Under the pieces are notes generated by a model, which saw only the letters and a program-made list of their open reading frames with translations, searched no databases and was not told the DNA's origin. Source: Caldifarciminota bacterium (GTDB taxonomy: Bacteria > Hydrothermota > Tepidihabitantia > SM23-42). From it: DNA of 64,000 nucleotides. The translations under genes and the position numbers were made by a program. The DNA lies in assembly GCA_020353055.1 (NCBI GenBank), contig CP070686.1, positions 263,529-327,528 on the forward strand, given 5' to 3'. This document shows, one piece after another, positions 1-64,000 of this stretch (positions are counted from its first letter, which is position 1; the number at the start of each line of letters is the position of its first letter).

Positions 1-1379
1 AGATCCCCGGTCAACTCGGACCGGTTATCCCATACCAAAGTTATCCGTGCATCACCAGGAATCAATGTCAATCCCGGCGGCGGCGGCGGTCCGGGCACCA
101 GCCAGTTCATGTCGTGACATAACTGGGCCCAGTAGTCAACCAGAACCAACGCCGTATCGGGTCTGTAGTATATCTCCATCCAATTTGCGAATACCAGGGC
201 AAGTACTAGAGTGACTGTTGAGTCGGGCATGAGTTCAAAAGGACCGCTTGACTGCAGCCAGCGTTGGTCATCCGGGTCTGGAGGTACCGTGTCAAAAGGT
301 TCGTACACGCCGGTCCGGAAATTATATCCGGCTAGAGTAATGTATCGCTCATAATCCAGGTTGGGATCCACATTCAAGACGAAACGTTTGAGCGCGGTCA
401 TGCCGTGCTGAGGGATCTCAGAAGGATCGCGCCAGTCCTGCAAACCATCGTGATCAACGTCCCATGCAGTTGATGGCAGGTTATTCACAAAATAGACGCT
501 ATCCCTCTCGTACTGGTCCAGAATATCGTCACCGTCCTTATCTTCATTTTCAACCAGATCATAGGGGGTCCGTATGAGATCAAAGCCGACTACTCCGGGA
601 TACCAGGGCGGGGCGCCCGGCTCTTCCGTCTCCTGCCACTGATAAGCCAGATCATCAACATAGAATGAGTCGCCATCGATCACATACCACTTGCCTACAA
701 TACCAGACATTCGATCGTTTATATCTGCGCTTACTTCATAGCCAATATCATTATCTGCGCATATTCCGAGGTAAACATCCATCATCTTCGCCCCCGAGAC
801 ATTCTTTATTTCAAAGAGCAGATAAACAATATCCCGTAACGAGTTCAAATTCCAGGCATACACGCTCTGGTATACTTCAATGCCGATGGGCCTCGTGTCA
901 CCGGCAATATGGTAAAGAATATTAGAATCATTGTAAGCACACCAAGAATCCTGATGAGATAGCGGTCTATGCGGAGCCATCGGATAGGTCGCGGCCGGCG
1001 GCGGCCACATGTCGGGATAGAGATATATGACCGCTTCCGGGTCGCTCACTGACATACCGATGAGACCCGGCGCGAACTCACTCTCGCCACCGTGCGGACC
1101 GTAGCCGATGGTGACCAGGGTATCACCATTGATTGAATCCACCGCACCGACCCATAATCCGGCACCGTAGATGTAGTTCTGACCGGTCCCTATTGGCCAC
1201 CAGCAACCAGCATTGTTCCCGGTTTCGTCCTGTCCGAACTTACCGTAATTACTGATACACAATTCGACGTTGTTGACATTGTGCCTGAGGATCTGAAACT
1301 CCCGGCCTGTGTTGGTAGTTATCAAGGTCCTACCAAAGAGGCAGAATACTGTGCTTAGTAATACACATATTCCTTTCAT
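1..1379 (-). CDS. Secreted protein of unknown function, C-terminus cut by window edge
   Basis: An open frame on the minus strand starts at an ATG ending at 1379 and runs off the left edge without a stop (459 codons visible). A GGGGAG ribosome site lies about 6 bases before the ATG. The first residues (MKGICVLLSTVFCLFG) look like a Sec signal peptide. The rest has no transmembrane segment and is rich in Trp, Tyr, Asp and Pro, as in extracellular beta-rich proteins. Near residues 270-305 there are two Asp-rich stretches (DKDGDDILDQYE and DVDHDGLQDW) resembling thrombospondin type-3 calcium-binding repeats. A Pro run and a start like a fibronectin-III domain (ARITLVWDN) lie at the visible end. 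I do not recognise the family. Export to the surface or medium is inferred. The missing C-terminus could carry a sorting domain like the protein at 21073-22212. Confidence 0.75.
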   Translation of the reverse strand, partial: MKGICVLLSTVFCLFGRTLITTNTGREFQILRHNVNNVELCISNYGKFGQDETGNNAGCWWPIGTGQNYIYGAGLWVGAVDSINGDTLVTIGYGPHGGESEFAPGLIGMSVSDPEAVIYLYPDMWPPPAATYPMAPHRPLSHQDSWCAYNDSNILYHIAGDTRPIGIEVYQSVYAWNLNSLRDIVYLLFEIKNVSGAKMMDVYLGICADNDIGYEVSADINDRMSGIVGKWYVIDGDSFYVDDLAYQWQETEEPGAPPWYPGVVGFDLIRTPYDLVENEDKDGDDILDQYERDSVYFVNNLPSTAWDVDHDGLQDWRDPSEIPQHGMTALKRFVLNVDPNLDYERYITLAGYNFRTGVYEPFDTVPPDPDDQRWLQSSGPFELMPDSTVTLVLALVFANWMEIYYRPDTALVLVDYWAQLCHDMNWLVPGPPPPPGLTLIPGDARITLVWDNRSELTGD

Positions 1380-1548
1380 AGTCGCTCCCCATCTTATCAT
1401 AATGTCTTACTATCTGAGCAAGACCGCCGGGAATATGAAAACCCTTCTCGGGTGACTCAAGAACAAGATATTTCCCTTTCATACCAATACCCCGCCGGTC
1501 CTGCCCACGTTTCCTCTCCATAATATCTGCCTGCGCCCTCTATACTGT

Positions 1549-1554
1549 ATTATA
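1549..1554 (-). promoter_or_regulatory. Possible -10 box ahead of the secreted protein
   Basis: A perfect TATAAT on the minus strand lies between the regulator stop (1590) and the secreted protein start (1379). No convincing -35 hexamer sits 16-18 bases upstream. If used, it gives a leader of about 160 bases. The 210-base gap holds no other feature I can support. Confidence 0.25.
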
Positions 1555-1589
1555 AAGAGCGACTGTGAGAAATCTGTGAATTTTAGTGT

Positions 1590-4500
1590 TTAGCTGGTTG
1601 GAGGTGCTTTGGTGAGGGCGTTATAAACCTCCAGGGTCTCTTTTTGGGGTTCGGCTTTTAGTTCCTTTCTCAAGGCTTTCTTGAGTTCTTTGAAATCCTG
1701 CTCTATCTCGCCAAACCGGCCCAAGTTGGCAAGTACATGCATTAATCTACAATGATGCTTTTCGTCAAAGAAGTTCAATGATGTGAGTTTCTTACAGATA
1801 ATCAGAGCTTCGAGATATTCTCCAGCATTCTGGTACAAATCCAAAAGTATTACCAAACCTTCTTCATACTTGTACTGATACTGACGCCGCATCTGTTCAA
1901 CCCAGTCATCATACCAACCGGGCGCAAAACCGTCTTTATACACACTGATCATTCTTTCGAGCAACCTTATCTTTTCTGCCCTATCTTCGACATCTTTCGC
2001 ACTTTTCAACAAAGCCTCGAACTCATCGGTATCGAGATTTATCAAGGCACCCGATGCCATATGATATGTACCCTTGACCGAACATATCAGGTCGTCATCA
2101 ATGCCGAGGCTCGATCTCGTTATTTCCCTCACGTATTGTACTGCCTTACGCACACTACTACTACCCTTTTTGCTGGATACTTCAGACCAAAGAGTATCGA
2201 TGAGATGGTCACCGCTCACCTTTTCACCCTTGTACAAAAGGAGGTAGAAGAAGAGCCTCTTTGTCTTCGCTGTCCGCCACATTTCATCATCGATCGACTG
2301 ATCATCAATAAATACTTTTGGAACACCGAAAAAATATCCATCAATCCAGTGGATATCGAGTTTGGACTTTTTTATGATCGCCTTTATATACCCCTCTTCG
2401 ATACCGTCCGAGCGAATAGTTTGTATCATCCACTCATTCTCCTGCAGCTTCTTCAGCAATAAAAAATCATATCCCTTTTGGCGGCTTATTACTATTGCAT
2501 CACGCAAGAATTTACGGCTTTGGCGCGTATCATACTTAAGGTGAAACAGTTTGCTCAATTCCATGTCTATGAGGAATTGTTGGAAGATATCCCCGAATTT
2601 TTCGGCGAGATGTAGAGCCTCGGACAGAATATTCTCGGCATCCCCCAATCTATGTTGGGCTACTCTAATCCTCCCCTCAGTCAAATGAAAGGATATTGCT
2701 TCCGCATCATCACGTGATTTTCTCAACGACCATACTACGGAAATACACTTCTCGGCTTCGACAAGATCACCATCTGCTAGGTAGATTTTACACATTTCAT
2801 TCATTGCCATGACTCTCAACCGTTCAACACCGAGTTTATCAGCCAAATGCAGAGACTTGTTGACATATTCTCTCGCTTTTGCGAAATCTTTGGCTTCTTG
2901 ATATAACAGCCCGTAGCCGCTCCACAGAACAACCATCGACCACATATCATTGTACATACTGCACGTCTTCACACCCACGTCCAGTATCGACTTCGCTTCT
3001 GCTGTATGGCCAAGCAGAATACTCAATCTGGCAGCATTGAAAAATCCCGCACCGCAGAACGGAGAAAAATGCTCAGCCAGAATATTTTTTATTTTCGAGA
3101 GTTTTGCATAGGCTCCGTTCAAATTTCCCATTTTCCATTCGCTCATCGCCCAGTTGTTGAGGATACTCGCCTCGATATCTCCATATCCCTTGCGCTGCGC
3201 GATTCTATATGCCTGTTCGTAGTAGTGTACTGCCATGTGCAGATACTTACCGCCGAGTGCTGTATGCAACGAGCCGAGCGAATTAAGTATCGATGCCCTT
3301 GTCAAACTCGAACCTCGCGGGCATACGTTCAACGCATCCCGGTAATAACGCAAGGCCGAAATCAATTTTCCTTCAGTATAGCTGATGCCACCCAAAGCGT
3401 AAAGGACTTCCGCATACTTACGTTTTGCGCGGGGCATTTTTTTCAAGATTCCCCGCGCCCTCAGGATGGTTTGACGCGATTCGGCAAACCTTCCCAAAAT
3501 GGTCAAAGCGCGTGAATAGGTGATGAGAAGGTCATGATCCCGATTTCGGACTTTCACAGGGATCTGCTCTATATAACTACAGAGTACGTTGCTCCTGCCC
3601 TGTCCCGTATAGAGCGGACCGACTTTGATCAATATGTTGATCATTCTCTGGTACGCTCTTGCCTGCAAATAGAATGTGAGCGCTTCGTCATACTCACCTT
3701 TAGCAGAAGAAAAATCTGCTGCACGGAGGCAGATCGACTTTTTCCGCTTCACATCGATGAACTTACTGTAGAGAAAATCTCTGAATAGATGATGCAAGCG
3801 GTAACCATGCTCCGGTATTCTGACGACAAATGCATTGCGCCTGGCAAGTTCCTCAAACATAACCTTTGAATTCTTACGCCGGGTGGCACTGTCAAATAAT
3901 TCCGGGTTCAACCACTCAAACAACGAACAGTCGAGCAGGAACCTTCGTATACGCGCCGGTTCCTGGAAATAGATCTCCTGTGCGAAGTAGTTGAAAAGGC
4001 TCGCCTGTGATTGCAGATATCCACCGAACATTGTCTTCGTATGATCGGATGATGTTATCCCTTCAAGATAGGTTGCGGATTGAATCATCAACCTTAGGCT
4101 CACAGGCCAACCTTCAGAATACTTCTCAACCCACTCGAGATCCCTGGCTTTCAGAGGAATCGAATACGTCTTCTTGAAGAGTTTACCGATCTCTCCTTTG
4201 GTAAATCGTAATTGTTGTCCGGTCAATTCAAAAAATTCATCCCTCGCAGTCATCAAGGCAAAATATATATCCGGTTTTGAACGTGAAGTAATGATAAAAT
4301 GCAGATTTGCCGGCATATGTTTGAACAAAAAATCGAGTGCTCTGTCGACAGCAAGCGGAGGTTGTAGAGCATGATAATCCTCAAGGATGATATATATATC
4401 ATCCTTGAGGCACTCAACGAATTCGTTTATAAAGGTGCCGATGATAATGTCAGAATACCGCTGTGGCTGGTTGAATAGATGACGAAGATGTAAAACCTTT

Positions 4501-4796
4501 CCACCAAAAGATGGTTTGATCTTCTGTATTCCGGCAATAAGATATGAGAAAAAGACAGCGGGTTCGGCGTCCGTCTGTTCGAGATGATAATAGACCACTG
4601 GTTTTTTTGTCTTGGAGAGAAGATGTGATAACAAGGTCGTCTTGCCATACCCTGGCCCCGCGCACAAGAGTATGACTTTCTTGTCCATATTCCTGGACAT
4701 GATATTCAGCAGACGCTGTCGATGCAAAGTCTTGGTCTTTATTTCCGGAGGCTGCAGTTTACTAAGTAAAATTACACCATGTTCTTTCCCTTCCAT
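1590..4796 (-). CDS. MalT-like STAND ATPase with TPRs and C-terminal BTAD/SARP-type DNA-binding region
   Basis: This 1068-residue protein is a predicted transcription regulator. The N-terminus (LSKLQPP) matches the MalT/LuxR-type STAND start. It is followed by a Walker A (GPGYGKTT, about residues 48-55) and a Walker B-like IILEDYHAL near 135-143. MalT-family signatures ELTGQQLRFT and EGWPVSLRL follow. Residues about 400-800 are TPR-like helical repeats. The C-terminus carries no LuxR helix-turn-helix. Instead residues about 825-1068 form an OmpR-type winged helix (LFFYLLLYKG..VSGDHLIDTLW) plus a BTAD helical domain ending in KKALRKELKAEP. Such proteins bind ATP and an inducer, oligomerise and activate transcription; the inducer is unknown. 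It is divergent from priA, with a promoter whose -10 box ends 5 bases before the ATG. Its targets cannot be told from the sequence. Confidence 0.85.
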   Translation of the reverse strand: MEGKEHGVILLSKLQPPEIKTKTLHRQRLLNIMSRNMDKKVILLCAGPGYGKTTLLSHLLSKTKKPVVYYHLEQTDAEPAVFFSYLIAGIQKIKPSFGGKVLHLRHLFNQPQRYSDIIIGTFINEFVECLKDDIYIILEDYHALQPPLAVDRALDFLFKHMPANLHFIITSRSKPDIYFALMTARDEFFELTGQQLRFTKGEIGKLFKKTYSIPLKARDLEWVEKYSEGWPVSLRLMIQSATYLEGITSSDHTKTMFGGYLQSQASLFNYFAQEIYFQEPARIRRFLLDCSLFEWLNPELFDSATRRKNSKVMFEELARRNAFVVRIPEHGYRLHHLFRDFLYSKFIDVKRKKSICLRAADFSSAKGEYDEALTFYLQARAYQRMINILIKVGPLYTGQGRSNVLCSYIEQIPVKVRNRDHDLLITYSRALTILGRFAESRQTILRARGILKKMPRAKRKYAEVLYALGGISYTEGKLISALRYYRDALNVCPRGSSLTRASILNSLGSLHTALGGKYLHMAVHYYEQAYRIAQRKGYGDIEASILNNWAMSEWKMGNLNGAYAKLSKIKNILAEHFSPFCGAGFFNAARLSILLGHTAEAKSILDVGVKTCSMYNDMWSMVVLWSGYGLLYQEAKDFAKAREYVNKSLHLADKLGVERLRVMAMNEMCKIYLADGDLVEAEKCISVVWSLRKSRDDAEAISFHLTEGRIRVAQHRLGDAENILSEALHLAEKFGDIFQQFLIDMELSKLFHLKYDTRQSRKFLRDAIVISRQKGYDFLLLKKLQENEWMIQTIRSDGIEEGYIKAIIKKSKLDIHWIDGYFFGVPKVFIDDQSIDDEMWRTAKTKRLFFYLLLYKGEKVSGDHLIDTLWSEVSSKKGSSSVRKAVQYVREITRSSLGIDDDLICSVKGTYHMASGALINLDTDEFEALLKSAKDVEDRAEKIRLLERMISVYKDGFAPGWYDDWVEQMRRQYQYKYEEGLVILLDLYQNAGEYLEALIICKKLTSLNFFDEKHHCRLMHVLANLGRFGEIEQDFKELKKALRKELKAEPQKETLEVYNALTKAPPTS

Positions 4797-4801
4797 AAAA
4801 A

Positions 4802-4830
4802 ACTATAACTAACACCTTCCGAGTTGTCAA
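4802..4830 (-). promoter_or_regulatory. Promoter of the MalT/BTAD regulator, predicted leaderless
   Basis: On the minus strand TTGACA (4825-4830), a 17-base spacer and TATAGT (4802-4807). Only five bases (4801-4797) separate the -10 box from the ATG at 4796, so transcription should begin at or next to the start codon. No Shine-Dalgarno sequence is present. Confidence 0.7.
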
Positions 4831-4953
4831 GTACGGCGCTGACATACAGGCAACAGTGTTCCACACGGCTTTTCTCGTTTGAAGGTTTCGTAAGGCGAAT
4901 CGGACAAAGGTTTCTTTCATCACAACCGACGGCGTTAGAAGATCTCCATTATG

Positions 4954-4982
4954 TTGACACTACACGTGCAGGCTATTATAAT
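4954..4982 (+). promoter_or_regulatory. Consensus promoter of priA, predicted leaderless
   Basis: Perfect TTGACA (4954-4959), 17-base spacer and perfect TATAAT (4977-4982). The GTG start of priA is at 4988, five bases after the -10 box, where +1 is expected. Confidence 0.8.
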
Positions 4983-4987
4983 GAATC

Positions 4988-6964
4988 GTGAAGGTCGATA
5001 TTGCCGTTCCTAAAACCAGAGTAGACTTTCTCACTTATAACACATCGGAAGATCTCGACCCTGGTGATCTTGTACTAGTTCCGGTCAGAAAAAAAACCAA
5101 GTATGGCATTGTCATTAAGAAAAATTCTCAACGAGAAGTATCGGGCATCAGAAACGTACAAGAAACCCTGCAAAAAGAATTCATTTCTTCCAACTTGCTG
5201 ACCCTGTACAAATGGATGGCAGAGTACTATCTTACGTCTCTTGGAGAAATCTTAAAGGTCACCCTGCCGTCGAAGATCTTGAAAAAATACGAATTCGTGG
5301 AGACGAAAAAACTCGAACCGGCAAAGATTCGCGCACCTAAACCAAATTACTTTCAGAGCATTGCCATCAAAAAAATTGCCGAGGCGCTGGACAAAGATGC
5401 CTATGCAACCTTCCTCCTGCACGGCATAACCGGAAGCGGCAAAACAGAAGTCTATATCAGATGCGTCGAAAAAGTAATAAATAGTGAAGGCCGGGCCTTA
5501 GTCCTCGTCCCTGAAATATCCATGACCCCCCTGCTCTTCAAAAGATTTGAGGAGCGATTCCATGATAAGGTGGTTACGATCCATTCCACGCTATCTGGTA
5601 AAGACCGCCGGAAGATATGGCACGCAGTCAGGGACGGCAAATACAGCATCGTCATCGGACCACGCTCAACCGTCTTCATACCGGTACCCGACCTGAAGAT
5701 CATCATTGTCGATGAGGAACACGACCAGTCCTACAAAGAGCACACGCGCATGCCACACTACAATGCGCGCGATGTTGCCGTCACCCGCTGTCGGTTTGAG
5801 AATATCGTTGCCGTATTGGGGAGCGCTACTCCGCAGCTGGAATCCTATTACAACTCGCAGACCGGCAAGTACCAACTGCTTGACCTCAAAGAGCGGATCG
5901 ATGCCCGGCCGTTGCCAGAGATAGAGATTATAGATATCAGGGAAGAATCAAAACCATACATATCGCCACCGCTACAGTCACGTATCGAACAGACAATAGA
6001 GAATGGTGAACAGGCGATCATTTTTCTGAATCGACGGGGATTTGCTGCCAGTCTGATGTGCCCGTACTGCGGGTTCACAGCCAGGTGTAAGTTCTGCAAC
6101 CTACCACTCGTCTATCACAAACCTGAGAAAGACGAATCGGCATCATTATCGTGCCATATCTGTGGACACAGATCACCGGTACGGAGCACTTGTCCAAAAT
6201 GCAGCCGTGCTACGCTTCTGTACCGCGGGGCCGGTACGCAACGCATTGAGGAATTACTCAGACGGACGCTAAAAGAATTGAATATCAACGAAGAGAATCG
6301 TGATTCGCTGATCGTAAGGCTTGACCGGGATTCGGTGCGGCTCAAAGGGAACATGCACAACATTCTAAAGGCATTCGAACAGGGCAAAGCAAAGATTCTC
6401 CTCGGAACCCAGCTGGTGACAAAGGGATTCGATTTTCATGATGTCACTTTGGTCGGTATCGTGAACGCGGACATCGTTCTGCACTTACCCGATTTTCGGA
6501 GCGGAGAAAGAACCTTTCAGGTGCTGACGCAAGTCGCGGGGCGTTCAGGGAGAGGCAGCAAGCCGGGCAAGGTTCTTATCCAAACCTACCATCCTGAGCA
6601 GTACGGAGCGATATTTGGACAACTACAGAACTACGGACAATTCTATAGAAACGAACTCCAGCTCCGTCAGGAATTAGATTTTCCTCCATTCTCAAGGTTG
6701 ATCCTCATACGATTCAAAGGAACTGAGGAGAGCAGTGTTTGGAAAGAAGCTAAAAGAATTCACGCGTTGTTACAGAAAACGGGCGGTTTCGAAATATACG
6801 GACCCAATCGCTCGTTCTATTACAAAATAAGAAAACACTTCCGTGTATTTATTGTACTCAAACTACGTAAAGATTATCCTCATCGCAAGTTGAAATTTCT
6901 TCAGACATACAAAACGAGTAAATGCCTCATCGAAATCGACGTAGACCCTCTCGATGTATTTTAG
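4988..6964 (+). CDS. priA: Primosomal protein N' (replication restart helicase PriA)
   Basis: PriA is the superfamily 2 3'-to-5' helicase that recognises stalled forks and reloads the replisome. This 658-residue copy is shorter than the 732 residues of E. coli. After the N-terminal fork-binding region come Walker A GITGSGKTE (about 145-153), DEEH (about 241) and the helicase C-terminal signature (LVTKGFDF, QVAGRSGRG). The zinc-binding insert has the expected eight cysteines: CPYC, CKFC, CHIC and CPKC. The GTG start at 4988 begins MKVDIAVP, the usual PriA N-terminus, and fits the promoter ending at 4982. It is transcribed alone and converges on the gene at 6971. No terminator hairpin is visible in the 6-base gap. 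Confidence 0.95.
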   Translation: MKVDIAVPKTRVDFLTYNTSEDLDPGDLVLVPVRKKTKYGIVIKKNSQREVSGIRNVQETLQKEFISSNLLTLYKWMAEYYLTSLGEILKVTLPSKILKKYEFVETKKLEPAKIRAPKPNYFQSIAIKKIAEALDKDAYATFLLHGITGSGKTEVYIRCVEKVINSEGRALVLVPEISMTPLLFKRFEERFHDKVVTIHSTLSGKDRRKIWHAVRDGKYSIVIGPRSTVFIPVPDLKIIIVDEEHDQSYKEHTRMPHYNARDVAVTRCRFENIVAVLGSATPQLESYYNSQTGKYQLLDLKERIDARPLPEIEIIDIREESKPYISPPLQSRIEQTIENGEQAIIFLNRRGFAASLMCPYCGFTARCKFCNLPLVYHKPEKDESASLSCHICGHRSPVRSTCPKCSRATLLYRGAGTQRIEELLRRTLKELNINEENRDSLIVRLDRDSVRLKGNMHNILKAFEQGKAKILLGTQLVTKGFDFHDVTLVGIVNADIVLHLPDFRSGERTFQVLTQVAGRSGRGSKPGKVLIQTYHPEQYGAIFGQLQNYGQFYRNELQLRQELDFPPFSRLILIRFKGTEESSVWKEAKRIHALLQKTGGFEIYGPNRSFYYKIRKHFRVFIVLKLRKDYPHRKLKFLQTYKTSKCLIEIDVDPLDVF

Positions 6965-6970
6965 ATAACT

Positions 6971-9016
6971 TTAGAATATGGATTTAATTATTATTTGCAG
7001 GTCAGTTACGATCGATTGATTCTTTATGTAATATAGATTGTAGTAGTCTTTCTCTTTTTGCGTCAATGCTTGTTTTTTTTCCCTGATTTTCACCTGCACC
7101 AATCCTGTAAGTCCCGGTTTGTAAACGGGGTGGAATTTCCCAGGTTTAAAATCGATCATTTCCGAACCAACAAGGCTCAGATTCCCTCTAAGGACATTAA
7201 ACAAGAGAGGCATATTTCTCACGAAATGAAGTCCACCCTCATAGCGATATACATCGAATGATTTACCGGCAGCGCCAACGATCTTTCTCTTCTTTAATCG
7301 TCCGCCGACAAGAAAATTCAATAACAGAAGAGGTAAACTGACAAGGACAACAATCGCCGCAGCACCGAAATCGAATATACTCTTGATGATCAAATCCAGC
7401 GGGCTGGCAAAACCAGTAATGTCAAGCAACGGAACCGATTCTATGTCGTCGACCGACGACTTTGCAACAATATATTCAACTTCACGCGGCACGATACGGA
7501 AATTCACACCGCTGCCCTGGGCACGAATGATAGTTTCCAGGATCTGCGCGTTGGTGAGCCGATCCGAAGAAAATATTACTTCATCGACCCCCTCGACCCT
7601 GATGACATCCTTGATGCTGTCAATCGTTGCCAGCACTTCTGTGCCGTCAATTTCCTTACCGATACTCTGGGATTCAAAATCCACGAACCCGCAGATTTCG
7701 TAGTGCATATCGGGTCTCGACCTTAACTTCTCCAGTATTCTTTTACCCTCTTTCCCTGCGCCGATGATAATTGCACGTCGTAAACGCGATATCGGAGCCG
7801 TCTTTGAACCGGGGCCTGCAACTCGGTACACAATACGCCACAAAGCGGTAAGGATAAGAATCAGCAGAAAAGAAATAAGCACGATAATTCGTGAATACGC
7901 GAATTGTTTGAAAAAATAGGTAAATGTAGAATTGATGAGCAGACCAAAAATCGAACCCGCAATCACAGGTTTTAAATGAAAGCTTTTCTTGCCTCCGTAA
8001 GCCCGGAATATGTAAATGCTGCTTATCCAAACTAAGGCATATACAGGCAGGACAACATTGAAACGGGCGAGCGGGTAATATGGAAAACGTATCCTCATTG
8101 CCAGCAGCAGACTCGTCATGATGATAAGGAAATCCACGAATAGCGGCGCAATATTCTTGACCATTTGCCAGAAAAGTGCAATTATGGCCCTCACGTAGAT
8201 TCCAACAGTGAGTAATATTCTGAGCAGGAATGAATAGCGCCCCTCAAAGTGCTTACCAACGAAAATAAGCATTGCTGAATAGAACTTGGTGATAATCGAA
8301 AATTCACTTTTCTTACTACTCTCACCCTTATAATGTATCACTTTTGTCAAAGGAGTGTAAATCATCTTCCAACCCGCCCTCTTTATCCTGTAGGATAGAT
8401 CGATATCTTCACCGTACATGAAATAGTCCTCGTCAAAATCTCCAACCTCGTCAAGGACGCTCTTTCTTAGCATCATCAGTGAACCTGGGAGTACATCTAC
8501 CTCCGCCTCCACATCTGGATCAAGATAGGTAACATTGTATTTTCCGAACAAACGACTCTTCGGAAAAACCCTACTAAGTCCGACTATTCTACAAAATGCT
8601 ACCCATGGGGTCGGGAAACTCCTACGGCTGGCGATCTGAAAAGACCCATCTGGATTAAGTAGTTTGCAGCCTACTGCGCCGACGTCTTGATGTTCTTCCA
8701 GGTACTTATTGAGTACAAACAATGTATCTTCCTGGATCAGAGTATCAGGATTAAGAATGAGGACATATTTACCGTGCGCGAGTTTAAGTGCCTGATTGTT
8801 TGCGGCAGAAAACCCGACATTCGTGTTGTTCTCGATCAGGTGTACTTCCGGGAATTTCTTCTTTACCATTGCCTGGCTTCCGTCCACCGATGCATTATCT
8901 ACAACGAATATCTCGACATTCAAATTTCCACACGCACTATTAATGGCGATGAGGCACTGTTCGAGAAATGCTTTCACATTATAGTTAACTATAATGACGG
9001 AAAGGTCTTTCTTCAT
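6971..9016 (-). CDS. GT2 glycosyltransferase fused to a phosphoglycosyltransferase-like domain with a degenerate active site
   Basis: Residues 1-230 are a GT-A family 2 transferase (SVIIVNYN, DNASVDGS, NPDT, GEDIDLSYR), as in rhamnosyl-type transferases. Several membrane helices follow (about 260-400), then a Rossmann CoA_binding-like domain (AIIIGAGKEGKRI, about 415-520), then the fold of the bacterial sugar transferase family (about 545-682; FNVLRGNLSLVG, KPGLTGLVQV). Normally the last three parts form a WbaP/WcaJ-type enzyme that loads the first sugar on undecaprenyl phosphate. Here the Asp-Glu dyad expected just before FNVL is Arg-Asn (near 600), and roughly 25 residues between the YRYE region and this site are missing. 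Catalysis by this domain is doubtful, so GT2 may be the working half. Two ATGs are adjacent; the second, at 9016, fits the leaderless promoter. Confidence 0.8.
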   Translation of the reverse strand: MKKDLSVIIVNYNVKAFLEQCLIAINSACGNLNVEIFVVDNASVDGSQAMVKKKFPEVHLIENNTNVGFSAANNQALKLAHGKYVLILNPDTLIQEDTLFVLNKYLEEHQDVGAVGCKLLNPDGSFQIASRRSFPTPWVAFCRIVGLSRVFPKSRLFGKYNVTYLDPDVEAEVDVLPGSLMMLRKSVLDEVGDFDEDYFMYGEDIDLSYRIKRAGWKMIYTPLTKVIHYKGESSKKSEFSIITKFYSAMLIFVGKHFEGRYSFLLRILLTVGIYVRAIIALFWQMVKNIAPLFVDFLIIMTSLLLAMRIRFPYYPLARFNVVLPVYALVWISSIYIFRAYGGKKSFHLKPVIAGSIFGLLINSTFTYFFKQFAYSRIIVLISFLLILILTALWRIVYRVAGPGSKTAPISRLRRAIIIGAGKEGKRILEKLRSRPDMHYEICGFVDFESQSIGKEIDGTEVLATIDSIKDVIRVEGVDEVIFSSDRLTNAQILETIIRAQGSGVNFRIVPREVEYIVAKSSVDDIESVPLLDITGFASPLDLIIKSIFDFGAAAIVVLVSLPLLLLNFLVGGRLKKRKIVGAAGKSFDVYRYEGGLHFVRNMPLLFNVLRGNLSLVGSEMIDFKPGKFHPVYKPGLTGLVQVKIREKKQALTQKEKDYYNLYYIKNQSIVTDLQIIIKSIF

Positions 9017-9022
9017 CATGGA

Positions 9023-9050
9023 ATTATAGGTCAGCAGGAAATAATGTCAA
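9023..9050 (-). promoter_or_regulatory. Consensus promoter of the GT2 fusion gene, predicted leaderless
   Basis: Minus-strand TTGACA (9045-9050), 16-base spacer, TATAAT (9023-9028). The second ATG of the gene (9016-9014) lies six bases after the -10 box; the first is three bases after, too close to be inside the transcript. There is no Shine-Dalgarno sequence. Confidence 0.75.
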
Positions 9051-9065
9051 GAATGTAGCATGTTT

Positions 9066-9506
9066 TCATATTACGTACATATATATCTTGTCTTCGGGCA
9101 GGCAGTCGACCATTTGCCAATCATCAAACTCCCAGATGTAGGAAACGATACGAGTACCAGGTTTTAGTTCCCGTTTGAATTTCTCCTTCAGCCGATTGTT
9201 CGTTGGTCCGTACAAAAAAAGCATTACCGCCGTTGCTTCGCCGATACTCTTGTTGAAAAAATTACCGAATCTGATTCTTACCCTATGAGTCTGCCCCGAG
9301 ATAATCGTCATAAACCATGCAAAGAGAAATCTGAACGGATCGATTTCGATCCCGATCGCCCGTGAACCGAATCTTCTTGCCGCAGCGATCAACACCCGGC
9401 CGTCACCACAACCGAGGTCGAATACAACATCCTCCCTCCCTACCTCAGCCATTATCAGCATTTTATACACCTTATCCATCGGCGCCGGGTCATATGCGGC
9501 ACCCAC
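9066..9506 (-). CDS. Class I SAM-dependent methyltransferase, FAM173-like, probably with an N-terminal membrane anchor
   Basis: The first 100 residues carry methyltransferase motif I in VVFDLGCGDGRVLIAAA and an acidic ribose-binding end (GIEIDP). The MLIMAEV lead-in is typical of small FAM173-like methyltransferases, often protein-lysine modifiers. The substrate here is unknown. The coordinates start at GTG 9506, giving 146 residues. The same frame is open upstream to about 9590, just past the stop of the S9 peptidase gene. It encodes a strongly hydrophobic stretch (LIQLLIILGVVFVSYVIW), and a GGAGGA ribosome site lies at 9584-9579. The native protein probably begins there with a non-ATG codon and is membrane-anchored. 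Confidence 0.75.
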   Translation of the reverse strand: MGAAYDPAPMDKVYKMLIMAEVGREDVVFDLGCGDGRVLIAAARRFGSRAIGIEIDPFRFLFAWFMTIISGQTHRVRIRFGNFFNKSIGEATAVMLFLYGPTNNRLKEKFKRELKPGTRIVSYIWEFDDWQMVDCLPEDKIYMYVI

Positions 9507-9598
9507 GGAAAGCGCCCAGTATTTCCATATAACGTAGGAAACAAAAACAACACCAAGGATAATGAGAAGTTGTATCAGTCCTCCACAGAAAAAAGTTA

Positions 9599-11584
9599 TT
9601 ATCTCTTCTTAAGATATGGCTTGATGAATTTCAATATCAACTCTAATCTCTTCTCTCGCCTGCGCGGTGATCCGTGTCTTGAAAGGCCGTGCGGCTCACC
9701 GGGAAAACGTACCATTTCCACATCCCTTCCGAGTAGTTTAAGCGCAACATACAACTCTTCAGCCTGGGTGATCGGGCACCGGTGGTCCTCCTCACTATGT
9801 ATTATCAACAAAGGTGTTTTCATCCGGCTAACATACTTAATTGGAGACATGTTCCAGTAGAACTGGAAATTTCTTTTATTCCACCAATTACCTTTGAATT
9901 CCCTCGACATCGCAAAACCGAAATCGGATGACCAGAACGACAACATGTTCACTACACTGCGCATGGTCACAGCAACCTTGAATAAATCCGTATGACCAGT
10001 GATCCAGTTTGTCATGAATCCTCCGTAACTACCACCCATAACACCCAGTCTCTTGCGATCAACGTATTTCCTTCTCGTTATCACATCCAAAGCCTTGATG
10101 ATATCCCGCGTATCCGGTATGCCCCAGCGGTTGTGCAAGTCCCTGGAGAATTTTTCACCATACCCGACACTGCCATGCGGGTTGGAATAGAACACGACAT
10201 ACCCGTTTGCCGCAAGGACCTGGAATTCGTGGAATAGAGAATTGCCGTATGCAGCATACGGCCCACCGTGGATCTGAACAACGAGTGGGTATTTCCTGCC
10301 TGCTCTGAAATTAGGAGGTTTGAGTAACCAACCTTGTATCTCATCGCCGCCAAAACCCTTCCATCTAATTTCCTCGGGTACCGCAAGTTTATGAGTCTTC
10401 AAGTAATTCCGGTTAAGGTCCGTGATCTTCTGACGAACACCATCTCGGCATAGATACAGGTTACCCGGATCACCTGGATTGCTGATCGCCAGTGCCCAGG
10501 TGTTAACTCCGTCATAATCGAAGGCGTAAATGCATTCCTTTGCTCCCATCACTTTGCTGATTTTCTTCTTCTTAATGTCTATACGATAAACGCAATAATC
10601 GCCGTGATCTACCGTCCTATCGTATAGAAATTGTCCATCATTCGAAAAAACAGGGCGGTTGAACGCGTAGTTACCCAAATCGTCAACCATCAGTGCCTCA
10701 AAAGTGTTGTCGAACGATTTTGTCAGGTTAACTACCTTGCCTCCCTTGACCGGAACCAACCACAGATTGATATTGCGCCAACCAACCCATTCCTCGGGAT
10801 ACAATTTGCCACGGTATGCCAGGTGTTTTCCATCCGGTGAAAAGACGGGTGACCACTTGAGTCCAGCCGGCGTCTGGATCTTTCTTTCTCTGCCAGTATT
10901 GATGTCCACAAGATACACATCGTAGTATTCGAATTTTTCCTCAAAATTCTCGTTCCGGTTTGAACTGAAAGCAGCATACCTACCATCGGGTGAAATATCG
11001 GAAAAATCATCGCCGTTCCGCCCCCTGGTCAATTGTTTCATCTTACCCGAGCGAACACTGACCTTCCAGATGTGTTGCTTTTCTGAAAGCAACATACCCC
11101 TGCCATCAAGTTTGTACCACGTACTCTTTATATGGTAGTAGAGTGGAGGTCTATCTTTATCAGGAATTCTTTCCTTGTCTTCTTTCTTGAGGGTGAACTC
11201 GCAAACGATAGTTCTGGAATCTGGCGTCCAGCCGTAATTACCGAAGAATCCCTTTGCTTTAGTAATGGCATAGGCTTCACCACCATCTGCGGGAATTGCC
11301 CATAGATTCTCCTCTTGCTTTTCGGTCATTACAAAAGATATCATTTTCCCATTCGGTGACCACCGGATGTTCTTAATATCCTTTTTCCCGCGGACAAAAT
11401 GGCGAATCCTTGTTTTTTCATTAACCAGATAGAGATTTGTGTAGTATTTATTATCTTTTTTCTCCATCCACTCCACAGTGTATGCCACCTGTTTGCCATC
11501 GGGTGAAAGCGCAACTTCTCGCAGGAACTCAATTCTGTATAAATCATCAATCGCTACATGTTTTTTTCTCATTTTCTGTCTCAT
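9599..11584 (-). CDS. S9 family serine peptidase (prolyl oligopeptidase / dipeptidyl peptidase-like)
   Basis: This 661-residue protein has a WD40-like beta-propeller of PD40 repeats (for example SPDGKHLAYRG, SPDGRYAAFSS) in the first 400 residues. An alpha/beta-hydrolase domain follows. The catalytic triad is visible: Ser519 in GGSYGGF, Asp600 in SEEDHRC and His632 in GEPHGLS. The family (S9C, acylaminoacyl/dipeptidyl peptidases) removes short peptides from the N-terminus of oligopeptides. No signal peptide is seen, so it should be cytoplasmic and work on imported or recycled peptides. Its ATG overlaps the stop of the upstream TPR gene (ATGA), indicating translational coupling. A second in-frame ATG four codons later is also possible. 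The two M42 aminopeptidases at 18974-20994 suggest peptide use is important here. Confidence 0.92.
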   Translation of the reverse strand: MRQKMRKKHVAIDDLYRIEFLREVALSPDGKQVAYTVEWMEKKDNKYYTNLYLVNEKTRIRHFVRGKKDIKNIRWSPNGKMISFVMTEKQEENLWAIPADGGEAYAITKAKGFFGNYGWTPDSRTIVCEFTLKKEDKERIPDKDRPPLYYHIKSTWYKLDGRGMLLSEKQHIWKVSVRSGKMKQLTRGRNGDDFSDISPDGRYAAFSSNRNENFEEKFEYYDVYLVDINTGRERKIQTPAGLKWSPVFSPDGKHLAYRGKLYPEEWVGWRNINLWLVPVKGGKVVNLTKSFDNTFEALMVDDLGNYAFNRPVFSNDGQFLYDRTVDHGDYCVYRIDIKKKKISKVMGAKECIYAFDYDGVNTWALAISNPGDPGNLYLCRDGVRQKITDLNRNYLKTHKLAVPEEIRWKGFGGDEIQGWLLKPPNFRAGRKYPLVVQIHGGPYAAYGNSLFHEFQVLAANGYVVFYSNPHGSVGYGEKFSRDLHNRWGIPDTRDIIKALDVITRRKYVDRKRLGVMGGSYGGFMTNWITGHTDLFKVAVTMRSVVNMLSFWSSDFGFAMSREFKGNWWNKRNFQFYWNMSPIKYVSRMKTPLLIIHSEEDHRCPITQAEELYVALKLLGRDVEMVRFPGEPHGLSRHGSPRRREKRLELILKFIKPYLKKR

Positions 11585-12450
11585 CCTTTCATGCCAAAAA
11601 ATTCCATGATATTTCTCAAGCGAGGTCTATGCATCCGCTGCAGCAACTCGAAAGCACAATCTAGTTGAGGATTGCCGGCAATTGCTTTCTTCACGTTGTA
11701 TAGCGCACGCTCATCGTCGCCATTCATTCTGCAACATTCAGCAAAACCATAGAGCGTGAGCGGGTTATCCGGCACCACGTTCAACGAAGCCGCCAGATGC
11801 TCAAACCCTCGTCTGCTATCCCCCGACTGAAGGTAAGCTAACCCGATTCTCTGGTTTAAAAAAGCATCGTCCTGGTGCGAACCCAAAGCCTTGAGAAAAC
11901 AGAAAAAGGCACCCACCTTACCGATACCCTTATGGGGTGAGAACAATCTCTGCAAGAAATTAATCCTGATCCTTAGGAATACCTCTCCCCGGAGAAGCCA
12001 GATATAGGATGCCTCATCGGGGCCAACCGGAACATTGATTATCCTTTTTGCCTCCTCAACCATCCCGCCATAGGCAAGCGCAAATGCCTTTGCATATCTC
12101 AGGACATCGATTTCTCCCAGCCTTTTAATAACTTCATCGGCCCAGAACACTGCCGCCTCATACCTCCCCACATCAACCAGAATCCGTATCTGCCCGACCC
12201 AAGCATCGACATGATGCTCCTCTTGACGAAGAACGCGTGCATAGCCCGTCAACCCATCCATGTAGAATCCTCTAAAATAGTCGTTATGCGCTCTTAGCAG
12301 CAATTCCTTCACGCCGGACTTGGTGTTTCTGCCCTCAATTGCTTTTCCTTCTGCATGGTTCTTGATATGATCGACTCCCAGCAATACGGTGCTGAATTCC
12401 TCCTCGTGGTGGTGCGGAAGGTCGATGGTGGAGAATGGCCTGAGTTTCAT
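11581..12450 (-). CDS. TPR protein of the envelope operon
   Basis: A 289-residue protein made mostly of degenerate tetratricopeptide repeats (DGLTGYARVLRQEE, GLAYLQSGDSRRGFEHLAASLNVVPDNP, GDDERALYNVKKAIAGNP). It has no signal peptide and no transmembrane helix. TPRs are protein-binding scaffolds; no specific partner is visible. The gene starts at the base following the stop of the LptE-like gene and overlaps the S9 peptidase start, so it belongs to one operon with both. Function unknown. Confidence 0.8.
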   Translation of the reverse strand: MKLRPFSTIDLPHHHEEEFSTVLLGVDHIKNHAEGKAIEGRNTKSGVKELLLRAHNDYFRGFYMDGLTGYARVLRQEEHHVDAWVGQIRILVDVGRYEAAVFWADEVIKRLGEIDVLRYAKAFALAYGGMVEEAKRIINVPVGPDEASYIWLLRGEVFLRIRINFLQRLFSPHKGIGKVGAFFCFLKALGSHQDDAFLNQRIGLAYLQSGDSRRGFEHLAASLNVVPDNPLTLYGFAECCRMNGDDERALYNVKKAIAGNPQLDCAFELLQRMHRPRLRNIMEFFGMKG

Positions 12451-12957
12451 CTACCAGTTGGTGAGAATATTGGTAACAAGCCTTTCTGCTGCCTTCTTCG
12501 CTGCCTCGCTTATGCCCTGCTCTTCATCCACTTCGTACAAAGCCCAGTCTGATACGTCACCTTCCCAGAAAATTTCATTTCTGGCCTTATCAATGCAGCG
12601 CATCGAATATTTAATTGTTATCTTGTATTGAAGAATAGACTGGTCAGAAGTGTAGGTATGGGGATCCTTTGAATAACCCGATACACTGCCCTCAAGAACG
12701 AGATCGGCACTGCTTTCATCGACGATACGCAGATTTGACCCACTGCGAAACGCCTCGATTATCGCATTCGTCGCCAATTCATCCAGACCGGGTTTAAGCG
12801 TACTATTCTCAAGGATACCAATGTATATCTTCTGCATGTATTCAGGCATCAGTGAACGCGTTGAATAACCGCAGCACGACAGGTTCAAGACCATGATCAC
12901 CATATAGGCGGTCATCACAAGTTTCGCTGAAATCAATGTATCGCTCTTGCTATCCAT
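12451..12957 (-). CDS. LptE-like outer-membrane lipoprotein
   Basis: A 168-residue protein with an N-terminal hydrophobic segment and a lipobox-like LSCC followed by GYST, where Cys29 would be the lipidated residue. The mature part resembles the LptE family: an IYIGILEN strand, a helix with TNAIIEAFRSGSNLRIV, then ADLVLEGSVSGYSKDP and a YTSDQSILQYKITIKYS strand. LptE plugs the LptD barrel and helps deliver lipopolysaccharide to the outer leaflet. This is the best single indication of an outer membrane in the window. It sits between two TPR genes, downstream of glycosyltransferase and nucleotide-sugar genes. LptD itself is not in the window. Sequence identity in this family is low, so the assignment rests on layout and motif. 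Confidence 0.7.
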   Translation of the reverse strand: MDSKSDTLISAKLVMTAYMVIMVLNLSCCGYSTRSLMPEYMQKIYIGILENSTLKPGLDELATNAIIEAFRSGSNLRIVDESSADLVLEGSVSGYSKDPHTYTSDQSILQYKITIKYSMRCIDKARNEIFWEGDVSDWALYEVDEEQGISEAAKKAAERLVTNILTNW

Positions 12958-12982
12958 AACCTCTTACCCTTAACCTCTCTAT

Positions 12983-15241
12983 TCACCGTTGGAGAAGCTC
13001 GAGCCGCTTATTTGCCTCCGCGGCAATTGGATCATTAATACCTCTCTCGCGCACAAGTTGTTCATACACTTTTTTCGCTGCATCAAGTTCATCCAGAAGT
13101 TCCAATGTTAAACCGGTTTTGTACCGCGCTGTAGGTGTCCACATTTCATCATCAGGGTAACGGTCCACAATCTTCTGGTAGCCATGAAACGCACGCGAAA
13201 AATCACCTTTACCAAGATAAGCCTCCCCTAACCAATAGTAATAAGAGGGTTCAGGCTTCGCTCTAGCTGCGATTTGAAGATTTTCGATTGCTTCGTGAGG
13301 CCTACCCACACGTAGCAAAGCATACCCAATCTCAAAATGGAGGTCAGCATGTTTTTCTTCAGCAACAATGGTCAACATCTTCTCGCCAGCGTTGATCACT
13401 AGAGCCCAGTTGCCAGCCTTCTTGTAACTGATCAATTGGTTTTGCGTCGCGTCAGGCATTAGATCTGCATCATCACTCGCCAATCCATAATAGTGACCTG
13501 CCGAGTCATAATTCTCCTCCAGATAATTCAATGTGGCGATCTTGAACAGCGCATCGTGAAAATGGCCGCCGCGTCGAAAATGAGAAACATAATATCTGAA
13601 CCTATACAGAGCAGAATCCATTTCATTATTCAAGAATGATCCCATCGCCCAATTGTAGTATATACCCTCTCCTAAATCCATCGATGCTTGCTGGATTATT
13701 GAATCATAATATGCTTTTGCCCGACGGTATTGCTTATTACTGATAAGATACTCACCGTAGAGGTTCAATAGCTCATCATCGAGTCCTTGAAAATAAACGT
13801 GGAATAAAGAATCGCCACGGCCCACTTTACCAACACGTGCCAGGCTACGCGAATATAAGCGGACGAGAGCAGTGTCATCGGCCAAATCAACGAAATCAAC
13901 TGAGAGAATATCATCATACGACTCGGCCCGGTAACTCTCCAATACATAACCTCTTACTGCCTTTCTCCGGAGTACTGAATCTGCGGTATGCACCATCACG
14001 CTCGCATAGAGGTCCGCAGACCCTTGACCCATGAACCTTAAACATTCGGCCAGAAGGTATGTCGCCGTGGCGGTTTTGTCATTAGAAAGAATGATGTTCC
14101 TGGCCCCTAGCCGGTAGTCTCCCCTGGTGAAATGATAAAAACCCATCGTCTTTCGAACATATCTCCCGGTATTCTCATACTTCAGATAGTTGGAAATCAC
14201 CCTGCTCGCCTTTTCGTAGTCACCACGCTTCATCAACAAATGGCAATATGTCGAATCTAAGTGATAATTGTTTCTGTATTCCTTCCTTAGTTCGCTAACC
14301 CGCATCATAGTATCCCCGACATCCGCGAGGATCGAATCGAGAAAGATATTTTCCGGTGGCTTTCGGGATATCGTATCCAGACTATATATCTGTAGAAAGA
14401 GTAATTTCTCTTCGTCATCGCCTGGCAAGAATCGGGGTGTCGGTTTTTCTCCGATTAAAGCATAAAGGAGATCGGCCTTGCGGTCGAACCCACTCACCGT
14501 TCCGAGTTTCTTTATATTGTTCGAAATGTCGTCAGGATCAAAGAGCAGCGCAATCTTCACGAAAAGGTACAAGTCGCCACCATTGAATTCATTTCCTGCC
14601 AGATTACGAAATGACATGAACGCACTCACCGTATCTCCCATGAGCAGAAGGTTGTTCGTCAAGTGTAAAGCACGGAGGGGATCGCTGCTCAAGCTCGCCA
14701 ATATCGTGCCGCGCTCCGAGAAATCGCTCCTCGTCTTCGCGCGCATAATCTTAACTGCATCACTCTGGTTACAGTACGAAAGGACATAATCAGCCATTGC
14801 CGGCTCGCCGTGCTCCAGAAGATTCCGACCTAATTCTTCCATTGCGGGCAGATCACTTACTAAAAAATTGTATTTCTTAACGTATTCATATGCAATTCGA
14901 TATGCCTTCCTGCCGATGAGTTCACGCATGAGCAGTGCGAAGACATCTGTCGCTCGAGAATCGTAATCGTAACTCCGGAGAAAGCGGTTAGCATAAGTTA
15001 AGAACTGAATAAAATCGTTTTCACGATTGTAAATGCTGAGCAGATAATAGAACGCGTCTGGGAAGAATTCACGGTTTTCATTATCAATCAGGATATTCTC
15101 GAAGTATATGCGAGCAATGGCATAATCTCCTCTTTTGTAGGCATCTCTTGCATGGTCATAGTCCCTGCTCTCGACGGCAGAAGCGATTGTAATCAAGGAA
15201 CAGAACAACAGTATGCCGTTGGTGATACGATTAACCTTCAT
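12983..15241 (-). CDS. Exported TPR-repeat protein, large
   Basis: The start chosen is ATG 15241 (MKVNRITNGILLFCSLITIASAVES), giving a Sec signal peptide and a 752-residue protein. A longer frame upstream lies inside the glycosyltransferase gene and would bury the signal peptide. The body is TPR-like throughout, with clear units near the N-terminus (YKRGDYAIARIYFENIL) and C-terminus (GYALLRVGRPHEAIENLQIAARAKP, GEAYLGKGDFSRAFHGYQKIVDRYPDDE). The C-terminal part resembles the repeats of BamD/YbgF-type periplasmic proteins. Location in the periplasm is inferred. The first 11 bases overlap the end of the GT4 gene. Role unknown; assembly of envelope complexes is a reasonable guess from context. 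Confidence 0.8.
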   Translation of the reverse strand: MKVNRITNGILLFCSLITIASAVESRDYDHARDAYKRGDYAIARIYFENILIDNENREFFPDAFYYLLSIYNRENDFIQFLTYANRFLRSYDYDSRATDVFALLMRELIGRKAYRIAYEYVKKYNFLVSDLPAMEELGRNLLEHGEPAMADYVLSYCNQSDAVKIMRAKTRSDFSERGTILASLSSDPLRALHLTNNLLLMGDTVSAFMSFRNLAGNEFNGGDLYLFVKIALLFDPDDISNNIKKLGTVSGFDRKADLLYALIGEKPTPRFLPGDDEEKLLFLQIYSLDTISRKPPENIFLDSILADVGDTMMRVSELRKEYRNNYHLDSTYCHLLMKRGDYEKASRVISNYLKYENTGRYVRKTMGFYHFTRGDYRLGARNIILSNDKTATATYLLAECLRFMGQGSADLYASVMVHTADSVLRRKAVRGYVLESYRAESYDDILSVDFVDLADDTALVRLYSRSLARVGKVGRGDSLFHVYFQGLDDELLNLYGEYLISNKQYRRAKAYYDSIIQQASMDLGEGIYYNWAMGSFLNNEMDSALYRFRYYVSHFRRGGHFHDALFKIATLNYLEENYDSAGHYYGLASDDADLMPDATQNQLISYKKAGNWALVINAGEKMLTIVAEEKHADLHFEIGYALLRVGRPHEAIENLQIAARAKPEPSYYYWLGEAYLGKGDFSRAFHGYQKIVDRYPDDEMWTPTARYKTGLTLELLDELDAAKKVYEQLVRERGINDPIAAEANKRLELLQR

Positions 15242-16328
15242 TGGACTTGATTTCCTCTTCCAAGACCTTCTCAAATATCCTCGCTGATTTTTCCCATGAG
15301 AACTGGCCCGCCCATTTCTTGGCCGCCTTAGAAAATCTGGCCCATTTCTTATTATCATCCAGTAATTCAATTATGCGTTCAGCCATTCCGCCTATGTCAC
15401 CATAGTCATACAGAAAACCCGTCTGCCCGTGAACAACTACCTCCCGCAGGCCAGGTGAATTCGCGCTCACAACCGGAGCGTTGCAAGACTGCGCTTCTAT
15501 CGCGGTCAGACCCCAACCTTCCTTTATCGACGGCTGCACAACTATACGAGCAGTATGATAGACACGATATTTTTCACTTTCGGACACGAAGCCGGTGAAA
15601 TCAATATCTACGTCCAGTTCCTTTGCCAGGCTTTTCAAATCATCCAATGCATCCCCGTCGCCCACGATCTTCGCTCTAATCTTCCTCCGTCTTTTCACAA
15701 TTGCCACTGCTCGAACAAAATGGTCGATCGATTTGTATGTTTTCACACGACCCACATACGCAACAAGATCATTCTCCCGACTCACGGAGCCGGTAAGTCG
15801 ATGTTCAGGAATGCCGCTGTAGACAACATCGATACGCTGCCTGATGCCTATGTCTCTCAAATCCTCCGCCGTACTTTCTGAAATAGCAACGAAATTGGCA
15901 CGGCAGTACAAGAAGCCGATAAGCCTCTCCGCAACATAAACGTAACTTGCAAAAACTGGATTGGTCTCGCGATAAATCGTGGACCTGAAGAGATGCATCA
16001 AAGTAGGTAGAACCTTCTTGCGTGTAAAAGCCGTGGAATAAAAAGGGATTTTGTTAAGATCATCCACGACAATGTCGATGGTTTGGTGCCGTAGCAATGC
16101 TCGTAATGCCAGCGGGGCGACAAAATTGAAATTTGCACGACCACCGATCCTGAATATCTCAAAACCATCTATACATTCATGACGACTCTGCCCTTCACCC
16201 CGACTGCAGAGCAGAATAACCCGATGTCCGTTTTTGATGATGCGCGAGAATATCTGGTAGAGATAAACCTCGGCACCACCGGCGAGGGGATTCCTCCAAT
16301 CCTGCCAGTTGATAACCAGAATGTTCAT
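15231..16328 (-). CDS. Family 4 glycosyltransferase
   Basis: A 365-residue GT-B enzyme. The N-terminal Rossmann half has the glycine-rich acceptor loop (NPLAGGAEVYLYQI). The C-terminal donor half contains VAYVGRVKTYKSIDHFV and the retaining GT4 signature with two conserved glutamates in KEGWGLTAIEAQ. It transfers a sugar from an activated nucleotide sugar to a growing glycan. Being directly downstream of GDP-mannose dehydratase and reductase genes, it may use a GDP-6-deoxyhexose, but the donor cannot be read from the sequence. Cytoplasmic or peripheral at the inner membrane. Confidence 0.9.
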   Translation of the reverse strand: MNILVINWQDWRNPLAGGAEVYLYQIFSRIIKNGHRVILLCSRGEGQSRHECIDGFEIFRIGGRANFNFVAPLALRALLRHQTIDIVVDDLNKIPFYSTAFTRKKVLPTLMHLFRSTIYRETNPVFASYVYVAERLIGFLYCRANFVAISESTAEDLRDIGIRQRIDVVYSGIPEHRLTGSVSRENDLVAYVGRVKTYKSIDHFVRAVAIVKRRRKIRAKIVGDGDALDDLKSLAKELDVDIDFTGFVSESEKYRVYHTARIVVQPSIKEGWGLTAIEAQSCNAPVVSANSPGLREVVVHGQTGFLYDYGDIGGMAERIIELLDDNKKWARFSKAAKKWAGQFSWEKSARIFEKVLEEEIKSNEG

Positions 16329-16337
16329 GCAGCGATA

Positions 16338-17255
16338 TTATACCTTGGCTCGCCAGTAGTTGAGGATATCCTCAATGGTCTTCTCGATCTTGACCTTCGG
16401 CGACCAACCAGTGAGCTGAGAAAATTTAGTGCCGTCGCCCAACAGGACTGGTATGTCATTCTTTCTTATTTTTGTAGGATTGACTTTCAGTTCGAAAGTC
16501 TTCTTCGATAGAGCCGCAAATACCTTAACCAATTCAGATATTGTGTACCCCTCACCGCCGGCAACATTGTAAGTCTCTCCACCAACACATTTCTCAAGAG
16601 CCAAAGTGTAGGCACCGATGATATCATTCACATTCAAGAATTCACGCTTTGCTTCAACATTACCCAATTCGATCAATGGCGCCCTCTTACCTTTTTCGAT
16701 CTCACTGATCTGTTTTGCTATCGTAGGCAAAACAAAAATCTCGGCCTGCCCAGGACCTGTGTGTGTAAAGGGTCTAAGAATAATGCAATCAAGTCCATCG
16801 CTATGATAATCAGCACAGATCAATTCGGCCGCATATTTACTTATGGCATATGGGTTCTTCAAATCGACAGGCGCGCCTTCGGATAGACATTCGCCGCCGC
16901 CATAAACCTCACACGTCGATACAAAATAGAAGAGTGCCTTCTTGTGCAATGATTTCGCAGCCTCAAGAAGATTGGCGGTGCCAGCAATGTTAGTACTATA
17001 TGCTATAGGACGGTCGCGGAAAGATTTCGCCACCGAACTTACTGCAGCTAGGTGAAATACAATATCGGGATCATGCTGCTTGAATATCTCGATGGTGAGG
17101 TCCAGATTCAAGATATCCAGCGCGATGTATTGACCTTTTTTCGGCAGCAATTGAGGCAAGCAGGTCGCAACTACCTTGTACTTCGATTCATCCAGTGCTT
17201 TGATCAAGTGAGAACCAACAAAACCTTCACTGCCGGTTACCAGAATTGTCTTCAT
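16338..17255 (-). CDS. NAD-dependent sugar epimerase/reductase, likely GDP-6-deoxy-D-lyxo-4-hexulose reductase (Rmd-like)
   Basis: An extended short-chain dehydrogenase of 305 residues from ATG 17255 (MKTILVTGSEGFVGSHLI). That start overlaps the previous stop as ATGA. The family motifs are present: GSEGFVG nucleotide-binding loop, HLAAVSS, catalytic Ser-Tyr-Lys in STCEVYG and YAISK. The stretch RPFTHTGPGQ and the pairing with a GDP-mannose 4,6-dehydratase favour the Rmd branch, which reduces the 4-keto intermediate to GDP-D-rhamnose. A fucose synthase or other 4-reductase is the alternative. Cytoplasmic. Confidence 0.8.
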   Translation of the reverse strand: MKTILVTGSEGFVGSHLIKALDESKYKVVATCLPQLLPKKGQYIALDILNLDLTIEIFKQHDPDIVFHLAAVSSVAKSFRDRPIAYSTNIAGTANLLEAAKSLHKKALFYFVSTCEVYGGGECLSEGAPVDLKNPYAISKYAAELICADYHSDGLDCIILRPFTHTGPGQAEIFVLPTIAKQISEIEKGKRAPLIELGNVEAKREFLNVNDIIGAYTLALEKCVGGETYNVAGGEGYTISELVKVFAALSKKTFELKVNPTKIRKNDIPVLLGDGTKFSQLTGWSPKVKIEKTIEDILNYWRAKV

Positions 17256-18208
17256 ACGATTATGTTGCGCCAATATTCCATCAGATCCCTAAGAGTAGTA
17301 TCAAACGGAATCTCGGTTTTCCAACCAGTTGCCTTATTGAATTTTTCGGCGGATCCGATGAGCAATTCGACATCTGACGGACGCAGCCGGGCAGGATCTT
17401 GTTCGATCTTTATTTGCACATTTGTTAATGCAACCAATCTATCGAGCAGGTCCCCGATCTTTATCCCTTTGCCTGAGGCAATATTATAAACATCACCCGG
17501 TGTACCTTTTTCAAGGGCAAATGCGTAGGCGCGCACGACGTCGCGAACGTCCGAAAAATCGCGTACTGCATTCAGGTTCCCAACGCGCATTATCGGTTCC
17601 ATTTTACCCCTCTCGATTTGAATCAGCTGCCTGGCAAAAGTCGACGTAACGAAAACCTCACCGCGCCTTGGCCCGGTGTGATTGAAAGCACGGGTACGGA
17701 CTATTCTCATACCGTAACTCTTGGAATACTGGTAACCAAGGAAATCCTGAGCAACTTTACTCACCGCGTAAGGACTGAGAGGACGTAGTGGATTATCTTC
17801 GGTTATCGGAACCTCGTCTGGATGCACCAAACCGTACTCCTCGCTCGACCCCGCTATGTGTATCATAGGATCCAACTTGAGTTCTCGTACTCCTTCGAAT
17901 AGATTCAATTCGCCGATGATGTTCGTCTCCAATGTGCCCTTAGGCACATGCCACGAAAAAGGCACATAACTTTGTGCCGCCAGATGGAAAATCTGGTCGG
18001 GTCGACTCTGTTCCAGGGTACTCTTCACGGCGAATGCATCTGTGATATCGCATTCAATAAGATTTATCCTGTCCTCGATGTGTAGTATATTTTCACGTTT
18101 CGAACGCCATTTGATAGTGCCAAAAACCTCATGTTTATTCTGAGCAAGGAAATAGTCTGCGAGATGACTACCTGCGAATCCGGAAATTCCGGTAATTAAT
18201 ATTCTCAT
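17252..18208 (-). CDS. gmd: GDP-mannose 4,6-dehydratase
   Basis: A 318-residue extended short-chain dehydrogenase that converts GDP-mannose to GDP-4-keto-6-deoxymannose. Visible motifs are GISGFAGSHL (NADP binding), HLAAQSYVPFSW, the catalytic SSEEYG with YAVSK, and RAFNHTGPRR, which is typical of this enzyme. AAGGAG precedes the ATG by a few bases, so it can be translated on its own. It overlaps the next gene by four bases. Together with the Rmd-like enzyme and the GT4 gene it forms a small deoxyhexose cassette for a surface glycan. Confidence 0.88.
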   Translation of the reverse strand: MRILITGISGFAGSHLADYFLAQNKHEVFGTIKWRSKRENILHIEDRINLIECDITDAFAVKSTLEQSRPDQIFHLAAQSYVPFSWHVPKGTLETNIIGELNLFEGVRELKLDPMIHIAGSSEEYGLVHPDEVPITEDNPLRPLSPYAVSKVAQDFLGYQYSKSYGMRIVRTRAFNHTGPRRGEVFVTSTFARQLIQIERGKMEPIMRVGNLNAVRDFSDVRDVVRAYAFALEKGTPGDVYNIASGKGIKIGDLLDRLVALTNVQIKIEQDPARLRPSDVELLIGSAEKFNKATGWKTEIPFDTTLRDLMEYWRNIIV

Positions 18209-18217
18209 ATATTCTCC

Positions 18218-18970
18218 TTAAAGTTTCACAAAGAAGGGAAGATAGCCAATTGGATCCACAGGCTCGCCCCGAAATCTTACCTCATAGTGGAGGTGTGAAG
18301 ATGTTGATTTACCAGTGGAACCAACCGTTCCGATGACTTGACCACCACTCACTCGACTTCCGTTGAGCACATCGATAGAATTGAGATGTCCGTAGAAAGT
18401 GGAATAATTCTTGTTATGTTCAACGACGACATAGTTTCCGTAAAGCGAATCCCATCCAGTTCCTTCCACAATACCCGAAGCAGAGGTGATTACCGGTGAA
18501 AATTGCGGTGCGGCGATATCAATACCATTATGTCCGGGGTGGAATTCTCTGGATATCTGCCCCATCGTGGGCAGGAGCGACGGTATATTTTCGGGCATTT
18601 CCTTAAGGACCTCGATATCAGTGTACTCTGGACTTATGTCCACTATACTGGGCTCTACAGGTTCGGGTGTTTTTTCGATACCTAACATGACTTTGATCTT
18701 CCGGTTATTCGCCTCGGCTACACGCAGATCCTCTTTTATCTCCTCGATTTTTGCGAATTCTTTTTCCAACTGGCTGTTACGCCGCCTGAGCATATCTACT
18801 TCCATGGCACGCACATAAACAGTAGCATAGTTCAAGCCGGCAATGATCGCGACTAACAGGATTGCACCAACAATCGCTCCGCCAATGATAATAACCTTTT
18901 TAGAAAGAAAGTACTGCCTTGAGCGACTCGAGTCATCCGAAATGAGGAGTATCGAGTAACCTTTCTTCAT
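18218..18970 (-). CDS. Membrane-anchored M23 (LytM) peptidase
   Basis: A 250-residue protein with one N-terminal transmembrane helix (about 25-48), a coiled coil (about 55-95) and a C-terminal LytM domain. The zinc site is intact: His and Asp in HNGIDIAAP, and the HxH of SSHLHYEV, with the supporting YGHL. Such enzymes cleave peptide cross-links of peptidoglycan, or as EnvC/NlpD homologues activate amidases; intact ligands favour activity here. The active domain should face the periplasm. The gene lies nine bases upstream of gmd and four after the M42 gene, so it belongs to the envelope operon. Confidence 0.9.
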   Translation of the reverse strand: MKKGYSILLISDDSSRSRQYFLSKKVIIIGGAIVGAILLVAIIAGLNYATVYVRAMEVDMLRRRNSQLEKEFAKIEEIKEDLRVAEANNRKIKVMLGIEKTPEPVEPSIVDISPEYTDIEVLKEMPENIPSLLPTMGQISREFHPGHNGIDIAAPQFSPVITSASGIVEGTGWDSLYGNYVVVEHNKNYSTFYGHLNSIDVLNGSRVSGGQVIGTVGSTGKSTSSHLHYEVRFRGEPVDPIGYLPFFVKL

Positions 18971-18973
18971 TAC

Positions 18974-19981
18974 CTAACCTAACCCCCTTTCACAAATATG
19001 TGTTAGGAGTTTTATGGTGGCGTTGATATCATCCAAATCGCAAACTTCACTCGTGCTGTGTATATACCTTGTGGGTACCGAGAGTACCCCGCTCATGACC
19101 CCTTCCTTAACCAGCTGAATGATCGCGGCATCGGTTGTGCCGTGTTCCAAGATTTCAAATTGGTAAGGTAAGGAAAGGGACTGTGCATATTCAGCAAGTT
19201 TATCCTTAATGACTGGGTTCGCTATGAACTGGCTGTCTTTGATCTTTATCGCCACACCCTTGCCGACACTGACGTCCATCTTCTGCGCTTCAGGGGTATC
19301 GCCGATATCTGTAACATCGATTGCAAGCGCGTGGGTTGGTTCGATCGCATAAGCACCGGTTCTTGCCCCGCGCAGTCCGACCTCCTCCTGTACCGAAAAT
19401 ACAAAATAAATATCTTGACTGCTCTTCTTTAACCGTTTTGCCGCTTCGACCAAACAGTAACATCCCACCCGGTCATCGAGCGCCTTTGCGGCGATCCGTT
19501 TCTTATTGATGTAGACTGCCTGCTGGCTGAATGCTGCTATGTCACCTATATGCACGAGCTTTTCGGCACTCTTTCGGTCACGCGCTCCGATGTCAATGAA
19601 CATCTTTTCGAATTTTGGTTTTACTGCAGATTTCGCCGTATCCTTGGATGGTTCGATACCGACAATGCCAGTTGTCCCGTTCTCAAAAACCACCCTCTGA
19701 TAAGGCACCCGCTCACTGAAAACACCTCCGACATTTGTGAACCTCAAGAAACCGTTCTTGTCGATATAGGTGACGATCAGACCTATCTCGTCCATGTGTG
19801 CACAGAGCATGATCTTCTGACCACGTTTAGACTTTGCGGGTCTGTGTGCGATCAAGTTACCCAATCGGTCCGTTTTCAGATCAGAACAATACTTTCTTAT
19901 TTCTTTTTCGATCATCCCCCGGACTCGATGCTCGCGACCTGCAGGACCGTATGCATTACATAATTCTTCGATTAGACCCAT
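18974..19981 (-). CDS. M42 family aminopeptidase (first of a tandem pair)
   Basis: A 335-residue cytoplasmic metallo-aminopeptidase of the FrvX/TET type. The two-metal site is visible: AHMDEIG, ALDDRVG, QEEVGLRG with the catalytic glutamate, AIDVTD, and the late YIHSTSE histidine. Family members form large tetrahedral particles that trim peptides to amino acids. The ATG at 19981 has AAAGGA six bases upstream and overlaps the end of the preceding M42 gene by 10 bases. The two copies are clearly paralogous but not near-identical, so they may have different residue preferences. Confidence 0.93.
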   Translation of the reverse strand: MGLIEELCNAYGPAGREHRVRGMIEKEIRKYCSDLKTDRLGNLIAHRPAKSKRGQKIMLCAHMDEIGLIVTYIDKNGFLRFTNVGGVFSERVPYQRVVFENGTTGIVGIEPSKDTAKSAVKPKFEKMFIDIGARDRKSAEKLVHIGDIAAFSQQAVYINKKRIAAKALDDRVGCYCLVEAAKRLKKSSQDIYFVFSVQEEVGLRGARTGAYAIEPTHALAIDVTDIGDTPEAQKMDVSVGKGVAIKIKDSQFIANPVIKDKLAEYAQSLSLPYQFEILEHGTTDAAIIQLVKEGVMSGVLSVPTRYIHSTSEVCDLDDINATIKLLTHICERGLG

Positions 19982-20994
19982 TCTTTGTCCTTTCCCATGA
20001 TGTTCTTTATACTACAAATGAGCAAATCTTTAGCTGCTGAAATATCAGTCCTGGATGCAATAGACAGTGGTGAGTGTATGTATCGTGCAGGCACACTTAT
20101 CACCGCACTTCTGACCCCGACCCCTGCGAGATGCATGGAACCGGCGTCAGTCCCGCCGATCATCGGTCTTTTTTGCTGGTATAGAATGTTCTTTTGTTCG
20201 GCTGTTTTGCGAATTATGCTCACAAGCTTTTCATCACATATCACCGAACGATCAGCAATAGTAACAACGGCTCCTGCACCCAATGCAGGATACTGTGGCG
20301 CATCACCTTCATCGGGCCACTCTCCCGACGAGGTAGTATCGACTGCGATCGCTATGTCTGGCTTCACTCGATGGGCCGCAATACGCGCCCCCCTGAGCCC
20401 TACTTCTTCCTGCACCGTGAATGCATAATATAAGGGCAGATCAGACTCCTTGATCATTTGGAGCAATATGAAGCAACCTACTCTGTTATCGAGGGCCTTA
20501 CCCAGCACCATATCACCGTTCTCACTGTATTCGGTTACAAAACTCGCATAGTCACCAACCTGGATGACTTTATCTGCATCCTCCTTTGAAGAAACACCAA
20601 TATCGATGAAAAGACTTTCCGTCTTGGGTGTTTTCTTTAGTTCATCTTCCTTCGCAAGGTGAATAGGCTTGTGGCCCATAACGCCCAGGACCCTATCCTT
20701 ACCGATAACGACGCGTTTTGCCATGAGGACGTTGGACATTATGCCGATCGCGTGAAATTTCAGCAGACCGTTTTTGTCCACTCCATTTATCATCAAGCCG
20801 ACCTCATCCATATGCGCGGCAAGCATTACCCTCGGTCTCTTCTCGGGGCCCTTTCTGACGATCAGATTACCGTACGGGTCCACAAAGAGTTCTGCGATAT
20901 GCTTTCGGACCTTCTTTATGATAAAATCTCTTACCCTGCCTTCGTCACCGCTAACGCCATTCAATTCGGAAAGTTCTTTCAGATGTTTTAACAC
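19972..20994 (-). CDS. M42 family aminopeptidase (second of a tandem pair), leaderless GTG start
   Basis: A 340-residue paralogue of the neighbouring gene with the same ligands: AHMDEVG, ALDNRVG, QEEVGLRG, AVDTTSSG and RYIHSPLS. It is the first gene of the minus-strand envelope operon. The start is set at GTG 20994 rather than TTG 21000. The -10 box ends at 21001, and the six bases between it and the GTG put the start codon at the predicted transcription start. The resulting N-terminus (MLKHLKELSELNGVSGDEG) is the normal M42 start. Confidence 0.92.
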   Translation of the reverse strand: MLKHLKELSELNGVSGDEGRVRDFIIKKVRKHIAELFVDPYGNLIVRKGPEKRPRVMLAAHMDEVGLMINGVDKNGLLKFHAIGIMSNVLMAKRVVIGKDRVLGVMGHKPIHLAKEDELKKTPKTESLFIDIGVSSKEDADKVIQVGDYASFVTEYSENGDMVLGKALDNRVGCFILLQMIKESDLPLYYAFTVQEEVGLRGARIAAHRVKPDIAIAVDTTSSGEWPDEGDAPQYPALGAGAVVTIADRSVICDEKLVSIIRKTAEQKNILYQQKRPMIGGTDAGSMHLAGVGVRSAVISVPARYIHSPLSIASRTDISAAKDLLICSIKNIMGKDKEWV

Positions 20995-21000
20995 GGACAA

Positions 21001-21028
21001 ATTATATGTATTAAGCTATTATTGTCAA
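21001..21028 (-). promoter_or_regulatory. Promoter of the M42/envelope operon, predicted leaderless
   Basis: Minus-strand TTGACA (21023-21028), 16-base spacer, TATAAT (21001-21006). The GTG at 20994 begins six bases after the -10 box. Confidence 0.8.
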
Positions 21029-21040
21029 CCTAATCAATCG

Positions 21041-21068
21041 TTGACTACTCGTCGCGAGCGACTATACT
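21041..21068 (+). promoter_or_regulatory. Promoter of the glycine-rich surface protein
   Basis: TTGACT (21041-21046), 16-base spacer, TATACT (21063-21068). It is back to back with the M42 promoter; 12 bases separate the two -35 boxes. Confidence 0.65.
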
Positions 21069-21072
21069 GATT

Positions 21073-22212
21073 ATGGAGGAAAAGATGACTATATTATTGT
21101 ATATGTTCTTAATCCTCGGATACATCTACGAGGACAGCGACAGCCTTCTAGTTGATAATGACTCACTCACAATATGCGGCAACCACGTTTACGCACTCAA
21201 GATAAACATAAGAAATAATTCGCAGCTCTTTGTACGTAACGCAACTGGTGCACCTGACTCAACCGGCTGGCTCTCTTTGCATGCGCCTTTGATCGTAATA
21301 GGAGATTCGTCAACAATAGATGGTTCTGAAAAGGGCTACAAAGGCGGCTATTTGAACAGTCACCCATGGGGTTATGGCCCGGGCGGCGGTAACGCCGGCG
21401 GCGTGAGCGGTGGCGCAGGTGGAGGTGGAGCATATGGGGGAAATGGCGGCTCAGGAGGCGATCTCTACGGTGGTGCAGGTGGTGCCGCATATGGTGACCC
21501 TGCCGACACAAGTATCCAAATGGGCTCAGGTGGTGGAGCCGGCCGGCTCAGTGTGGTGATCAGCAGTGGTGGAAGTGGCGGCGCTTCATTGTCCATGTCC
21601 GGTAACCTCATAAATGTCAATTCGTCAACTTTCAGGGTCAACGGACAGAATGGTGAGACTGGTGTCGGATTAGAAGCGAGCGGAGGTGGTGCCGGTGGTG
21701 GGATCATGATCTGGGCAGACACCGTCCTGATGAGCGATGTTACGATTGAAGCGGTCGGAGGAAACGGCGGTGATGCAGCTTTTGGCGGAGGTGGTGGCGG
21801 AAGTGGAGGACGTATAAAGATTTTATTCTCTTCCCAACTCGACACATCGGACGTCACCTACACGGCTGAGGGTGGACCCGGCGGCATCGGCGATCCTGGA
21901 TTGCCTAGCAGCTCAGCCGGAGATACCGGCACAATATACATTGGCGTACCCCCCGGGATCACCGATTTGACGAATGAAATGCTGAACGTAATTCGTGTCC
22001 AACCAAACCCGGCGCGCTGTATGGTAAATATCACGACAGAAATAATACCCGTACAGATCAGAATGTATGATATTGCAGGCCGGTTGATCAAGAGTTTCCG
22101 ACTTCTCAACCACCGTGAAACAGCGGACCTGCGCGGATTAGAGCGGGGCATTTACTTTATGATTGCTGAGAATCACGAATTAAAGCCGTGTAAGATCGTC
22201 TTGATTAACTGA
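21073..22212 (+). CDS. Glycine-rich secreted protein with C-terminal type IX-like sorting domain
   Basis: 379 residues. A hydrophobic start (MTILLYMFLILGYIY after the second Met) acts as signal peptide. Residues about 90-290 are extremely Gly-rich (for example GGVSGGAGGGGAYGGNGG), with short Asn, Ser and Asp-bearing strands between, suggesting a surface polymer or adhesin-like fold. Residues about 305-379 match the secretion-tail layout of Por/type IX cargo: a PNPARCMVNITTEI strand, IRMYDIAGRLIKSF, GLERGIYFMIAE and a final KIVLIN. Two starts are possible. ATG 21073 lies four bases after the -10 box. ATG 21085 has a GGAGG five bases upstream and gives the cleaner signal peptide. Function on the cell surface is inferred. 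Confidence 0.8.
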   Translation: MEEKMTILLYMFLILGYIYEDSDSLLVDNDSLTICGNHVYALKINIRNNSQLFVRNATGAPDSTGWLSLHAPLIVIGDSSTIDGSEKGYKGGYLNSHPWGYGPGGGNAGGVSGGAGGGGAYGGNGGSGGDLYGGAGGAAYGDPADTSIQMGSGGGAGRLSVVISSGGSGGASLSMSGNLINVNSSTFRVNGQNGETGVGLEASGGGAGGGIMIWADTVLMSDVTIEAVGGNGGDAAFGGGGGGSGGRIKILFSSQLDTSDVTYTAEGGPGGIGDPGLPSSSAGDTGTIYIGVPPGITDLTNEMLNVIRVQPNPARCMVNITTEIIPVQIRMYDIAGRLIKSFRLLNHRETADLRGLERGIYFMIAENHELKPCKIVLIN

Positions 22213-22235
22213 CGCGTGGGGATGGCGGTTTTATC

Positions 22236-22469
22236 GTGTTGACCATAAAATGCAGCAGATGCAAGGGTAAGATATTCCGCTATCTCAAGGTCGGCAAAGG
22301 TCAAGTACTCCGCTGTTACAAGACACGTATATCCAGAGATAACAGTATCCGCGAAGGAGCAAAGGTGCTGTGTAGATGCGGAAATCTCATTGGCATTGAA
22401 GAGCGCAACTGGATAAAGATGCGCAAAACAGCGTTTTTCCACACAGGGACAAAAATCAACCGATTGTAG
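22236..22469 (+). CDS. Small conserved-looking Cys-rich (zinc-ribbon-like) protein
   Basis: 77 residues from GTG 22236. Five cysteines form a possible metal site: CSRC near the N-terminus, RCYK in the middle, and CRCG further on. The basic middle (KTRISRDNSIREGAKV) and NLIGIEERNWIKM tail read like a small nucleic-acid-associated or regulatory zinc ribbon. GGGGAT about 14 bases upstream is a weak ribosome site. The gap before it is only 23 bases, so it may be cotranscribed with the surface protein. I do not recognise a named family. Confidence 0.6.
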   Translation: MLTIKCSRCKGKIFRYLKVGKGQVLRCYKTRISRDNSIREGAKVLCRCGNLIGIEERNWIKMRKTAFFHTGTKINRL

Positions 22470-22534
22470 CAGAATACTAGCCTGAGTAGAGTCGTCAATG
22501 ACACAATATATCCCATCCATATTATGATATACTC

Positions 22535-22562
22535 TTGCATTGTATTCTGAAATATATATAAT
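22535..22562 (+). promoter_or_regulatory. Candidate promoter of pckG
   Basis: TTGCAT (22535-22540), 16-base spacer, TATAAT (22557-22562). This leaves a leader of about 90 bases with no obvious hairpin. The rest of the 22470-22656 gap shows nothing else I can support. Confidence 0.5.
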
Positions 22563-22656
22563 TGCCTTATTAAATCAGCAATATTGCATCTGATTCAGAT
22601 GACAGTTCAGAGATACTGATTTGTAACAATAATGACGCTTTTAAGGAGGTTATCAG

Positions 22657-24537
22657 ATGGACGCAAAAGTCAATGATTTTCTCAAACAGCGGTTAGGGGA
22701 TGAGGGTTTCAAGAAACTCTCGCGAATTGATAATCCTGAGCTACATGCATTCATTGCCAAGTATATAGAGCACTGTAATCCGAGTAAGGTGTTTGTCTGC
22801 ACGGATGCTCCTGCTGACCTTAAGTACGTTAGGGAAGCAGCGATAAGCAACGGTGAGGAAGCAGCACTTGCCATGGAAGGTCATACAATTCATTTTGACA
22901 ACGCCAAGGACCAGGCACGTGACAAAGAACACACGCTCATTTTAGTCCCGAAAGGTACTGACCTGGGGGCAACGATCAAAACCGGCGATCGTGATGAGTG
23001 CCTTAAGGAAGTAACTGAAATCATGAAAGACATCATGAAGGGAAGAGAAGCATATATTCGCTTCTTCTGCCTCGGGCCTACGAATTCGGCCTTTTCTCTC
23101 CCGAGCGTTCAAATCACCGATTCAGCATACGTCGCACACAGTGAAGATATCCTTTATCGTCAGGGATTCGAGGAATTCGTTCGCCAGGGCAAGAATGCCA
23201 AATTCTTCAAAGTAGTGCACTCCGCGGGTGAACTCGACGAGCGTAAGACCAGCAAGAATCTTGACAAGAGGCGTGTATACATCGATCTACAGGAGAATCT
23301 TGTCTACAGTTGCAACACACAATATGGCGGTAATACTATCGGCTTGAAAAAATTATCCATGCGGTTGGCGATAAATCGCGGCTCAAAAGAAGGCTGGCTA
23401 ACCGAACATATGCTCGTCATGGGTGTACACGGTCCAGCCAACCGCGTAACGTATTTCACGGGTGCATTTCCTTCGCTATGCGGAAAAACTTCAACGGCGA
23501 TGCTCGACAATGAGACAATTGTCGGTGACGATATAGCATATTTGAGAAAGAAAGATGGTGAAGTTCGCGCCGTCAATGTGGAAAAAGGCATGTTCGGTAT
23601 CATACAGGGTATCAATTCCGAAGACGACCCGATCCAGTGGAAAGCGCTTCATACACCTGGAGAGTTGATCGTTTCCAACGTGCTCGTAACACCGGAAAGG
23701 GGTGTACATTGGATTGGTAAAGATGGTGAAGTCCCGCCCAAAGGATATAACCATTCCGGTGAATGGCACAAAGGAAAGAAGGACGAAAAAGGTAATGAGA
23801 TCCCTCCATCCCATCCGAATGCACGTTTCACTCTTTCCCTCGAGAATCTCGAGAACCTCGACAAAGCACTTCATGATCCCAAAGGCGTGGTGGTCGGTGG
23901 TATGGTCTATGGCGGCCGGGACTCAGACACCTGGGTACCAGTGGAAGAATCATTTGACTGGACACATGGTATAATCACCAAAGGCGCTTCCCTGGAATCC
24001 GAGACGACCGCGGCAACGTTGGGTAAAGCAGGCGTAAGGAAATTCAATCTTATGTCTAACCTCGATTTCTTGTCCATATCAGTTGGCCAATACATCCAAA
24101 ATAATCTGGATTTTGCCAAGGATCTGAAAAAAACACCACTCATCTTCTCGGTGAATTATTTCTTAAAAGACAAAGACGGTAATTTCCTCAATGCAAAGAC
24201 CGATAAGAAAGTCTGGTACAAGTGGATGGAATTAAGAGCCAACAATGACGTCCAAGCGATCGATACACCGACCGGACGTATCCCCAAATACGAAGACCTC
24301 AAGAGAATATTCAAAGAGGTTCTGAACAAGGATTACAGCGAGGAAGATTATAGGAAGCAATTCACGGTACGTGTACCTGAAAGTCTGGCTAAAATCGATC
24401 GTATTAAGGAAATCTATGAAACCAAAGTTAATGATACGCCGAAAATTCTCTTCGAAGTCCTTGAAGAACAGCGCAAACGACTGCTCGACGCTCAGAAAAA
24501 GCATGGCGATTATATTACACCCGATAAGTTAGCTTAG
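22657..24537 (+). CDS. pckG: Phosphoenolpyruvate carboxykinase (GTP)
   Basis: This 626-residue enzyme interconverts oxaloacetate + GTP and PEP + CO2 + GDP. It has the GTP-type signatures, not the ATP-type: the P-loop PSLCGKTSTAML with its reactive cysteine, GDDIAYLR, and the FDWTHGIITKGASLESETTAA block that binds metal and nucleotide. A strong AAGGAGG lies eight bases before the ATG. It is a single-gene unit closed by a clear terminator at 24557-24590. In an anaerobe it may work in gluconeogenesis or in the carboxylating direction. Cytoplasmic. Confidence 0.95.
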   Translation: MDAKVNDFLKQRLGDEGFKKLSRIDNPELHAFIAKYIEHCNPSKVFVCTDAPADLKYVREAAISNGEEAALAMEGHTIHFDNAKDQARDKEHTLILVPKGTDLGATIKTGDRDECLKEVTEIMKDIMKGREAYIRFFCLGPTNSAFSLPSVQITDSAYVAHSEDILYRQGFEEFVRQGKNAKFFKVVHSAGELDERKTSKNLDKRRVYIDLQENLVYSCNTQYGGNTIGLKKLSMRLAINRGSKEGWLTEHMLVMGVHGPANRVTYFTGAFPSLCGKTSTAMLDNETIVGDDIAYLRKKDGEVRAVNVEKGMFGIIQGINSEDDPIQWKALHTPGELIVSNVLVTPERGVHWIGKDGEVPPKGYNHSGEWHKGKKDEKGNEIPPSHPNARFTLSLENLENLDKALHDPKGVVVGGMVYGGRDSDTWVPVEESFDWTHGIITKGASLESETTAATLGKAGVRKFNLMSNLDFLSISVGQYIQNNLDFAKDLKKTPLIFSVNYFLKDKDGNFLNAKTDKKVWYKWMELRANNDVQAIDTPTGRIPKYEDLKRIFKEVLNKDYSEEDYRKQFTVRVPESLAKIDRIKEIYETKVNDTPKILFEVLEEQRKRLLDAQKKHGDYITPDKLA

Positions 24538-24556
24538 TCGAATAGTTAATCTAGCA

Positions 24557-24590
24557 AGGGGTCGGGGCAAACCGACCCCTTTTTCTTTTG
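24557..24590 (+). terminator. Rho-independent terminator after pckG
   Basis: Stem GGGGTCGG (24558-24565), six-base loop and CCGACCCC (24572-24579), followed directly by a T-rich run to 24589. Confidence 0.93.
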
Positions 24591-24640
24591 GATAACATCG
24601 AAATATAAATCACCGAATCATAATGCCGCCCCTATTTTGG

Positions 24641-24668
24641 TTGACATAACCACCAATGAAGCTATAAT
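24641..24668 (+). promoter_or_regulatory. Promoter of the AhpD-like/LUD/nitrilase operon
   Basis: TTGACA (24641-24646), 16-base spacer, TATAAT (24663-24668). It is followed by a leader of about 47 bases and an AAGGAGG ribosome site six bases before the ATG at 24722. Confidence 0.85.
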
Positions 24669-24721
24669 CTGACGGATGTAATATGAAACCTATATTTCAG
24701 AAAATATAAGGAGGTCAGCAT

Positions 24722-25078
24722 ATGTCTAACCGAAAAATCGGGAATTTTGTGCAAGAACGTGAAAAATTGATCGAAAACATGTCTAAGTATTGCGGACAGC
24801 ATGCAAAGAGATTCTTTCATCTTGACTCTCAGGTCTACAAGGCAGGCGCTTTGCCAGCGAAAACGAAGGAATTGCTGGGCCTCGTTGCTTCGCTCGTGCT
24901 ACGCTGTGAAGATTGCATTGATTATCATCTCGTGAATTGCCACAAAAACGAAGTCAGTGATGAAGAGCTCGCCGAGGCGCTTACTGTTGGGCTAATTGCC
25001 GGCGGCTCAATAACCATACCGCATCTACGCCGGGCTTATGCCAGCTGGGATGAGTTGAAAAAGGGAGGCTTGAAGTGA
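24722..25078 (+). CDS. Carboxymuconolactone decarboxylase / AhpD-like protein
   Basis: 118 residues of the CMD/AhpD fold. The active-site pattern is present: a CEDCIDYH motif with two redox cysteines and a histidine, and an upstream KTKELLGLVASLV helix. AhpD-type members act as disulfide reductants in peroxide defence; others are decarboxylases. The CxxC plus His favours a redox role. It is the first gene of a three-gene unit and overlaps the LUD gene by four bases. Confidence 0.85.
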   Translation: MSNRKIGNFVQEREKLIENMSKYCGQHAKRFFHLDSQVYKAGALPAKTKELLGLVASLVLRCEDCIDYHLVNCHKNEVSDEELAEALTVGLIAGGSITIPHLRRAYASWDELKKGGLK

Positions 25079-25728
25079 CATCTGAATTCAACGATTTCAG
25101 AGTGTGGAATAACGAAAAAATGCTGCGCCGGATCATTCAAGCACTGAGAAAAAGAGATTTCGATGCAGAATACTTTGCTGATGTTACCAGCGCAAGTGAC
25201 ACATTACTAGCGATGATACCCGAAAACTCAAGTGTCGGTATTGGAGGTTCGGTCACGGTACGCGAACTCCGTATCATCGAGCAACTCGAAGAACGCGGTA
25301 ACGAAGTCACTCACCACTGGAAACCTGGGGTCACAAAAGAAACAAACCGTGCAATAAGACAAAAGGAAGGAACTGCCGATTTCTACCTAACTAGCGCAAA
25401 CGCGATAACCGAGCAGGGTGACATCATCAACATCGACGGCATCGGCAACCGGGTTGCCCACATGATATACGGTCCTGACAATGTCATCATCATTGTCGGA
25501 TACAATAAGATCGTTACGGACATTGAATCAGGTATAAAGCGCAGCAGAGAAATCGCCGGTGTCATCAATGCAAAAAGAGTTGGTGTCAAAACACCGTGCG
25601 CCGAAACCGGGAAGTGTGTAGACTGCAAAGCGCCGGCCAGGATATGCCGGGTCACGACGATAATGCAATACCGGCCGTGGCAAACTAACATAAAGGTCAT
25701 GCTCATCAACGAATTCCTGGGATTCTGA
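25075..25728 (+). CDS. LUD-domain protein (LutC/DUF162-like)
   Basis: 217 residues with the LUD fold seen in LutC and the C-terminus of LutB. Visible are SVGIGGSVTVREL, the ADFYLTSANAITEQGDIINIDG block and GPDNVIIIVGYNKIV. A Cys-rich tail (CAETGKCVDCKAPARIC) contains four cysteines that could hold an Fe-S cluster or zinc. Lactate-utilisation LutC lacks such a tail, and no lutA or lutB genes are nearby, so a role in lactate oxidation is not supported. Its GTG start overlaps the AhpD-like gene, and its stop lies one base before the nitrilase gene. Confidence 0.82.
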   Translation: MTSEFNDFRVWNNEKMLRRIIQALRKRDFDAEYFADVTSASDTLLAMIPENSSVGIGGSVTVRELRIIEQLEERGNEVTHHWKPGVTKETNRAIRQKEGTADFYLTSANAITEQGDIINIDGIGNRVAHMIYGPDNVIIIVGYNKIVTDIESGIKRSREIAGVINAKRVGVKTPCAETGKCVDCKAPARICRVTTIMQYRPWQTNIKVMLINEFLGF

Positions 25729-25729
25729 T

Positions 25730-26512
25730 ATGAAGGTCGGATTCTTGCAATTCAATCCTACTTTTGGAGATAAAACGAAGAACTACCGTGCCGTCGAAGA
25801 GCTGCTAAAGAACGTTGTCGCCGACATCGTAGTCATCCCGGAACTTTTCAATACCGGCTACACATTTCTGAATGAAAAGGAATTGATCGACCTGGCTGAG
25901 CCGGCAGGTGGAGAAACCTATGAATTCATGCACCGACTTGCCCAAGAGAAGAACTGTGCCCTGGCATATGGTTTTGCCGAAAAAGCAGAAGATATCCATC
26001 ACAATTCCATGTCTTTTGTCACAACCAGAGGACTTGTTGCCACCTACCGGAAATCCCATCTCTTTTTCGAAGAGAAATTTCTATTCCAACCCGGTGACAC
26101 TGGGTTTGATGTATTCGAATACGGTGGCGTTAAATTCGGCATGCTCATATGCTGGGACTGGATATATCCGGAAGCGATGCGCACGCTGGCACTGCGGGGC
26201 GCACAAGTAATCCTCCATGCCGCAAATCTCGTGACCCCATACTGCCCCGATGCAATGAAAACGAGGGCTATTGAGAATCGGGTTTTCATCATCACCGCGG
26301 ACCGCGCCGGCGATGAGATAAGGGGCGAAAAAGATTTCCACTTTATCGGCAAAAGCCAGGTTGTTGCGCCGAACGGCGGCATCCTGGTTCGCGCGGGCGA
26401 AGAAACCTGTGTGAAAATCAGCGAAATTGACCCTTCCTTTGCCTTGAACAAGAAGATGAATGAACACAATGACCTTTTTGCCGACCGGAGAGCGGAATTA
26501 TATTTTGAATAG
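25730..26512 (+). CDS. Nitrilase-superfamily carbon-nitrogen hydrolase
   Basis: 260 residues with the catalytic triad of the superfamily: Glu in VIPELFNTGY, Lys in YRKSHLF, and Cys in LICWDWIYPE. The family hydrolyses non-peptide C-N bonds of amides, carbamoyl groups or N-acyl compounds. The Tyr-Arg-Lys and Ile-Cys-Trp-Asp contexts are nearest to the omega-amidase/N-carbamoyl amidohydrolase branches; the substrate is not deducible. It is the last gene of the AhpD-LUD-nitrilase unit. Release of ammonia would fit its place just before the two-component pair and glutamate dehydrogenase. Confidence 0.85.
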   Translation: MKVGFLQFNPTFGDKTKNYRAVEELLKNVVADIVVIPELFNTGYTFLNEKELIDLAEPAGGETYEFMHRLAQEKNCALAYGFAEKAEDIHHNSMSFVTTRGLVATYRKSHLFFEEKFLFQPGDTGFDVFEYGGVKFGMLICWDWIYPEAMRTLALRGAQVILHAANLVTPYCPDAMKTRAIENRVFIITADRAGDEIRGEKDFHFIGKSQVVAPNGGILVRAGEETCVKISEIDPSFALNKKMNEHNDLFADRRAELYFE

Positions 26513-26596
26513 TCACTCTACTGCGCGGTTCTACCCCGCTCTTGGCGAACAGTGACCGTGCTCATGAAAAAAGAATAGCGCTAATTTATGATATCA

Positions 26597-26624
26597 TTGA
26601 CAAGAAATACAATCTGCCTAGAAT
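26597..26624 (+). promoter_or_regulatory. Promoter of the histidine kinase gene, near-leaderless
   Basis: TTGACA (26597-26602), 16-base spacer, TAGAAT (26619-26624). The ATG at 26635 is 10 bases after the -10 box, leaving a leader of about four bases and no ribosome site. The promoter lies inside the longer open frame starting at TTG 26542, which argues against that start. Confidence 0.65.
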
Positions 26625-26634
26625 TGTCAAAGTA

Positions 26635-28845
26635 ATGAACAAAAAGATCCCAAAAATATTCGTCTGCGAGAAATGCGGCGCTGAAAACTCTGAGGGTACA
26701 ACGCATTGCGTTAAATGTAGCGAAGAACTGTCCCATGACTACTACAAGGGACTGCAACTTAGAAACACGATCATCACTCTGGGGCTCTTTCTGGTACCGT
26801 TCATCATCTTTTTCTATGTCGTAAATTTCGAAACCTCACGGCATTTCGAGAACCAGGTAAAGCAACAATTGAGCTACTTCGTTGATCTGAATGCCCGAAC
26901 CATCAAGGCTTTTCTCGAAGAACGCAAACACGATCTTCTGTCCATATCAACAATGGAATTAAATGGCATACAGGAGGTTAATATACGCGAGTCTTTTCTG
27001 AAAAAATTCGTGAATGAAAAACCCTCTTTTGACTTCATCGCAGCGGCTGATACTTCAGGCAAAATCGTGCTTGCAACCAATAACTTAGTGGGAAGCATAA
27101 AAGAACGCGCATATTTCCAGAAATCTCTTGCCGAAGAATTTTACAATAGCGGTATTTTCTACTCTGACTTACTTGACACATCTGCGATGATAATTTCCTC
27201 ACCTTTGTACAATCGTGCCGATGAACAAATAGGTGTCGTACTCGCCTCCATTTCACTCAAGGCCTTATATGACCTTATTCTGGATCTACGCATCGGCGAA
27301 ACCAGCGAGATATTTCTGGTTGATCAAAACGGAATATTCTTGTCTCCTTCCAAACTTGGTGGACGAGTTCTTGAAGAATATGGATACTACCGGGAGGATG
27401 AGAATCCACATATCGATGGCGGAGGAACCCTTGTACACCGTGATTACCGGGGCGAAAGGGTCATTTGCGCGAATACACGATTCGAGGAATTTCATGGCTA
27501 TCTTGTTTCAGAAATAGATGTCGATGAGGCACTCGCGCCGGTTACGCGGTTGAAAAACGTTATTTTCTATATATTCTTGATATTCGGAGGTTTCTTGGTT
27601 TTCTCGTCGGTATTTTTCTCCCGGCAAGTAACCAATGTATTGAAAAATTTGACCAGTGCGTTGAAGTCAGCGCTCGATGACGCTCAACAGAAAAAAACAA
27701 CAATCGACACGATCAATACTGAACTTCGCAGGCGTCTGCGCGACTGTGAATCACTGAGCAAAAAACTGCGCGTTTCCGAGGAATACATCAAGAATATAAT
27801 CAACAGCATATCAAGCGGTGTTGTTGCTTTTGACAGGAAACTCCGCATCACATACTATAACAGTTTTATTCAAAAACTCTCCGCAAGGCAACCTATAGAA
27901 ATCCATTCGGACCTCTATGACGCTCTCCCCGTGCTGAAGAACGAGACAATTGTTCATGCAATAGACGATATTTTCTCAAGCAAGCAATCTTTTCAATTGC
28001 TGCGAACATCTGTTTCAGCAGACGGCCGTGACTTTGTCTTGAACGTCTCCGGATTCCCCATACGGAGCGAGGAAGATATCGTTGGCGCCACACTCCTTAT
28101 AACGGATATCACCAAAGAAGAAAAAATGCAAGCTCAGATGGCCGATTATGAGAAACTATCGGCATTGAGTCAAGTCGCTCTTGGTGCTGCCCACGAAATA
28201 AACAACCCCCTGCTTGGAATCACTTCATATATTGAATTGCTGATCGAAGAAGAAAAGGATGTAGAAAGAAGAACACAGGCCAAGCAGGTACTGGACAGTG
28301 CTTACCGGATTTCGGAAACGATCAAGGGACTACTGAATTTTGCAAGACCTTCACCGCCATCGTTCACCAAGATTAACATTAACAAGCTGATTGCTGAAAC
28401 GATTTCTTTTCTGAACCATCAACCACTTTTTAGAAAAGCAACAATCCAAAAGCAACTCACCGATTCTCTCCCCCATATCACTGCAGATGCCAATCAGATC
28501 AGACAGGTATTATTGAACATCTTTCTCAATTCTGGCCAGGCCATGCCTGACGGCGGCACCATAACGGTAACCAGCCAGAAAGTTAAATTCGAAGAGCAGA
28601 TTGAAATCAAGATCGCCGATACAGGCGTGGGCATTTCAGATGAGGATCTGAAGTGCGTATTTGATCCTTTTTTCACTACCAAGAAAGGCGAAGGCACGGG
28701 ACTTGGATTGAGCATTAGCTACAGTTATGTGAAAAACCACAATGGACAGATCGTGATAAGCAGCAGTCCAGGCAATGGCACCGAAGTCACATTGATACTG
28801 CCCATAAGGCAAGCAACAAGAACCAAAGCTGAGGTACTGGAATAA
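26635..28845 (+). CDS. Sensor histidine kinase with N-terminal zinc ribbon and extracellular Cache-like sensor
   Basis: 736 residues. An N-terminal zinc ribbon (Cys11, 14, 25, 28; CEKCGAE..HCVKC) precedes the first membrane helix (about 44-64). A Cache-like periplasmic sensor follows (about 70-330), then a second helix (VIFYIFLIFGGFLVFSSVFF), a coiled coil and a PAS-like domain. The kinase core has the H-box AAHEINNPLLG, an N-box (IRQVLLNIFLNSGQAM), DTGVGIS, FFTTKKGEGTGLGLSI and GNGTEVTL. The HEINNPL H-box is of the NtrB/ZraS class that partners NtrC-type regulators, and the next gene, overlapping by one base, encodes one. A small extracellular ligand is expected. The cytoplasmic zinc ribbon is an unusual addition. 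Confidence 0.88.
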   Translation: MNKKIPKIFVCEKCGAENSEGTTHCVKCSEELSHDYYKGLQLRNTIITLGLFLVPFIIFFYVVNFETSRHFENQVKQQLSYFVDLNARTIKAFLEERKHDLLSISTMELNGIQEVNIRESFLKKFVNEKPSFDFIAAADTSGKIVLATNNLVGSIKERAYFQKSLAEEFYNSGIFYSDLLDTSAMIISSPLYNRADEQIGVVLASISLKALYDLILDLRIGETSEIFLVDQNGIFLSPSKLGGRVLEEYGYYREDENPHIDGGGTLVHRDYRGERVICANTRFEEFHGYLVSEIDVDEALAPVTRLKNVIFYIFLIFGGFLVFSSVFFSRQVTNVLKNLTSALKSALDDAQQKKTTIDTINTELRRRLRDCESLSKKLRVSEEYIKNIINSISSGVVAFDRKLRITYYNSFIQKLSARQPIEIHSDLYDALPVLKNETIVHAIDDIFSSKQSFQLLRTSVSADGRDFVLNVSGFPIRSEEDIVGATLLITDITKEEKMQAQMADYEKLSALSQVALGAAHEINNPLLGITSYIELLIEEEKDVERRTQAKQVLDSAYRISETIKGLLNFARPSPPSFTKININKLIAETISFLNHQPLFRKATIQKQLTDSLPHITADANQIRQVLLNIFLNSGQAMPDGGTITVTSQKVKFEEQIEIKIADTGVGISDEDLKCVFDPFFTTKKGEGTGLGLSISYSYVKNHNGQIVISSSPGNGTEVTLILPIRQATRTKAEVLE

Positions 28846-30203
28846 TGGCGGCCTCCATTCTGATAATTGACGATGAAGTACTGACTCTGAATAACTTGAA
28901 GCGCGCTTTGACAAAAGATGGTTATGAAGTACTGGTTGCCGACTCAGGTGAAACCGGGATAGAAATCTTCAAACGGAATCGGCCCAACATAGTGCTCGTT
29001 GACCTCATGCTACCTGGTATCGATGGCATCGAGGTTTTAAAACAAGTGAAGGATTCAGAGGCTACTACAGTGGTGATCATGGTCACTGCTTACGAAATAA
29101 TTGAAAAAGCAATCGAAGCGATGAAACTCGGTGCGTATGATTACCTGATGAAACCCTTTAAGATAAATGAACTAAAAGCCAGCATCTCTCGCGCGCTGGA
29201 GCTCCAATCATTGAAGGTTAGGGTCTCAGATACAGTTGAAACAGAAAAGGGGAAATACTATTTTGATCGTATCATCGCACAGAGTAAGAAAATGGTCGAT
29301 GTCGTAGAAATCGCACGCCGAGTCGCACCACTTGATAAAACAACAATCCTTCTTACCGGAGAAAGTGGTGTTGGCAAAGGACTCCTCGCCCGTGCGATTC
29401 ACTACAATAGTGGCCGCGCCGAAGAGCAATTCATCGAACTCAACTGTGCATCTGTGCCTGACAGCCTCATGGAAAGCGAACTCTTTGGATACGAACCGGG
29501 CGCTTTCACTGATGCGCGACGGCGTAAGATCGGACTGCTGGAAAAGGCCGATCGCGGAACTTTCTTCCTCGACGAGATCGCCGATATGCCGCTCCCCCTT
29601 CAGGCAAAAATCCTCAAGGTCCTTGAAGAACAGTCTTTCACCCGTCTTGGCGGTACAAATCAGATAACCGTAGATGTACGCATCCTCGCAGCAACGAACA
29701 GAAACCTGCAGACCGAGATAGAGCAAGGCAATTTCAGGGAAGATTTGTTCTACCGTCTCAACGTGGTACCGATCACCATTCCGCCACTTCGGGAAAGAAA
29801 GGAAGATGTCACACACCTTGCTCTCGCGTTTATCAGGGACTTCAATGTAGAGCTTCATAGATCATTTAAGGGTATAGCAGAACAAGCCGCGAGTGCTCTA
29901 ACTAACCACGAATGGCCGGGCAATGTTCGAGAACTGCGTAACGTCATCGAACGAATCATGGCACTGCATCAGACAGACGAAATAACCATGCAGCATCTGC
30001 CGACAGAGATAACTGCGAGCAGAGCAGTGGAACCGGTCATCAAAGAGCAGATTGAGAAGAAAACGTTCGTCACGATTGAAGAACTCGAGGAAAGATACAT
30101 AAGAGAAGTGCTCAATTACACCGGGGGCAATAAAACGCGGGCAGCTAAGATATTGGGAATACACCCAACTTCCTTATTCAGGAAGATAAAGAAGAACAAG
30201 TAA
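28845..30203 (+). CDS. NtrC-family sigma-54-dependent response regulator
   Basis: 452 residues: receiver domain with phosphoacceptor Asp53 and the conserved DD, Thr and Lys pockets, AAA+ domain with Walker A GESGVGKG (172-179), and a C-terminal Fis helix-turn-helix (GGNKTRAAKILGIHPTSL). The sigma-54 contact loop reads GAFTDA (219-224) instead of the usual GAFTGA, a substitution also found in some natural activators. Phosphorylation by the upstream kinase should drive hexamer assembly and open sigma-54 holoenzyme complexes. A strong sigma-54 promoter lies 125 bases downstream in front of glutamate dehydrogenase, with dyad elements in between, making that gene the obvious target. Confidence 0.93.
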   Translation: MAASILIIDDEVLTLNNLKRALTKDGYEVLVADSGETGIEIFKRNRPNIVLVDLMLPGIDGIEVLKQVKDSEATTVVIMVTAYEIIEKAIEAMKLGAYDYLMKPFKINELKASISRALELQSLKVRVSDTVETEKGKYYFDRIIAQSKKMVDVVEIARRVAPLDKTTILLTGESGVGKGLLARAIHYNSGRAEEQFIELNCASVPDSLMESELFGYEPGAFTDARRRKIGLLEKADRGTFFLDEIADMPLPLQAKILKVLEEQSFTRLGGTNQITVDVRILAATNRNLQTEIEQGNFREDLFYRLNVVPITIPPLRERKEDVTHLALAFIRDFNVELHRSFKGIAEQAASALTNHEWPGNVRELRNVIERIMALHQTDEITMQHLPTEITASRAVEPVIKEQIEKKTFVTIEELEERYIREVLNYTGGNKTRAAKILGIHPTSLFRKIKKNK

Positions 30204-30246
30204 CAGACGCAGCATAGTCACCCAAAACCAGATAATCATCATATAG

Positions 30247-30284
30247 TGCAATATAGCATTTTGCTATGTTTTATTGCATAATGC
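30247..30284 (+). promoter_or_regulatory. Candidate activator-binding site upstream of the sigma-54 promoter
   Basis: Nested dyads: TGCAATA (30247-30253) with TATTGCA (30272-30278), and inside them ATAGCA-TTT-TGCTAT (30253-30267). GCATAATGC follows at 30276-30284. The centre is about 65-70 bases before the -24 element, a plausible enhancer distance. ATTGCATAAT recurs at 30273 and at the -12 region (30338). Confidence 0.6.
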
Positions 30285-30327
30285 TGTGCTTCTTTAATAA
30301 AAGTCACGAAATTTCATAAAAATATCC

Positions 30328-30343
30328 TGGCACGTTGATTGCA
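30328..30343 (+). promoter_or_regulatory. Sigma-54 (-24/-12) promoter of glutamate dehydrogenase
   Basis: TGGCACG, four bases, TTGCA: a full match to the sigma-54 consensus with the correct GG to GC spacing. Start of transcription is expected near 30354, leaving a leader of about 16 bases that carries the GGAGG ribosome site (30359-30363). Confidence 0.88.
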
Positions 30344-30369
30344 TAATAAAGCTGCAATGGAGGTTATTG

Positions 30370-31653
30370 ATGGTAAAAATAAACAATACACAGATTAAAG
30401 AGAAAAAATATGATCCTTTCATAGAAGCAACGATGCAATATGAAAGAGCAGCACACTCATTGGATTTGGAACCGTGGATTTACAACCGATTGAAGTTCCC
30501 GGAGAAGGAACTTACCGTACACATGACGATTACGCGCGATGATGGCAAGGTTGAGACCTATACCGGCTACCGGGTTCAGCATTGCACAGTACGCGGTCCA
30601 GGAAAAGGCGGGATTCGCTACAGCCCGGATGCATCGCTCAGCGAGTGTAAGGCCCTGGCAGCATGGATGACCTGGAAAACTGCGGTTCTGGATCTACCTC
30701 TTGGCGGAGCAAAGGGAGCGGTGATCTGTAATCCTCCGGAAATGACCGAGAGCGAGCTGGAGAAGCTCACCAAAGAATACACGTACTCCATAAAGGAGAT
30801 CATTGGACCAAACCGAGACATCCCAGCACCGGATGTTTGGACTAATGCTCGAACCATGGCTTGGATCTGTGATGCGTATAGTAGATATGTCGGCCACTTT
30901 GAGCCAGCTGTGGTCACCGGCAAACCGCTCGAGATCGGTGGTTCACTCGGCAGAGCCGGAGCAACGGGATTGGGCATGTATTACTCGCTGCTCGAGGCAT
31001 CAAAGCATCTCGAGTACCCGCTCGAGGGCAAACGCGTTGCCATCATCGGTTACGGCAATGTCGGTTGTTCGATTGCGAAGTTACTATACCCATACGGATG
31101 CAAGATAATCGCCATAACTGATATATACGGCGGTATATACAAGAAGACTGGTATCAACATACCCGAATTGTGCGAATACGTCGCCCGGACGAAGACGGTG
31201 AAGGGATTCAAGAAATATGATTCGATCACAAACGAAGAATTACTGTCGCTCAACTGCGATATCCTTCTACCCTGCGCGATCGAAGGCATGATCAATGAAA
31301 AAAATGCCCACAAAATCAGGGCTAAGATAGTATGTGAAGGCGCAAATGGTCCCACTACTGCCGATGCTGATGAGATACTAAATGAAAAAGACATCTTCAT
31401 GCTACCCGACATTCTCGCCAACGCCGGCGGTGTTACGGTATCCTACCTGGAATGGATACAGGACATGCAAAAGCTCTTCTACACCGAGGAAGAGGTCAAG
31501 AATCGGTGCTGGAAAATGATGCAAAGAGCCTTCTGGGATGTGGTACGTATCTCTGACGAGCATAAGACAAATATGCGGAATGCCGCATACATACTTGCCG
31601 TTCAGAGGGTCGCCGATTCGATAAGAATATTCGGAAAGATCGGTAGGAATTAA
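30370..31653 (+). CDS. gdhA: Glutamate dehydrogenase (Glu/Leu/Phe/Val dehydrogenase family)
   Basis: 427 residues. It catalyses the reversible amination of 2-oxoglutarate with NAD(P)H. The catalytic lysine region (LDLPLGGAKGAVICNP), the substrate-binding GPGKGGIRYSPD and the Rossmann GYGNVGCSIAKL are present. The length and IPAPDVWTNARTMAW block fit the hexameric class seen in archaea and many bacteria. Cofactor preference cannot be read with confidence. ATG 30370 is chosen because GGAGG lies six bases upstream; a TTG directly before it is less likely. Control by sigma-54 and the adjacent NtrC-like regulator is strongly suggested. A terminator closes the gene. Confidence 0.94.
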   Translation: MVKINNTQIKEKKYDPFIEATMQYERAAHSLDLEPWIYNRLKFPEKELTVHMTITRDDGKVETYTGYRVQHCTVRGPGKGGIRYSPDASLSECKALAAWMTWKTAVLDLPLGGAKGAVICNPPEMTESELEKLTKEYTYSIKEIIGPNRDIPAPDVWTNARTMAWICDAYSRYVGHFEPAVVTGKPLEIGGSLGRAGATGLGMYYSLLEASKHLEYPLEGKRVAIIGYGNVGCSIAKLLYPYGCKIIAITDIYGGIYKKTGINIPELCEYVARTKTVKGFKKYDSITNEELLSLNCDILLPCAIEGMINEKNAHKIRAKIVCEGANGPTTADADEILNEKDIFMLPDILANAGGVTVSYLEWIQDMQKLFYTEEEVKNRCWKMMQRAFWDVVRISDEHKTNMRNAAYILAVQRVADSIRIFGKIGRN

Positions 31654-31673
31654 TTCGCACCGTGATTTCATCG

Positions 31674-31704
31674 AGCCGGGTTCTCTTGAACCCGGCTTTT
31701 TTTT
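31674..31704 (+). terminator. Rho-independent terminator after glutamate dehydrogenase
   Basis: Ten-base perfect stem AGCCGGGTTC (31674-31683), loop TCTT, GAACCCGGCT (31688-31697), then a run of eight T. Confidence 0.95.
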
Positions 31705-31764
31705 GCCAAAAAACACTCCATAGAATGTCAACACTCGGATTAGAGAAATAACCCTCGAACCATT

Positions 31765-31826
31765 GCATTTTGCCATAGTGCGTATCGCAATCAATATGTT
31801 GACTCTCAACAAAAAGTAAGTATAAT
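31765..31826 (+). promoter_or_regulatory. Promoter and upstream element of the redox operon
   Basis: TTGACT (31799-31804), 16-base spacer, TATAAT (31821-31826). The -35 box is embedded in a perfect dyad GTTGA-CTC-TCAAC (31798-31810), a possible operator. Further upstream GCATTTTGCCAT (31765-31776) matches 11 of 12 bases of the dyad element before glutamate dehydrogenase (30256-30267). Confidence 0.75.
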
Positions 31827-31848
31827 AATAGCCCGAGAAAGGAGTGAT

Positions 31849-32349
31849 ATGAAAATCAACACGAGAGAACTTTCAACAATAGTTGACAAATATCACAATG
31901 AAAAATCTGCTCTCATTGCTGTGCTGCAGGACGTTCAAGAAGAATATCATTGGCTGCCCCCGGAGGCGATACAATTCGTGTCTGACAAACTCAATATACC
32001 GCTCATCGATGTCTACGGTGTTGCCACTTTCTATCGTGCTTTCAGTCTGACACCACGCGGCGAACACATTGTGACTGTGTGTCTTGGTACCGCATGTCAT
32101 GTACGCGGTGCTCCGCTGGTAAAGGATCGATTGGTAAATCTGCTTAAAATCGAACCCGGCTGCACCACAAGCGATGGGAAATTTACCTTAGAAAGCGTCA
32201 ATTGCCTCGGGGCATGCGCCTTAGCGCCAATTGTGGTCGTCGACGGTAACTACCATGGACAGACCACTGTTAAGAAAGTCGATCAAATCATTGAAAAATA
32301 CAAGAAAAAGAAGACAAAGAAGAAGACGACGAGGAAAAGAAAAAAGTAA
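31849..32349 (+). CDS. NuoE/HydC-like [2Fe-2S] subunit with Lys-rich tail
   Basis: 166 residues of the complex I 24-kDa family. The helical N-terminus (VYGVATFYRAFSLTPRG) and thioredoxin-like domain carry the four cluster ligands Cys78, Cys83, Cys119 and Cys123 (CLGTAC, CLGAC). In NADH dehydrogenases and bifurcating hydrogenases this subunit passes electrons to or from the NuoF flavin subunit. The last 17 residues are nearly all Lys, Arg and Thr, an unusual basic tail. It starts the operon, four to six bases after an AAAGGAG ribosome site. Its NuoF partner is seven genes downstream at 36589, so complex genes and signalling genes are interleaved. Confidence 0.92.
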   Translation: MKINTRELSTIVDKYHNEKSALIAVLQDVQEEYHWLPPEAIQFVSDKLNIPLIDVYGVATFYRAFSLTPRGEHIVTVCLGTACHVRGAPLVKDRLVNLLKIEPGCTTSDGKFTLESVNCLGACALAPIVVVDGNYHGQTTVKKVDQIIEKYKKKKTKKKTTRKRKK

Positions 32350-32352
32350 CAC

Positions 32353-32724
32353 ATGACCCTTTTCCAAATACAGAAACTGCTGAATGCAGAATTCGTATCC
32401 ACACACGCCGGGCAAAACCTGGACATAAAATACGCCAAGGCTTCGGATCTGATGAGTGATGTACTTGCTTTCTCACAACCTGTCTGCGAACACAACACAC
32501 TGCTGATTACCGGGCTCACAAACAAACAGGTTGTTCGAACGTGTGAAATAGCTGGTGTTGCAGCAATTGTCTTCGCACGCGGGAAGAACCCTTCGTCCGA
32601 GACCATCGAACTCGCCCGTCAATGTAATATTCCGCTACTCACAACAAAACTGAAGATGTTCGAAGCTTGTGGCATCTTGTACACGAATGGTGTAGGTTGT
32701 GCATCCCCGCATAGCGATGAATAA
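32353..32724 (+). CDS. Stand-alone DRTGG-domain protein (first copy)
   Basis: 123 residues consisting of one DRTGG domain: a YAKASDLMSDVLAFS segment, LLITGLTNKQVVRTCEIAGV and IPLLTTKLKMFEACGILY. The domain is also found linked to CBS domains and in phosphotransacetylase-related proteins; its ligand is not established. It lies three bases after the NuoE-like gene. A second, diverged copy is at 34454-34798. In anaerobes such single-domain genes often accompany HydABC-type loci, so a role in sensing or regulation of the redox complex is inferred. Confidence 0.8.
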   Translation: MTLFQIQKLLNAEFVSTHAGQNLDIKYAKASDLMSDVLAFSQPVCEHNTLLITGLTNKQVVRTCEIAGVAAIVFARGKNPSSETIELARQCNIPLLTTKLKMFEACGILYTNGVGCASPHSDE

Positions 32725-33175
32725 ATCAGACGCACGGTCCGAAGTTTTATTCCAACAGAAGTTCCCAATACGGGGCGGCGATTTTGTGAATGCAGGTGAT
32801 TCATCCTGCAAAATAAGAAATACCTTAAGGGAGATAGGCATCGACAGCGATATAATACGCCGTATCGCCATTACCGCCTATGAAGCAGAGATGAATGTTG
32901 TAATGTATGCTGAGCGTGGTGTAATGAGCATAAACGTCTATCGGGATGAGATATTGCTTACGATCGATGACAAGGGCCCAGGTATTGAGAACATCGACCT
33001 GGCGATGCAACCTGGTTATTCTACTGCAACCGAGGAAATGAGAGAAATGGGATTCGGCGCTGGCATGGGTCTGCCCAACATGAAAAAAAATGCCGATACA
33101 TTCAAGATAACAACAGAAGTGGGTAAAGGTACGAGGCTCGAAATCAAGATCCTTCTGGACGGCAAGAATGACTGA
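32717..33175 (+). CDS. RsbW-like GHKL ATPase/anti-sigma-type kinase
   Basis: 152 residues with the HATPase_c_2 fold: an N-box (AITAYEAEMNVVMYA), LTIDDKGPGIENIDLAM, GFGAGMGLPNMKKNAD and GKGTRLEIKI. This is the architecture of serine-kinase anti-sigma factors such as RsbW and SpoIIAB. No partner sigma or anti-anti-sigma gene is in the window. ATG 32717 is used; it overlaps the DRTGG gene by eight bases. GTG 32699 is an alternative start. With the H-cluster protein directly after it, an output role for a redox sensor is plausible but unproven. Confidence 0.82.
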   Translation: MNKSDARSEVLFQQKFPIRGGDFVNAGDSSCKIRNTLREIGIDSDIIRRIAITAYEAEMNVVMYAERGVMSINVYRDEILLTIDDKGPGIENIDLAMQPGYSTATEEMREMGFGAGMGLPNMKKNADTFKITTEVGKGTRLEIKILLDGKND

Positions 33176-34457
33176 GCGACGCTTCGCACATTCTATAAAA
33201 GTTAACGACGCAAAATGCATTGGTTGCGTGGCTTGTATGAAGGTCTGCCCCACCAAAGCAATAAGAGTACGACAGAAGAAAGCACATATTAGTTATGATC
33301 GATGCATTGATTGCGGTGGATGTCTCAGGGTCTGCCCGCATGACGCCATAATACCGCTCACAACACAACTCGCGGACCTGGATCGCTTCAAATTCAAGAT
33401 CGCCCTTCCCTCGCCTGTTCTCTACACTCAATTTGGGCAAGAGGTAATGCCCAATGAAGTTCTGGCAATCCTTAAGGAGATAGGATTTGATCACGTCTAC
33501 GACGAAGCGTTGGTATGCGAAATGATCAATGTCGCGACTGAAGAATATCTCGATGAGAACAAATCACTCAGACCCATGATCTCATCAATGTGTCCGGTCG
33601 TGGTACGTCTCATACAACGCCTGTTCCCTAGTTTGTGTCGGAACATTTTACCGATAGAGCCGCCGCGAGAAATCGCAGCAAAAAACCTGCGTGCCGAAGT
33701 GTCCGAACAGCACAATCTTAACCCGGAAAAAGTGGGTATTATCCATATCACGCCGTGTTCAGCAAAAATGGTTTCGATTAATCACCCGGAGAGCATGGCC
33801 AGATCGCATCTTGATGGCGCAATCTCAATCCGAGAGGTATATAATAAGGTCATGATGAAACTCAAACGGGAAACGGGTATGCTCATGATGCAAACACAAA
33901 ACCGTATTAGCGGTATCGGAATTGGATGGGCGATCGAAGGTGGTGAAATCAGAGGATTGAAATACACGAATTCAGTCTCAGTCTCTGGCCTATTAGATAC
34001 AATCCGCATCCTCGAGGACGTGGAATCAGGGAGGTTGAAGAACATCGAATACCTGGAATGCTTGATATGCCCGGACGGGTGCATCGGAGGTCCACTCACT
34101 GTGGAGAACCGATTTGTTGCCAAGAGTAATGTCCTACGCCTCATGAGGCACTTTGGGGGCAAGAAAAGGGTCAACGGTGTGCTGGTGAAGAGACTCTACA
34201 GAGAGAATTTCTTCTCATTTAAATGGGCCGTTGAACCTAAAGCGTTTCCGCCTCTCGATAAAGACCGTAACGTTGCGATTCAGAAGTTGAAATCAAAAGA
34301 AGGGCTGATCAAAAGACTTCCTGGCACCGACTGCGGCGTCTGCGGTGCACCTGACTGCAAGACTCTGGCCGAAGATGTAGTAAGAGGATATGCAAAATTA
34401 GACGACTGTATATATATGTGCAAGGGAGATCTGCAAAGCAATGGAGAGAAAAAATGA
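33168..34457 (+). CDS. [FeFe]-hydrogenase-like H-cluster protein of the putative sensory type
   Basis: 429 residues. Two N-terminal [4Fe-4S] motifs (Cys17/20/23/27 and Cys46/49/52/56) precede an Fe-hydrogenase catalytic fold, and a C-terminal Fe-S domain (Cys389/392/397/414) ends the protein. The four H-cluster ligands are in place: Cys142 (SSMCP), Cys197 (TPCSAK), Cys301 and Cys305 (CPDGC). The proton-relay cysteine of catalytic enzymes (TSCCP) is Met141 here, and the MPCxxKxxE motif lacks its glutamate. Such changes are known from slow, putatively sensory hydrogenases (HydS types of Thermotoga and Thermoanaerobacter). There is no PAS domain. It overlaps the RsbW-like gene by eight bases and the second DRTGG gene by four. 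Maturases HydE, HydF and HydG are not in the window. Confidence 0.85.
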   Translation: MTERRFAHSIKVNDAKCIGCVACMKVCPTKAIRVRQKKAHISYDRCIDCGGCLRVCPHDAIIPLTTQLADLDRFKFKIALPSPVLYTQFGQEVMPNEVLAILKEIGFDHVYDEALVCEMINVATEEYLDENKSLRPMISSMCPVVVRLIQRLFPSLCRNILPIEPPREIAAKNLRAEVSEQHNLNPEKVGIIHITPCSAKMVSINHPESMARSHLDGAISIREVYNKVMMKLKRETGMLMMQTQNRISGIGIGWAIEGGEIRGLKYTNSVSVSGLLDTIRILEDVESGRLKNIEYLECLICPDGCIGGPLTVENRFVAKSNVLRLMRHFGGKKRVNGVLVKRLYRENFFSFKWAVEPKAFPPLDKDRNVAIQKLKSKEGLIKRLPGTDCGVCGAPDCKTLAEDVVRGYAKLDDCIYMCKGDLQSNGEKK

Positions 34458-34798
34458 AATTGGATGATATTGTCAAATCGTGCAACCTCCACGTTGTCTG
34501 TGGAGAAGAATCACTGGAAAATGAAGTTAACGGAGGCTATGCAAGCGACCTGCTGAGCGATGTAATGGCACACAGCAAGAAGGGAGACATCTGGGTTACG
34601 CTCCAGGTACATCCAAACATAATTGCCGTGGCTAAACTCAAAGAAATTGTCGGGATTATCATGATAAATGGTCGTAAACCGGAACAAGAAACGATCAACA
34701 AAGCACGATCAGAAAGGCTGCCGATCATGACGACCGATCTACCTGCGTTCGAATTAGTTGGAAAAATCTACAGTATGGGTATTCGCGGAAAACATTGA
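34454..34798 (+). CDS. Stand-alone DRTGG-domain protein (second copy)
   Basis: 114 residues from ATG 34454, which overlaps the preceding stop as ATGA and has GGAGA eight bases upstream. It has the same plan as the first copy: GGYASDLLSDVMAHS, an IWVTLQVHPNIIAVAKL segment and LPIMTTDLPAFELVGKIYSMG. The two copies flank the RsbW-like and H-cluster genes. This suggests they form or regulate a complex with these proteins. The ligand is unknown. Confidence 0.82.
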   Translation: MKLDDIVKSCNLHVVCGEESLENEVNGGYASDLLSDVMAHSKKGDIWVTLQVHPNIIAVAKLKEIVGIIMINGRKPEQETINKARSERLPIMTTDLPAFELVGKIYSMGIRGKH

Positions 34799-35544
34799 TG
34801 CCGAGATGCTATCGGGCTGATCTACACGTGCATACTTGCCTCTCACCATGTGCTGACCTAACCATGTCGCCAAAAAGAATTGTCGAAACCGGACTCAAAA
34901 AAGACCTTGATATTATCGCCGTGTGCGACCACAACTCTGCGGAGAACGTCGCTGCTGCAATCAAAGCCTCCCGCAATACTGAATTAACGGTGCTTGCTGG
35001 TATGGAAATAACCAGTTCGGAGGAAGCCCATGTAATCGGTTTATTCAGTACGTCTGATGCAGCACAAATATTGCAGGATCTGATATATGAAAATCTGACC
35101 GCGGGTGATAATGATGAAAGATTATTCGGTGCGCAAATAGTGGTAAATGAGTTCGATGAAATTGAGGGTTACAACAAGAGATTACTCATCGGCGCCACGA
35201 ATCTGACGATTGGAAGAATCGTTGACGAAATACATCGATTGAAAGGTATAGCGATTGCCTCTCATGTCGATCGAGAAGCGTACAGCATCATTGGTCAGCT
35301 GGGATTCATCCCGGAGGATCTCGATTTTGATGCTTTAGAGATATCGTCTGCGCTAACGATAGCAGAGGCGAAAAATAGATTCCCCGAAATAGATAAATAC
35401 ACTCTCGTGTCATCTTCTGATGCACACTTTCTCGACGACATCGGGAATGCATCCACCCAATTAATGCTCGAAGACCCTACGCTGGAAGAACTCAGGAAAG
35501 CATTCAGGAAAATCGACGGACGATGCGTATTATCACAGGCGTAA
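34798..35544 (+). CDS. PHP-domain phosphoesterase
   Basis: 248 residues. The metal ligands of the PHP fold are visible: HVH in ADLHVHTCLSPC, DH in AVCDHNS, Glu in AGMEITSSEE, the histidine of IASHVDRE and the DAH of SSSDAHFLD. PHP enzymes hydrolyse phosphoesters, from histidinol phosphate to nucleotides and RNA. The usual HydABC-linked copies have no proven substrate. ATG 34798 shares one base with the stop of the DRTGG gene. Inside this cassette it could remove a phosphate placed by the RsbW-like kinase. Confidence 0.88.
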   Translation: MPRCYRADLHVHTCLSPCADLTMSPKRIVETGLKKDLDIIAVCDHNSAENVAAAIKASRNTELTVLAGMEITSSEEAHVIGLFSTSDAAQILQDLIYENLTAGDNDERLFGAQIVVNEFDEIEGYNKRLLIGATNLTIGRIVDEIHRLKGIAIASHVDREAYSIIGQLGFIPEDLDFDALEISSALTIAEAKNRFPEIDKYTLVSSSDAHFLDDIGNASTQLMLEDPTLEELRKAFRKIDGRCVLSQA

Positions 35545-35547
35545 CTT

Positions 35548-36099
35548 GTGGAGGATCTATCACTTCATATTCTGGATATAATCGAAAATTCATTGGCGGC
35601 CGAAGCAACAGATATAGAAGTCCAAGTCGAAGAACGAATTACCGAAAACATATTGATCATCAAGATCAAGGACAATGGTAAGGGGATGGACAAAGAAACG
35701 CTGGTTAATGTGCTGGACCCCTTTTATACAACAAAGACGACCAGAGCCGTCGGCCTCGGCCTGTCTATGCTAGCCCAAGCTTCAAAAGAAGCAGATGGCA
35801 GTTTTGACATAAAATCCAAACCAGGCGAAGGTACCGACATTACGGCTCAGTTCGTGTATAATCATATAGACCGAAAACCCCTCGGCAACATGGCCGAAAC
35901 AATTGCTGCATGCCTGGCCAGCCTTGGACCCGGAACCGACCTCAGGTATCGGCACTCCAGGAATAACAATGAGTTTCTTTTTGACACAAAAGAAATCAGG
36001 AAGATACTCTCAGACGTCGAAATAAATAATGTCGAAATCATATCATTTTTAAAGAAACATCTAGAAGAAGGTTTGATCGAAATTAGCGAAAAGGAGTAA
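35548..36099 (+). CDS. Small GHKL (HATPase_c) ATP-binding protein
   Basis: 183 residues. The first 110 form a histidine-kinase-type ATP-binding domain (DIIENSLAAEATD, DNGKGMD, FYTTK, GLGLSML, GEGTDI). It lacks an H-box dimerisation domain, so it is not a complete kinase. The C-terminal 70 residues are a short helical domain of unknown kind. A GTG start lies three bases after the PHP gene. It is the last member of the signalling block before the electron-transfer subunits. Whether it phosphorylates a protein or only binds ATP cannot be told. Confidence 0.82.
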   Translation: MEDLSLHILDIIENSLAAEATDIEVQVEERITENILIIKIKDNGKGMDKETLVNVLDPFYTTKTTRAVGLGLSMLAQASKEADGSFDIKSKPGEGTDITAQFVYNHIDRKPLGNMAETIAACLASLGPGTDLRYRHSRNNNEFLFDTKEIRKILSDVEINNVEIISFLKKHLEEGLIEISEKE

Positions 36100-36102
36100 T
36101 AA

Positions 36103-36486
36103 ATGAAAAAACTGAAAATCGGTGACTTGGAAAAAATCCGTGATAAGGTTCGCAGAACGGCAGTACTGAGACAGGGTAAGGCGCGAGCAAAAGTCACAGT
36201 ACACATGGGAACCTGCGGAATCGCGGCAGGTGCGCGTGAGATTCTCTCAAGTCTACTCGAGGATATCCGAAAGAAAAAACTCGACGACGTGATTGTCACG
36301 ACATCTGGTTGCGCAGGACTATGCAGCCGCGAACCGATGGCGACAATAGAAGTCACGGGTAAACCACCAGTGAAGTATGTGGATTTAACGACTGAAAAAA
36401 TGCGGAAAATACTGAACCAACACATTATCAAAGGCACGATCGTCAACGAGTACGCACTTGCCGTTGGCAGCGAGAGGACCCATTGA
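36103..36486 (+). CDS. Thioredoxin-like [2Fe-2S] ferredoxin
   Basis: 127 residues. The fold is that of the NuoE C-terminal half: the first cysteine in HMGTCGIAAGA, and the pair in SGCAGLCSREP. Only three cysteines are clear in this pattern, as the first pair is reduced to one, so cluster type needs care. An AAGGAG ribosome site lies six bases before the ATG. It resembles the small ferredoxin that accompanies HydB in several anaerobic hydrogenase operons and also the N-terminal domain of the next protein. Confidence 0.8.
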   Translation: MKKLKIGDLEKIRDKVRRTAVLRQGKARAKVTVHMGTCGIAAGAREILSSLLEDIRKKKLDDVIVTTSGCAGLCSREPMATIEVTGKPPVKYVDLTTEKMRKILNQHIIKGTIVNEYALAVGSERTH

Positions 36487-36588
36487 AAGGGTACGTGCCA
36501 GTGAGATCCGCACACCTTACCCTTGCGTCCAAAACGGGCCTCTTAACCCTGACCGTCAGACGCAACCTTTTAAAACTAGGAGGTTAGT
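36486..36588 (+). other. Intercistronic region with two potential RNA hairpins
   Basis: Two long-range inverted repeats fill this gap. AAGGGTA (36487-36493) pairs with TACCCTT (36518-36524), and TTGCGTC (36523-36529) pairs with GACGCAA (36559-36565). They overlap by two bases, so they could be alternative or stacked. The AGGAGG ribosome site of the next gene follows at 36578-36583. No promoter box is clear. It may be an mRNA processing or translation-control element. Confidence 0.4.
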
Positions 36589-39500
36589 TTGAAAGAATTC
36601 CGAACGCATTTGCTAGTGTGCGCTGGAACTGGATGTGTAGCAGCAGGGTCATACGATATCAAAAAAGCGCTCGAGAAAGAAATTGTAAAAAGGAAACTGC
36701 ACAACGAGGTAAGGGTCGTCGCAACTGGCTGTAATGGATTTTGTGAACGGGGACCGATCGTAGTCGTTCAGCCAGACGGAATATTCTATCAAAAGCTCAA
36801 ACCGAAAGATATCCCCATCCTTGTGGAAGAACATCTGCTAAAGGGAAGACCCGTGAAGAACCTGATGTACGTACCTCCGGCCGAGGAAAAACCTATACCG
36901 AAAATGATGGACATCGGGTTTTTCAGCCATCAAAGGCTTATTGTATTGAAGAATCGCGGTCGCATCGATCCCGAGAACATCGACGAGTATATAGCTTTTG
37001 AAGGATACCAGGCGCTTGAAAAAGCACTCACCGAGATGAATCCCGAAGACATAATCAACGAAGTCAAAGATGCCGGGCTGAGGGGGCGTGGTGGTGCTGG
37101 CTTTCCTACTGGGCTGAAATGGGAATTGTGCAGTAAAACACCTGGTGACGTAAAATATGTAGTGTGCAATGCCGACGAGGGTGACCCCGGTGCTTTCATG
37201 GACCGAAGTATACTGGAAGCGGATCCACATGCTGTGCTCGAAGGTATGATCATCGGTGCCCGCGCGATTGGTGCAACAAACGGCTATATTTACGTGCGCA
37301 CCGAGTATCCGCTCGCTCTGCAAAGAATAAGGATTGCGATCGAGCAGGCAGAAAGTTACGGATTGCTTGGTCAAGATATCTTAGGCACCGGATTTGATTT
37401 CTCCATTGAAGTCAAACGCGGTGCGGGCGCATTCGTCTCTGGTGAAGAAACTTCTCTGCTTGCGGCGATCGAAGGAAAAATTGGCATTCCGAAACAACGT
37501 CCCCCATATCCTGTCCAAAAGGGTCTATGGAGGAAACCGACTAGTATCAATAATGTAGAAACGTGGGCGAACGTATCGCATATCATACTACGCGGCGCCA
37601 AATGGTACTCGGAAATAGGGACCGAAGGAAGCAAGGGTACCAAAATATTCTCCCTCGTAGGCAAGATCAACAACACGGGACTAGTCGAGGTACCGATGGG
37701 CATCACCATGAAAGATATCATTTACGAGATTGGTGGCGGAATACCAAACAATAAACAGATAAAAGCAGTGCAGACCGGTGGCCCCTCGGGTGGTTGCATA
37801 CCCAGAAACATGCTCGACCTTGCGATTGACTATGAAAGTCTACGAAAGGCCGGTTCGATGATGGGATCGGGTGGTATGATCGTAATGGACGAAGACACTT
37901 GCATGGTCGATGTGGCAAAATATTTCATGAACTTCCTGCGTGACGAATCGTGCGGAAAGTGTTTGTCCTGTCGCGAGGGCACTCAACGAATATGGGAAAT
38001 ACTGGACCGCATCACTAAAGGCAGAGGTACATCCGCCGACATCACTCTATTAGAGGAATTGGCACAAGCCACCAAAGATGCTTCAATGTGCGGACTCGGA
38101 CAGACTGCGGCCAACCCCGTGCTCAGCACGCTCAACTATTTCATGGATGAATATGAGGCACATATCAAATACAAGAAATGCCCTGCCGTAGTATGCAAAA
38201 GCATGATCTCATCTCCTTGTCAACATACATGCCCAATTGCCACCGAAGCTCCGCAATACATTGCCTACATCGCGCACGGCGAATTCGAGAAGGCGTATGA
38301 CATCATTCTTAAAGACAATCCGCTTCTGAATGTGTGTGCACGTGTCTGTCATCACCCGTGCGAGACAAAATGCCGAGCTGGACAGGGCGGTAAACCGATT
38401 GCTATCCGGGAACTCAAACGAGCCGCGATCGAACACAGTAATGGACGGACGCGACCCAAAGTTCGAAAAGCATCAGGTGAAAAGGTTGCGATCATTGGTT
38501 CGGGACCTTCTGGACTGACGGCAGCTCACGCCCTTGCGCATATGGGCTACGCTCCAACGATTTTCGAAGCGCTGCCCATCGCCGGCGGTATGCTCGCCGT
38601 GGGTATACCAGAATACCGATTACCCAAAAAAGCTCTGAAAGAAGACATAAATCGTGTTCTAAATGCTGGTGTCGAACTCAAACTGGAACATAAACTGGGC
38701 AGAGATTTCATGCTTGAAGATCTATTCAAACAGGACTACCGCGCTGTCTACATTGCAGTGGGTGCCCACAAAAGCATCAAACTCGGCATACCGAACGAAG
38801 AAGCAAATGGCGTAATTCCAGCAATGCGTTTTCTGACTGATGTCAGTGTCGGAAAACAAGTAAAAATAGGTAATCGTGTTGGAGTCATAGGCGGCGGCAA
38901 CTCAGCAGTCGATGCTGCTCGCGTGGCAAACCGGCTGCCAAATGTTCACAAGGTCACAATCATTTATCGTCGAACACGAAACGAAATGCCCGCCTATGCC
39001 GAAGAGATCGAAAGCGCATTGGAAGAGGGTATCGAGATCAAATTCCTCACGGCACCGAGCGAAATTGTTGTAAAGGATGGAAGCATCGCTGGTGTCAAAT
39101 GCACCAAAATGAATTTAGGCACAGTAGACAAGAGCGGACGGCGGCGGCCGATACCAATAAAGAATTCGGAAATTGTTATCGAAATCGACACACTCATTTC
39201 TGCAATCAGCGAACAACCGGATCTGTCTTTTTTTGAGAAGGAAAATGATTTTGAAATCACCGGTTGGAATACGTTCGTCGTCGACAAGGAATCGCTGTCA
39301 ACAAATGTCGCCGGTGTCTTTGCCGGTGGCGATGCGATACGCGGTCCCAGTTCGGTCATCGAAGCAATGGCTGACGGTAAGAGAGTTGCCGAGGCAATGG
39401 ATAAATATTTGAAGAACAAGCATATTACATTCGAGTATAGAGTTACCAGGCCATCTGTATATGTCGAGCCTGTAAAACTAACAGTTGAAGAAACACTTGA

Positions 39501-39663
39501 GAGCACGAGACAAGAACCGAGGAAGACAAAACCTGCGGCTCGTAGCAAGACTTTTACAGAGGTGGATCTCGGTTTCAGTAAAAGCGCTGCAATAAAGGAA
39601 GCGAAACGCTGTCTGAGATGCGATCTGGAAATCAAAGAAGAGGACGAAAAGGAGCAATCATGA
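36589..39663 (+). CDS. NuoF/HydB-like flavoprotein fused to a GltD-like FAD/NAD(P)H oxidoreductase
   Basis: 1024 residues in three parts. Residues 1-90 are a thioredoxin-like [2Fe-2S] domain (Cys11, 16, 48, 52). Residues 100-525 are NuoF: the FMN/NADH site (GRGGAGFPTG, 166-175; CNADEGDPGAF) and [4Fe-4S] ligands Cys455, 458, 461 and 501. From about 530 the protein is a glutamate-synthase small-subunit type: eight cysteines for two [4Fe-4S] clusters (CxxxC 544-548; CARVC, CETKC 583-595), an FAD site (IIGSGPSGLTAA, about 634), a second Rossmann site (VIGGGNSAVDAA) and a terminal GGDAIRGPS FAD loop. The ferredoxin tail usual in HydB is thus replaced by GltD. The protein could connect NADH oxidation to NADPH or to the GltB-like enzyme downstream. 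TTG start, with AGGAGG five bases upstream. Confidence 0.9.
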   Translation: MKEFRTHLLVCAGTGCVAAGSYDIKKALEKEIVKRKLHNEVRVVATGCNGFCERGPIVVVQPDGIFYQKLKPKDIPILVEEHLLKGRPVKNLMYVPPAEEKPIPKMMDIGFFSHQRLIVLKNRGRIDPENIDEYIAFEGYQALEKALTEMNPEDIINEVKDAGLRGRGGAGFPTGLKWELCSKTPGDVKYVVCNADEGDPGAFMDRSILEADPHAVLEGMIIGARAIGATNGYIYVRTEYPLALQRIRIAIEQAESYGLLGQDILGTGFDFSIEVKRGAGAFVSGEETSLLAAIEGKIGIPKQRPPYPVQKGLWRKPTSINNVETWANVSHIILRGAKWYSEIGTEGSKGTKIFSLVGKINNTGLVEVPMGITMKDIIYEIGGGIPNNKQIKAVQTGGPSGGCIPRNMLDLAIDYESLRKAGSMMGSGGMIVMDEDTCMVDVAKYFMNFLRDESCGKCLSCREGTQRIWEILDRITKGRGTSADITLLEELAQATKDASMCGLGQTAANPVLSTLNYFMDEYEAHIKYKKCPAVVCKSMISSPCQHTCPIATEAPQYIAYIAHGEFEKAYDIILKDNPLLNVCARVCHHPCETKCRAGQGGKPIAIRELKRAAIEHSNGRTRPKVRKASGEKVAIIGSGPSGLTAAHALAHMGYAPTIFEALPIAGGMLAVGIPEYRLPKKALKEDINRVLNAGVELKLEHKLGRDFMLEDLFKQDYRAVYIAVGAHKSIKLGIPNEEANGVIPAMRFLTDVSVGKQVKIGNRVGVIGGGNSAVDAARVANRLPNVHKVTIIYRRTRNEMPAYAEEIESALEEGIEIKFLTAPSEIVVKDGSIAGVKCTKMNLGTVDKSGRRRPIPIKNSEIVIEIDTLISAISEQPDLSFFEKENDFEITGWNTFVVDKESLSTNVAGVFAGGDAIRGPSSVIEAMADGKRVAEAMDKYLKNKHITFEYRVTRPSVYVEPVKLTVEETLESTRQEPRKTKPAARSKTFTEVDLGFSKSAAIKEAKRCLRCDLEIKEEDEKEQS

Positions 39664-40364
39664 TAAGCTTCATTTTGAATGGACTCGATGTACAGACCGA
39701 GGACGGGTCCACTATTTTGGAGGCCTGTAAGTTCTACGGTATCGAAATACCAACCCTTTGTTATAACGAGGGGTTGAGACCTTATGGCGGATGCCGCTTA
39801 TGTCTGGTGGAAATAGGCTCCGGTGAAAACAGTAGACTCGTCAGCTCCTGCACTTACCCGGTTGAAGAAGGTCTCAATGTTCGAACTAATACCAAAAGGG
39901 TCGTAGATGCCCGGAAGATGATGATCGAATTACTGGTTTCGATATGCCCGCAGTCAAAGACTGTACAGGACCTCGCGTCTAAATACCATGTAACACGGGT
40001 GCGTTTTCCGGTGCGCAACGATAACTGCGTACTCTGTGGGTTATGTGTTCGAATGTGTAAGGAACAGATGCAGTCCGGAGCAATCGGTTTCAGCGAGCGC
40101 GGTTACAAGAAGAAAATAGTCACACCCTTCAATATCCGGTCAGAACAATGCCGCCTATGTGGTGGTTGTATATATATCTGTCCTGCATGTCAGATGCGGT
40201 GTCAGGGGCCTGATGCGGAAACCGACCTTTGCAGTGGGTGTCTGTCTCTCGAACCAACCTGTATCGAAACACATGATGACTATCAGTGCTGGATGGGCAC
40301 CACCGGCGACTGTGGAACATGTGAAGGAAGACCGGATCAGCGGACGAAACCAGACAACAGATGA
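39660..40364 (+). CDS. NuoG/HydA N-terminal-type Fe-S protein without catalytic domain, Cys-rich tail
   Basis: 234 residues from ATG 39660 (ATGA overlap with NuoF; AAAAGGAG upstream). A plant-type [2Fe-2S] ferredoxin (Cys34, 45, 48, 64) is followed by the NuoG linker. The usual His-Cys3 cluster motif has been lost: the segment reads SICPQSKTVQDL. Two [4Fe-4S] motifs are intact (Cys123/126/129/133 and Cys164/167/170/174). The H-cluster or molybdopterin domain that normally follows in HydA, NuoG or FdhA is missing. Instead a 55-residue tail with eight cysteines (for example CSGC, CGTC) ends the protein. It can serve only as an electron relay between NuoF and another partner. Confidence 0.85.
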   Translation: MISFILNGLDVQTEDGSTILEACKFYGIEIPTLCYNEGLRPYGGCRLCLVEIGSGENSRLVSSCTYPVEEGLNVRTNTKRVVDARKMMIELLVSICPQSKTVQDLASKYHVTRVRFPVRNDNCVLCGLCVRMCKEQMQSGAIGFSERGYKKKIVTPFNIRSEQCRLCGGCIYICPACQMRCQGPDAETDLCSGCLSLEPTCIETHDDYQCWMGTTGDCGTCEGRPDQRTKPDNR

Positions 40365-40744
40365 CCGATGACAGATAACTGTAAGATTAGGGAAAAATTG
40401 TCCAAAATTATGATACCGAAGTCCGTATCGTTCAGTATCCAATGGCAACCTATGAATACAGAGAAACACACGGATGACAGCATGGCAGGGTGTAATGAAA
40501 CGATTGCCAGTCTGTCTCAGGCACGAGATATATCTGAAGAATTTATCGACATCAGTTTGTGCGACAGTTTAATTGACATCTATGATAAATCGGGCCATCA
40601 GTTAGATAACTCAGCTGTAGCCTGGAGTAAGTTTAAAAGGGAAGCAAAGATGGTAAATGACCGTATCCGTAACCTTTGCTTACGAAACGGGCATCGTAAC
40701 CGTTCACCCTTACCTGTTTGCATTGAGGAACGAAAGGAGAAGAC
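40365..40744 (+). other. 380-base gap between the NuoG-like and GltB-like genes
   Basis: No promoter with both boxes, no terminator and no RNA fold is clear. A TTGACA at 40573-40578 lacks a good -10 box. The only content is the open frame listed separately at 40368-40766. AAAGGAG (40734-40740) before 40745 belongs to the GltB-like gene. Confidence 0.5.
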
Positions 40745-40766
40745 ATGCCCTCATTATCAAGAATGA
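40368..40766 (+). CDS. Doubtful open frame filling the gap before the GltB-like gene
   Basis: 132 codons without a stop from ATG 40368, overlapping the GltB-like start by 22 bases. There is no ribosome site, no recognised domain, and the composition (Ser, Ile, Asn, Asp, several Cys) differs from neighbouring proteins. A frame this long by chance in 380 bases is unlikely but possible. It might be a real small protein or a decayed gene. Confidence 0.2.
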   Translation: MTDNCKIREKLSKIMIPKSVSFSIQWQPMNTEKHTDDSMAGCNETIASLSQARDISEEFIDISLCDSLIDIYDKSGHQLDNSAVAWSKFKREAKMVNDRIRNLCLRNGHRNRSPLPVCIEERKEKTCPHYQE

Positions 40767-42328
40767 ATGCCTCTGCGGCAACATTAACAAAAAATAGAAC
40801 TGAAGATTCGATCGTTCCGTTGAGCGGAATGTGCGTTACATGTGTAGATGGTTGTATTGGTATGTGTGAAATAGGCAAATCGGCATACCGCGGACACGAA
40901 GTCATATACCCGCAGCCGTTCGGCATCCTGACCGCTGCATCAGAGAAGAACTACCCGGTGGATTATTCCCACTTCAACATCATGGGTACGGCAGTAGGAG
41001 CGATGGGTGTGGAAGCCGATCCAGATAAAGCAATTTTCCCGAACGTCATGATTGAACAGAAGATAGGTCTCAACAATGACATCAAACTCAAGTTCCCAAT
41101 GGTCGTCCCTGGATTGGGTTCGACAAATGTCGCCAAGAACAACTGGGATGGGTTGGCGATCGGTACTGCATTATCCGGTGCTATGCTGACGATAGGTGAA
41201 AATGTTGTCGCCATGGACATGAATAGTGAGATAAAAGGCGGAAAAATACTCCGTGCTCCTGATCTCGAGCAGCGCGTGAAACTCTACAAAGACTGGCAAA
41301 GAGACGGCTATGGTATGATCATCGTCCAGGCTAATGTTGAAGACACGAGACTTGGCGTTCAGGAATTCGCCATTCAGAAACTGGGCGTCGAGACAGTCGA
41401 GCTCAAATGGGGGCAGGGTGCCAAGGACATAGGTGGAGAAGTCAAGATCAAAGACCTCAAGAAGGCACAAGAACTTAGGAAGCGCGGCTATGTAGTATTA
41501 CCCGATCCGCTCGACCCGGACGTCATCAAGGCGTTTGAACACAAAACGTTCACCGAATTCGAACGGCATTCGCGCATCGGCATGGTCGACGAAGAGTCAT
41601 TCGTGAAACGCGTCGAAGAACTACGTAAAGCCGGCGCCAAGCATGTATTCCTGAAAACAGGCGCCTACCGACCGGCCGACCTGGCGCGGGCAGTGAAATA
41701 TTCTTCCATCGCCAAGATCGAACTGCTGACCATTGATGGAGCAGGAGGCGGCACTGGCATGAGTCCGTGGCACATGATGAATGAATGGGGTATGCCACCG
41801 GTTGAGATCCATTCTTTGGCGTACTTCTATACAGACAAGCTAGCCAAAAAAGGCGATTATGTACCGTCTCTGGCATTTGCCGGTGGGATTGCATTCGAAG
41901 ATCAGATCTTTAAAGCCCTCGCCCTTGGTGCACCGTATACAAAAATCGTCGGTATGGCTCGTGGACCACTTTGCGCAGCAATGGTGGGCAAAACCATCGG
42001 CAAGAAGATCGATGAAGGTGAGATACCAGTATTTGTCGAACGGTTTGGAAATAAGAAAGAGGAAATTTTCGTCACGGCATCAAAGTTGAAGAAAGAACTC
42101 GGCAAGGATTTCGACCGTGTTCCCCCTGGTGCACTGGGTGTCTATACTTACGTTGAGAGAATGGCTCAGGGATTGAAACAACTTATGACCGGGAACCGCA
42201 AATTCGCTCTCAAGTACATCACCCGTGATGATATTGCATCTTTAACAAAAGATGCCGCGAATATTTCGGGCATCCCTTATGTTATGGATGTCGACAAGGA
42301 AGAAGTTGAAAAAATCCTAAACGGATAG
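40745..42328 (+). CDS. GltB-like FMN-binding glutamate-synthase-family protein
   Basis: 527 residues matching the FMN/2-oxoglutarate half of glutamate synthase (GltB2-type). Visible are the long alpha/beta barrel with KFPMVVPGLGS, LTIDGAGGGTGMSP (FMN-phosphate site) and LAFAGGIAFEDQIFKALALGA. Near the N-terminus four cysteines (Cys30, 33, 37, 41; CVTCVDGCIGMC) may hold an Fe-S cluster. The glutaminase domain and the C-terminal GltC-type helix of the full enzyme are absent. Ammonia, or a separate amidotransferase, would be needed to make glutamate. Electrons could come from the GltD domain of the NuoF fusion upstream. AAAGGAG lies six bases before the ATG. Other members of the family have roles outside glutamate synthesis, so the reaction is inferred. 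Confidence 0.85.
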   Translation: MPSLSRMNASAATLTKNRTEDSIVPLSGMCVTCVDGCIGMCEIGKSAYRGHEVIYPQPFGILTAASEKNYPVDYSHFNIMGTAVGAMGVEADPDKAIFPNVMIEQKIGLNNDIKLKFPMVVPGLGSTNVAKNNWDGLAIGTALSGAMLTIGENVVAMDMNSEIKGGKILRAPDLEQRVKLYKDWQRDGYGMIIVQANVEDTRLGVQEFAIQKLGVETVELKWGQGAKDIGGEVKIKDLKKAQELRKRGYVVLPDPLDPDVIKAFEHKTFTEFERHSRIGMVDEESFVKRVEELRKAGAKHVFLKTGAYRPADLARAVKYSSIAKIELLTIDGAGGGTGMSPWHMMNEWGMPPVEIHSLAYFYTDKLAKKGDYVPSLAFAGGIAFEDQIFKALALGAPYTKIVGMARGPLCAAMVGKTIGKKIDEGEIPVFVERFGNKKEEIFVTASKLKKELGKDFDRVPPGALGVYTYVERMAQGLKQLMTGNRKFALKYITRDDIASLTKDAANISGIPYVMDVDKEEVEKILNG

Positions 42329-42348
42329 CTGAGTACTGATAACTGATA

Positions 42349-42645
42349 TCAGTCTGTTTGCGTTCTCTCCTGCACCATATTCTTGAATATCTTGGAAGGA
42401 CGGAAAAACGGTACGTAGCGGTCAGCGAGCGTATATACTTTACCGCTCTTCGGTGCCTTTGCAGTTCTGCCTGGCCGTTTCCTTAGCTCGAATGTCCCGA
42501 ATCTTCTCAGTTCTACCCTTTTGTTTTGTATTAAGATATCAAAAAGAGTATCCAAAAATGTGTCAATCAGCTTTTCGATATCCGTCTTAGTGTACGCCGG
42601 GCCTATCTTTTCGGCGATTTTTTCAATCAAAAATTCCCTTCGCAT
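42349..42645 (-). CDS. HU/IHF-family DNA-binding protein
   Basis: 98 residues with the HU fold: MRREFLIEKIAEKIG N-terminal helix, FGTFELRKRPGRTAKAPKSGK at the DNA-contacting arm and a FRPSKIFKNMV tail. HU proteins bend DNA and organise the nucleoid as dimers. The YVPFFRPSK end is closer to HU/IHF-alpha types. An AAGGAGG ribosome site precedes the ATG, and a consensus promoter lies about 90 bases upstream. It converges on the GltB-like gene. Confidence 0.92.
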   Translation of the reverse strand: MRREFLIEKIAEKIGPAYTKTDIEKLIDTFLDTLFDILIQNKRVELRRFGTFELRKRPGRTAKAPKSGKVYTLADRYVPFFRPSKIFKNMVQERTQTD

Positions 42646-42734
42646 TATTCCTCCTTGCTATTTATTATCCTTCCGAGTGTTGATTGCACGCGTGCCCTGA
42701 GTTACAGAGCAATGGATACCCATGGCGACAATTT

Positions 42735-42762
42735 ATTATACTCAAACGAAGCCACCTGTCAA
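42735..42762 (-). promoter_or_regulatory. Promoter of the HU gene
   Basis: Minus-strand TTGACA (42757-42762), 16-base spacer, TATAAT (42735-42740); leader of about 80 bases. Confidence 0.8.
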
Positions 42763-42808
42763 TGCTTATATCACGAAATTACGAATGAAAATCCAACCGC
42801 TCCGAATC

Positions 42809-42979
42809 TCATACTCCCATCTGCTTTTTCCGTCTCTTAGTCTTCCTGCGCTCATCCCATGATCGACGATCACTCTTCGATACCTTTCCCTTCTCAATCA
42901 ATTTGCGAAATTGCTTTTCCGAAAGTAGTTTCCTTCTTTCACTCTTACGCCGCTCGGTTTTCTTTCTGGTCTCCTTCAT
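42809..42979 (-). CDS. 56-residue highly basic protein
   Basis: A short gene with full expression signals: its own TTGACA/TAAAAT promoter, GGGAGG seven bases before the ATG, and a stop at 42809. The product begins MKETRKKTERRK and ends KTKRRKKQMGV. Nearly half of the residues are Lys or Arg, with acidic and hydrophobic residues spaced as in a helix (LLSEKQFRKLIEKGKVSKSD). It looks like an RNA- or ribosome-binding protein, similar in size and charge to S21 or S20-like proteins but without their motifs. The family is not recognised. Confidence 0.75.
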   Translation of the reverse strand: MKETRKKTERRKSERRKLLSEKQFRKLIEKGKVSKSDRRSWDERRKTKRRKKQMGV

Positions 42980-42996
42980 GAAATACCTCCCTCACA

Positions 42997-43024
42997 ATTT
43001 TACACATTACATTGGCATTGTCAA
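42997..43024 (-). promoter_or_regulatory. Promoter of the 56-residue basic protein
   Basis: Minus-strand TTGACA (43019-43024), 16-base spacer, TAAAAT (42997-43002). It is divergent from the mreB promoter. Confidence 0.75.
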
Positions 43025-43043
43025 CGCTCTCACCATTTTTTCC

Positions 43044-43071
43044 TTGACTTTCAAAGAAAACTACATATCAT
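43044..43071 (+). promoter_or_regulatory. Promoter of the mreB operon
   Basis: TTGACT (43044-43049), 16-base spacer, TATCAT (43066-43071), followed by an AAAGGAGG ribosome site eight bases before the GTG. Confidence 0.7.
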
Positions 43072-43095
43072 TCTACTAACAAAGGAGGACCGCAA

Positions 43096-44151
43096 GTGGC
43101 ATTTAATATATTCTCTTTACTAAGGGGTATCAGAAGCCAATTCCTCAGTGATATAGCCATAGATCTCGGCACGCGTACGACCCTCATCTACGTGAATAGC
43201 CGCGGTATCGTTCTCGATGAACCAACAGTTGTCGCCATCGATACAAAAACGAAGAAATGCCTTGCGATTGGAAATGAAGCGAAGCAGATGCTGGGCAGAA
43301 CACCCCTTGATATCAAGGCAATAAGACCCATGAAAGACGGTGTCATTGCCGACTTCGAAATGGTTGAATTACTGCTGCGTATTTTCATTGAAAGGGTGCA
43401 GAAGAAACGACTATTCACTCGCCCACGTGTTTTGATCTGCGTACCATCCGGAATCACCGAAGTTGAGAAAAGAGCGGTGAGAGACTCGGCCGAAGCAGCG
43501 GGCGCACGAGAAGTCTTTCTCGTCCCGGAACCAATTTCCGCGGCAATCGGGATCGGTTTGCCAGTACATTCGCCGATGGGTAACATGATCATCGATATCG
43601 GCGGCGGCACAACAGAGATCGCTGTCATAGCCTTGTCAGGAATCGTCACGAACAGTTCTATCCGTATCGCTGGCGATGAAATGGATGATGCCATCATCCA
43701 GTACATCAAGAAAACCTACAATCTGATCATAGGTGAACAGACCGCCGAAAATATCAAGGTCGGGATTGGCAATGCGTTCCCAACCGTTGAAGAGAAAAAC
43801 CACGAAGTGAAAGGACGGGATCTTGTATCGGGCATTCCAAAGACCGTGAAACTTACAAGCCACGAGGTAAGAGAAGCCATCCAGGAACCTCTATCGATGA
43901 TATCCGAAACAATAAGGCTTACCCTCGAGAAAACCCCGCCGGAACTCGCCGCGGATATTGTAAATAATGGTATCTACATGGCCGGTGGTGGTTCACTCTT
44001 GAAAGGTATTGACACCTTGGTCAGGGAAGAAACCAATCTGCCCGTCACAATTGCCGACGAGCCGAATAAGGTCGTGGTCATAGGAGCGGGTAAGATACTC
44101 GAAGATCTGAATCGGTTCGAGAAAGTTATTTACACAATGAAGAGAGCATAG
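43096..44151 (+). CDS. mreB: Rod-shape-determining actin homologue MreB
   Basis: 351 residues. It polymerises into filaments under the inner membrane that guide cell-wall elongation. The actin-type nucleotide pocket is clear: AIDLGTRTTLIYV (phosphate 1), IIDIGGGTTEIAV (phosphate 2), AGGGSLLKGI (adenosine). The GTG start is supported by the AAAGGAGG eight bases upstream. It is first in the order mreB-mreC-mreD-mrdA-rodA, the classical elongasome operon, so the organism is expected to be rod-shaped. Confidence 0.97.
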   Translation: MAFNIFSLLRGIRSQFLSDIAIDLGTRTTLIYVNSRGIVLDEPTVVAIDTKTKKCLAIGNEAKQMLGRTPLDIKAIRPMKDGVIADFEMVELLLRIFIERVQKKRLFTRPRVLICVPSGITEVEKRAVRDSAEAAGAREVFLVPEPISAAIGIGLPVHSPMGNMIIDIGGGTTEIAVIALSGIVTNSSIRIAGDEMDDAIIQYIKKTYNLIIGEQTAENIKVGIGNAFPTVEEKNHEVKGRDLVSGIPKTVKLTSHEVREAIQEPLSMISETIRLTLEKTPPELAADIVNNGIYMAGGGSLLKGIDTLVREETNLPVTIADEPNKVVVIGAGKILEDLNRFEKVIYTMKRA

Positions 44152-44910
44152 TTGCGTCGCCAGCAGATAATTCTGTTCATATTTTTTTTCATTATCGCTG
44201 CCACACCAGTTTTTCTGCACGAAAACGCCAATCTTAGTTTATCAAGAGATATTTCATCATTTCTTCTCTTTCCCTTCCGCACGACGACCGCATTTGTCGA
44301 ATATCTGACAATCTCAAACAAACGCATAGAAAAACTCGAAACGCTCGTGAGCCAATTAAAACTTGAAAATGCATCTTTAAAGGACCAACTCGTCGTCGAC
44401 ACTACTCAATTTGAATTAAGTTCATATATTCTGCTAAAAGCATCGGTAATAGGCCGTGACCCGCTGAACATAAATGGCTATCTGCACATCGATAAGGGCC
44501 TCAACGACGGTGTCTTCAAGAACCAAACAGTACTTTCAATAGATGGTTTTGTCGGTAAGATCAGGCACGTCGGGCCGGTCAACAGCATCGTCGAGACAAT
44601 CGAAAACAGAGGATTCACGGTGAGTGCAATCGACATCAATACCGGCATTCACGGCATCATAAAAAAACGCGAGAATCTCATGTTTCTATATATCCGGCAT
44701 AACGACACTCTGAATGAAGGCGATTCAATAATGACCTCGGGAATGAGTGAGATATTTCCGAAAGGCATACTGATCGGTAACGTTCATGCAATTGCCGAAT
44801 CTGAAGATATGTTTTTTAAGGATGTGTATGTCACCCCGGCCACCCAGATAAATCGCTTGGTATCGGTATACATAATACTGAACGGTCGGGCACTTCCAAC
44901 AAGAGACTGA
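44152..44910 (+). CDS. mreC: Rod-shape-determining protein MreC
   Basis: 252 residues. One N-terminal transmembrane helix (about 5-20), a coiled coil (about 58-80, EKLETLVSQLKLENASLKDQL) and the periplasmic beta-domain with VIGRDPLNINGYLHIDKGLNDGV and GSRV-like turns typical of MreC. It links PBP2/RodA to MreB. The start is TTG, the base after the mreB stop. Translation is likely coupled. Confidence 0.92.
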   Translation: MRRQQIILFIFFFIIAATPVFLHENANLSLSRDISSFLLFPFRTTTAFVEYLTISNKRIEKLETLVSQLKLENASLKDQLVVDTTQFELSSYILLKASVIGRDPLNINGYLHIDKGLNDGVFKNQTVLSIDGFVGKIRHVGPVNSIVETIENRGFTVSAIDINTGIHGIIKKRENLMFLYIRHNDTLNEGDSIMTSGMSEIFPKGILIGNVHAIAESEDMFFKDVYVTPATQINRLVSVYIILNGRALPTRD

Positions 44911-44911
44911 A

Positions 44912-45337
44912 ATGTTTCGTTATCTTCTGTACATTGCCGTCTTGTACCTGAGCCTGCCTCTCAACGGCACGGTCGAAATTGCCGCGATAATAGTTTTTTT
45001 CGTCATCACTAAAGAAGACGCTCGCTTTGCGTTGGCCTTCGCGTTTGTTACTGGTCTTCTGATCGACCTATACTATCCCGTACGTCTCGGCTACAACACG
45101 ATTGTCTACATCTCTCTAACCCAGGCCCTACTTTATCTCAAGAAGTTTCTGGTATTGAACCCTCTTACTACGATCGCCACATTTACCGTTCTATATCTTG
45201 TTAAGACTGCCGCCTTGAACGTCCTGGTCTCGGCACCCATAGATTCTGTACAGATAGTATTGACGGTCCTTATTTTCTTCCCTATTATGTTTTTACTCAG
45301 CAGAATAAGCTTTGGGACATGGATGAAAAAGCAGTAG
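44912..45337 (+). CDS. mreD: Rod-shape-determining protein MreD
   Basis: 141 residues, almost entirely hydrophobic with about four to five membrane helices (LLYIAVLYLSLPL, ALAFAFVTGLLIDLYYP, and others). The LLIDLYYPVRLGYNTIVY block is the MreD signature. It starts one base after mreC and overlaps the mrdA start by 19 bases. Confidence 0.88.
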   Translation: MFRYLLYIAVLYLSLPLNGTVEIAAIIVFFVITKEDARFALAFAFVTGLLIDLYYPVRLGYNTIVYISLTQALLYLKKFLVLNPLTTIATFTVLYLVKTAALNVLVSAPIDSVQIVLTVLIFFPIMFLLSRISFGTWMKKQ

Positions 45338-47049
45338 CTTTTAAAGTCATCAGGAATCTCATTTTCATACTTGCCGCGATCGTTGTTCTATGGAGCATGA
45401 AACTCCAAGTATTCGAAGGGAAAAAGTACTCACGCCTTTCCGAGGAAAATCGCATACGACGAAAATTCAACCCTGCGCCTCGCGGAAGGATCCTGGACCG
45501 TCACGGGCAGGAAATTGCTAACACGCGACCAGGTTTCTACGTGTCTGTCGTCAGAGCGGTCATTGATCAACTAACTCTCAGCACGCTTTCCGATATCCTC
45601 AGCATGGAAGAAACAGAGATCATAGAGAAAAGCAAGATCGAAAAAAATCCTTTCAGCCCGGTGAAGATAGCGCATGACATATCATACGCACAACTTTCCT
45701 TGATCGAAGAAAAGGCGGATGTCTTCAGCGGCGTTGAAGTTGGCGTAGAACCACTGAGAAATTACCCTTACGAAGAATTGTTCTTCCATGTCATAGGATA
45801 CGTCGGCGAAATAACTTGCGAGGAAATTGAAAAGGACAAAACCTATATCTTGGGGGACTATATAGGTAAGATGGGGCTCGAGCGATATTACGAGAATATA
45901 TTGAGGGGGGCCAACGGGGTCGAATATGTCGAAGTTGATGCTCGTGGCAAGGAAGTGAGCAAAATCACCGAAAAAAGAAGCATACCACCAACGGCCGGCG
46001 TAGATGTTCTCACGACTATGGACCTTGCCTTAAGTGAATCGGTAGCCGTATACCTCGAAGATCATGAAAAAGCGGCTTGCGTCTGTCTGGACCCACAAAG
46101 TGGCGAGATTCTTGTTCTTTACTCGAAACCAAGTTTTGATCCGAATCTGTTCACCCACGGGCTGCAGAAAAAAGAATGGGATATCTTGAACAATGATCCC
46201 GATGCCCCAATGTACAATCGGGCAGTGATGAGTTGTTATCCACCCGGGTCGACATTCAAACCATTTATCGCCCTTGCTGCACTAGACTCAAAGACGGTGG
46301 GAGAAGAAAAGAGATTTGAAAGATGCCTTGGTGAATACCGACTGGGGCGCCGTACTTTCAGATGCTGGAAGAAACACGGAAGCCTCGACCTGACGGGGGC
46401 GATAGTCAACTCATGCGATATTTACTTCTATCAATTGGGCAGGCTAACAGGTGTCGACACCATTGCCGATCGAGCCAATCGAATTGGTTTTGGGAAGAAA
46501 ACGGGTATTGACCTATTGAATGAAAAACAAGGTATTTTGCCTGACCGGAAGTGGTTCGAAAAAAGATACGGTTACAACTGGACCCAGGGGCATGTTTTCA
46601 ATCTGAGCATCGGACAAGGGGATCTACTCGTATCACCGCTGCAACTCGCCTGCGCATTTGCGATATTTGCCAATCTCGGAAGAATTCCCATCCCCCATAT
46701 CATATCGAGAACAGATACAACATACTTCACTGCCGACATCTCACAGGAAGCCATTGAGACGGTATGCGAGGCGCTCGCTGGTGTCGTGGACCATGGCACC
46801 GGTACTCTTGCCCGCGTACCCGGCGTAGAAGTCTGCGGTAAGACTGGCACAAGTCAAAACCCTCACGGTGAAGATCATTCTCTCTTCGTGGGTTTTGCCC
46901 CGGCTGATAATCCAAGAATTCTCGTTTGCCTGATCGTTGAAAACGCCGGTCACGGCGGAAGCGTCGCTGCGCCGATCACCGGAAGAATTATCAAATCATA
47001 TCTTAATTCACTGCAGCAAGAATTATCGGAAATCTCACTCGAGCAATAG
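45319..47049 (+). CDS. mrdA: Penicillin-binding protein 2 (elongation transpeptidase)
   Basis: 576 residues. An N-terminal membrane helix (about 10-28) is followed by the pedestal with PAPRGRILDRHGQEIA and the transpeptidase domain. The active-site motifs are SxxK (STFK in YPPGSTFKPF), S-C-D (NSCDIYFYQLG) in place of SxN, as usual for PBP2, and KTG (CGKTGTSQNP). It cross-links new peptidoglycan together with RodA and is the target of beta-lactams such as mecillinam in other bacteria. Confidence 0.96.
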   Translation: MDEKAVAFKVIRNLIFILAAIVVLWSMKLQVFEGKKYSRLSEENRIRRKFNPAPRGRILDRHGQEIANTRPGFYVSVVRAVIDQLTLSTLSDILSMEETEIIEKSKIEKNPFSPVKIAHDISYAQLSLIEEKADVFSGVEVGVEPLRNYPYEELFFHVIGYVGEITCEEIEKDKTYILGDYIGKMGLERYYENILRGANGVEYVEVDARGKEVSKITEKRSIPPTAGVDVLTTMDLALSESVAVYLEDHEKAACVCLDPQSGEILVLYSKPSFDPNLFTHGLQKKEWDILNNDPDAPMYNRAVMSCYPPGSTFKPFIALAALDSKTVGEEKRFERCLGEYRLGRRTFRCWKKHGSLDLTGAIVNSCDIYFYQLGRLTGVDTIADRANRIGFGKKTGIDLLNEKQGILPDRKWFEKRYGYNWTQGHVFNLSIGQGDLLVSPLQLACAFAIFANLGRIPIPHIISRTDTTYFTADISQEAIETVCEALAGVVDHGTGTLARVPGVEVCGKTGTSQNPHGEDHSLFVGFAPADNPRILVCLIVENAGHGGSVAAPITGRIIKSYLNSLQQELSEISLEQ

Positions 47050-47053
47050 CTCA

Positions 47054-48232
47054 ATGATAAAGAAGATTGATCCCGGTATAGTCTGGCTAACAGGCGCACT
47101 GTCGCTGCTCGGCGTCATGATGATTTATTCAACTGCCGGTTCCGCGATAATGACACGACAGATAACCTGGCTCATTTTCTCGATCCTCGTGGCAATCATA
47201 TTTTCTCGTATCTCACCACGCATCTGGCTCAATCTTAGTCCAGTAATTTATTCTCTATCGATAGTCATGATAGTGATAATACTATTCAAGAGCGATATTT
47301 ACCCAAAGAGATGGATAAAATTCGGCGACTTCTCCATTCAACCATCTGAGTTTGCAAAATTCGCAACTGTGCTAATGCTCGCCAGCTACTTGTCAACCCG
47401 AAAAAAGCTCCAGAGTTTTTCGGACATGGCAGTGCCGATCGCAATTACTGGCTTGCCCGCAGTACTCATCTTCCTCGAACCCGACCTTGGTGCTGCACAG
47501 ATTTTCTTACCGATTCTGATTGTTATGAGTTACTGGGCAGGTATGTCAGGGGTAAAAATACTAATTCTCTTCTCGCCTTTTGTATCGGCGGCCGCGAGTT
47601 TTTCAATCTACACGTGGGTTGTCTATATGGCAATTCTTATGGTCTTCCTCTATTTCAGAAAACAATTGACTGATCTGGTCTATGGCTTTGCCAGTAACTC
47701 ATTGGTGGGACTCATAATGCCACTACTCTGGAGTTCATTGAAAACGTACCAGCAAAAGAGGATTATCGCATTCTTCTCTCCGTGGCTTGACCCTCAAGGT
47801 ATGTCGTGGCAAATCATACAATCCAAAATCGCTATCGGCTCAGGAGGTTTGTTTGGCAAGGGATTTTTATCGGGAACACAGAAGAAATTGGAGTTCCTCC
47901 CTGAGCGCCACACCGATTTCATATTCTCCTGTCTGGGCGAGGAATTTGGCCTGGTCGGCATAACAGTAGTACTCGGTCTGTACGTGTATCTCATATATCG
48001 ACTACTGAGGCTGGCAAAAGAAACACGCAACCGATTCTCAAGCATATTTGTCAGCGGGATCATGATATGGATCGCCTATCAAACATTCATCAACATCGGC
48101 GTTACCATAGGTCTGTTGCCGGTCACCGGAGTTCCCTTGCCTTTCATAAGCTACGGTGGATCTGCACTGCTCGCATGCTTTATGGCAATCGGTGTATCTC
48201 TTTCCATATCAAAAACCAAGTTAGCATATTGA
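47054..48232 (+). CDS. rodA: Peptidoglycan glycosyltransferase RodA
   Basis: 392 residues from ATG 47054, five bases after the mrdA stop; an upstream extension inside mrdA is not credible. Around ten membrane helices carry the SEDS motifs: RWIKFGDFSIQPSEFAK, LEPDLGAAQIFLPI, ERHTDFIFSCLGEEFG and PVTGVPLPFISYGGSALL. RodA polymerises lipid II into glycan strands. It ends the elongasome operon. Confidence 0.95.
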   Translation: MIKKIDPGIVWLTGALSLLGVMMIYSTAGSAIMTRQITWLIFSILVAIIFSRISPRIWLNLSPVIYSLSIVMIVIILFKSDIYPKRWIKFGDFSIQPSEFAKFATVLMLASYLSTRKKLQSFSDMAVPIAITGLPAVLIFLEPDLGAAQIFLPILIVMSYWAGMSGVKILILFSPFVSAAASFSIYTWVVYMAILMVFLYFRKQLTDLVYGFASNSLVGLIMPLLWSSLKTYQQKRIIAFFSPWLDPQGMSWQIIQSKIAIGSGGLFGKGFLSGTQKKLEFLPERHTDFIFSCLGEEFGLVGITVVLGLYVYLIYRLLRLAKETRNRFSSIFVSGIMIWIAYQTFINIGVTIGLLPVTGVPLPFISYGGSALLACFMAIGVSLSISKTKLAY

Positions 48233-48319
48233 AATACATCCAACATCCCCGATTCATTGAATCTGTGCACCACTCTGCCACTCGATGTTCCGCAGACAAG
48301 AAATCACAAAGATTTTTCC

Positions 48320-48348
48320 TTGACAGATAATGGTAAATCGAATATTAT
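48320..48348 (+). promoter_or_regulatory. Promoter ahead of the first pilT
   Basis: TTGACA (48320-48325), 17-base spacer, TATTAT (48343-48348). The transcript would begin about 120 bases before pilT and include the 37-codon frame at 48366. Confidence 0.8.
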
Positions 48349-48365
48349 TGTGGAAAATAGTTGCC

Positions 48366-48479
48366 ATGATTGCAAACAAGAATTTTAATAGCACAACAAT
48401 ATACGAAGCCAGAAGGATTCTGTCGTATTCCCGCAGAATCGTGATTACACAGTTAGTATCAGGATTATCGAGCGTATGA
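48366..48479 (+). CDS. Possible 37-residue leader peptide coupled to pilT
   Basis: A short frame (MIANKNFNSTTIYEARRILS...) begins about 11 bases after the predicted transcription start. It ends with a TGA that overlaps the pilT ATG (ATGA). It lacks a clear ribosome site. The perfect coupling to pilT and the weak ribosome site of pilT itself suggest that translation of this frame could open the pilT start. No similarity recognised. Confidence 0.4.
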   Translation: MIANKNFNSTTIYEARRILSYSRRIVITQLVSGLSSV

Positions 48480-49537
48480 CCGCCAGGTTCGACCTCAATA
48501 ATCTGCTGGAACAGCTGGTGCTGCAAGAAGGCTCTGATCTACATCTCAGGTATGGCGAACCACCGCTCTATCGTATTAGTGGCGAGCTCGTTAAGACAGA
48601 TCATCCGGATCTTGACGACAAAGATCTCGAAGCGCTAATCCTGGGCATAATGACTCCAGTGCAGCAAGAGATATTCGCCGAACAACTCGAGTACGACATG
48701 GCGTATGAGATACCAGGTGTAGCACGTTTCAGAGTCAACTGCTTCAAGCAGATGAAACACATTGCGGCGGTCATGAGGACAATACCCATTAAGATACAGA
48801 CAATCGATGAACTCAACCTACCCAAAGTCTTCAAGAGGATTGCACAGCTCCCACGCGGGTTAGTATTGGTCACCGGTCCGACCGGAAGCGGTAAATCAAC
48901 GACCCTGGCCGCGATTATCGAGTATATCAACCAGAATTTCCGAAGGCACATCATCACCGTTGAGGATCCCATTGAATTTCAGCATCGCGACAGAAAGTCA
49001 ATCATCGAACAACGTGAAGTAGGTATCGACACGAATTCCTACAGTGAAGCTTTGCGCAGGATAATAAGACAGAACCCGGATATTATTCTCGTCGGTGAAA
49101 TGCGTGACCTTGAGACCGCTGCCGAGACCATCACAGCAGCAGAAACCGGGCATCTTGTGTTCTCAACACTTCACACAATTGACGCTGTACAAACGGTGGA
49201 CCGAATCATCGATGTATTCCCGCCGACACATCAGCAACAGATTCGCCTTCAATTATCAATGACACTACAGGCTGTCGTTACCGAGACTCTGCTTCGACGG
49301 AAGGGCGATGCCGGACGAATACCAGCCTTTGAGATCATGGTGTGCACACCTGCGATCAGAAGCGCCATCAGAGAATCCAAGACGCATCAAATATTCACTA
49401 CAATTCAAACAGGAGCGCGCATGGGAATGATTACCATGGACCAATACCTGAAGAATCTCTACCGTGATGGACTAATCGACCGCGAAGAAGCCCTGGCGCA
49501 TTCTACGCGACCCGAAGAGTTAAAGCTGGGAGTTTGA
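48476..49537 (+). CDS. pilT: PilT-like twitching-motility ATPase (copy 1)
   Basis: 353 residues, secretion-ATPase family. N-terminal PAS-like region (ASDLHLR-like GSDLHLRYGEPP), Walker A GPTGSGKSTTLAA, Asp box (VEDPIEFQH), Walker B-type ILVGEMRDLETAAE and His box (GHLVFSTLHT). It retracts type IV pili by depolymerising pilin. All catalytic motifs are intact. It opens a cluster with a second copy directly behind it. Confidence 0.93.
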   Translation: MTARFDLNNLLEQLVLQEGSDLHLRYGEPPLYRISGELVKTDHPDLDDKDLEALILGIMTPVQQEIFAEQLEYDMAYEIPGVARFRVNCFKQMKHIAAVMRTIPIKIQTIDELNLPKVFKRIAQLPRGLVLVTGPTGSGKSTTLAAIIEYINQNFRRHIITVEDPIEFQHRDRKSIIEQREVGIDTNSYSEALRRIIRQNPDIILVGEMRDLETAAETITAAETGHLVFSTLHTIDAVQTVDRIIDVFPPTHQQQIRLQLSMTLQAVVTETLLRRKGDAGRIPAFEIMVCTPAIRSAIRESKTHQIFTTIQTGARMGMITMDQYLKNLYRDGLIDREEALAHSTRPEELKLGV

Positions 49538-49539
49538 AA

Positions 49540-50610
49540 ATGCCGCCAGTACATGAATTGATGAATGTCCAAATTCAAAAGGACGCCTCGGACCTGATCT
49601 TAAAAGTTGGTACGCCGCCCATCATAAGAGCCAACGGTGATCTCATTAATCTTGACTATCCGCCTAATACTGCTTCGGAAATCGAGCAGAGTATATCTGA
49701 AATCCTCACCGAAACGCAGCTAATGGAATTTCGAAATAATAAGGAAATAGATATCTCATACGAACAACCGGGTGGTGCGCGCTTTAGGATCAACGTTTTT
49801 CGCCAACAGGGCGCGGCTGGCATGGTTCTGCGGGCAATACCATCTCGTATACCAAAATTGGAGGAATTAGATTTTCCGTCAGTCCTGAACAAGATTGTGC
49901 TGCGGCCACGAGGTCTGATAATAGTCACCGGTCCTTCTGGATGCGGCAAGTCGACTACCCAATCAGCTCTCATTAACCACCGAAATGAAAACGACCGGTG
50001 TCATATTGTAACCGTGGAAGACCCAATCGAATTCATTCACACAAACAAGAAAGCGCTGGTCACCCAGAGAGAGGTCGGCCGCGATACACACTCTTTCGCC
50101 AACGCCCTAAAGTTTGTATTACGACAGGATCCGGATGTGATTCTGGTTGGCGAAATGAGAGACCTCGAAACTATTGCCCTCGCCATTACGGCCGCGGAAA
50201 CCGGGCACATTGTCGTAACAACACTACATACATCAGATTCCGTATCGACAATCGACCGTATGATAGATGTTTTTCCCCCTCACCAGCAATCACAAATACG
50301 AATGCAGTTATCTCTGAATCTATTATGTGTAATATCACAAAACCTGCTAAAACGCTCAAACAACGATGGTCGGGTTGCGGCCTATGAAATACTAATTGCC
50401 ACACCCTCAGTGAGAAATTTGATACGCGAAGCCAAAACGCACCAAATCGCATCAGCGCTGCAGATTTCCCAGCAACAAGGCATGATTTCCTTTGACGCCT
50501 GTTTGGCAAATCTGGTTAAAAGAAGAATTGTAACAAAAGAGGAGGCATTGCTTAAGGCTTTAAAACCCGACACCTTCATCAAAGAAGTAGAATTGCTTTC
50601 CAAAACATAG
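49540..50610 (+). CDS. PilT/PilU-like ATPase (copy 2)
   Basis: 356 residues from ATG 49540, with GGGAG eight bases upstream inside the end of copy 1. Same domain plan as copy 1: Walker A GPSGCGKSTTQSALI, VEDPIEFIHT, VGEMRDLETIALA and GHIVVTTLHTSD. PilT in tandem with a second copy is the usual PilT-PilU arrangement, in which PilU assists retraction under load. It overlaps the recG start by one base. Confidence 0.9.
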   Translation: MPPVHELMNVQIQKDASDLILKVGTPPIIRANGDLINLDYPPNTASEIEQSISEILTETQLMEFRNNKEIDISYEQPGGARFRINVFRQQGAAGMVLRAIPSRIPKLEELDFPSVLNKIVLRPRGLIIVTGPSGCGKSTTQSALINHRNENDRCHIVTVEDPIEFIHTNKKALVTQREVGRDTHSFANALKFVLRQDPDVILVGEMRDLETIALAITAAETGHIVVTTLHTSDSVSTIDRMIDVFPPHQQSQIRMQLSLNLLCVISQNLLKRSNNDGRVAAYEILIATPSVRNLIREAKTHQIASALQISQQQGMISFDACLANLVKRRIVTKEEALLKALKPDTFIKEVELLSKT

Positions 50611-52688
50611 TGACTAAAAAAACATACCTCCATCTAGACAGTCCGGTACAATACATAAAAGGTGTGGGACCCAAGCGCGCAACTTACTTCGGTAAGATTG
50701 GAGTCGAAACTGTACATGATCTAATGCGCCTGGTACCTCGAAGATACGTTGACTATTCCACCGTTATGAAGATACGTGACGTTAGAATAAACGACGAAGC
50801 AACCGTTATCGGTAGGATTGAAATCATCGAGGCACGCCGGACGAGAAAACGTGTGCACTTAGTAACCTCCCTGCTTCGTGACACGACCGGATCTATCGTC
50901 TTGAAATGGTTCAATCGTCCTGACCTGAGGAAAAAATTCAAAGTAGGTGATTCGCTACTGGTATCAGGCAAGGTCACTTTCTACCGCAGCCAGCAACTCA
51001 TCAATCCTCTCTATGAAATCATCGGCGAGGAAGAAACAGAACAGAAGAAGCAAGGCGAGGTTATCCCAATCTATCCCTTAACCGAAGGCTTGAGTATATG
51101 GGATGTCCGAAGGGCAGCGAGAATCGCGCTGGACGCATGTCTCAATGAAATCAGAGAAACCCTACCACAATCTCTTATCGACAAGCATGGATTATTGCAG
51201 CTGCGCCAGGCAACGAGACATCTGCACTTTCCGGATGACCTGAAAGCAGCACAAGCTGCACGCCGGAGGCTCGTATACGATGAATTCTTCTTCTTCGAAT
51301 TGACCCTTGCTCGACGGAAGGCGAAGTTGCAGGAACGAACCGGTATTGCGTTTCAAGAAACAGGAACCCTGACCAGGCAATTCATCCAGAAACTTCCTTT
51401 TACCATGACCCAAGGTCAGGCTACAGCCATGCGAGAAATCGCCGCCGATATGCAGCGCGAAAGACCCATGAATCGACTGCTACAAGGTGATGTAGGATCA
51501 GGAAAAACGGTAGTCTCCCTCTATGCAATACTCATCGCCATCGAAAACGACTACCAGGCAGTCCTCATGGCACCGACCGAGATACTTGCAGAGCAACACT
51601 ACCTAGTTCTTCAGGAATTGCTCTCGGGCATAGGTATCAAGCCATATCTCTTAACCGGAAGCATCAAGGGAAAAGACCGGGGTCTCATCGCTGATGATAT
51701 CTCCAAAGGGAAGGCGAAATTAGTGCTCGGAACACACGCCCTCATCGAAGAGGATCTAACATTCGACAAACTGGGTTTGGTGGTCGTTGATGAACAACAC
51801 AGGTTCGGGGTCATGCAGCGCGCCGCACTAGTCGGCAAAGGTGCTAACCCCGATTTTCTTGTCCTCTCTGCCACCCCTATTCCAAGAACTCTTGCTCTGA
51901 CTTTATACGGTGACCTTGATATCTCAATTATAAAAGAAAAACCACCTAAGAGAGGCGAGGTAATCACCAAGATCGTGAACGACAAAGAGAAGCCGTCAAC
52001 CTTTGCCTTTATCAGAAATATCCTATCACAAGGGCACCAGGCCTTCGTTATCTGTCCGATAATTGAAAAATCAGAAACGACCGATTTGAGGTCGGTACAG
52101 GAGGTAACTGAAGAAATAACCGAGGCATTCCCTGACTTCTCGGTCGGTATAATCCACGGCCGCCTCAGTACTGCAGATAGAATGCAAATAATGAATGACT
52201 ACAGACTTGGCAAGATTGCGGTCCTCGTTGCAACAACCGTTGTTGAAGTTGGCGTGGATATCCCGAACGCAACCATCATGATAATCGAACACCCGGAACG
52301 TTTTGGCCTTGCTCAGTTACACCAACTCAGAGGGCGCATCGGCAGAGGCGCACAGCGATCCTACTGTTTCCTTGTATTGAGTCGCTACCTGCAGTCGGAC
52401 ACCTACGAGCGCATCGAATTCTTCTCAAAAAATAGCGACGGCTTCGCCCTCGCTCAAATGGACATAAAACTACGAGGGCCCGGACAAGTCCTGGGCAAAC
52501 GGCAGCACGGTTTACCGGATATCAACATCGGCGACCTTGAATTCGACCGAGACCTTCTATATAGCGCACGAGATGATGCCTTCGGGCTGGTAAAAGAAGA
52601 CCCTGACTTGAGCCTTCCGGAAAACCACGCCGCCAGGGTAGAGCTGGAGCATTTGGCACACCGAGCCGAGCTTCTACGCATCGGCTAG
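50610..52688 (+). CDS. recG: ATP-dependent DNA helicase RecG
   Basis: 692 residues. The N-terminal wedge domain (RYVDYSTVMKIRDVR, OB-fold with GKVTFYRSQQLINP) precedes the two helicase lobes: Walker A GDVGSGKTVVSL, DEQHRFGV, SATPIPRTLALTLYGD, and the C-terminal motifs VVEVGVDIPNA and QLRGRIGRG. RecG regresses stalled replication forks and branch-migrates junctions. The GTG at 50610 overlaps the pilT-like stop. PriA, which has related work in replication restart, is 45 kb away in this window. Confidence 0.96.
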   Translation: MTKKTYLHLDSPVQYIKGVGPKRATYFGKIGVETVHDLMRLVPRRYVDYSTVMKIRDVRINDEATVIGRIEIIEARRTRKRVHLVTSLLRDTTGSIVLKWFNRPDLRKKFKVGDSLLVSGKVTFYRSQQLINPLYEIIGEEETEQKKQGEVIPIYPLTEGLSIWDVRRAARIALDACLNEIRETLPQSLIDKHGLLQLRQATRHLHFPDDLKAAQAARRRLVYDEFFFFELTLARRKAKLQERTGIAFQETGTLTRQFIQKLPFTMTQGQATAMREIAADMQRERPMNRLLQGDVGSGKTVVSLYAILIAIENDYQAVLMAPTEILAEQHYLVLQELLSGIGIKPYLLTGSIKGKDRGLIADDISKGKAKLVLGTHALIEEDLTFDKLGLVVVDEQHRFGVMQRAALVGKGANPDFLVLSATPIPRTLALTLYGDLDISIIKEKPPKRGEVITKIVNDKEKPSTFAFIRNILSQGHQAFVICPIIEKSETTDLRSVQEVTEEITEAFPDFSVGIIHGRLSTADRMQIMNDYRLGKIAVLVATTVVEVGVDIPNATIMIIEHPERFGLAQLHQLRGRIGRGAQRSYCFLVLSRYLQSDTYERIEFFSKNSDGFALAQMDIKLRGPGQVLGKRQHGLPDINIGDLEFDRDLLYSARDDAFGLVKEDPDLSLPENHAARVELEHLAHRAELLRIG

Positions 52689-52699
52689 AGGAGGTAAGT

Positions 52700-53662
52700 A
52701 TGAAAAATAGGTACTTTTTTGTTATTATGATTCTCACGGTCCTTATGTGCGTAAGACTGCAGAGGAGCCTCGGCAAGAGCAATGAGGTAATCGTCGCGTC
52801 CTCAAGCATTCAAAAAAACTTGGTCACCGAAAGCGTTCAGCAATACAATTACGTCCCCCAGGAAGAGGGAGTATTTAGTTTTATTTTTATCAATGATACG
52901 CTTCTTGATGCTTATAAATTTCACCATGCTATTTTGATATACGGTACGCTTTCCGATGATTATATACAAATATTGCTGGATGAAGAAGCACGACTCCAGA
53001 CCGAAATCGACACGTTCATACTTTTCAAGAAACCAGACATTTGGGCAAACGGTCAATTGGCGGTAATTCTCGCGGTCCGAGAACCAGAGTACATTGAGCA
53101 GGCTTTTGCAAAATATGGACAATTGATCGCCCAGATACTGGAGGATAATTACTACCAGAGGGTCAAGCAAAATCATTATGTCGGCGGCGTGAGCAGCAAG
53201 ATGAAGAACATGCTTCAGAAATATGGCATTTCGTTTGATATTAGCGACTCATGGCTCATCGACTCTACCCATCAGGATGAAGATTTCATCTTTGTCCACA
53301 CGCATTTCCCCGACCGGAGCCTATTTTTCTATAAAGAACCAAAGCCCCAGATTATCGATGATTCATTTGCGCTGGCGAAACGTGATTCACTCGCGAAGAA
53401 ATACTATAACGGCGACTACGTATTGAAAGAGCTTACCCTGGCCGAGCCCATAGAGTTTGCGGGCCTCAAAGGCATACGCTTAAGGGGAGTCTGGCAGAAT
53501 GACTCACTGATCGCTGGCGGCCCTTTTCTATCATATTTTCTCGCTGACCAGGACACCCTCTATGTAATCGATGGCATCGTTTTCAATCCTGGCGAACGCA
53601 AAACAGATTATCTTACCAAGATGGAGGTGATAATGAACTCCTTCAATCTAATTCGTTCTTGA
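52700..53662 (+). CDS. DUF4837 family protein
   Basis: 320 residues. An N-terminal hydrophobic segment (about 4-20) serves as signal or anchor. The start of the mature part (LQRSLGKSNEVIVASSS) carries the family hallmark of DUF4837 (a Gly-Lys-x-Asn-Glu stretch), and FIFINDTLLDAYKFHHAILIY and GIRLRGVWQNDS are consistent. The family is typical of Bacteroidetes and relatives; no function is known. It lies 11 bases after recG behind a GAGGAGG-like site. Confidence 0.75.
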   Translation: MKNRYFFVIMILTVLMCVRLQRSLGKSNEVIVASSSIQKNLVTESVQQYNYVPQEEGVFSFIFINDTLLDAYKFHHAILIYGTLSDDYIQILLDEEARLQTEIDTFILFKKPDIWANGQLAVILAVREPEYIEQAFAKYGQLIAQILEDNYYQRVKQNHYVGGVSSKMKNMLQKYGISFDISDSWLIDSTHQDEDFIFVHTHFPDRSLFFYKEPKPQIIDDSFALAKRDSLAKKYYNGDYVLKELTLAEPIEFAGLKGIRLRGVWQNDSLIAGGPFLSYFLADQDTLYVIDGIVFNPGERKTDYLTKMEVIMNSFNLIRS

Positions 53663-53686
53663 CAAATTATCTATTATGTATAAGAT
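53659..53686 (+). promoter_or_regulatory. Promoter of the TPR-accB-pilT-accC unit
   Basis: TTGACA (53659-53664), 16-base spacer, TAAGAT (53681-53686). The -35 box overlaps the stop of the DUF4837 gene, so this is an internal promoter. Confidence 0.65.
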
Positions 53687-53706
53687 AAGTTATACTGAGG
53701 CATGAG

Positions 53707-54987
53707 ATGAATGAACTCGACTTTTCTGAAATAGCAAAGCTAAACGAAAAATATAATAAGGATCCGCGATCGAGGATTTTCGTGCAGTTGGCGGATTCTT
53801 ATCGCAAGAGCAACATGATTGACGAAGCCCTGGATGTTTTGAACAAAGGGCTCGAATATCATCCGCAATATCCAGTCGCTTATCTAGTACAGGGCAAGTG
53901 CTATTTTGACAAACGCGCCTACATCCAGGCCAGAGATGCTTTTGAGAAAACTATCGGATACGACCCGCAGAATATAGTTGCCCTGCGTATGCTCGCGAAA
54001 ACATGCGAAATACTGAAAGACGAAAAAGGTCAAATAAGCGCGTATAAGAATATCATCAGCATCGACCCCCTCGACACGCATGCGAAAGAAAAACTCTCAA
54101 TGCTTGAGGCGCTTCAGCGCAAGGAGCCCCTTTACACGGTTGCCATGGCTGAGGAGTATGAAAAACAAGGCAAACTCGAAGAATCCCTGAAGATATATGA
54201 AAATCTCCTGTATACTGATCCGAGTGACCTGATACTCAAGCAAAAGGTGGCCGAAGTCAAGAAGAAAATCCGCGAGGAAAAATTGAAAATGGAAGGGGAA
54301 AAGATCGAGGAAATGCAGGTTGAACCGGTCTTCAAACCGACAGAATTGGCTGAAAGCGCTCCAGTTGAGGAAAAAACAACGCCTTCGCCGGACAAAAAGG
54401 AACAAGCAGCCGCAACGGCCAGCGAAGAGGGAATTCAGAGTCTCGAGGATTTTTTGGTCGAGGAGTTAGAGCAGGCGGCTGAGAAAGTTGCAGCAGAGAG
54501 TATTGATGAAGCACCCAGTGAAGAACCATCGCCGGCGGTCCAGGAACCACCAAAGCCAGAACCAATTGTACTGACCGATGAGTCAGAAGGCAAAATCGAA
54601 GAACCAATAAAGGAAGTACCCGTAACGCCCGCACCCGAGCAAAAACAGGACGAAACCGACGAGGCGGTTGAACTGTCTTTTGGCAAAATAACTCTTGATA
54701 AAGAAGCAACACCGGAAATACAAAACGCCCGAGTCGAACAGGAAAAACAACCTCCGACGGTGAGTGAAGAAGCGCCAACGCCCGTAGAGATTTCAGAACC
54801 AAAGGCCGAGGCGCCCAAGCCCGAGATAATTGCACAACCTCCTCCCGAGACCAAAGATGAAACGCTGCCTCAGGAAGCTGAACCGCCGGAGAAAACAACC
54901 GCCCCCGAGGAAAAAATCGAAGAGAAGAAACCGAAGGAAGAGGATTTCAAATCATTTCAAGATTGGCTCTCAGGACTGCTGAAATGA
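53707..54987 (+). CDS. TPR protein with Pro/Glu-rich linker
   Basis: 426 residues. The N-terminal 170 form about four tetratricopeptide repeats (EALDVLNKGLEYHPQYPVAY, QARDAFEKTIGYDPQN, ESLKIYENLLYTDPSD). From about 190 a coiled coil leads into a disordered segment rich in Pro, Glu, Ala and Thr (200 residues). The end is a short conserved-looking FKSFQDWLSGLLK. No signal peptide. The last four bases overlap accB. The same plan (TPR, then acidic Pro-rich linker) occurs in the protein at 59057-60148, which ends in a roadblock domain. Confidence 0.85.
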   Translation: MNELDFSEIAKLNEKYNKDPRSRIFVQLADSYRKSNMIDEALDVLNKGLEYHPQYPVAYLVQGKCYFDKRAYIQARDAFEKTIGYDPQNIVALRMLAKTCEILKDEKGQISAYKNIISIDPLDTHAKEKLSMLEALQRKEPLYTVAMAEEYEKQGKLEESLKIYENLLYTDPSDLILKQKVAEVKKKIREEKLKMEGEKIEEMQVEPVFKPTELAESAPVEEKTTPSPDKKEQAAATASEEGIQSLEDFLVEELEQAAEKVAAESIDEAPSEEPSPAVQEPPKPEPIVLTDESEGKIEEPIKEVPVTPAPEQKQDETDEAVELSFGKITLDKEATPEIQNARVEQEKQPPTVSEEAPTPVEISEPKAEAPKPEIIAQPPPETKDETLPQEAEPPEKTTAPEEKIEEKKPKEEDFKSFQDWLSGLLK

Positions 54988-55424
54988 AAATAAGGGATAT
55001 CGAAAAACTAGTGAAAATTCTCGAAAACAGCATCATTTCCGAGATCGAGATCAGTGATTTTTGGGGGAGAAAAACCAAAATAAAGAAGGTAGGAGAAGAT
55101 ACTGCTTCAGCGAAATCCACAGAAACAGCCATCAAGGATAAGAAAATGGAAGCACAGGAAAAATCGGACGCTGACAGAAAAAATCTCGCGTCCATAAAAT
55201 CGCCAATCGTTGGAACCTTCTATCGTTCCCCATCACCCGACGCACCGCCTTACGCAGAAATAGGTGATATCATTAAACCAGGGCAGATTGTGTGTATCGT
55301 TGAGGCAATGAAATTAATGAACGAAATAGAATCTGATGTGGCTGGCAAGGTCGTGCAGATATTGGTGAAGAATGAGGATCCGGTTGAATATAATCAGGAA
55401 CTCATGCTAATCGAGCCGTTGTAG
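54984..55424 (+). CDS. accB: Biotin carboxyl carrier protein of acetyl-CoA carboxylase
   Basis: 146 residues from ATG 54984 (ATGA overlap with the TPR stop). The N-terminal MKIRDIEKLVKILENS helix, a charged linker and the C-terminal biotinyl domain (VGTFYRSPSPDAPPY, then VEAMKLMNEIE with the biotinylated Lys) are those of AccB. It carries CO2 from AccC to the carboxyltransferase in the first step of fatty acid synthesis. AccC is not adjacent: a pilT-like gene lies between. Carboxyltransferase genes accA and accD are not in the window. Confidence 0.95.
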   Translation: MKIRDIEKLVKILENSIISEIEISDFWGRKTKIKKVGEDTASAKSTETAIKDKKMEAQEKSDADRKNLASIKSPIVGTFYRSPSPDAPPYAEIGDIIKPGQIVCIVEAMKLMNEIESDVAGKVVQILVKNEDPVEYNQELMLIEPL

Positions 55425-55443
55425 TATACCGAGGGAGAATAAT

Positions 55444-56562
55444 ATGGAACTAAAAACGCTGCTTGAAAAAATGATAAAAGTGAATGCTTCTGATATTCAT
55501 TTGAAGGCCGGTTCGCCTCCCGTTTTCAGAGTCGATGGTAAACTAGCCGAGGAAAAGGGTGAATCCCTAACCCCTGAAAGTTTGAAGGCGATGGCATATC
55601 AGATCATGACGCCCACACAGCAGCAGATGTTTGAGCGCATGAAGGAGATGGATTTCGCGATCGGCGTCCGCGGCGTCGGTCGTTTCAGGGTAAATGTCTT
55701 TTTGCAGAGAGGTAGTATTGCTATAGCGATGCGCGCTATTCCGATGTCGGTCAGGAGAATTGAAGAATTGAACCTGCCGTCGGTACTGAAAGACCTTTCA
55801 CTTAAACCACGTGGCATGATACTCTGCACGGGCACGACCGGAAGCGGTAAATCTACAACTCTCGCTGCGATGATCGAACATGTCAACGAGAATATCGCCA
55901 GGCACATAATTACAATTGAAGACCCTATTGAGTACCTGTTCCGGGATAACCTCTCAATTGTCTGTCAGCGTGAAGTGTTAATGGACACCGTTTCTTTTTC
56001 AGTGGCCCTCAAACACATTATGCGACAGGACCCTGATGTGATTCTCATCGGTGAGATACGAGATCGAGAAACAATGGACGTGGCTTTGAAAGCTGCAGAT
56101 ACGGGGCATCTCGTACTTTCCACACTGCACACGCTCAACGCCACAGAAACGATCAACCGTATTATTTCCTTCTATCCGCCACACCAGCATCAGCATGTGC
56201 GGGTCCTCCTTGCGGCAACACTCATCGGCGTTATTTCGCTCAGGCTACTGCCTCGCGCTGACGGCAAGGGCCGTATTCCGGCTGTCGAAGTACTCGTTGC
56301 TACACCCACGGTAAAAGACTACCTTATGGATCCAGTAAAGACGCTGCTCATTCAATCTGTAATCGAAGATGGCTTCGGTCAGTACGGTATGCAGACTTTT
56401 GATCAGGCCATATTCAAGTTGTACAAGGACGGTTTGATCTCTTACGATGATGCCATACAGGCCGTGACGAATCCTGATGAATTCAAGCTCAGACTCGTCG
56501 GTATCGAACAGACTGCAGAACGAGGCTGGGGACAGTTCGAAAAGAAAGACAAGAGTAAGTAA
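55444..56562 (+). CDS. PilT-like ATPase (copy 3), between accB and accC
   Basis: 372 residues. All motifs of the retraction ATPase are intact: ASDIHLKAGSPPVFR, Walker A GTTGSGKSTTLAAM, IEDPIEYLFRD, LIGEIRDRETMD and GHLVLSTLHT. A GGGAG ribosome site is six bases before the ATG. It is more like copy 1 than copy 2 in its Walker region. Its last 20 residues are charged (QFEKKDKSK). With accB 19 bases upstream and accC 34 bases downstream in the same direction, cotranscription with fatty-acid genes is likely. Confidence 0.92.
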   Translation: MELKTLLEKMIKVNASDIHLKAGSPPVFRVDGKLAEEKGESLTPESLKAMAYQIMTPTQQQMFERMKEMDFAIGVRGVGRFRVNVFLQRGSIAIAMRAIPMSVRRIEELNLPSVLKDLSLKPRGMILCTGTTGSGKSTTLAAMIEHVNENIARHIITIEDPIEYLFRDNLSIVCQREVLMDTVSFSVALKHIMRQDPDVILIGEIRDRETMDVALKAADTGHLVLSTLHTLNATETINRIISFYPPHQHQHVRVLLAATLIGVISLRLLPRADGKGRIPAVEVLVATPTVKDYLMDPVKTLLIQSVIEDGFGQYGMQTFDQAIFKLYKDGLISYDDAIQAVTNPDEFKLRLVGIEQTAERGWGQFEKKDKSK

Positions 56563-56596
56563 GCTCACTCTTCATCAATTTCCTGGGTAAAATTTT

Positions 56597-57934
56597 ATGA
56601 AATTCGAAAAGATACTCGTTGCCAATCGTGGAGAAATAGCTTTACGCATAATACGTGCGGCACACGAACTCAATCTGAGAACGGTTGCTGTCTATTCAGA
56701 AATAGACAGTGAATCGCTGCACGCCCGCCTTGCCGACGAGGCAGTCTGCATCGGACCACCGCCAAGCAGAGAAAGCTACTTGAACATCACCAGGATAATC
56801 AGTGCTGCTGAGATAACGGGAGCCAAAGCAATACACCCTGGCTACGGCTTTCTTGCTGAAAATCCTGAGTTTGCAGAAATATGCGAATCATGCGGCATAA
56901 CTTTCATCGGCCCGAAACCTGACCACATCAGGGCAATGGGTGACAAAATAAAGGCCAAGGTAACAATGGAAAAAGCCGGTCTTTCAGGAATCCCCGGCAG
57001 CCGCGGCAGTATTGAAAATGTAAAGGATGCGCGCAAACTATGCAGGAGTATTGGCTATCCGGTAATATTGAAGGCAGCCGCAGGAGGTGGCGGCAAAGGT
57101 ATGCGTATCGCCCGCGATGATGAAGAACTCGACGCTGGTTTTCGCATCGCTCAAGCTGAAGCCAAAGCGGCATTTGGCGATAACCGAGTATATCTGGAAA
57201 AATTCATACAAAAACCCAGACACATTGAGGTGCAGATTCTCGGTGATAATTATGAAAAGGTCGTCGCTCTGGGTGAGCGCGAGTGCTCGATTCAGCGACG
57301 CCACCAGAAACTGATCGAGGAATCACCCTCGCCGATTGTTGACGCAGAATTGAGAAAGAAACTACAGGTCTCAGCCGTGAAGGCAACACAGAGTATCGGG
57401 TACCGATCGGCGGGCACAATCGAATTCCTGATGGACCAGCAAAAGAACTACTACTTTATGGAAATGAATACGAGGATCCAGGTCGAGCACCCGGTCACTG
57501 AAATGGTGACCGGCGTTGATATTGTAAAAGAACAGATCAAGATAGCCCGCGGGGAAGAGATCGCATTCAACCAGCAAGACATAGAATTACGCGGCCATGC
57601 GATAGAATGTCGTATCAACGCTGAAGATCCTGATCGTAATTTTGTACCAGTGCCCGGCAAGATAGGTTTTTTTCATATGCCCCAAGGCATCGGGGTCCGG
57701 TTTGATACCCATATTTATGCCGGCCACACTATTCCAAGCCATTATGATTCTCTTATCGGTAAGCTCATTTGTCATGGTAGTTCAAGAGATGAAGCGATTG
57801 CCAGGATGAAACGAGCTCTTGAAGAAATTGTGATCGAAGGTATCAAGACGACAATACCTTTTCACCACAAGATAATGAATCACCCGAAATATCTATCCGG
57901 TGATATCTCAACGAACTTTATTGAAGAAATGTAA
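56597..57934 (+). CDS. accC: Biotin carboxylase subunit of acetyl-CoA carboxylase
   Basis: 445 residues, normal for AccC. It carboxylates biotin on AccB using bicarbonate and ATP. The ATP-grasp motifs are visible: [16 protein letters not shown], the glycine loop [39 protein letters not shown] and the active-site [16 protein letters not shown]. The ribosome site is weak. It converges on the pcm gene and no strong terminator hairpin is visible in the 58-base gap. Confidence 0.97.
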
Positions 57935-57992
57935 GAATAGGAGTAACGTCCCTACTTTGTGTAGTGATCTGTTGTCTCGATACGTAATCCGA

Positions 57993-58724
57993 TCATTGTT
58001 CTTCGATTAGACCCTTCATTGGTACGAAGCGCACCGGAATAATTTCTTTCTTTTCCAAAACACCCGCGACTTTTGTATAGAGGGTCAATATCTGAAAATT
58101 CTCACCAAGAGGTACGATCAACCTACCTCCTTCGGCAAGCTGTATGATCAAAGGTTCAGGTAATTCAGGGGGCGCACAAGTGATGATGATCGCATCAAAA
58201 GGCGCCTTTTCTGGCCAACCAAGAAAACCATCCCCGTGCCTCACGTGTACATTTTCGTATCCTAGGACATTCAGTCGCTTCGCTGCCGAATCTGCGAGGG
58301 ATTCAATGATTTCTATCGTAAAAACCTCTCCGGCAAGCAGTGATAAAACCGCAGCCTGATATCCTGACCCGGTGCCGACTTCAAGAACGCGATCAGTAGA
58401 TGCCAACTGTATCTCTTCCGTCATCAAAGCCACAATATATGGCTGTGATATAGTCTGTTCTTCACCGATCGGTAAGGGGAAATCCCCATAAGCCAATTTC
58501 TCAAGACTCTTAGGCACAAATCTGTGACGCTCAACTTTGAGCATAGCGGATATCACTCTATCGTCTTTTATGCCCCGTGCTTCGATCTGACTATCGACCA
58601 TATCCTTTCTGGCCAGAATGTCCCACGAGACTTCTTTTTGGTTGTTTTTTGCGGCACATCCGGTGGTTTGAACGGCACTCAACAAGACCACGGTCAAAGC
58701 AAATCTACGAACTGAGATCGGCAT
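57993..58724 (-). CDS. pcm: Protein-L-isoaspartate O-methyltransferase with export signal
   Basis: 243 residues. From residue 42 (MVDSQIEARGIKDDRV) it matches Pcm: RHRFVPKS, YGDFPLPIGEEQTISQPYIVA, motif I (VLEVGTGSGYQAAVL) and GGRLIVPLG. The enzyme uses SAM to repair isoaspartyl damage. Before this there is a signal-like N-terminus (RRFALTVVLLSAVQTTGC) with a lipobox-like TTGC at Cys23, so the protein would be exported as a lipoprotein. The -3 residue Thr is not ideal for a lipobox. An AGGA ribosome site lies close to this ATG, which supports the long start. SAM is not expected outside the cytoplasm, which makes this puzzling. Confidence 0.88.
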   Translation of the reverse strand: MPISVRRFALTVVLLSAVQTTGCAAKNNQKEVSWDILARKDMVDSQIEARGIKDDRVISAMLKVERHRFVPKSLEKLAYGDFPLPIGEEQTISQPYIVALMTEEIQLASTDRVLEVGTGSGYQAAVLSLLAGEVFTIEIIESLADSAAKRLNVLGYENVHVRHGDGFLGWPEKAPFDAIIITCAPPELPEPLIIQLAEGGRLIVPLGENFQILTLYTKVAGVLEKKEIIPVRFVPMKGLIEEQ

Positions 58725-58757
58725 TCGTCCTATTCTCCCGATAGCAGGGTACCCTGT

Positions 58758-59060
58758 CTATGTCATTTTGTTCAGTCTGATCTTTATCAGGCCAACGTTT
58801 GCATCTTTGTGGCAGATGACGAATATGATACCAGCCTCGACTTCTTTCAGGAAAAGAACATTGTCCTCCGTGTAGATTATCGCGGATGCGCCTTCGACAC
58901 CAAGGCTGTTCTTTATGCGGTTTACGACGCGCGCGGCAATTGCCCCAAGCCTCTCTGTATCATATTCGTATGTCGCTTGTCCTTCAATGATAAAGCCATC
59001 ATCGCTCACTAACCCGACGCCGAGCACTTTTGGTATTTTGATAAATTCCTTTAACTTCAT
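58758..59060 (-). CDS. Roadblock/LC7-domain protein
   Basis: 100 residues forming one roadblock domain (VLGVGLVSDDGFIIEG, GAIAARVVNRIKNSLG, IYTEDNVLFLKEVEAGIIFVI). Bacterial members act with MglA-type small GTPases in polarity and motility or as structural dimers. No MglA gene is visible here. Its start overlaps the stop of the larger TPR-roadblock gene by four bases, so the two roadblock proteins are likely made together and may pair. Confidence 0.85.
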   Translation of the reverse strand: MKLKEFIKIPKVLGVGLVSDDGFIIEGQATYEYDTERLGAIAARVVNRIKNSLGVEGASAIIYTEDNVLFLKEVEAGIIFVICHKDANVGLIKIRLNKMT

Positions 59061-60148
59061 CCTAATATCTCCTCTATCTCTTCAATGATCTTACGAGCAT
59101 ACACAAAAACCAAACCCGGCTTCGCTTCCAATCTGGTGATGACTATCAACAAGGAATCTCCGACTGCCATAACGCATATCGTTTCATCCTCTTTCTCGAT
59201 AATGCAGCGAGTCAGGCCACCACGTTTCAACATTCGGAAGGCTTCATCAACATCCAGACAAATTCCTGCGATCGAAGCACATATTACTTCGACATCGTCA
59301 GCCGCTTTGCTGTAGTCTTTTATCAACAAGCCGTCCTTGGTTGCGATGAACACGCTCTTCACATTATCCAGTGCCAAGAGCCGCCCAACTGGTTTGTCGA
59401 GGGCTTCAAGAGGCACACTTTCGCTCTCGGGTCTTTTTTCAGGAAGTTCCTGAACGAATGATTCAGCGGCGGCCTCTTCGCGGCCTTCCTTCTCTGCAAC
59501 AACCTCTGCAGGACCAGTGGGTAATATCACTTCACGGATGGAACCAACCGATTCAGCAGGCGAGGTCTCATCGTGGATTTCCTCTTCCGTTTCGGGAGGC
59601 AAAACAATCTCATGAACTGCCTCCTCATGATCAGAAGGCAGCACAACTTCATGGATTACTTCCTCCTGGCCCGAGGGTAACACAACTTCATTAATCGTTT
59701 CTTCACGTCCTGTAGCCTTTGGTTCTTCCTCCGCAGCAGGCTCGGCAACTTGAGTTTTGGGGACCGGTGCGAAATCAGGTATCAACTTTTCAAGCGACTG
59801 CAAAGCCTCGGCATTTTCAGAATTAAGCTTCAACGTTGTCTCATAGAATTTCTTTGCCTTCACGTTGTCACCCAACTTGAGATAACTGTGCCCTAAATAT
59901 AGATTAGCATTCTCGTCAGCCTTGATGTCTTCGTATATCGCTTCAAGGGTCTCGACGGCCTTGTCGAATTCGCCCTTCAAATAATACGCGCGGCCAAGTA
60001 TAATTTTTGCTAAATGATAATTAGGGTTGCGTACGAGCCCATCCTTCAATATTGAAATCGCCTCGTCGATCATACCTGATGAAATATAGACATCAGCCAA
60101 CGTGGCAAAAATCAATGCTCCCGAATCAACCCTCAATTCATCTGCCAT
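59057..60148 (-). CDS. TPR protein with C-terminal roadblock/LC7 domain
   Basis: 363 residues. About three TPRs fill residues 10-120 (EAISILKDGLVRNPNYHLAK, KAKKFYETTLKLNSENAEAL). A low-complexity acidic linker (125-240) contains a 13-residue tandem repeat listed separately. Residues about 250-363 are a roadblock domain (GRLLALDNVKSVFIATKDGLLI, VICASIAGICLDVDEAF). No signal peptide. It sits between the small roadblock gene and the large TPR gene, forming a three-gene unit. A regulator or scaffold for a small GTPase system is the most likely role; the GTPase is not in the window. Confidence 0.85.
   Translation of the reverse strand: MADELRVDSGALIFATLADVYISSGMIDEAISILKDGLVRNPNYHLAKIILGRAYYLKGEFDKAVETLEAIYEDIKADENANLYLGHSYLKLGDNVKAKKFYETTLKLNSENAEALQSLEKLIPDFAPVPKTQVAEPAAEEEPKATGREETINEVVLPSGQEEVIHEVVLPSDHEEAVHEIVLPPETEEEIHDETSPAESVGSIREVILPTGPAEVVAEKEGREEAAAESFVQELPEKRPESESVPLEALDKPVGRLLALDNVKSVFIATKDGLLIKDYSKAADDVEVICASIAGICLDVDEAFRMLKRGGLTRCIIEKEDETICVMAVGDSLLIVITRLEAKPGLVFVYARKIIEEIEEILG
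59504..59704 (-). repeat. Five tandem 13-residue (39-base) repeats in the TPR-roadblock gene
   Basis: Units with a strict 13-residue period start at Ile152, Ile165, Val178, Ile191 and Ile204. Each has the frame I/V-H/N-E-V-V-L-P-S-x-x-E-E, the fourth being most diverged. The DNA is diverged between units, so the repeat is old or under selection at the protein level. Confidence 0.75.
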
Positions 60149-60163
60149 CTCATCTCCTCAATT

Positions 60164-62542
60164 TCATATCTCTTTCTCCAAAATCTCAGAAAGCTCGATT
60201 GTGAGTGTTAAACAGTGTCTTATTTTATCTGCCAAATCTTGTGGTGGACTCAACAATAACGCCTTCTTCCAACTCTCGCAAGCATCAGTGAAGGCACCTT
60301 GTTGTACGCTCAGCAAACCGCGATGATAATAAGGCAAAGGCTTCGAGGCATCGACTTCAATCGCTTTGTCAAAGTGTTCCTTTGCCCTACCATACTGATG
60401 TTTCTCCGCCCAGTATATTCCAGCAAGAATGTTATATTCATAATCTTCCGGACGCTCACTGGCCAAGAAGTCAACAAATGGCTCTGCACTAGCATAGTCT
60501 TTTTTATTTATATAGATCCTGAGTAGTTTCAGATTTACCCCAACATTTTCTCGATCCCTTTCATACACCCTGATGTATGATTCGAGAGCATCGTCCTCCT
60601 CACCCAATGAATATGCAAGTTCGGCAACTTCATTGAACCATTGTGGATTTTCTGGTTCAAGATCCGCGAGTTCCTGATACTTCGCCCTTGCTTCTTCGAT
60701 CCTGCCCTCTTTCTTGAGCATGATTGCAAGAGCGGCAATTATATCGACAACGTCAGGTTGTGCCTGATGCTTGTTCTGGAGTAATTCTATTGCTTCGGTA
60801 ACTTCACCCTGATTGAAGAGAATATCAGCCTTCAGTAAGGCTGCTTTATAGTATTGAGGGTCAATCTCAAGAGCTTCACCAACTCGTTTGAGGGCATCTG
60901 CTGGATTATTCCTACCCAGATATCTTTCTGCTTCAGCCAGAAGTTCGTCAGGTGTAGTCGCCTGCGGTGCCAGTACTTGTTCGACCACTTCATCAGTTAC
61001 AGGATGTGATCTCGGTATGTAATACGGCCCGAATTCAGAAATGGCCGGGTCTAACGATAGGTGATACTTCTCATTATCATAATTCGGTTCGATCTCCATA
61101 CCTTTCCTAATATGCACAAGACCTTCTTCGTATTTACCCAGTCGCGTTGCGATGAAACCCATATTGTAATATGCACCGGCATGGTGGGGTACCACTTCCA
61201 GCACTCGCTCGAAGGCATCCAGAGCCTTTTTGTCCTCGCCCCTCTCCATGTACACGAGACCGTGTAGGAAATCGACATCTATACTTTTATAATCCAACAA
61301 AGCGAGCGTCTTATCGTAATCGTCATTTTTCAAATAATGCATGGCCAAATTGAATTTAGCATCGACATTACCCGCTGCCATTGATTTCTCATAATTACCC
61401 AGAGCTTTATCAATATCGCCGAGCATGTATTGTGCGACCGCGATATTGTTCAGCGCCAGGGAATCATTACCATCCTGAACCAGCACCTTCTCAAACCACT
61501 CCAGAGCGCCGCCAATTTGCCCTTGCATGATGTTTACCACACCAAGAGCATTTGCGCACTTGACAGCGTCAAAATCGCGTCTCAAGGCCTGCTGCAAATT
61601 GTGTGTCGCCTCCTCAAATTTACCCAGATAAATATCTGCTTCCGCAATAGCAAAGTGCACCTCGGGTGCGCCCTTCTTTAGCTTCAAGCATTCGTTGAAC
61701 TCACGTTCGGCTTCATCGAATAATCCTTTGTTACGGTACGACATTCCCATATTATAATGGATCTTGTACGAATCTCCCGAGACCTTGGGAATACCAAGTT
61801 GTTCTTTCAGAAATTCCCATTGATCACGCTGAGACTCAATATCGATAGGCAAACCACCCTCTTCTCTGGCCAACGCAGGGTTCAAAGATATCGCCTTCTT
61901 GACGGCCTCAATGCTATCCTGCGTACGACCTTTCTCACCCAATGCCAAACCCAACAGAAAATACGTCTCGGCCGAATTATCGTCGAATTTCAATGCCTCC
62001 TCGAGATTCTTTATCGACATGTCAATAACACCTTTACGCAGGTAAATCTCACCCATCATTCGATAACCTTCATGCGCCTCCCTGATCTTCAGCGCATATT
62101 TCATTTCTTCGAGTGCATCGTCATATTTGCCAAGGAATTTAAGCGTATTGCTGAACCCAAAATGGGCACGATAAGAATCTGGATTGGCATCTAGGACCTT
62201 CTTATAGTAAACGATAGCATGCGAGTACTTCTGCAACTTGACATACGTGTCTGCAAGTTCAAGAATCTTATTCTCGTCGTGAGGATCTTTCTCTATACTC
62301 AGACTCAGCTGTTCGACCCTTTCCTCAAGTTTGCCTGTTTTTCTCAGTATTATCTCAAGGTTGTTGCGCGCCAAAACGAAGTTAGGATTGAGTTCGAGCG
62401 CTTTTTCGAGCTCTTCGATAGCCTCCGGATACAATCCTTTATTATAATAGACGATCGCAAGATTGTTGTGAGCACCAGGATCATCCGGTGGAATCCTCTC
62501 CGCAAAGCTGCTCAAAACCTTCTGCTCGTCTGGTGATATCAT
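60164..62542 (-). CDS. Large TPR-repeat protein
   Basis: 792 residues of almost continuous tetratricopeptide repeats, about 20 units (for example YYNKGLYPEAIEELEKALELNPN, YFLLGLALGEKGRTQDSIEAVKKAISLNP, YNMGFIATRLGKYEEGLVHIRKGMEIEPN). A short break near residues 505-535 divides two arrays. No signal peptide or membrane helix, so it is cytoplasmic. First gene of the TPR/roadblock unit, with its own promoter at 62639-62666 and a hairpin in the leader. A large scaffold is the only safe statement about its role. Confidence 0.88.
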   Translation of the reverse strand: MISPDEQKVLSSFAERIPPDDPGAHNNLAIVYYNKGLYPEAIEELEKALELNPNFVLARNNLEIILRKTGKLEERVEQLSLSIEKDPHDENKILELADTYVKLQKYSHAIVYYKKVLDANPDSYRAHFGFSNTLKFLGKYDDALEEMKYALKIREAHEGYRMMGEIYLRKGVIDMSIKNLEEALKFDDNSAETYFLLGLALGEKGRTQDSIEAVKKAISLNPALAREEGGLPIDIESQRDQWEFLKEQLGIPKVSGDSYKIHYNMGMSYRNKGLFDEAEREFNECLKLKKGAPEVHFAIAEADIYLGKFEEATHNLQQALRRDFDAVKCANALGVVNIMQGQIGGALEWFEKVLVQDGNDSLALNNIAVAQYMLGDIDKALGNYEKSMAAGNVDAKFNLAMHYLKNDDYDKTLALLDYKSIDVDFLHGLVYMERGEDKKALDAFERVLEVVPHHAGAYYNMGFIATRLGKYEEGLVHIRKGMEIEPNYDNEKYHLSLDPAISEFGPYYIPRSHPVTDEVVEQVLAPQATTPDELLAEAERYLGRNNPADALKRVGEALEIDPQYYKAALLKADILFNQGEVTEAIELLQNKHQAQPDVVDIIAALAIMLKKEGRIEEARAKYQELADLEPENPQWFNEVAELAYSLGEEDDALESYIRVYERDRENVGVNLKLLRIYINKKDYASAEPFVDFLASERPEDYEYNILAGIYWAEKHQYGRAKEHFDKAIEVDASKPLPYYHRGLLSVQQGAFTDACESWKKALLLSPPQDLADKIRHCLTLTIELSEILEKEI

Positions 62543-62570
62543 AGGTTCATTTCCGGCAACATGAAGAACC

Positions 62571-62587
62571 CCGATATATAATATCGG
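62571..62587 (-). promoter_or_regulatory. Hairpin in the leader of the large TPR gene
   Basis: CCGATAT-ATA-ATATCGG, a perfect seven-base stem with a three-base loop, about 30-45 bases before the ATG. There is no T-run after it, so it is not a terminator. Confidence 0.45.
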
Positions 62588-62638
62588 CTATTAGATAAAA
62601 CGCATTCGTAAAAAAAACTACCCCGTGTCATATACAAT

Positions 62639-62666
62639 ATTTTACTAAAATCCGCCAAAATGTCAA
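62639..62666 (-). promoter_or_regulatory. Promoter of the TPR/roadblock unit
   Basis: Minus-strand TTGACA (62661-62666), 16-base spacer, TAAAAT (62639-62644); leader of about 90 bases. Confidence 0.7.
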
Positions 62667-62712
62667 GAAAATCTTGGTAACTCCACACTTCTTGGCTCGT
62701 GATAAACAAAAA

Positions 62713-62785
62713 TGCCAGGGCGCAGAATCGAACTGCGGACACCCGGATTTTCAGTCCGGTGCTCTACCAACTGAGCTACCCTGGC
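62713..62785 (-). tRNA. tRNA-Phe (GAA)
   Basis: 73 bases that fold into a full cloverleaf: acceptor GCCAGGG/CCCTGGC, D arm GCTCAGTTGGTAGAGC, anticodon stem CCGGA/TCCGG with loop CTGAAAA (anticodon GAA), T arm CGCAG-TTCGATT-CTGCG and discriminator A. CCA is not encoded, so it must be added after transcription. Confidence 0.97.
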
Positions 62786-62795
62786 TCAATGCATC

Positions 62796-62823
62796 ATTCT
62801 ATCCAAAAAATATTGGATGTCAA
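62796..62823 (-). promoter_or_regulatory. Promoter of tRNA-Phe
   Basis: Minus-strand TTGACA (62818-62823), 16-base spacer, TAGAAT (62796-62801). The mature tRNA begins 10 bases after the -10 box, so the 5' leader is only a few bases. Confidence 0.8.
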
Positions 62824-62862
62824 GTGACTGAGGTTTTAACAACCAACCTTGTGTCCATGCAT

Positions 62863-64000
62863 CTATCTAACACCACTCCCACCTCTTACGTACCTTGTAA
62901 CAACCTTCATTACCTCAATAACCATGAATAGCGCAAGTAATACCAGTACAGCGGCGATACAAGTTAACATATACTGACGGCCTTTCATGAATTGAGAGAT
63001 CTGAAGGAACAAAGCCCCAAGAGTCGTCAAGAGCATGAATAGCGCTGGATATAACGAATATTTGATGTGTTGGCTCTTACTCAATAGCCAGGTAGTCAAA
63101 ACAAAGAGAGTGAGCGCTGCAACGAGTTGATTTGCCGCACCGAAAACAGGCCATATCGACTGCCAGGAACCGAGCGATAACCATAAGGCAAAGCCAATGA
63201 TGACCGCCGTATTGAAGTAGCGGTTCTTGAAGAAACCTATTCCCAATGTATCACCGAACAATTCCTCGCCAAGATAGCGGGCAATCCTGGTCGCCGAATC
63301 TAGAGTCGTCATGATGAAAGTCTTGAGCATGGTAATCCCCAAAAGCATCCCAAAGGTGTGAAATATCGGTTTCACTATCTCACCGTATCCAGTGCCGAAG
63401 GTCTTAATCCAATTGCCTCCTTTCATCAATTCAGGATACACCAGCCCTTCAGGGCCGCCTTTCCAGTATAATCCGGCGGTTACAGCCAGCACTGCCAGGA
63501 TCGCCAACAGACCCTCGGCCAGCATCGCACCATATCCGATTCTACGAGCATCACGTTCGCTACCCAGCTGCTTTGCCGTTGTGCCACTAGCCACCAAGGA
63601 ATGAAACCCGGAAATCGCTCCGCACGCAATGATCACAAACATCATTGGCCACAAAGAACCTGAAGCACTATCCCAGCTGATAAAGAAGGGCGCATGGATC
63701 TGGGGACGCGTTATGAATAGACCAACGTAGCCAAACAACAGCCCAAAAAACAATACAAAACTCGCCAGGTAATCTCTCGGTTGTAGAAGAATGTTTACCG
63801 GTAAGACAGATGCAAGAAATGCATAACCGAATAGACATAGCAACCAGAACGTGAACGTCGCCTGAATAGGAAGAAGATAACCCAGGAAAATCAGGCAAAA
63901 CAGCATGACTATTCCCAGCAGGCTCGATAGCAGTAGATTTACATTCCATTTATAGGTCATCAAACCGACAAAAAGAGCAACAAGGAGTAACCCAAAGGTT
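62863..64000 (-). CDS. cstA: CstA-family carbon starvation / peptide or pyruvate transporter, N-terminus cut by window edge
   Basis: The C-terminal part of a polytopic membrane protein. The frame stays open to the right edge (379 codons visible), so no start is seen in the window. The CstA signature is clear: DSASGSLWPMMFVIIACGAISGFHSLVASGTTAKQL, here spanning a membrane helix, followed by RRIGYGAMLAEGLLA. Later ATRIARYLGEELFG and the SIWPVFGAANQLVAALTLF helix fit too. CstA imports peptides or pyruvate under carbon limitation. Uptake of peptides would suit the peptidases at 9599-20994. Confidence 0.9.
   Translation of the reverse strand, partial: TFGLLLVALFVGLMTYKWNVNLLLSSLLGIVMLFCLIFLGYLLPIQATFTFWLLCLFGYAFLASVLPVNILLQPRDYLASFVLFFGLLFGYVGLFITRPQIHAPFFISWDSASGSLWPMMFVIIACGAISGFHSLVASGTTAKQLGSERDARRIGYGAMLAEGLLAILAVLAVTAGLYWKGGPEGLVYPELMKGGNWIKTFGTGYGEIVKPIFHTFGMLLGITMLKTFIMTTLDSATRIARYLGEELFGDTLGIGFFKNRYFNTAVIIGFALWLSLGSWQSIWPVFGAANQLVAALTLFVLTTWLLSKSQHIKYSLYPALFMLLTTLGALFLQISQFMKGRQYMLTCIAAVLVLLALFMVIEVMKVVTRYVRGGSGVR

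Follow-up and report, generated by a model that had tools for sequence, protein, structure and literature searches.

HydS proteins of group D have been proposed to be sensory, and the C-terminal cluster of the group D protein TamHydS is bound by a Cx2Cx4Cx16C motif (PMC8163306). The secondary structure of TamHydS shifts on H2 and on photoreduction alike, and H2 leaves its C-terminal cluster unreduced (PMC13104023). Assembly of the [2Fe] half of the H-cluster requires HydE, HydF and HydG (PMC6212873), and in Clostridium thermocellum, targeting hydG disabled the [FeFe] enzymes (PMC4355364). In Sporomusa ovata, the StnABC transhydrogenase joins a HydBC-like core to a GltD-type NADPH module that takes the place of HydA (PMC10482914). 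Features of both systems meet in a 64,000-nucleotide stretch of DNA (the window) from a WOR-3/Stahlbacteria genome. On balance, we judge it likely that its HydS-like protein descends from HydS, no longer carries the [2Fe] site and uses its Fe-S clusters to regulate, by redox state, an NAD(P)H electron-transfer complex encoded nearby.

The gene is an intact open reading frame (33168-34457, + strand) for a 429-residue protein, identified as HydS-like with an [FeFe]-hydrogenase fold from its domains, motifs, modelled fold, tree position and residues, that probably lacks the [2Fe] subcluster. Pfam searches matched PF02906 (106 bits), two Fer4 motifs and PF04060, with no PAS domain. The H-cluster ligands are C142, C197, C301 and C305; the N-terminal clusters are bound by C17/20/23/27 and C46/49/52/56, and the C-terminal cluster by C389/392/397/414 in the Cx2Cx4Cx16C arrangement. 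SSMCP at 139-143 replaces TSCCP, and TPCSAKMVS at 195-203 replaces MPCxxKxxE. Domain search and alignment thus confirm the four H-cluster cysteines, the three accessory [4Fe-4S] motifs, both altered motifs and the absence of a PAS domain, as first given in the preliminary description. AlphaFold2 predicts an [FeFe]-hydrogenase fold with confidence (pLDDT 85), and the solved structures closest to this model are [FeFe] hydrogenases. Together with this fold, the retention of the family in 23 WOR-3 genomes and its low pairwise dN/dS there (about 0.03 to 0.19 where dS is finite) show that the gene is not a chance reading frame.

Phylogenetic analysis by quick tree search, with SH-aLRT branch support and no bootstraps, places the protein in a monophyletic clade (support 96) that is sister to group D and not within it, the joint clade reaching 100. 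Groups A, B, C and D and the WOR-3 set each lie on one side of a branch, and the new clade falls outside groups A, B and C, away from group C. Four rows of the alignment and tree stand out, L074, L119 and L136 for their length or odd composition and L037 for its long branch. The TSCCP and MPCxxKxxE motifs and tree position of group A are absent from the window's protein, as are the PAS domain and tree position of group C. The proposed non-catalytic placement outside group A, among kin of the sensory groups, therefore stands, with the position next to group D now specified. According to a scan of genome contigs, close relatives occur in candidate division WOR-3/Stahlbacteria and other relatives in Aminicenantes, Zixibacteria, Ignavibacteria/Chlorobi and Deltaproteobacteria, while group D occurs in Firmicutes.

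Genome searches show that the maturation genes are missing. The window's genome is a single contig of 2.69 Mb, 96.9% complete, in which the HydS-like protein is the sole PF02906 protein, and no other [FeFe] hydrogenase was found. Profile searches of this genome gave zero matches for HydG, one weak match below cut-off for HydE and, for HydF, just GTPase-domain matches below cut-off. The [2Fe] half of the H-cluster therefore cannot be made there by the known route, and the earlier suggestion of a slow H2-sensing hydrogenase is left without support. The HydG search covered all hosts, and the HydE and HydF searches covered the window's genome. Among 147 genomes of the phylum, 23 hold close relatives, and none of these hosts has HydG over cut-off or a second PF02906 protein; 14 of the 23 genomes reach at least 90% completeness with no more than 5% contamination. 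G092 matches the HydG model at 124 bits, far below the 312-bit cut-off. Across all 47 hosts in which the clade type is the only kind of PF02906 protein, HydG over cut-off is likewise found in none, with a C-terminal HydG fragment in G152, and among group D hosts, which also have catalytic hydrogenases, HydG is present in 17 of 21; neither count is phylogenetically independent. The remaining four group D hosts encode canonical hydrogenases, and their assemblies therefore probably miss the HydG gene. Relatives also occur in HydG-bearing hosts (G116, G117, G169, G171, G174 and G196), which have separate canonical hydrogenases as well, scoring about 310 to 349 bits. The window's genome also encodes HypD and two [NiFe] hydrogenase large subunits (L149 and L150, at about 1,514 kb and 2,515 kb) that look group-3-like and group-4-like by inspection. 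No description of bacterial hydrogenase homologues without maturases was found in the open-licence literature, although an earlier one is possible.

Residue comparisons were anchored on L116 of Thermoanaerobacter wiegelii, whose numbering agrees with published TamHydS at A137, S191, E252, E289, L291 and C379 (PMC10407848, PMC11803613, PMC13104023). All four cubane cysteines are kept in 48 of 48 tabulated clade members. The equivalent of D265 (position 273) is Ser, Ala or Gly in the same 48, versus Asp in 50 of 51 group D proteins. The clade also has S/T where group D has A at position 82, R/K in most members where group D has M at 167, and D/Q/T/E in most members where group D has G at 303; by alignment, these positions would correspond to CpI A230, Q325 and G501, probably near the [2Fe] site. 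C117 occurs in the clade, unlike group D, with Ser in seven members. Within the group D proton relay E252-E289-S249-D265, the window's protein keeps both glutamates as E260 and E297 and has E257 for S249 and S273 for D265. Among the close WOR-3 relatives, the first glutamate is present in 23 of 23 and the second in 22, with one Gly. The K358 equivalent is Lys in 21 and Arg in two of these relatives; it was rejected as a marker of maturase presence, since it does not separate hosts with HydG from those without, and L096 and L119 have Ile there. In clade members outside WOR-3, the N-terminal cluster ligand at position 20 is lost (Arg in 20 of 25), and the cluster concerned may be a [3Fe-4S] one.

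Substitution of Met for the relay cysteine was the headline of the preliminary description. Met141 is indeed present in SSMCP, but it does not define the family: at this position (CpI C299), 20 of 23 close relatives have Thr, two Met and one Ile. In group D, 47 of 51 proteins have Ala or Ser here, and the position was already non-Cys in groups C and D (PMC10407848). Met141 as a defining family trait was rejected, and sequence comparison shows that this residue was acquired recently and does not set apart a new class of enzyme. Changes of the TPC...S type are likewise ordinary among group D proteins in the alignment.

The locus has a conserved regulatory and electron-transfer organization, all on the + strand. 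Directly upstream lies a gene for an RsbW/SpoIIAB-like HATPase, likely a serine kinase (32699-33175; PF02518/PF13581, with TIGR01925 at 52 bits, below cut-off), whose end overlaps the hydS-like start by 8 bases. An RsbW-like gene occupies this place in all 28 clade loci that extend far enough and in 46 of 48 group D loci, so the early link to this overlapping ATPase holds. Before it come a NuoE/HydC-like [2Fe-2S] thioredoxin-fold subunit (31849-32349; PF01257, 178 bits) and a DRTGG-domain protein (32353-32724), identified by its conserved place and a PF07085 match barely over cut-off. Downstream are a second DRTGG-domain protein (34418-34798; conserved place, PF07085 barely under cut-off), whose annotated start may be too early, a PHP-domain protein that is probably a phosphoesterase (34795-35544; PF02811), a second HATPase_c protein (35548-36099; PF02518, 60 bits) and a [2Fe-2S] thioredoxin-like ferredoxin (36103-36486; PF01257 weak and NF041612, both under cut-off). 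These are followed by a NuoF/HydB-like FMN subunit fused to a GltD-type NAD(P)H module (36589-39663; PF01512, PF10589, PF14691, PF07992) and a short NuoG/HydA-like Fe-S subunit without an H-domain (39618-40364; PF13510, PF12838), which covers just positions 2-204 of the 571-position group A6 HydA model. An FMN-binding glutamate-synthase-like protein (40745-42328; named by inspection) marks the operon end conserved by synteny in WOR-3 relatives. On WOR-3 contigs that are long enough, the order NuoE-DRTGG-RsbW-HydS-DRTGG-PHP-HATPase-ferredoxin-NuoF/GltD-NuoG is conserved, as are the upstream genes for a sensor histidine kinase (NtrB-like), an NtrC-type regulator and a glutamate-dehydrogenase-like protein (26542-31653; named by inspection, with synteny).

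Partners of the NuoF complex vary across the clade. Of 22 clade loci with NuoF, none carries a group A H-domain protein, against 24 of 35 group D loci; the clade has modules of the GltD, molybdopterin or another type instead, which fits the modular HydBC core of Stn (PMC10482914). The L096 partner has both GltD-type and molybdopterin domains. NuoG-like partners of about 590 residues in L073 (9780-11573), L079 (10630-12423) and L082 (15620-17389) have about 300 residues without a Pfam match between their N- and C-terminal Fe-S domains, and in L095 (4060-5358) a NuoG-like protein carries a fused glycine cleavage H-protein domain.

Mechanistically, the window's protein would share its ancestry with group D HydS and would have lost the [2Fe] half in this bacterium, which has no HydE, HydF or HydG to make it. 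Given that requirement, the simplest reading is a protein with four [4Fe-4S] clusters, its cysteines retaining the cubane at the H site and three further clusters, that informs the RsbW-like kinase of redox state. Electrons would most likely enter through the N-terminal clusters, so that the protein senses how reduced the ferredoxin/NAD(P)H pool is. A conformational change would then pass to the overlapping kinase, together with the DRTGG, PHP and second HATPase proteins, and the kinase would tune the adjoining NuoE-NuoF-GltD complex and glutamate metabolism. By analogy, the structural response of TamHydS to H2 and photoreduction, with its C-terminal cluster unreduced by H2, makes such a conformational signal plausible.

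Nar1/NARFL, a eukaryotic Fe-S assembly protein, has a hydrogenase fold that is believed to contain [4Fe-4S] clusters and no [2Fe]. A structural or assembly protein of this kind, holding [4Fe-4S] clusters only and serving cluster assembly in the NuoEF-GltD complex instead of sensing, would account for a fold and cubane ligands kept without maturases and for the fixed link to an Fe-S-rich complex. This explanation is unlikely, however, as the fixed neighbours are regulatory (RsbW-like, DRTGG, HATPase) and are common to group D, which is proposed to be sensory (PMC8163306).

Several observations run against a protein without [2Fe]. The invariant H-cluster cysteines, K358 and the WOR-3 E252/E289 relay are kept as if the site were still occupied, and the host's two [NiFe] hydrogenases, identified by inspection, mean that H2 may still matter. 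These features would suit a true group D-type H2-sensing hydrogenase that obtains its full cofactor by a route independent of HydEFG or unrecognized, for example from Fe(CN)2CO units of the [NiFe] Hyp system. HypD is matched in 22 of 23 WOR-3 hosts, once as a fragment below cut-off, and in 38 of 47 hosts overall, counting gene-bearing hosts only. Yet 8 of 24 non-WOR-3 hosts (whose completeness is not given) gave no HypD match, D265 and positions 82, 167 and 303 differ from group D, and no HydEFG-free route is known; we therefore regard such a sensor as improbable. It is very improbable that the H site holds an organometallic cofactor made without HydEFG, such as a Hyp-derived Fe(CN)2CO unit; if true, it would be a new hydrogenase-type cofactor in a HydEFG-independent H2 sensor. 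That the gene is decaying as the relic of a former hydrogenase system, as the loss of the maturases and the catalytic hydrogenase partner might suggest, is scarcely credible; this reading was rejected on the low dN/dS and the intact syntenic copies across the clade, in which every cluster cysteine is also kept.

Clade proteins, which match PF02906, can easily be annotated as [FeFe] hydrogenases, and WOR-3, Aminicenantes and other lineages may in consequence be credited wrongly with an H2 metabolism based on such enzymes. The clade also uncouples the HydS signalling module from H2: its regulatory cassette persists without a catalytic [FeFe] hydrogenase or maturases, which makes signalling by PAS-less HydS proteins directly testable.

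Compared with known systems, the window's protein most resembles group D (M2e) TamHydS of Thermoanaerobacter mathranii in its domain layout, C-terminal cluster motif and lack of PAS, and it is 41% identical to the T. wiegelii relative. The loci also share the upstream RsbW-like gene and the DRTGG/PHP/HATPase/NuoEF order. Unlike group D, it belongs to a sister clade with D265 and other positions altered and no H-domain partner, in a host without HydEFG and without a catalytic [FeFe] hydrogenase. Like group C (M2f) TmHydS, it has two N-terminal and one C-terminal Fe-S clusters (PMC8163306), whereas group C carries a PAS domain and branches outside. The neighbouring complex, known here from its domains, resembles StnABC in combining a HydBC-type core with a GltD-type module; unlike StnABC, it has GltD fused to NuoF and the NuoG-like part as a separate protein.
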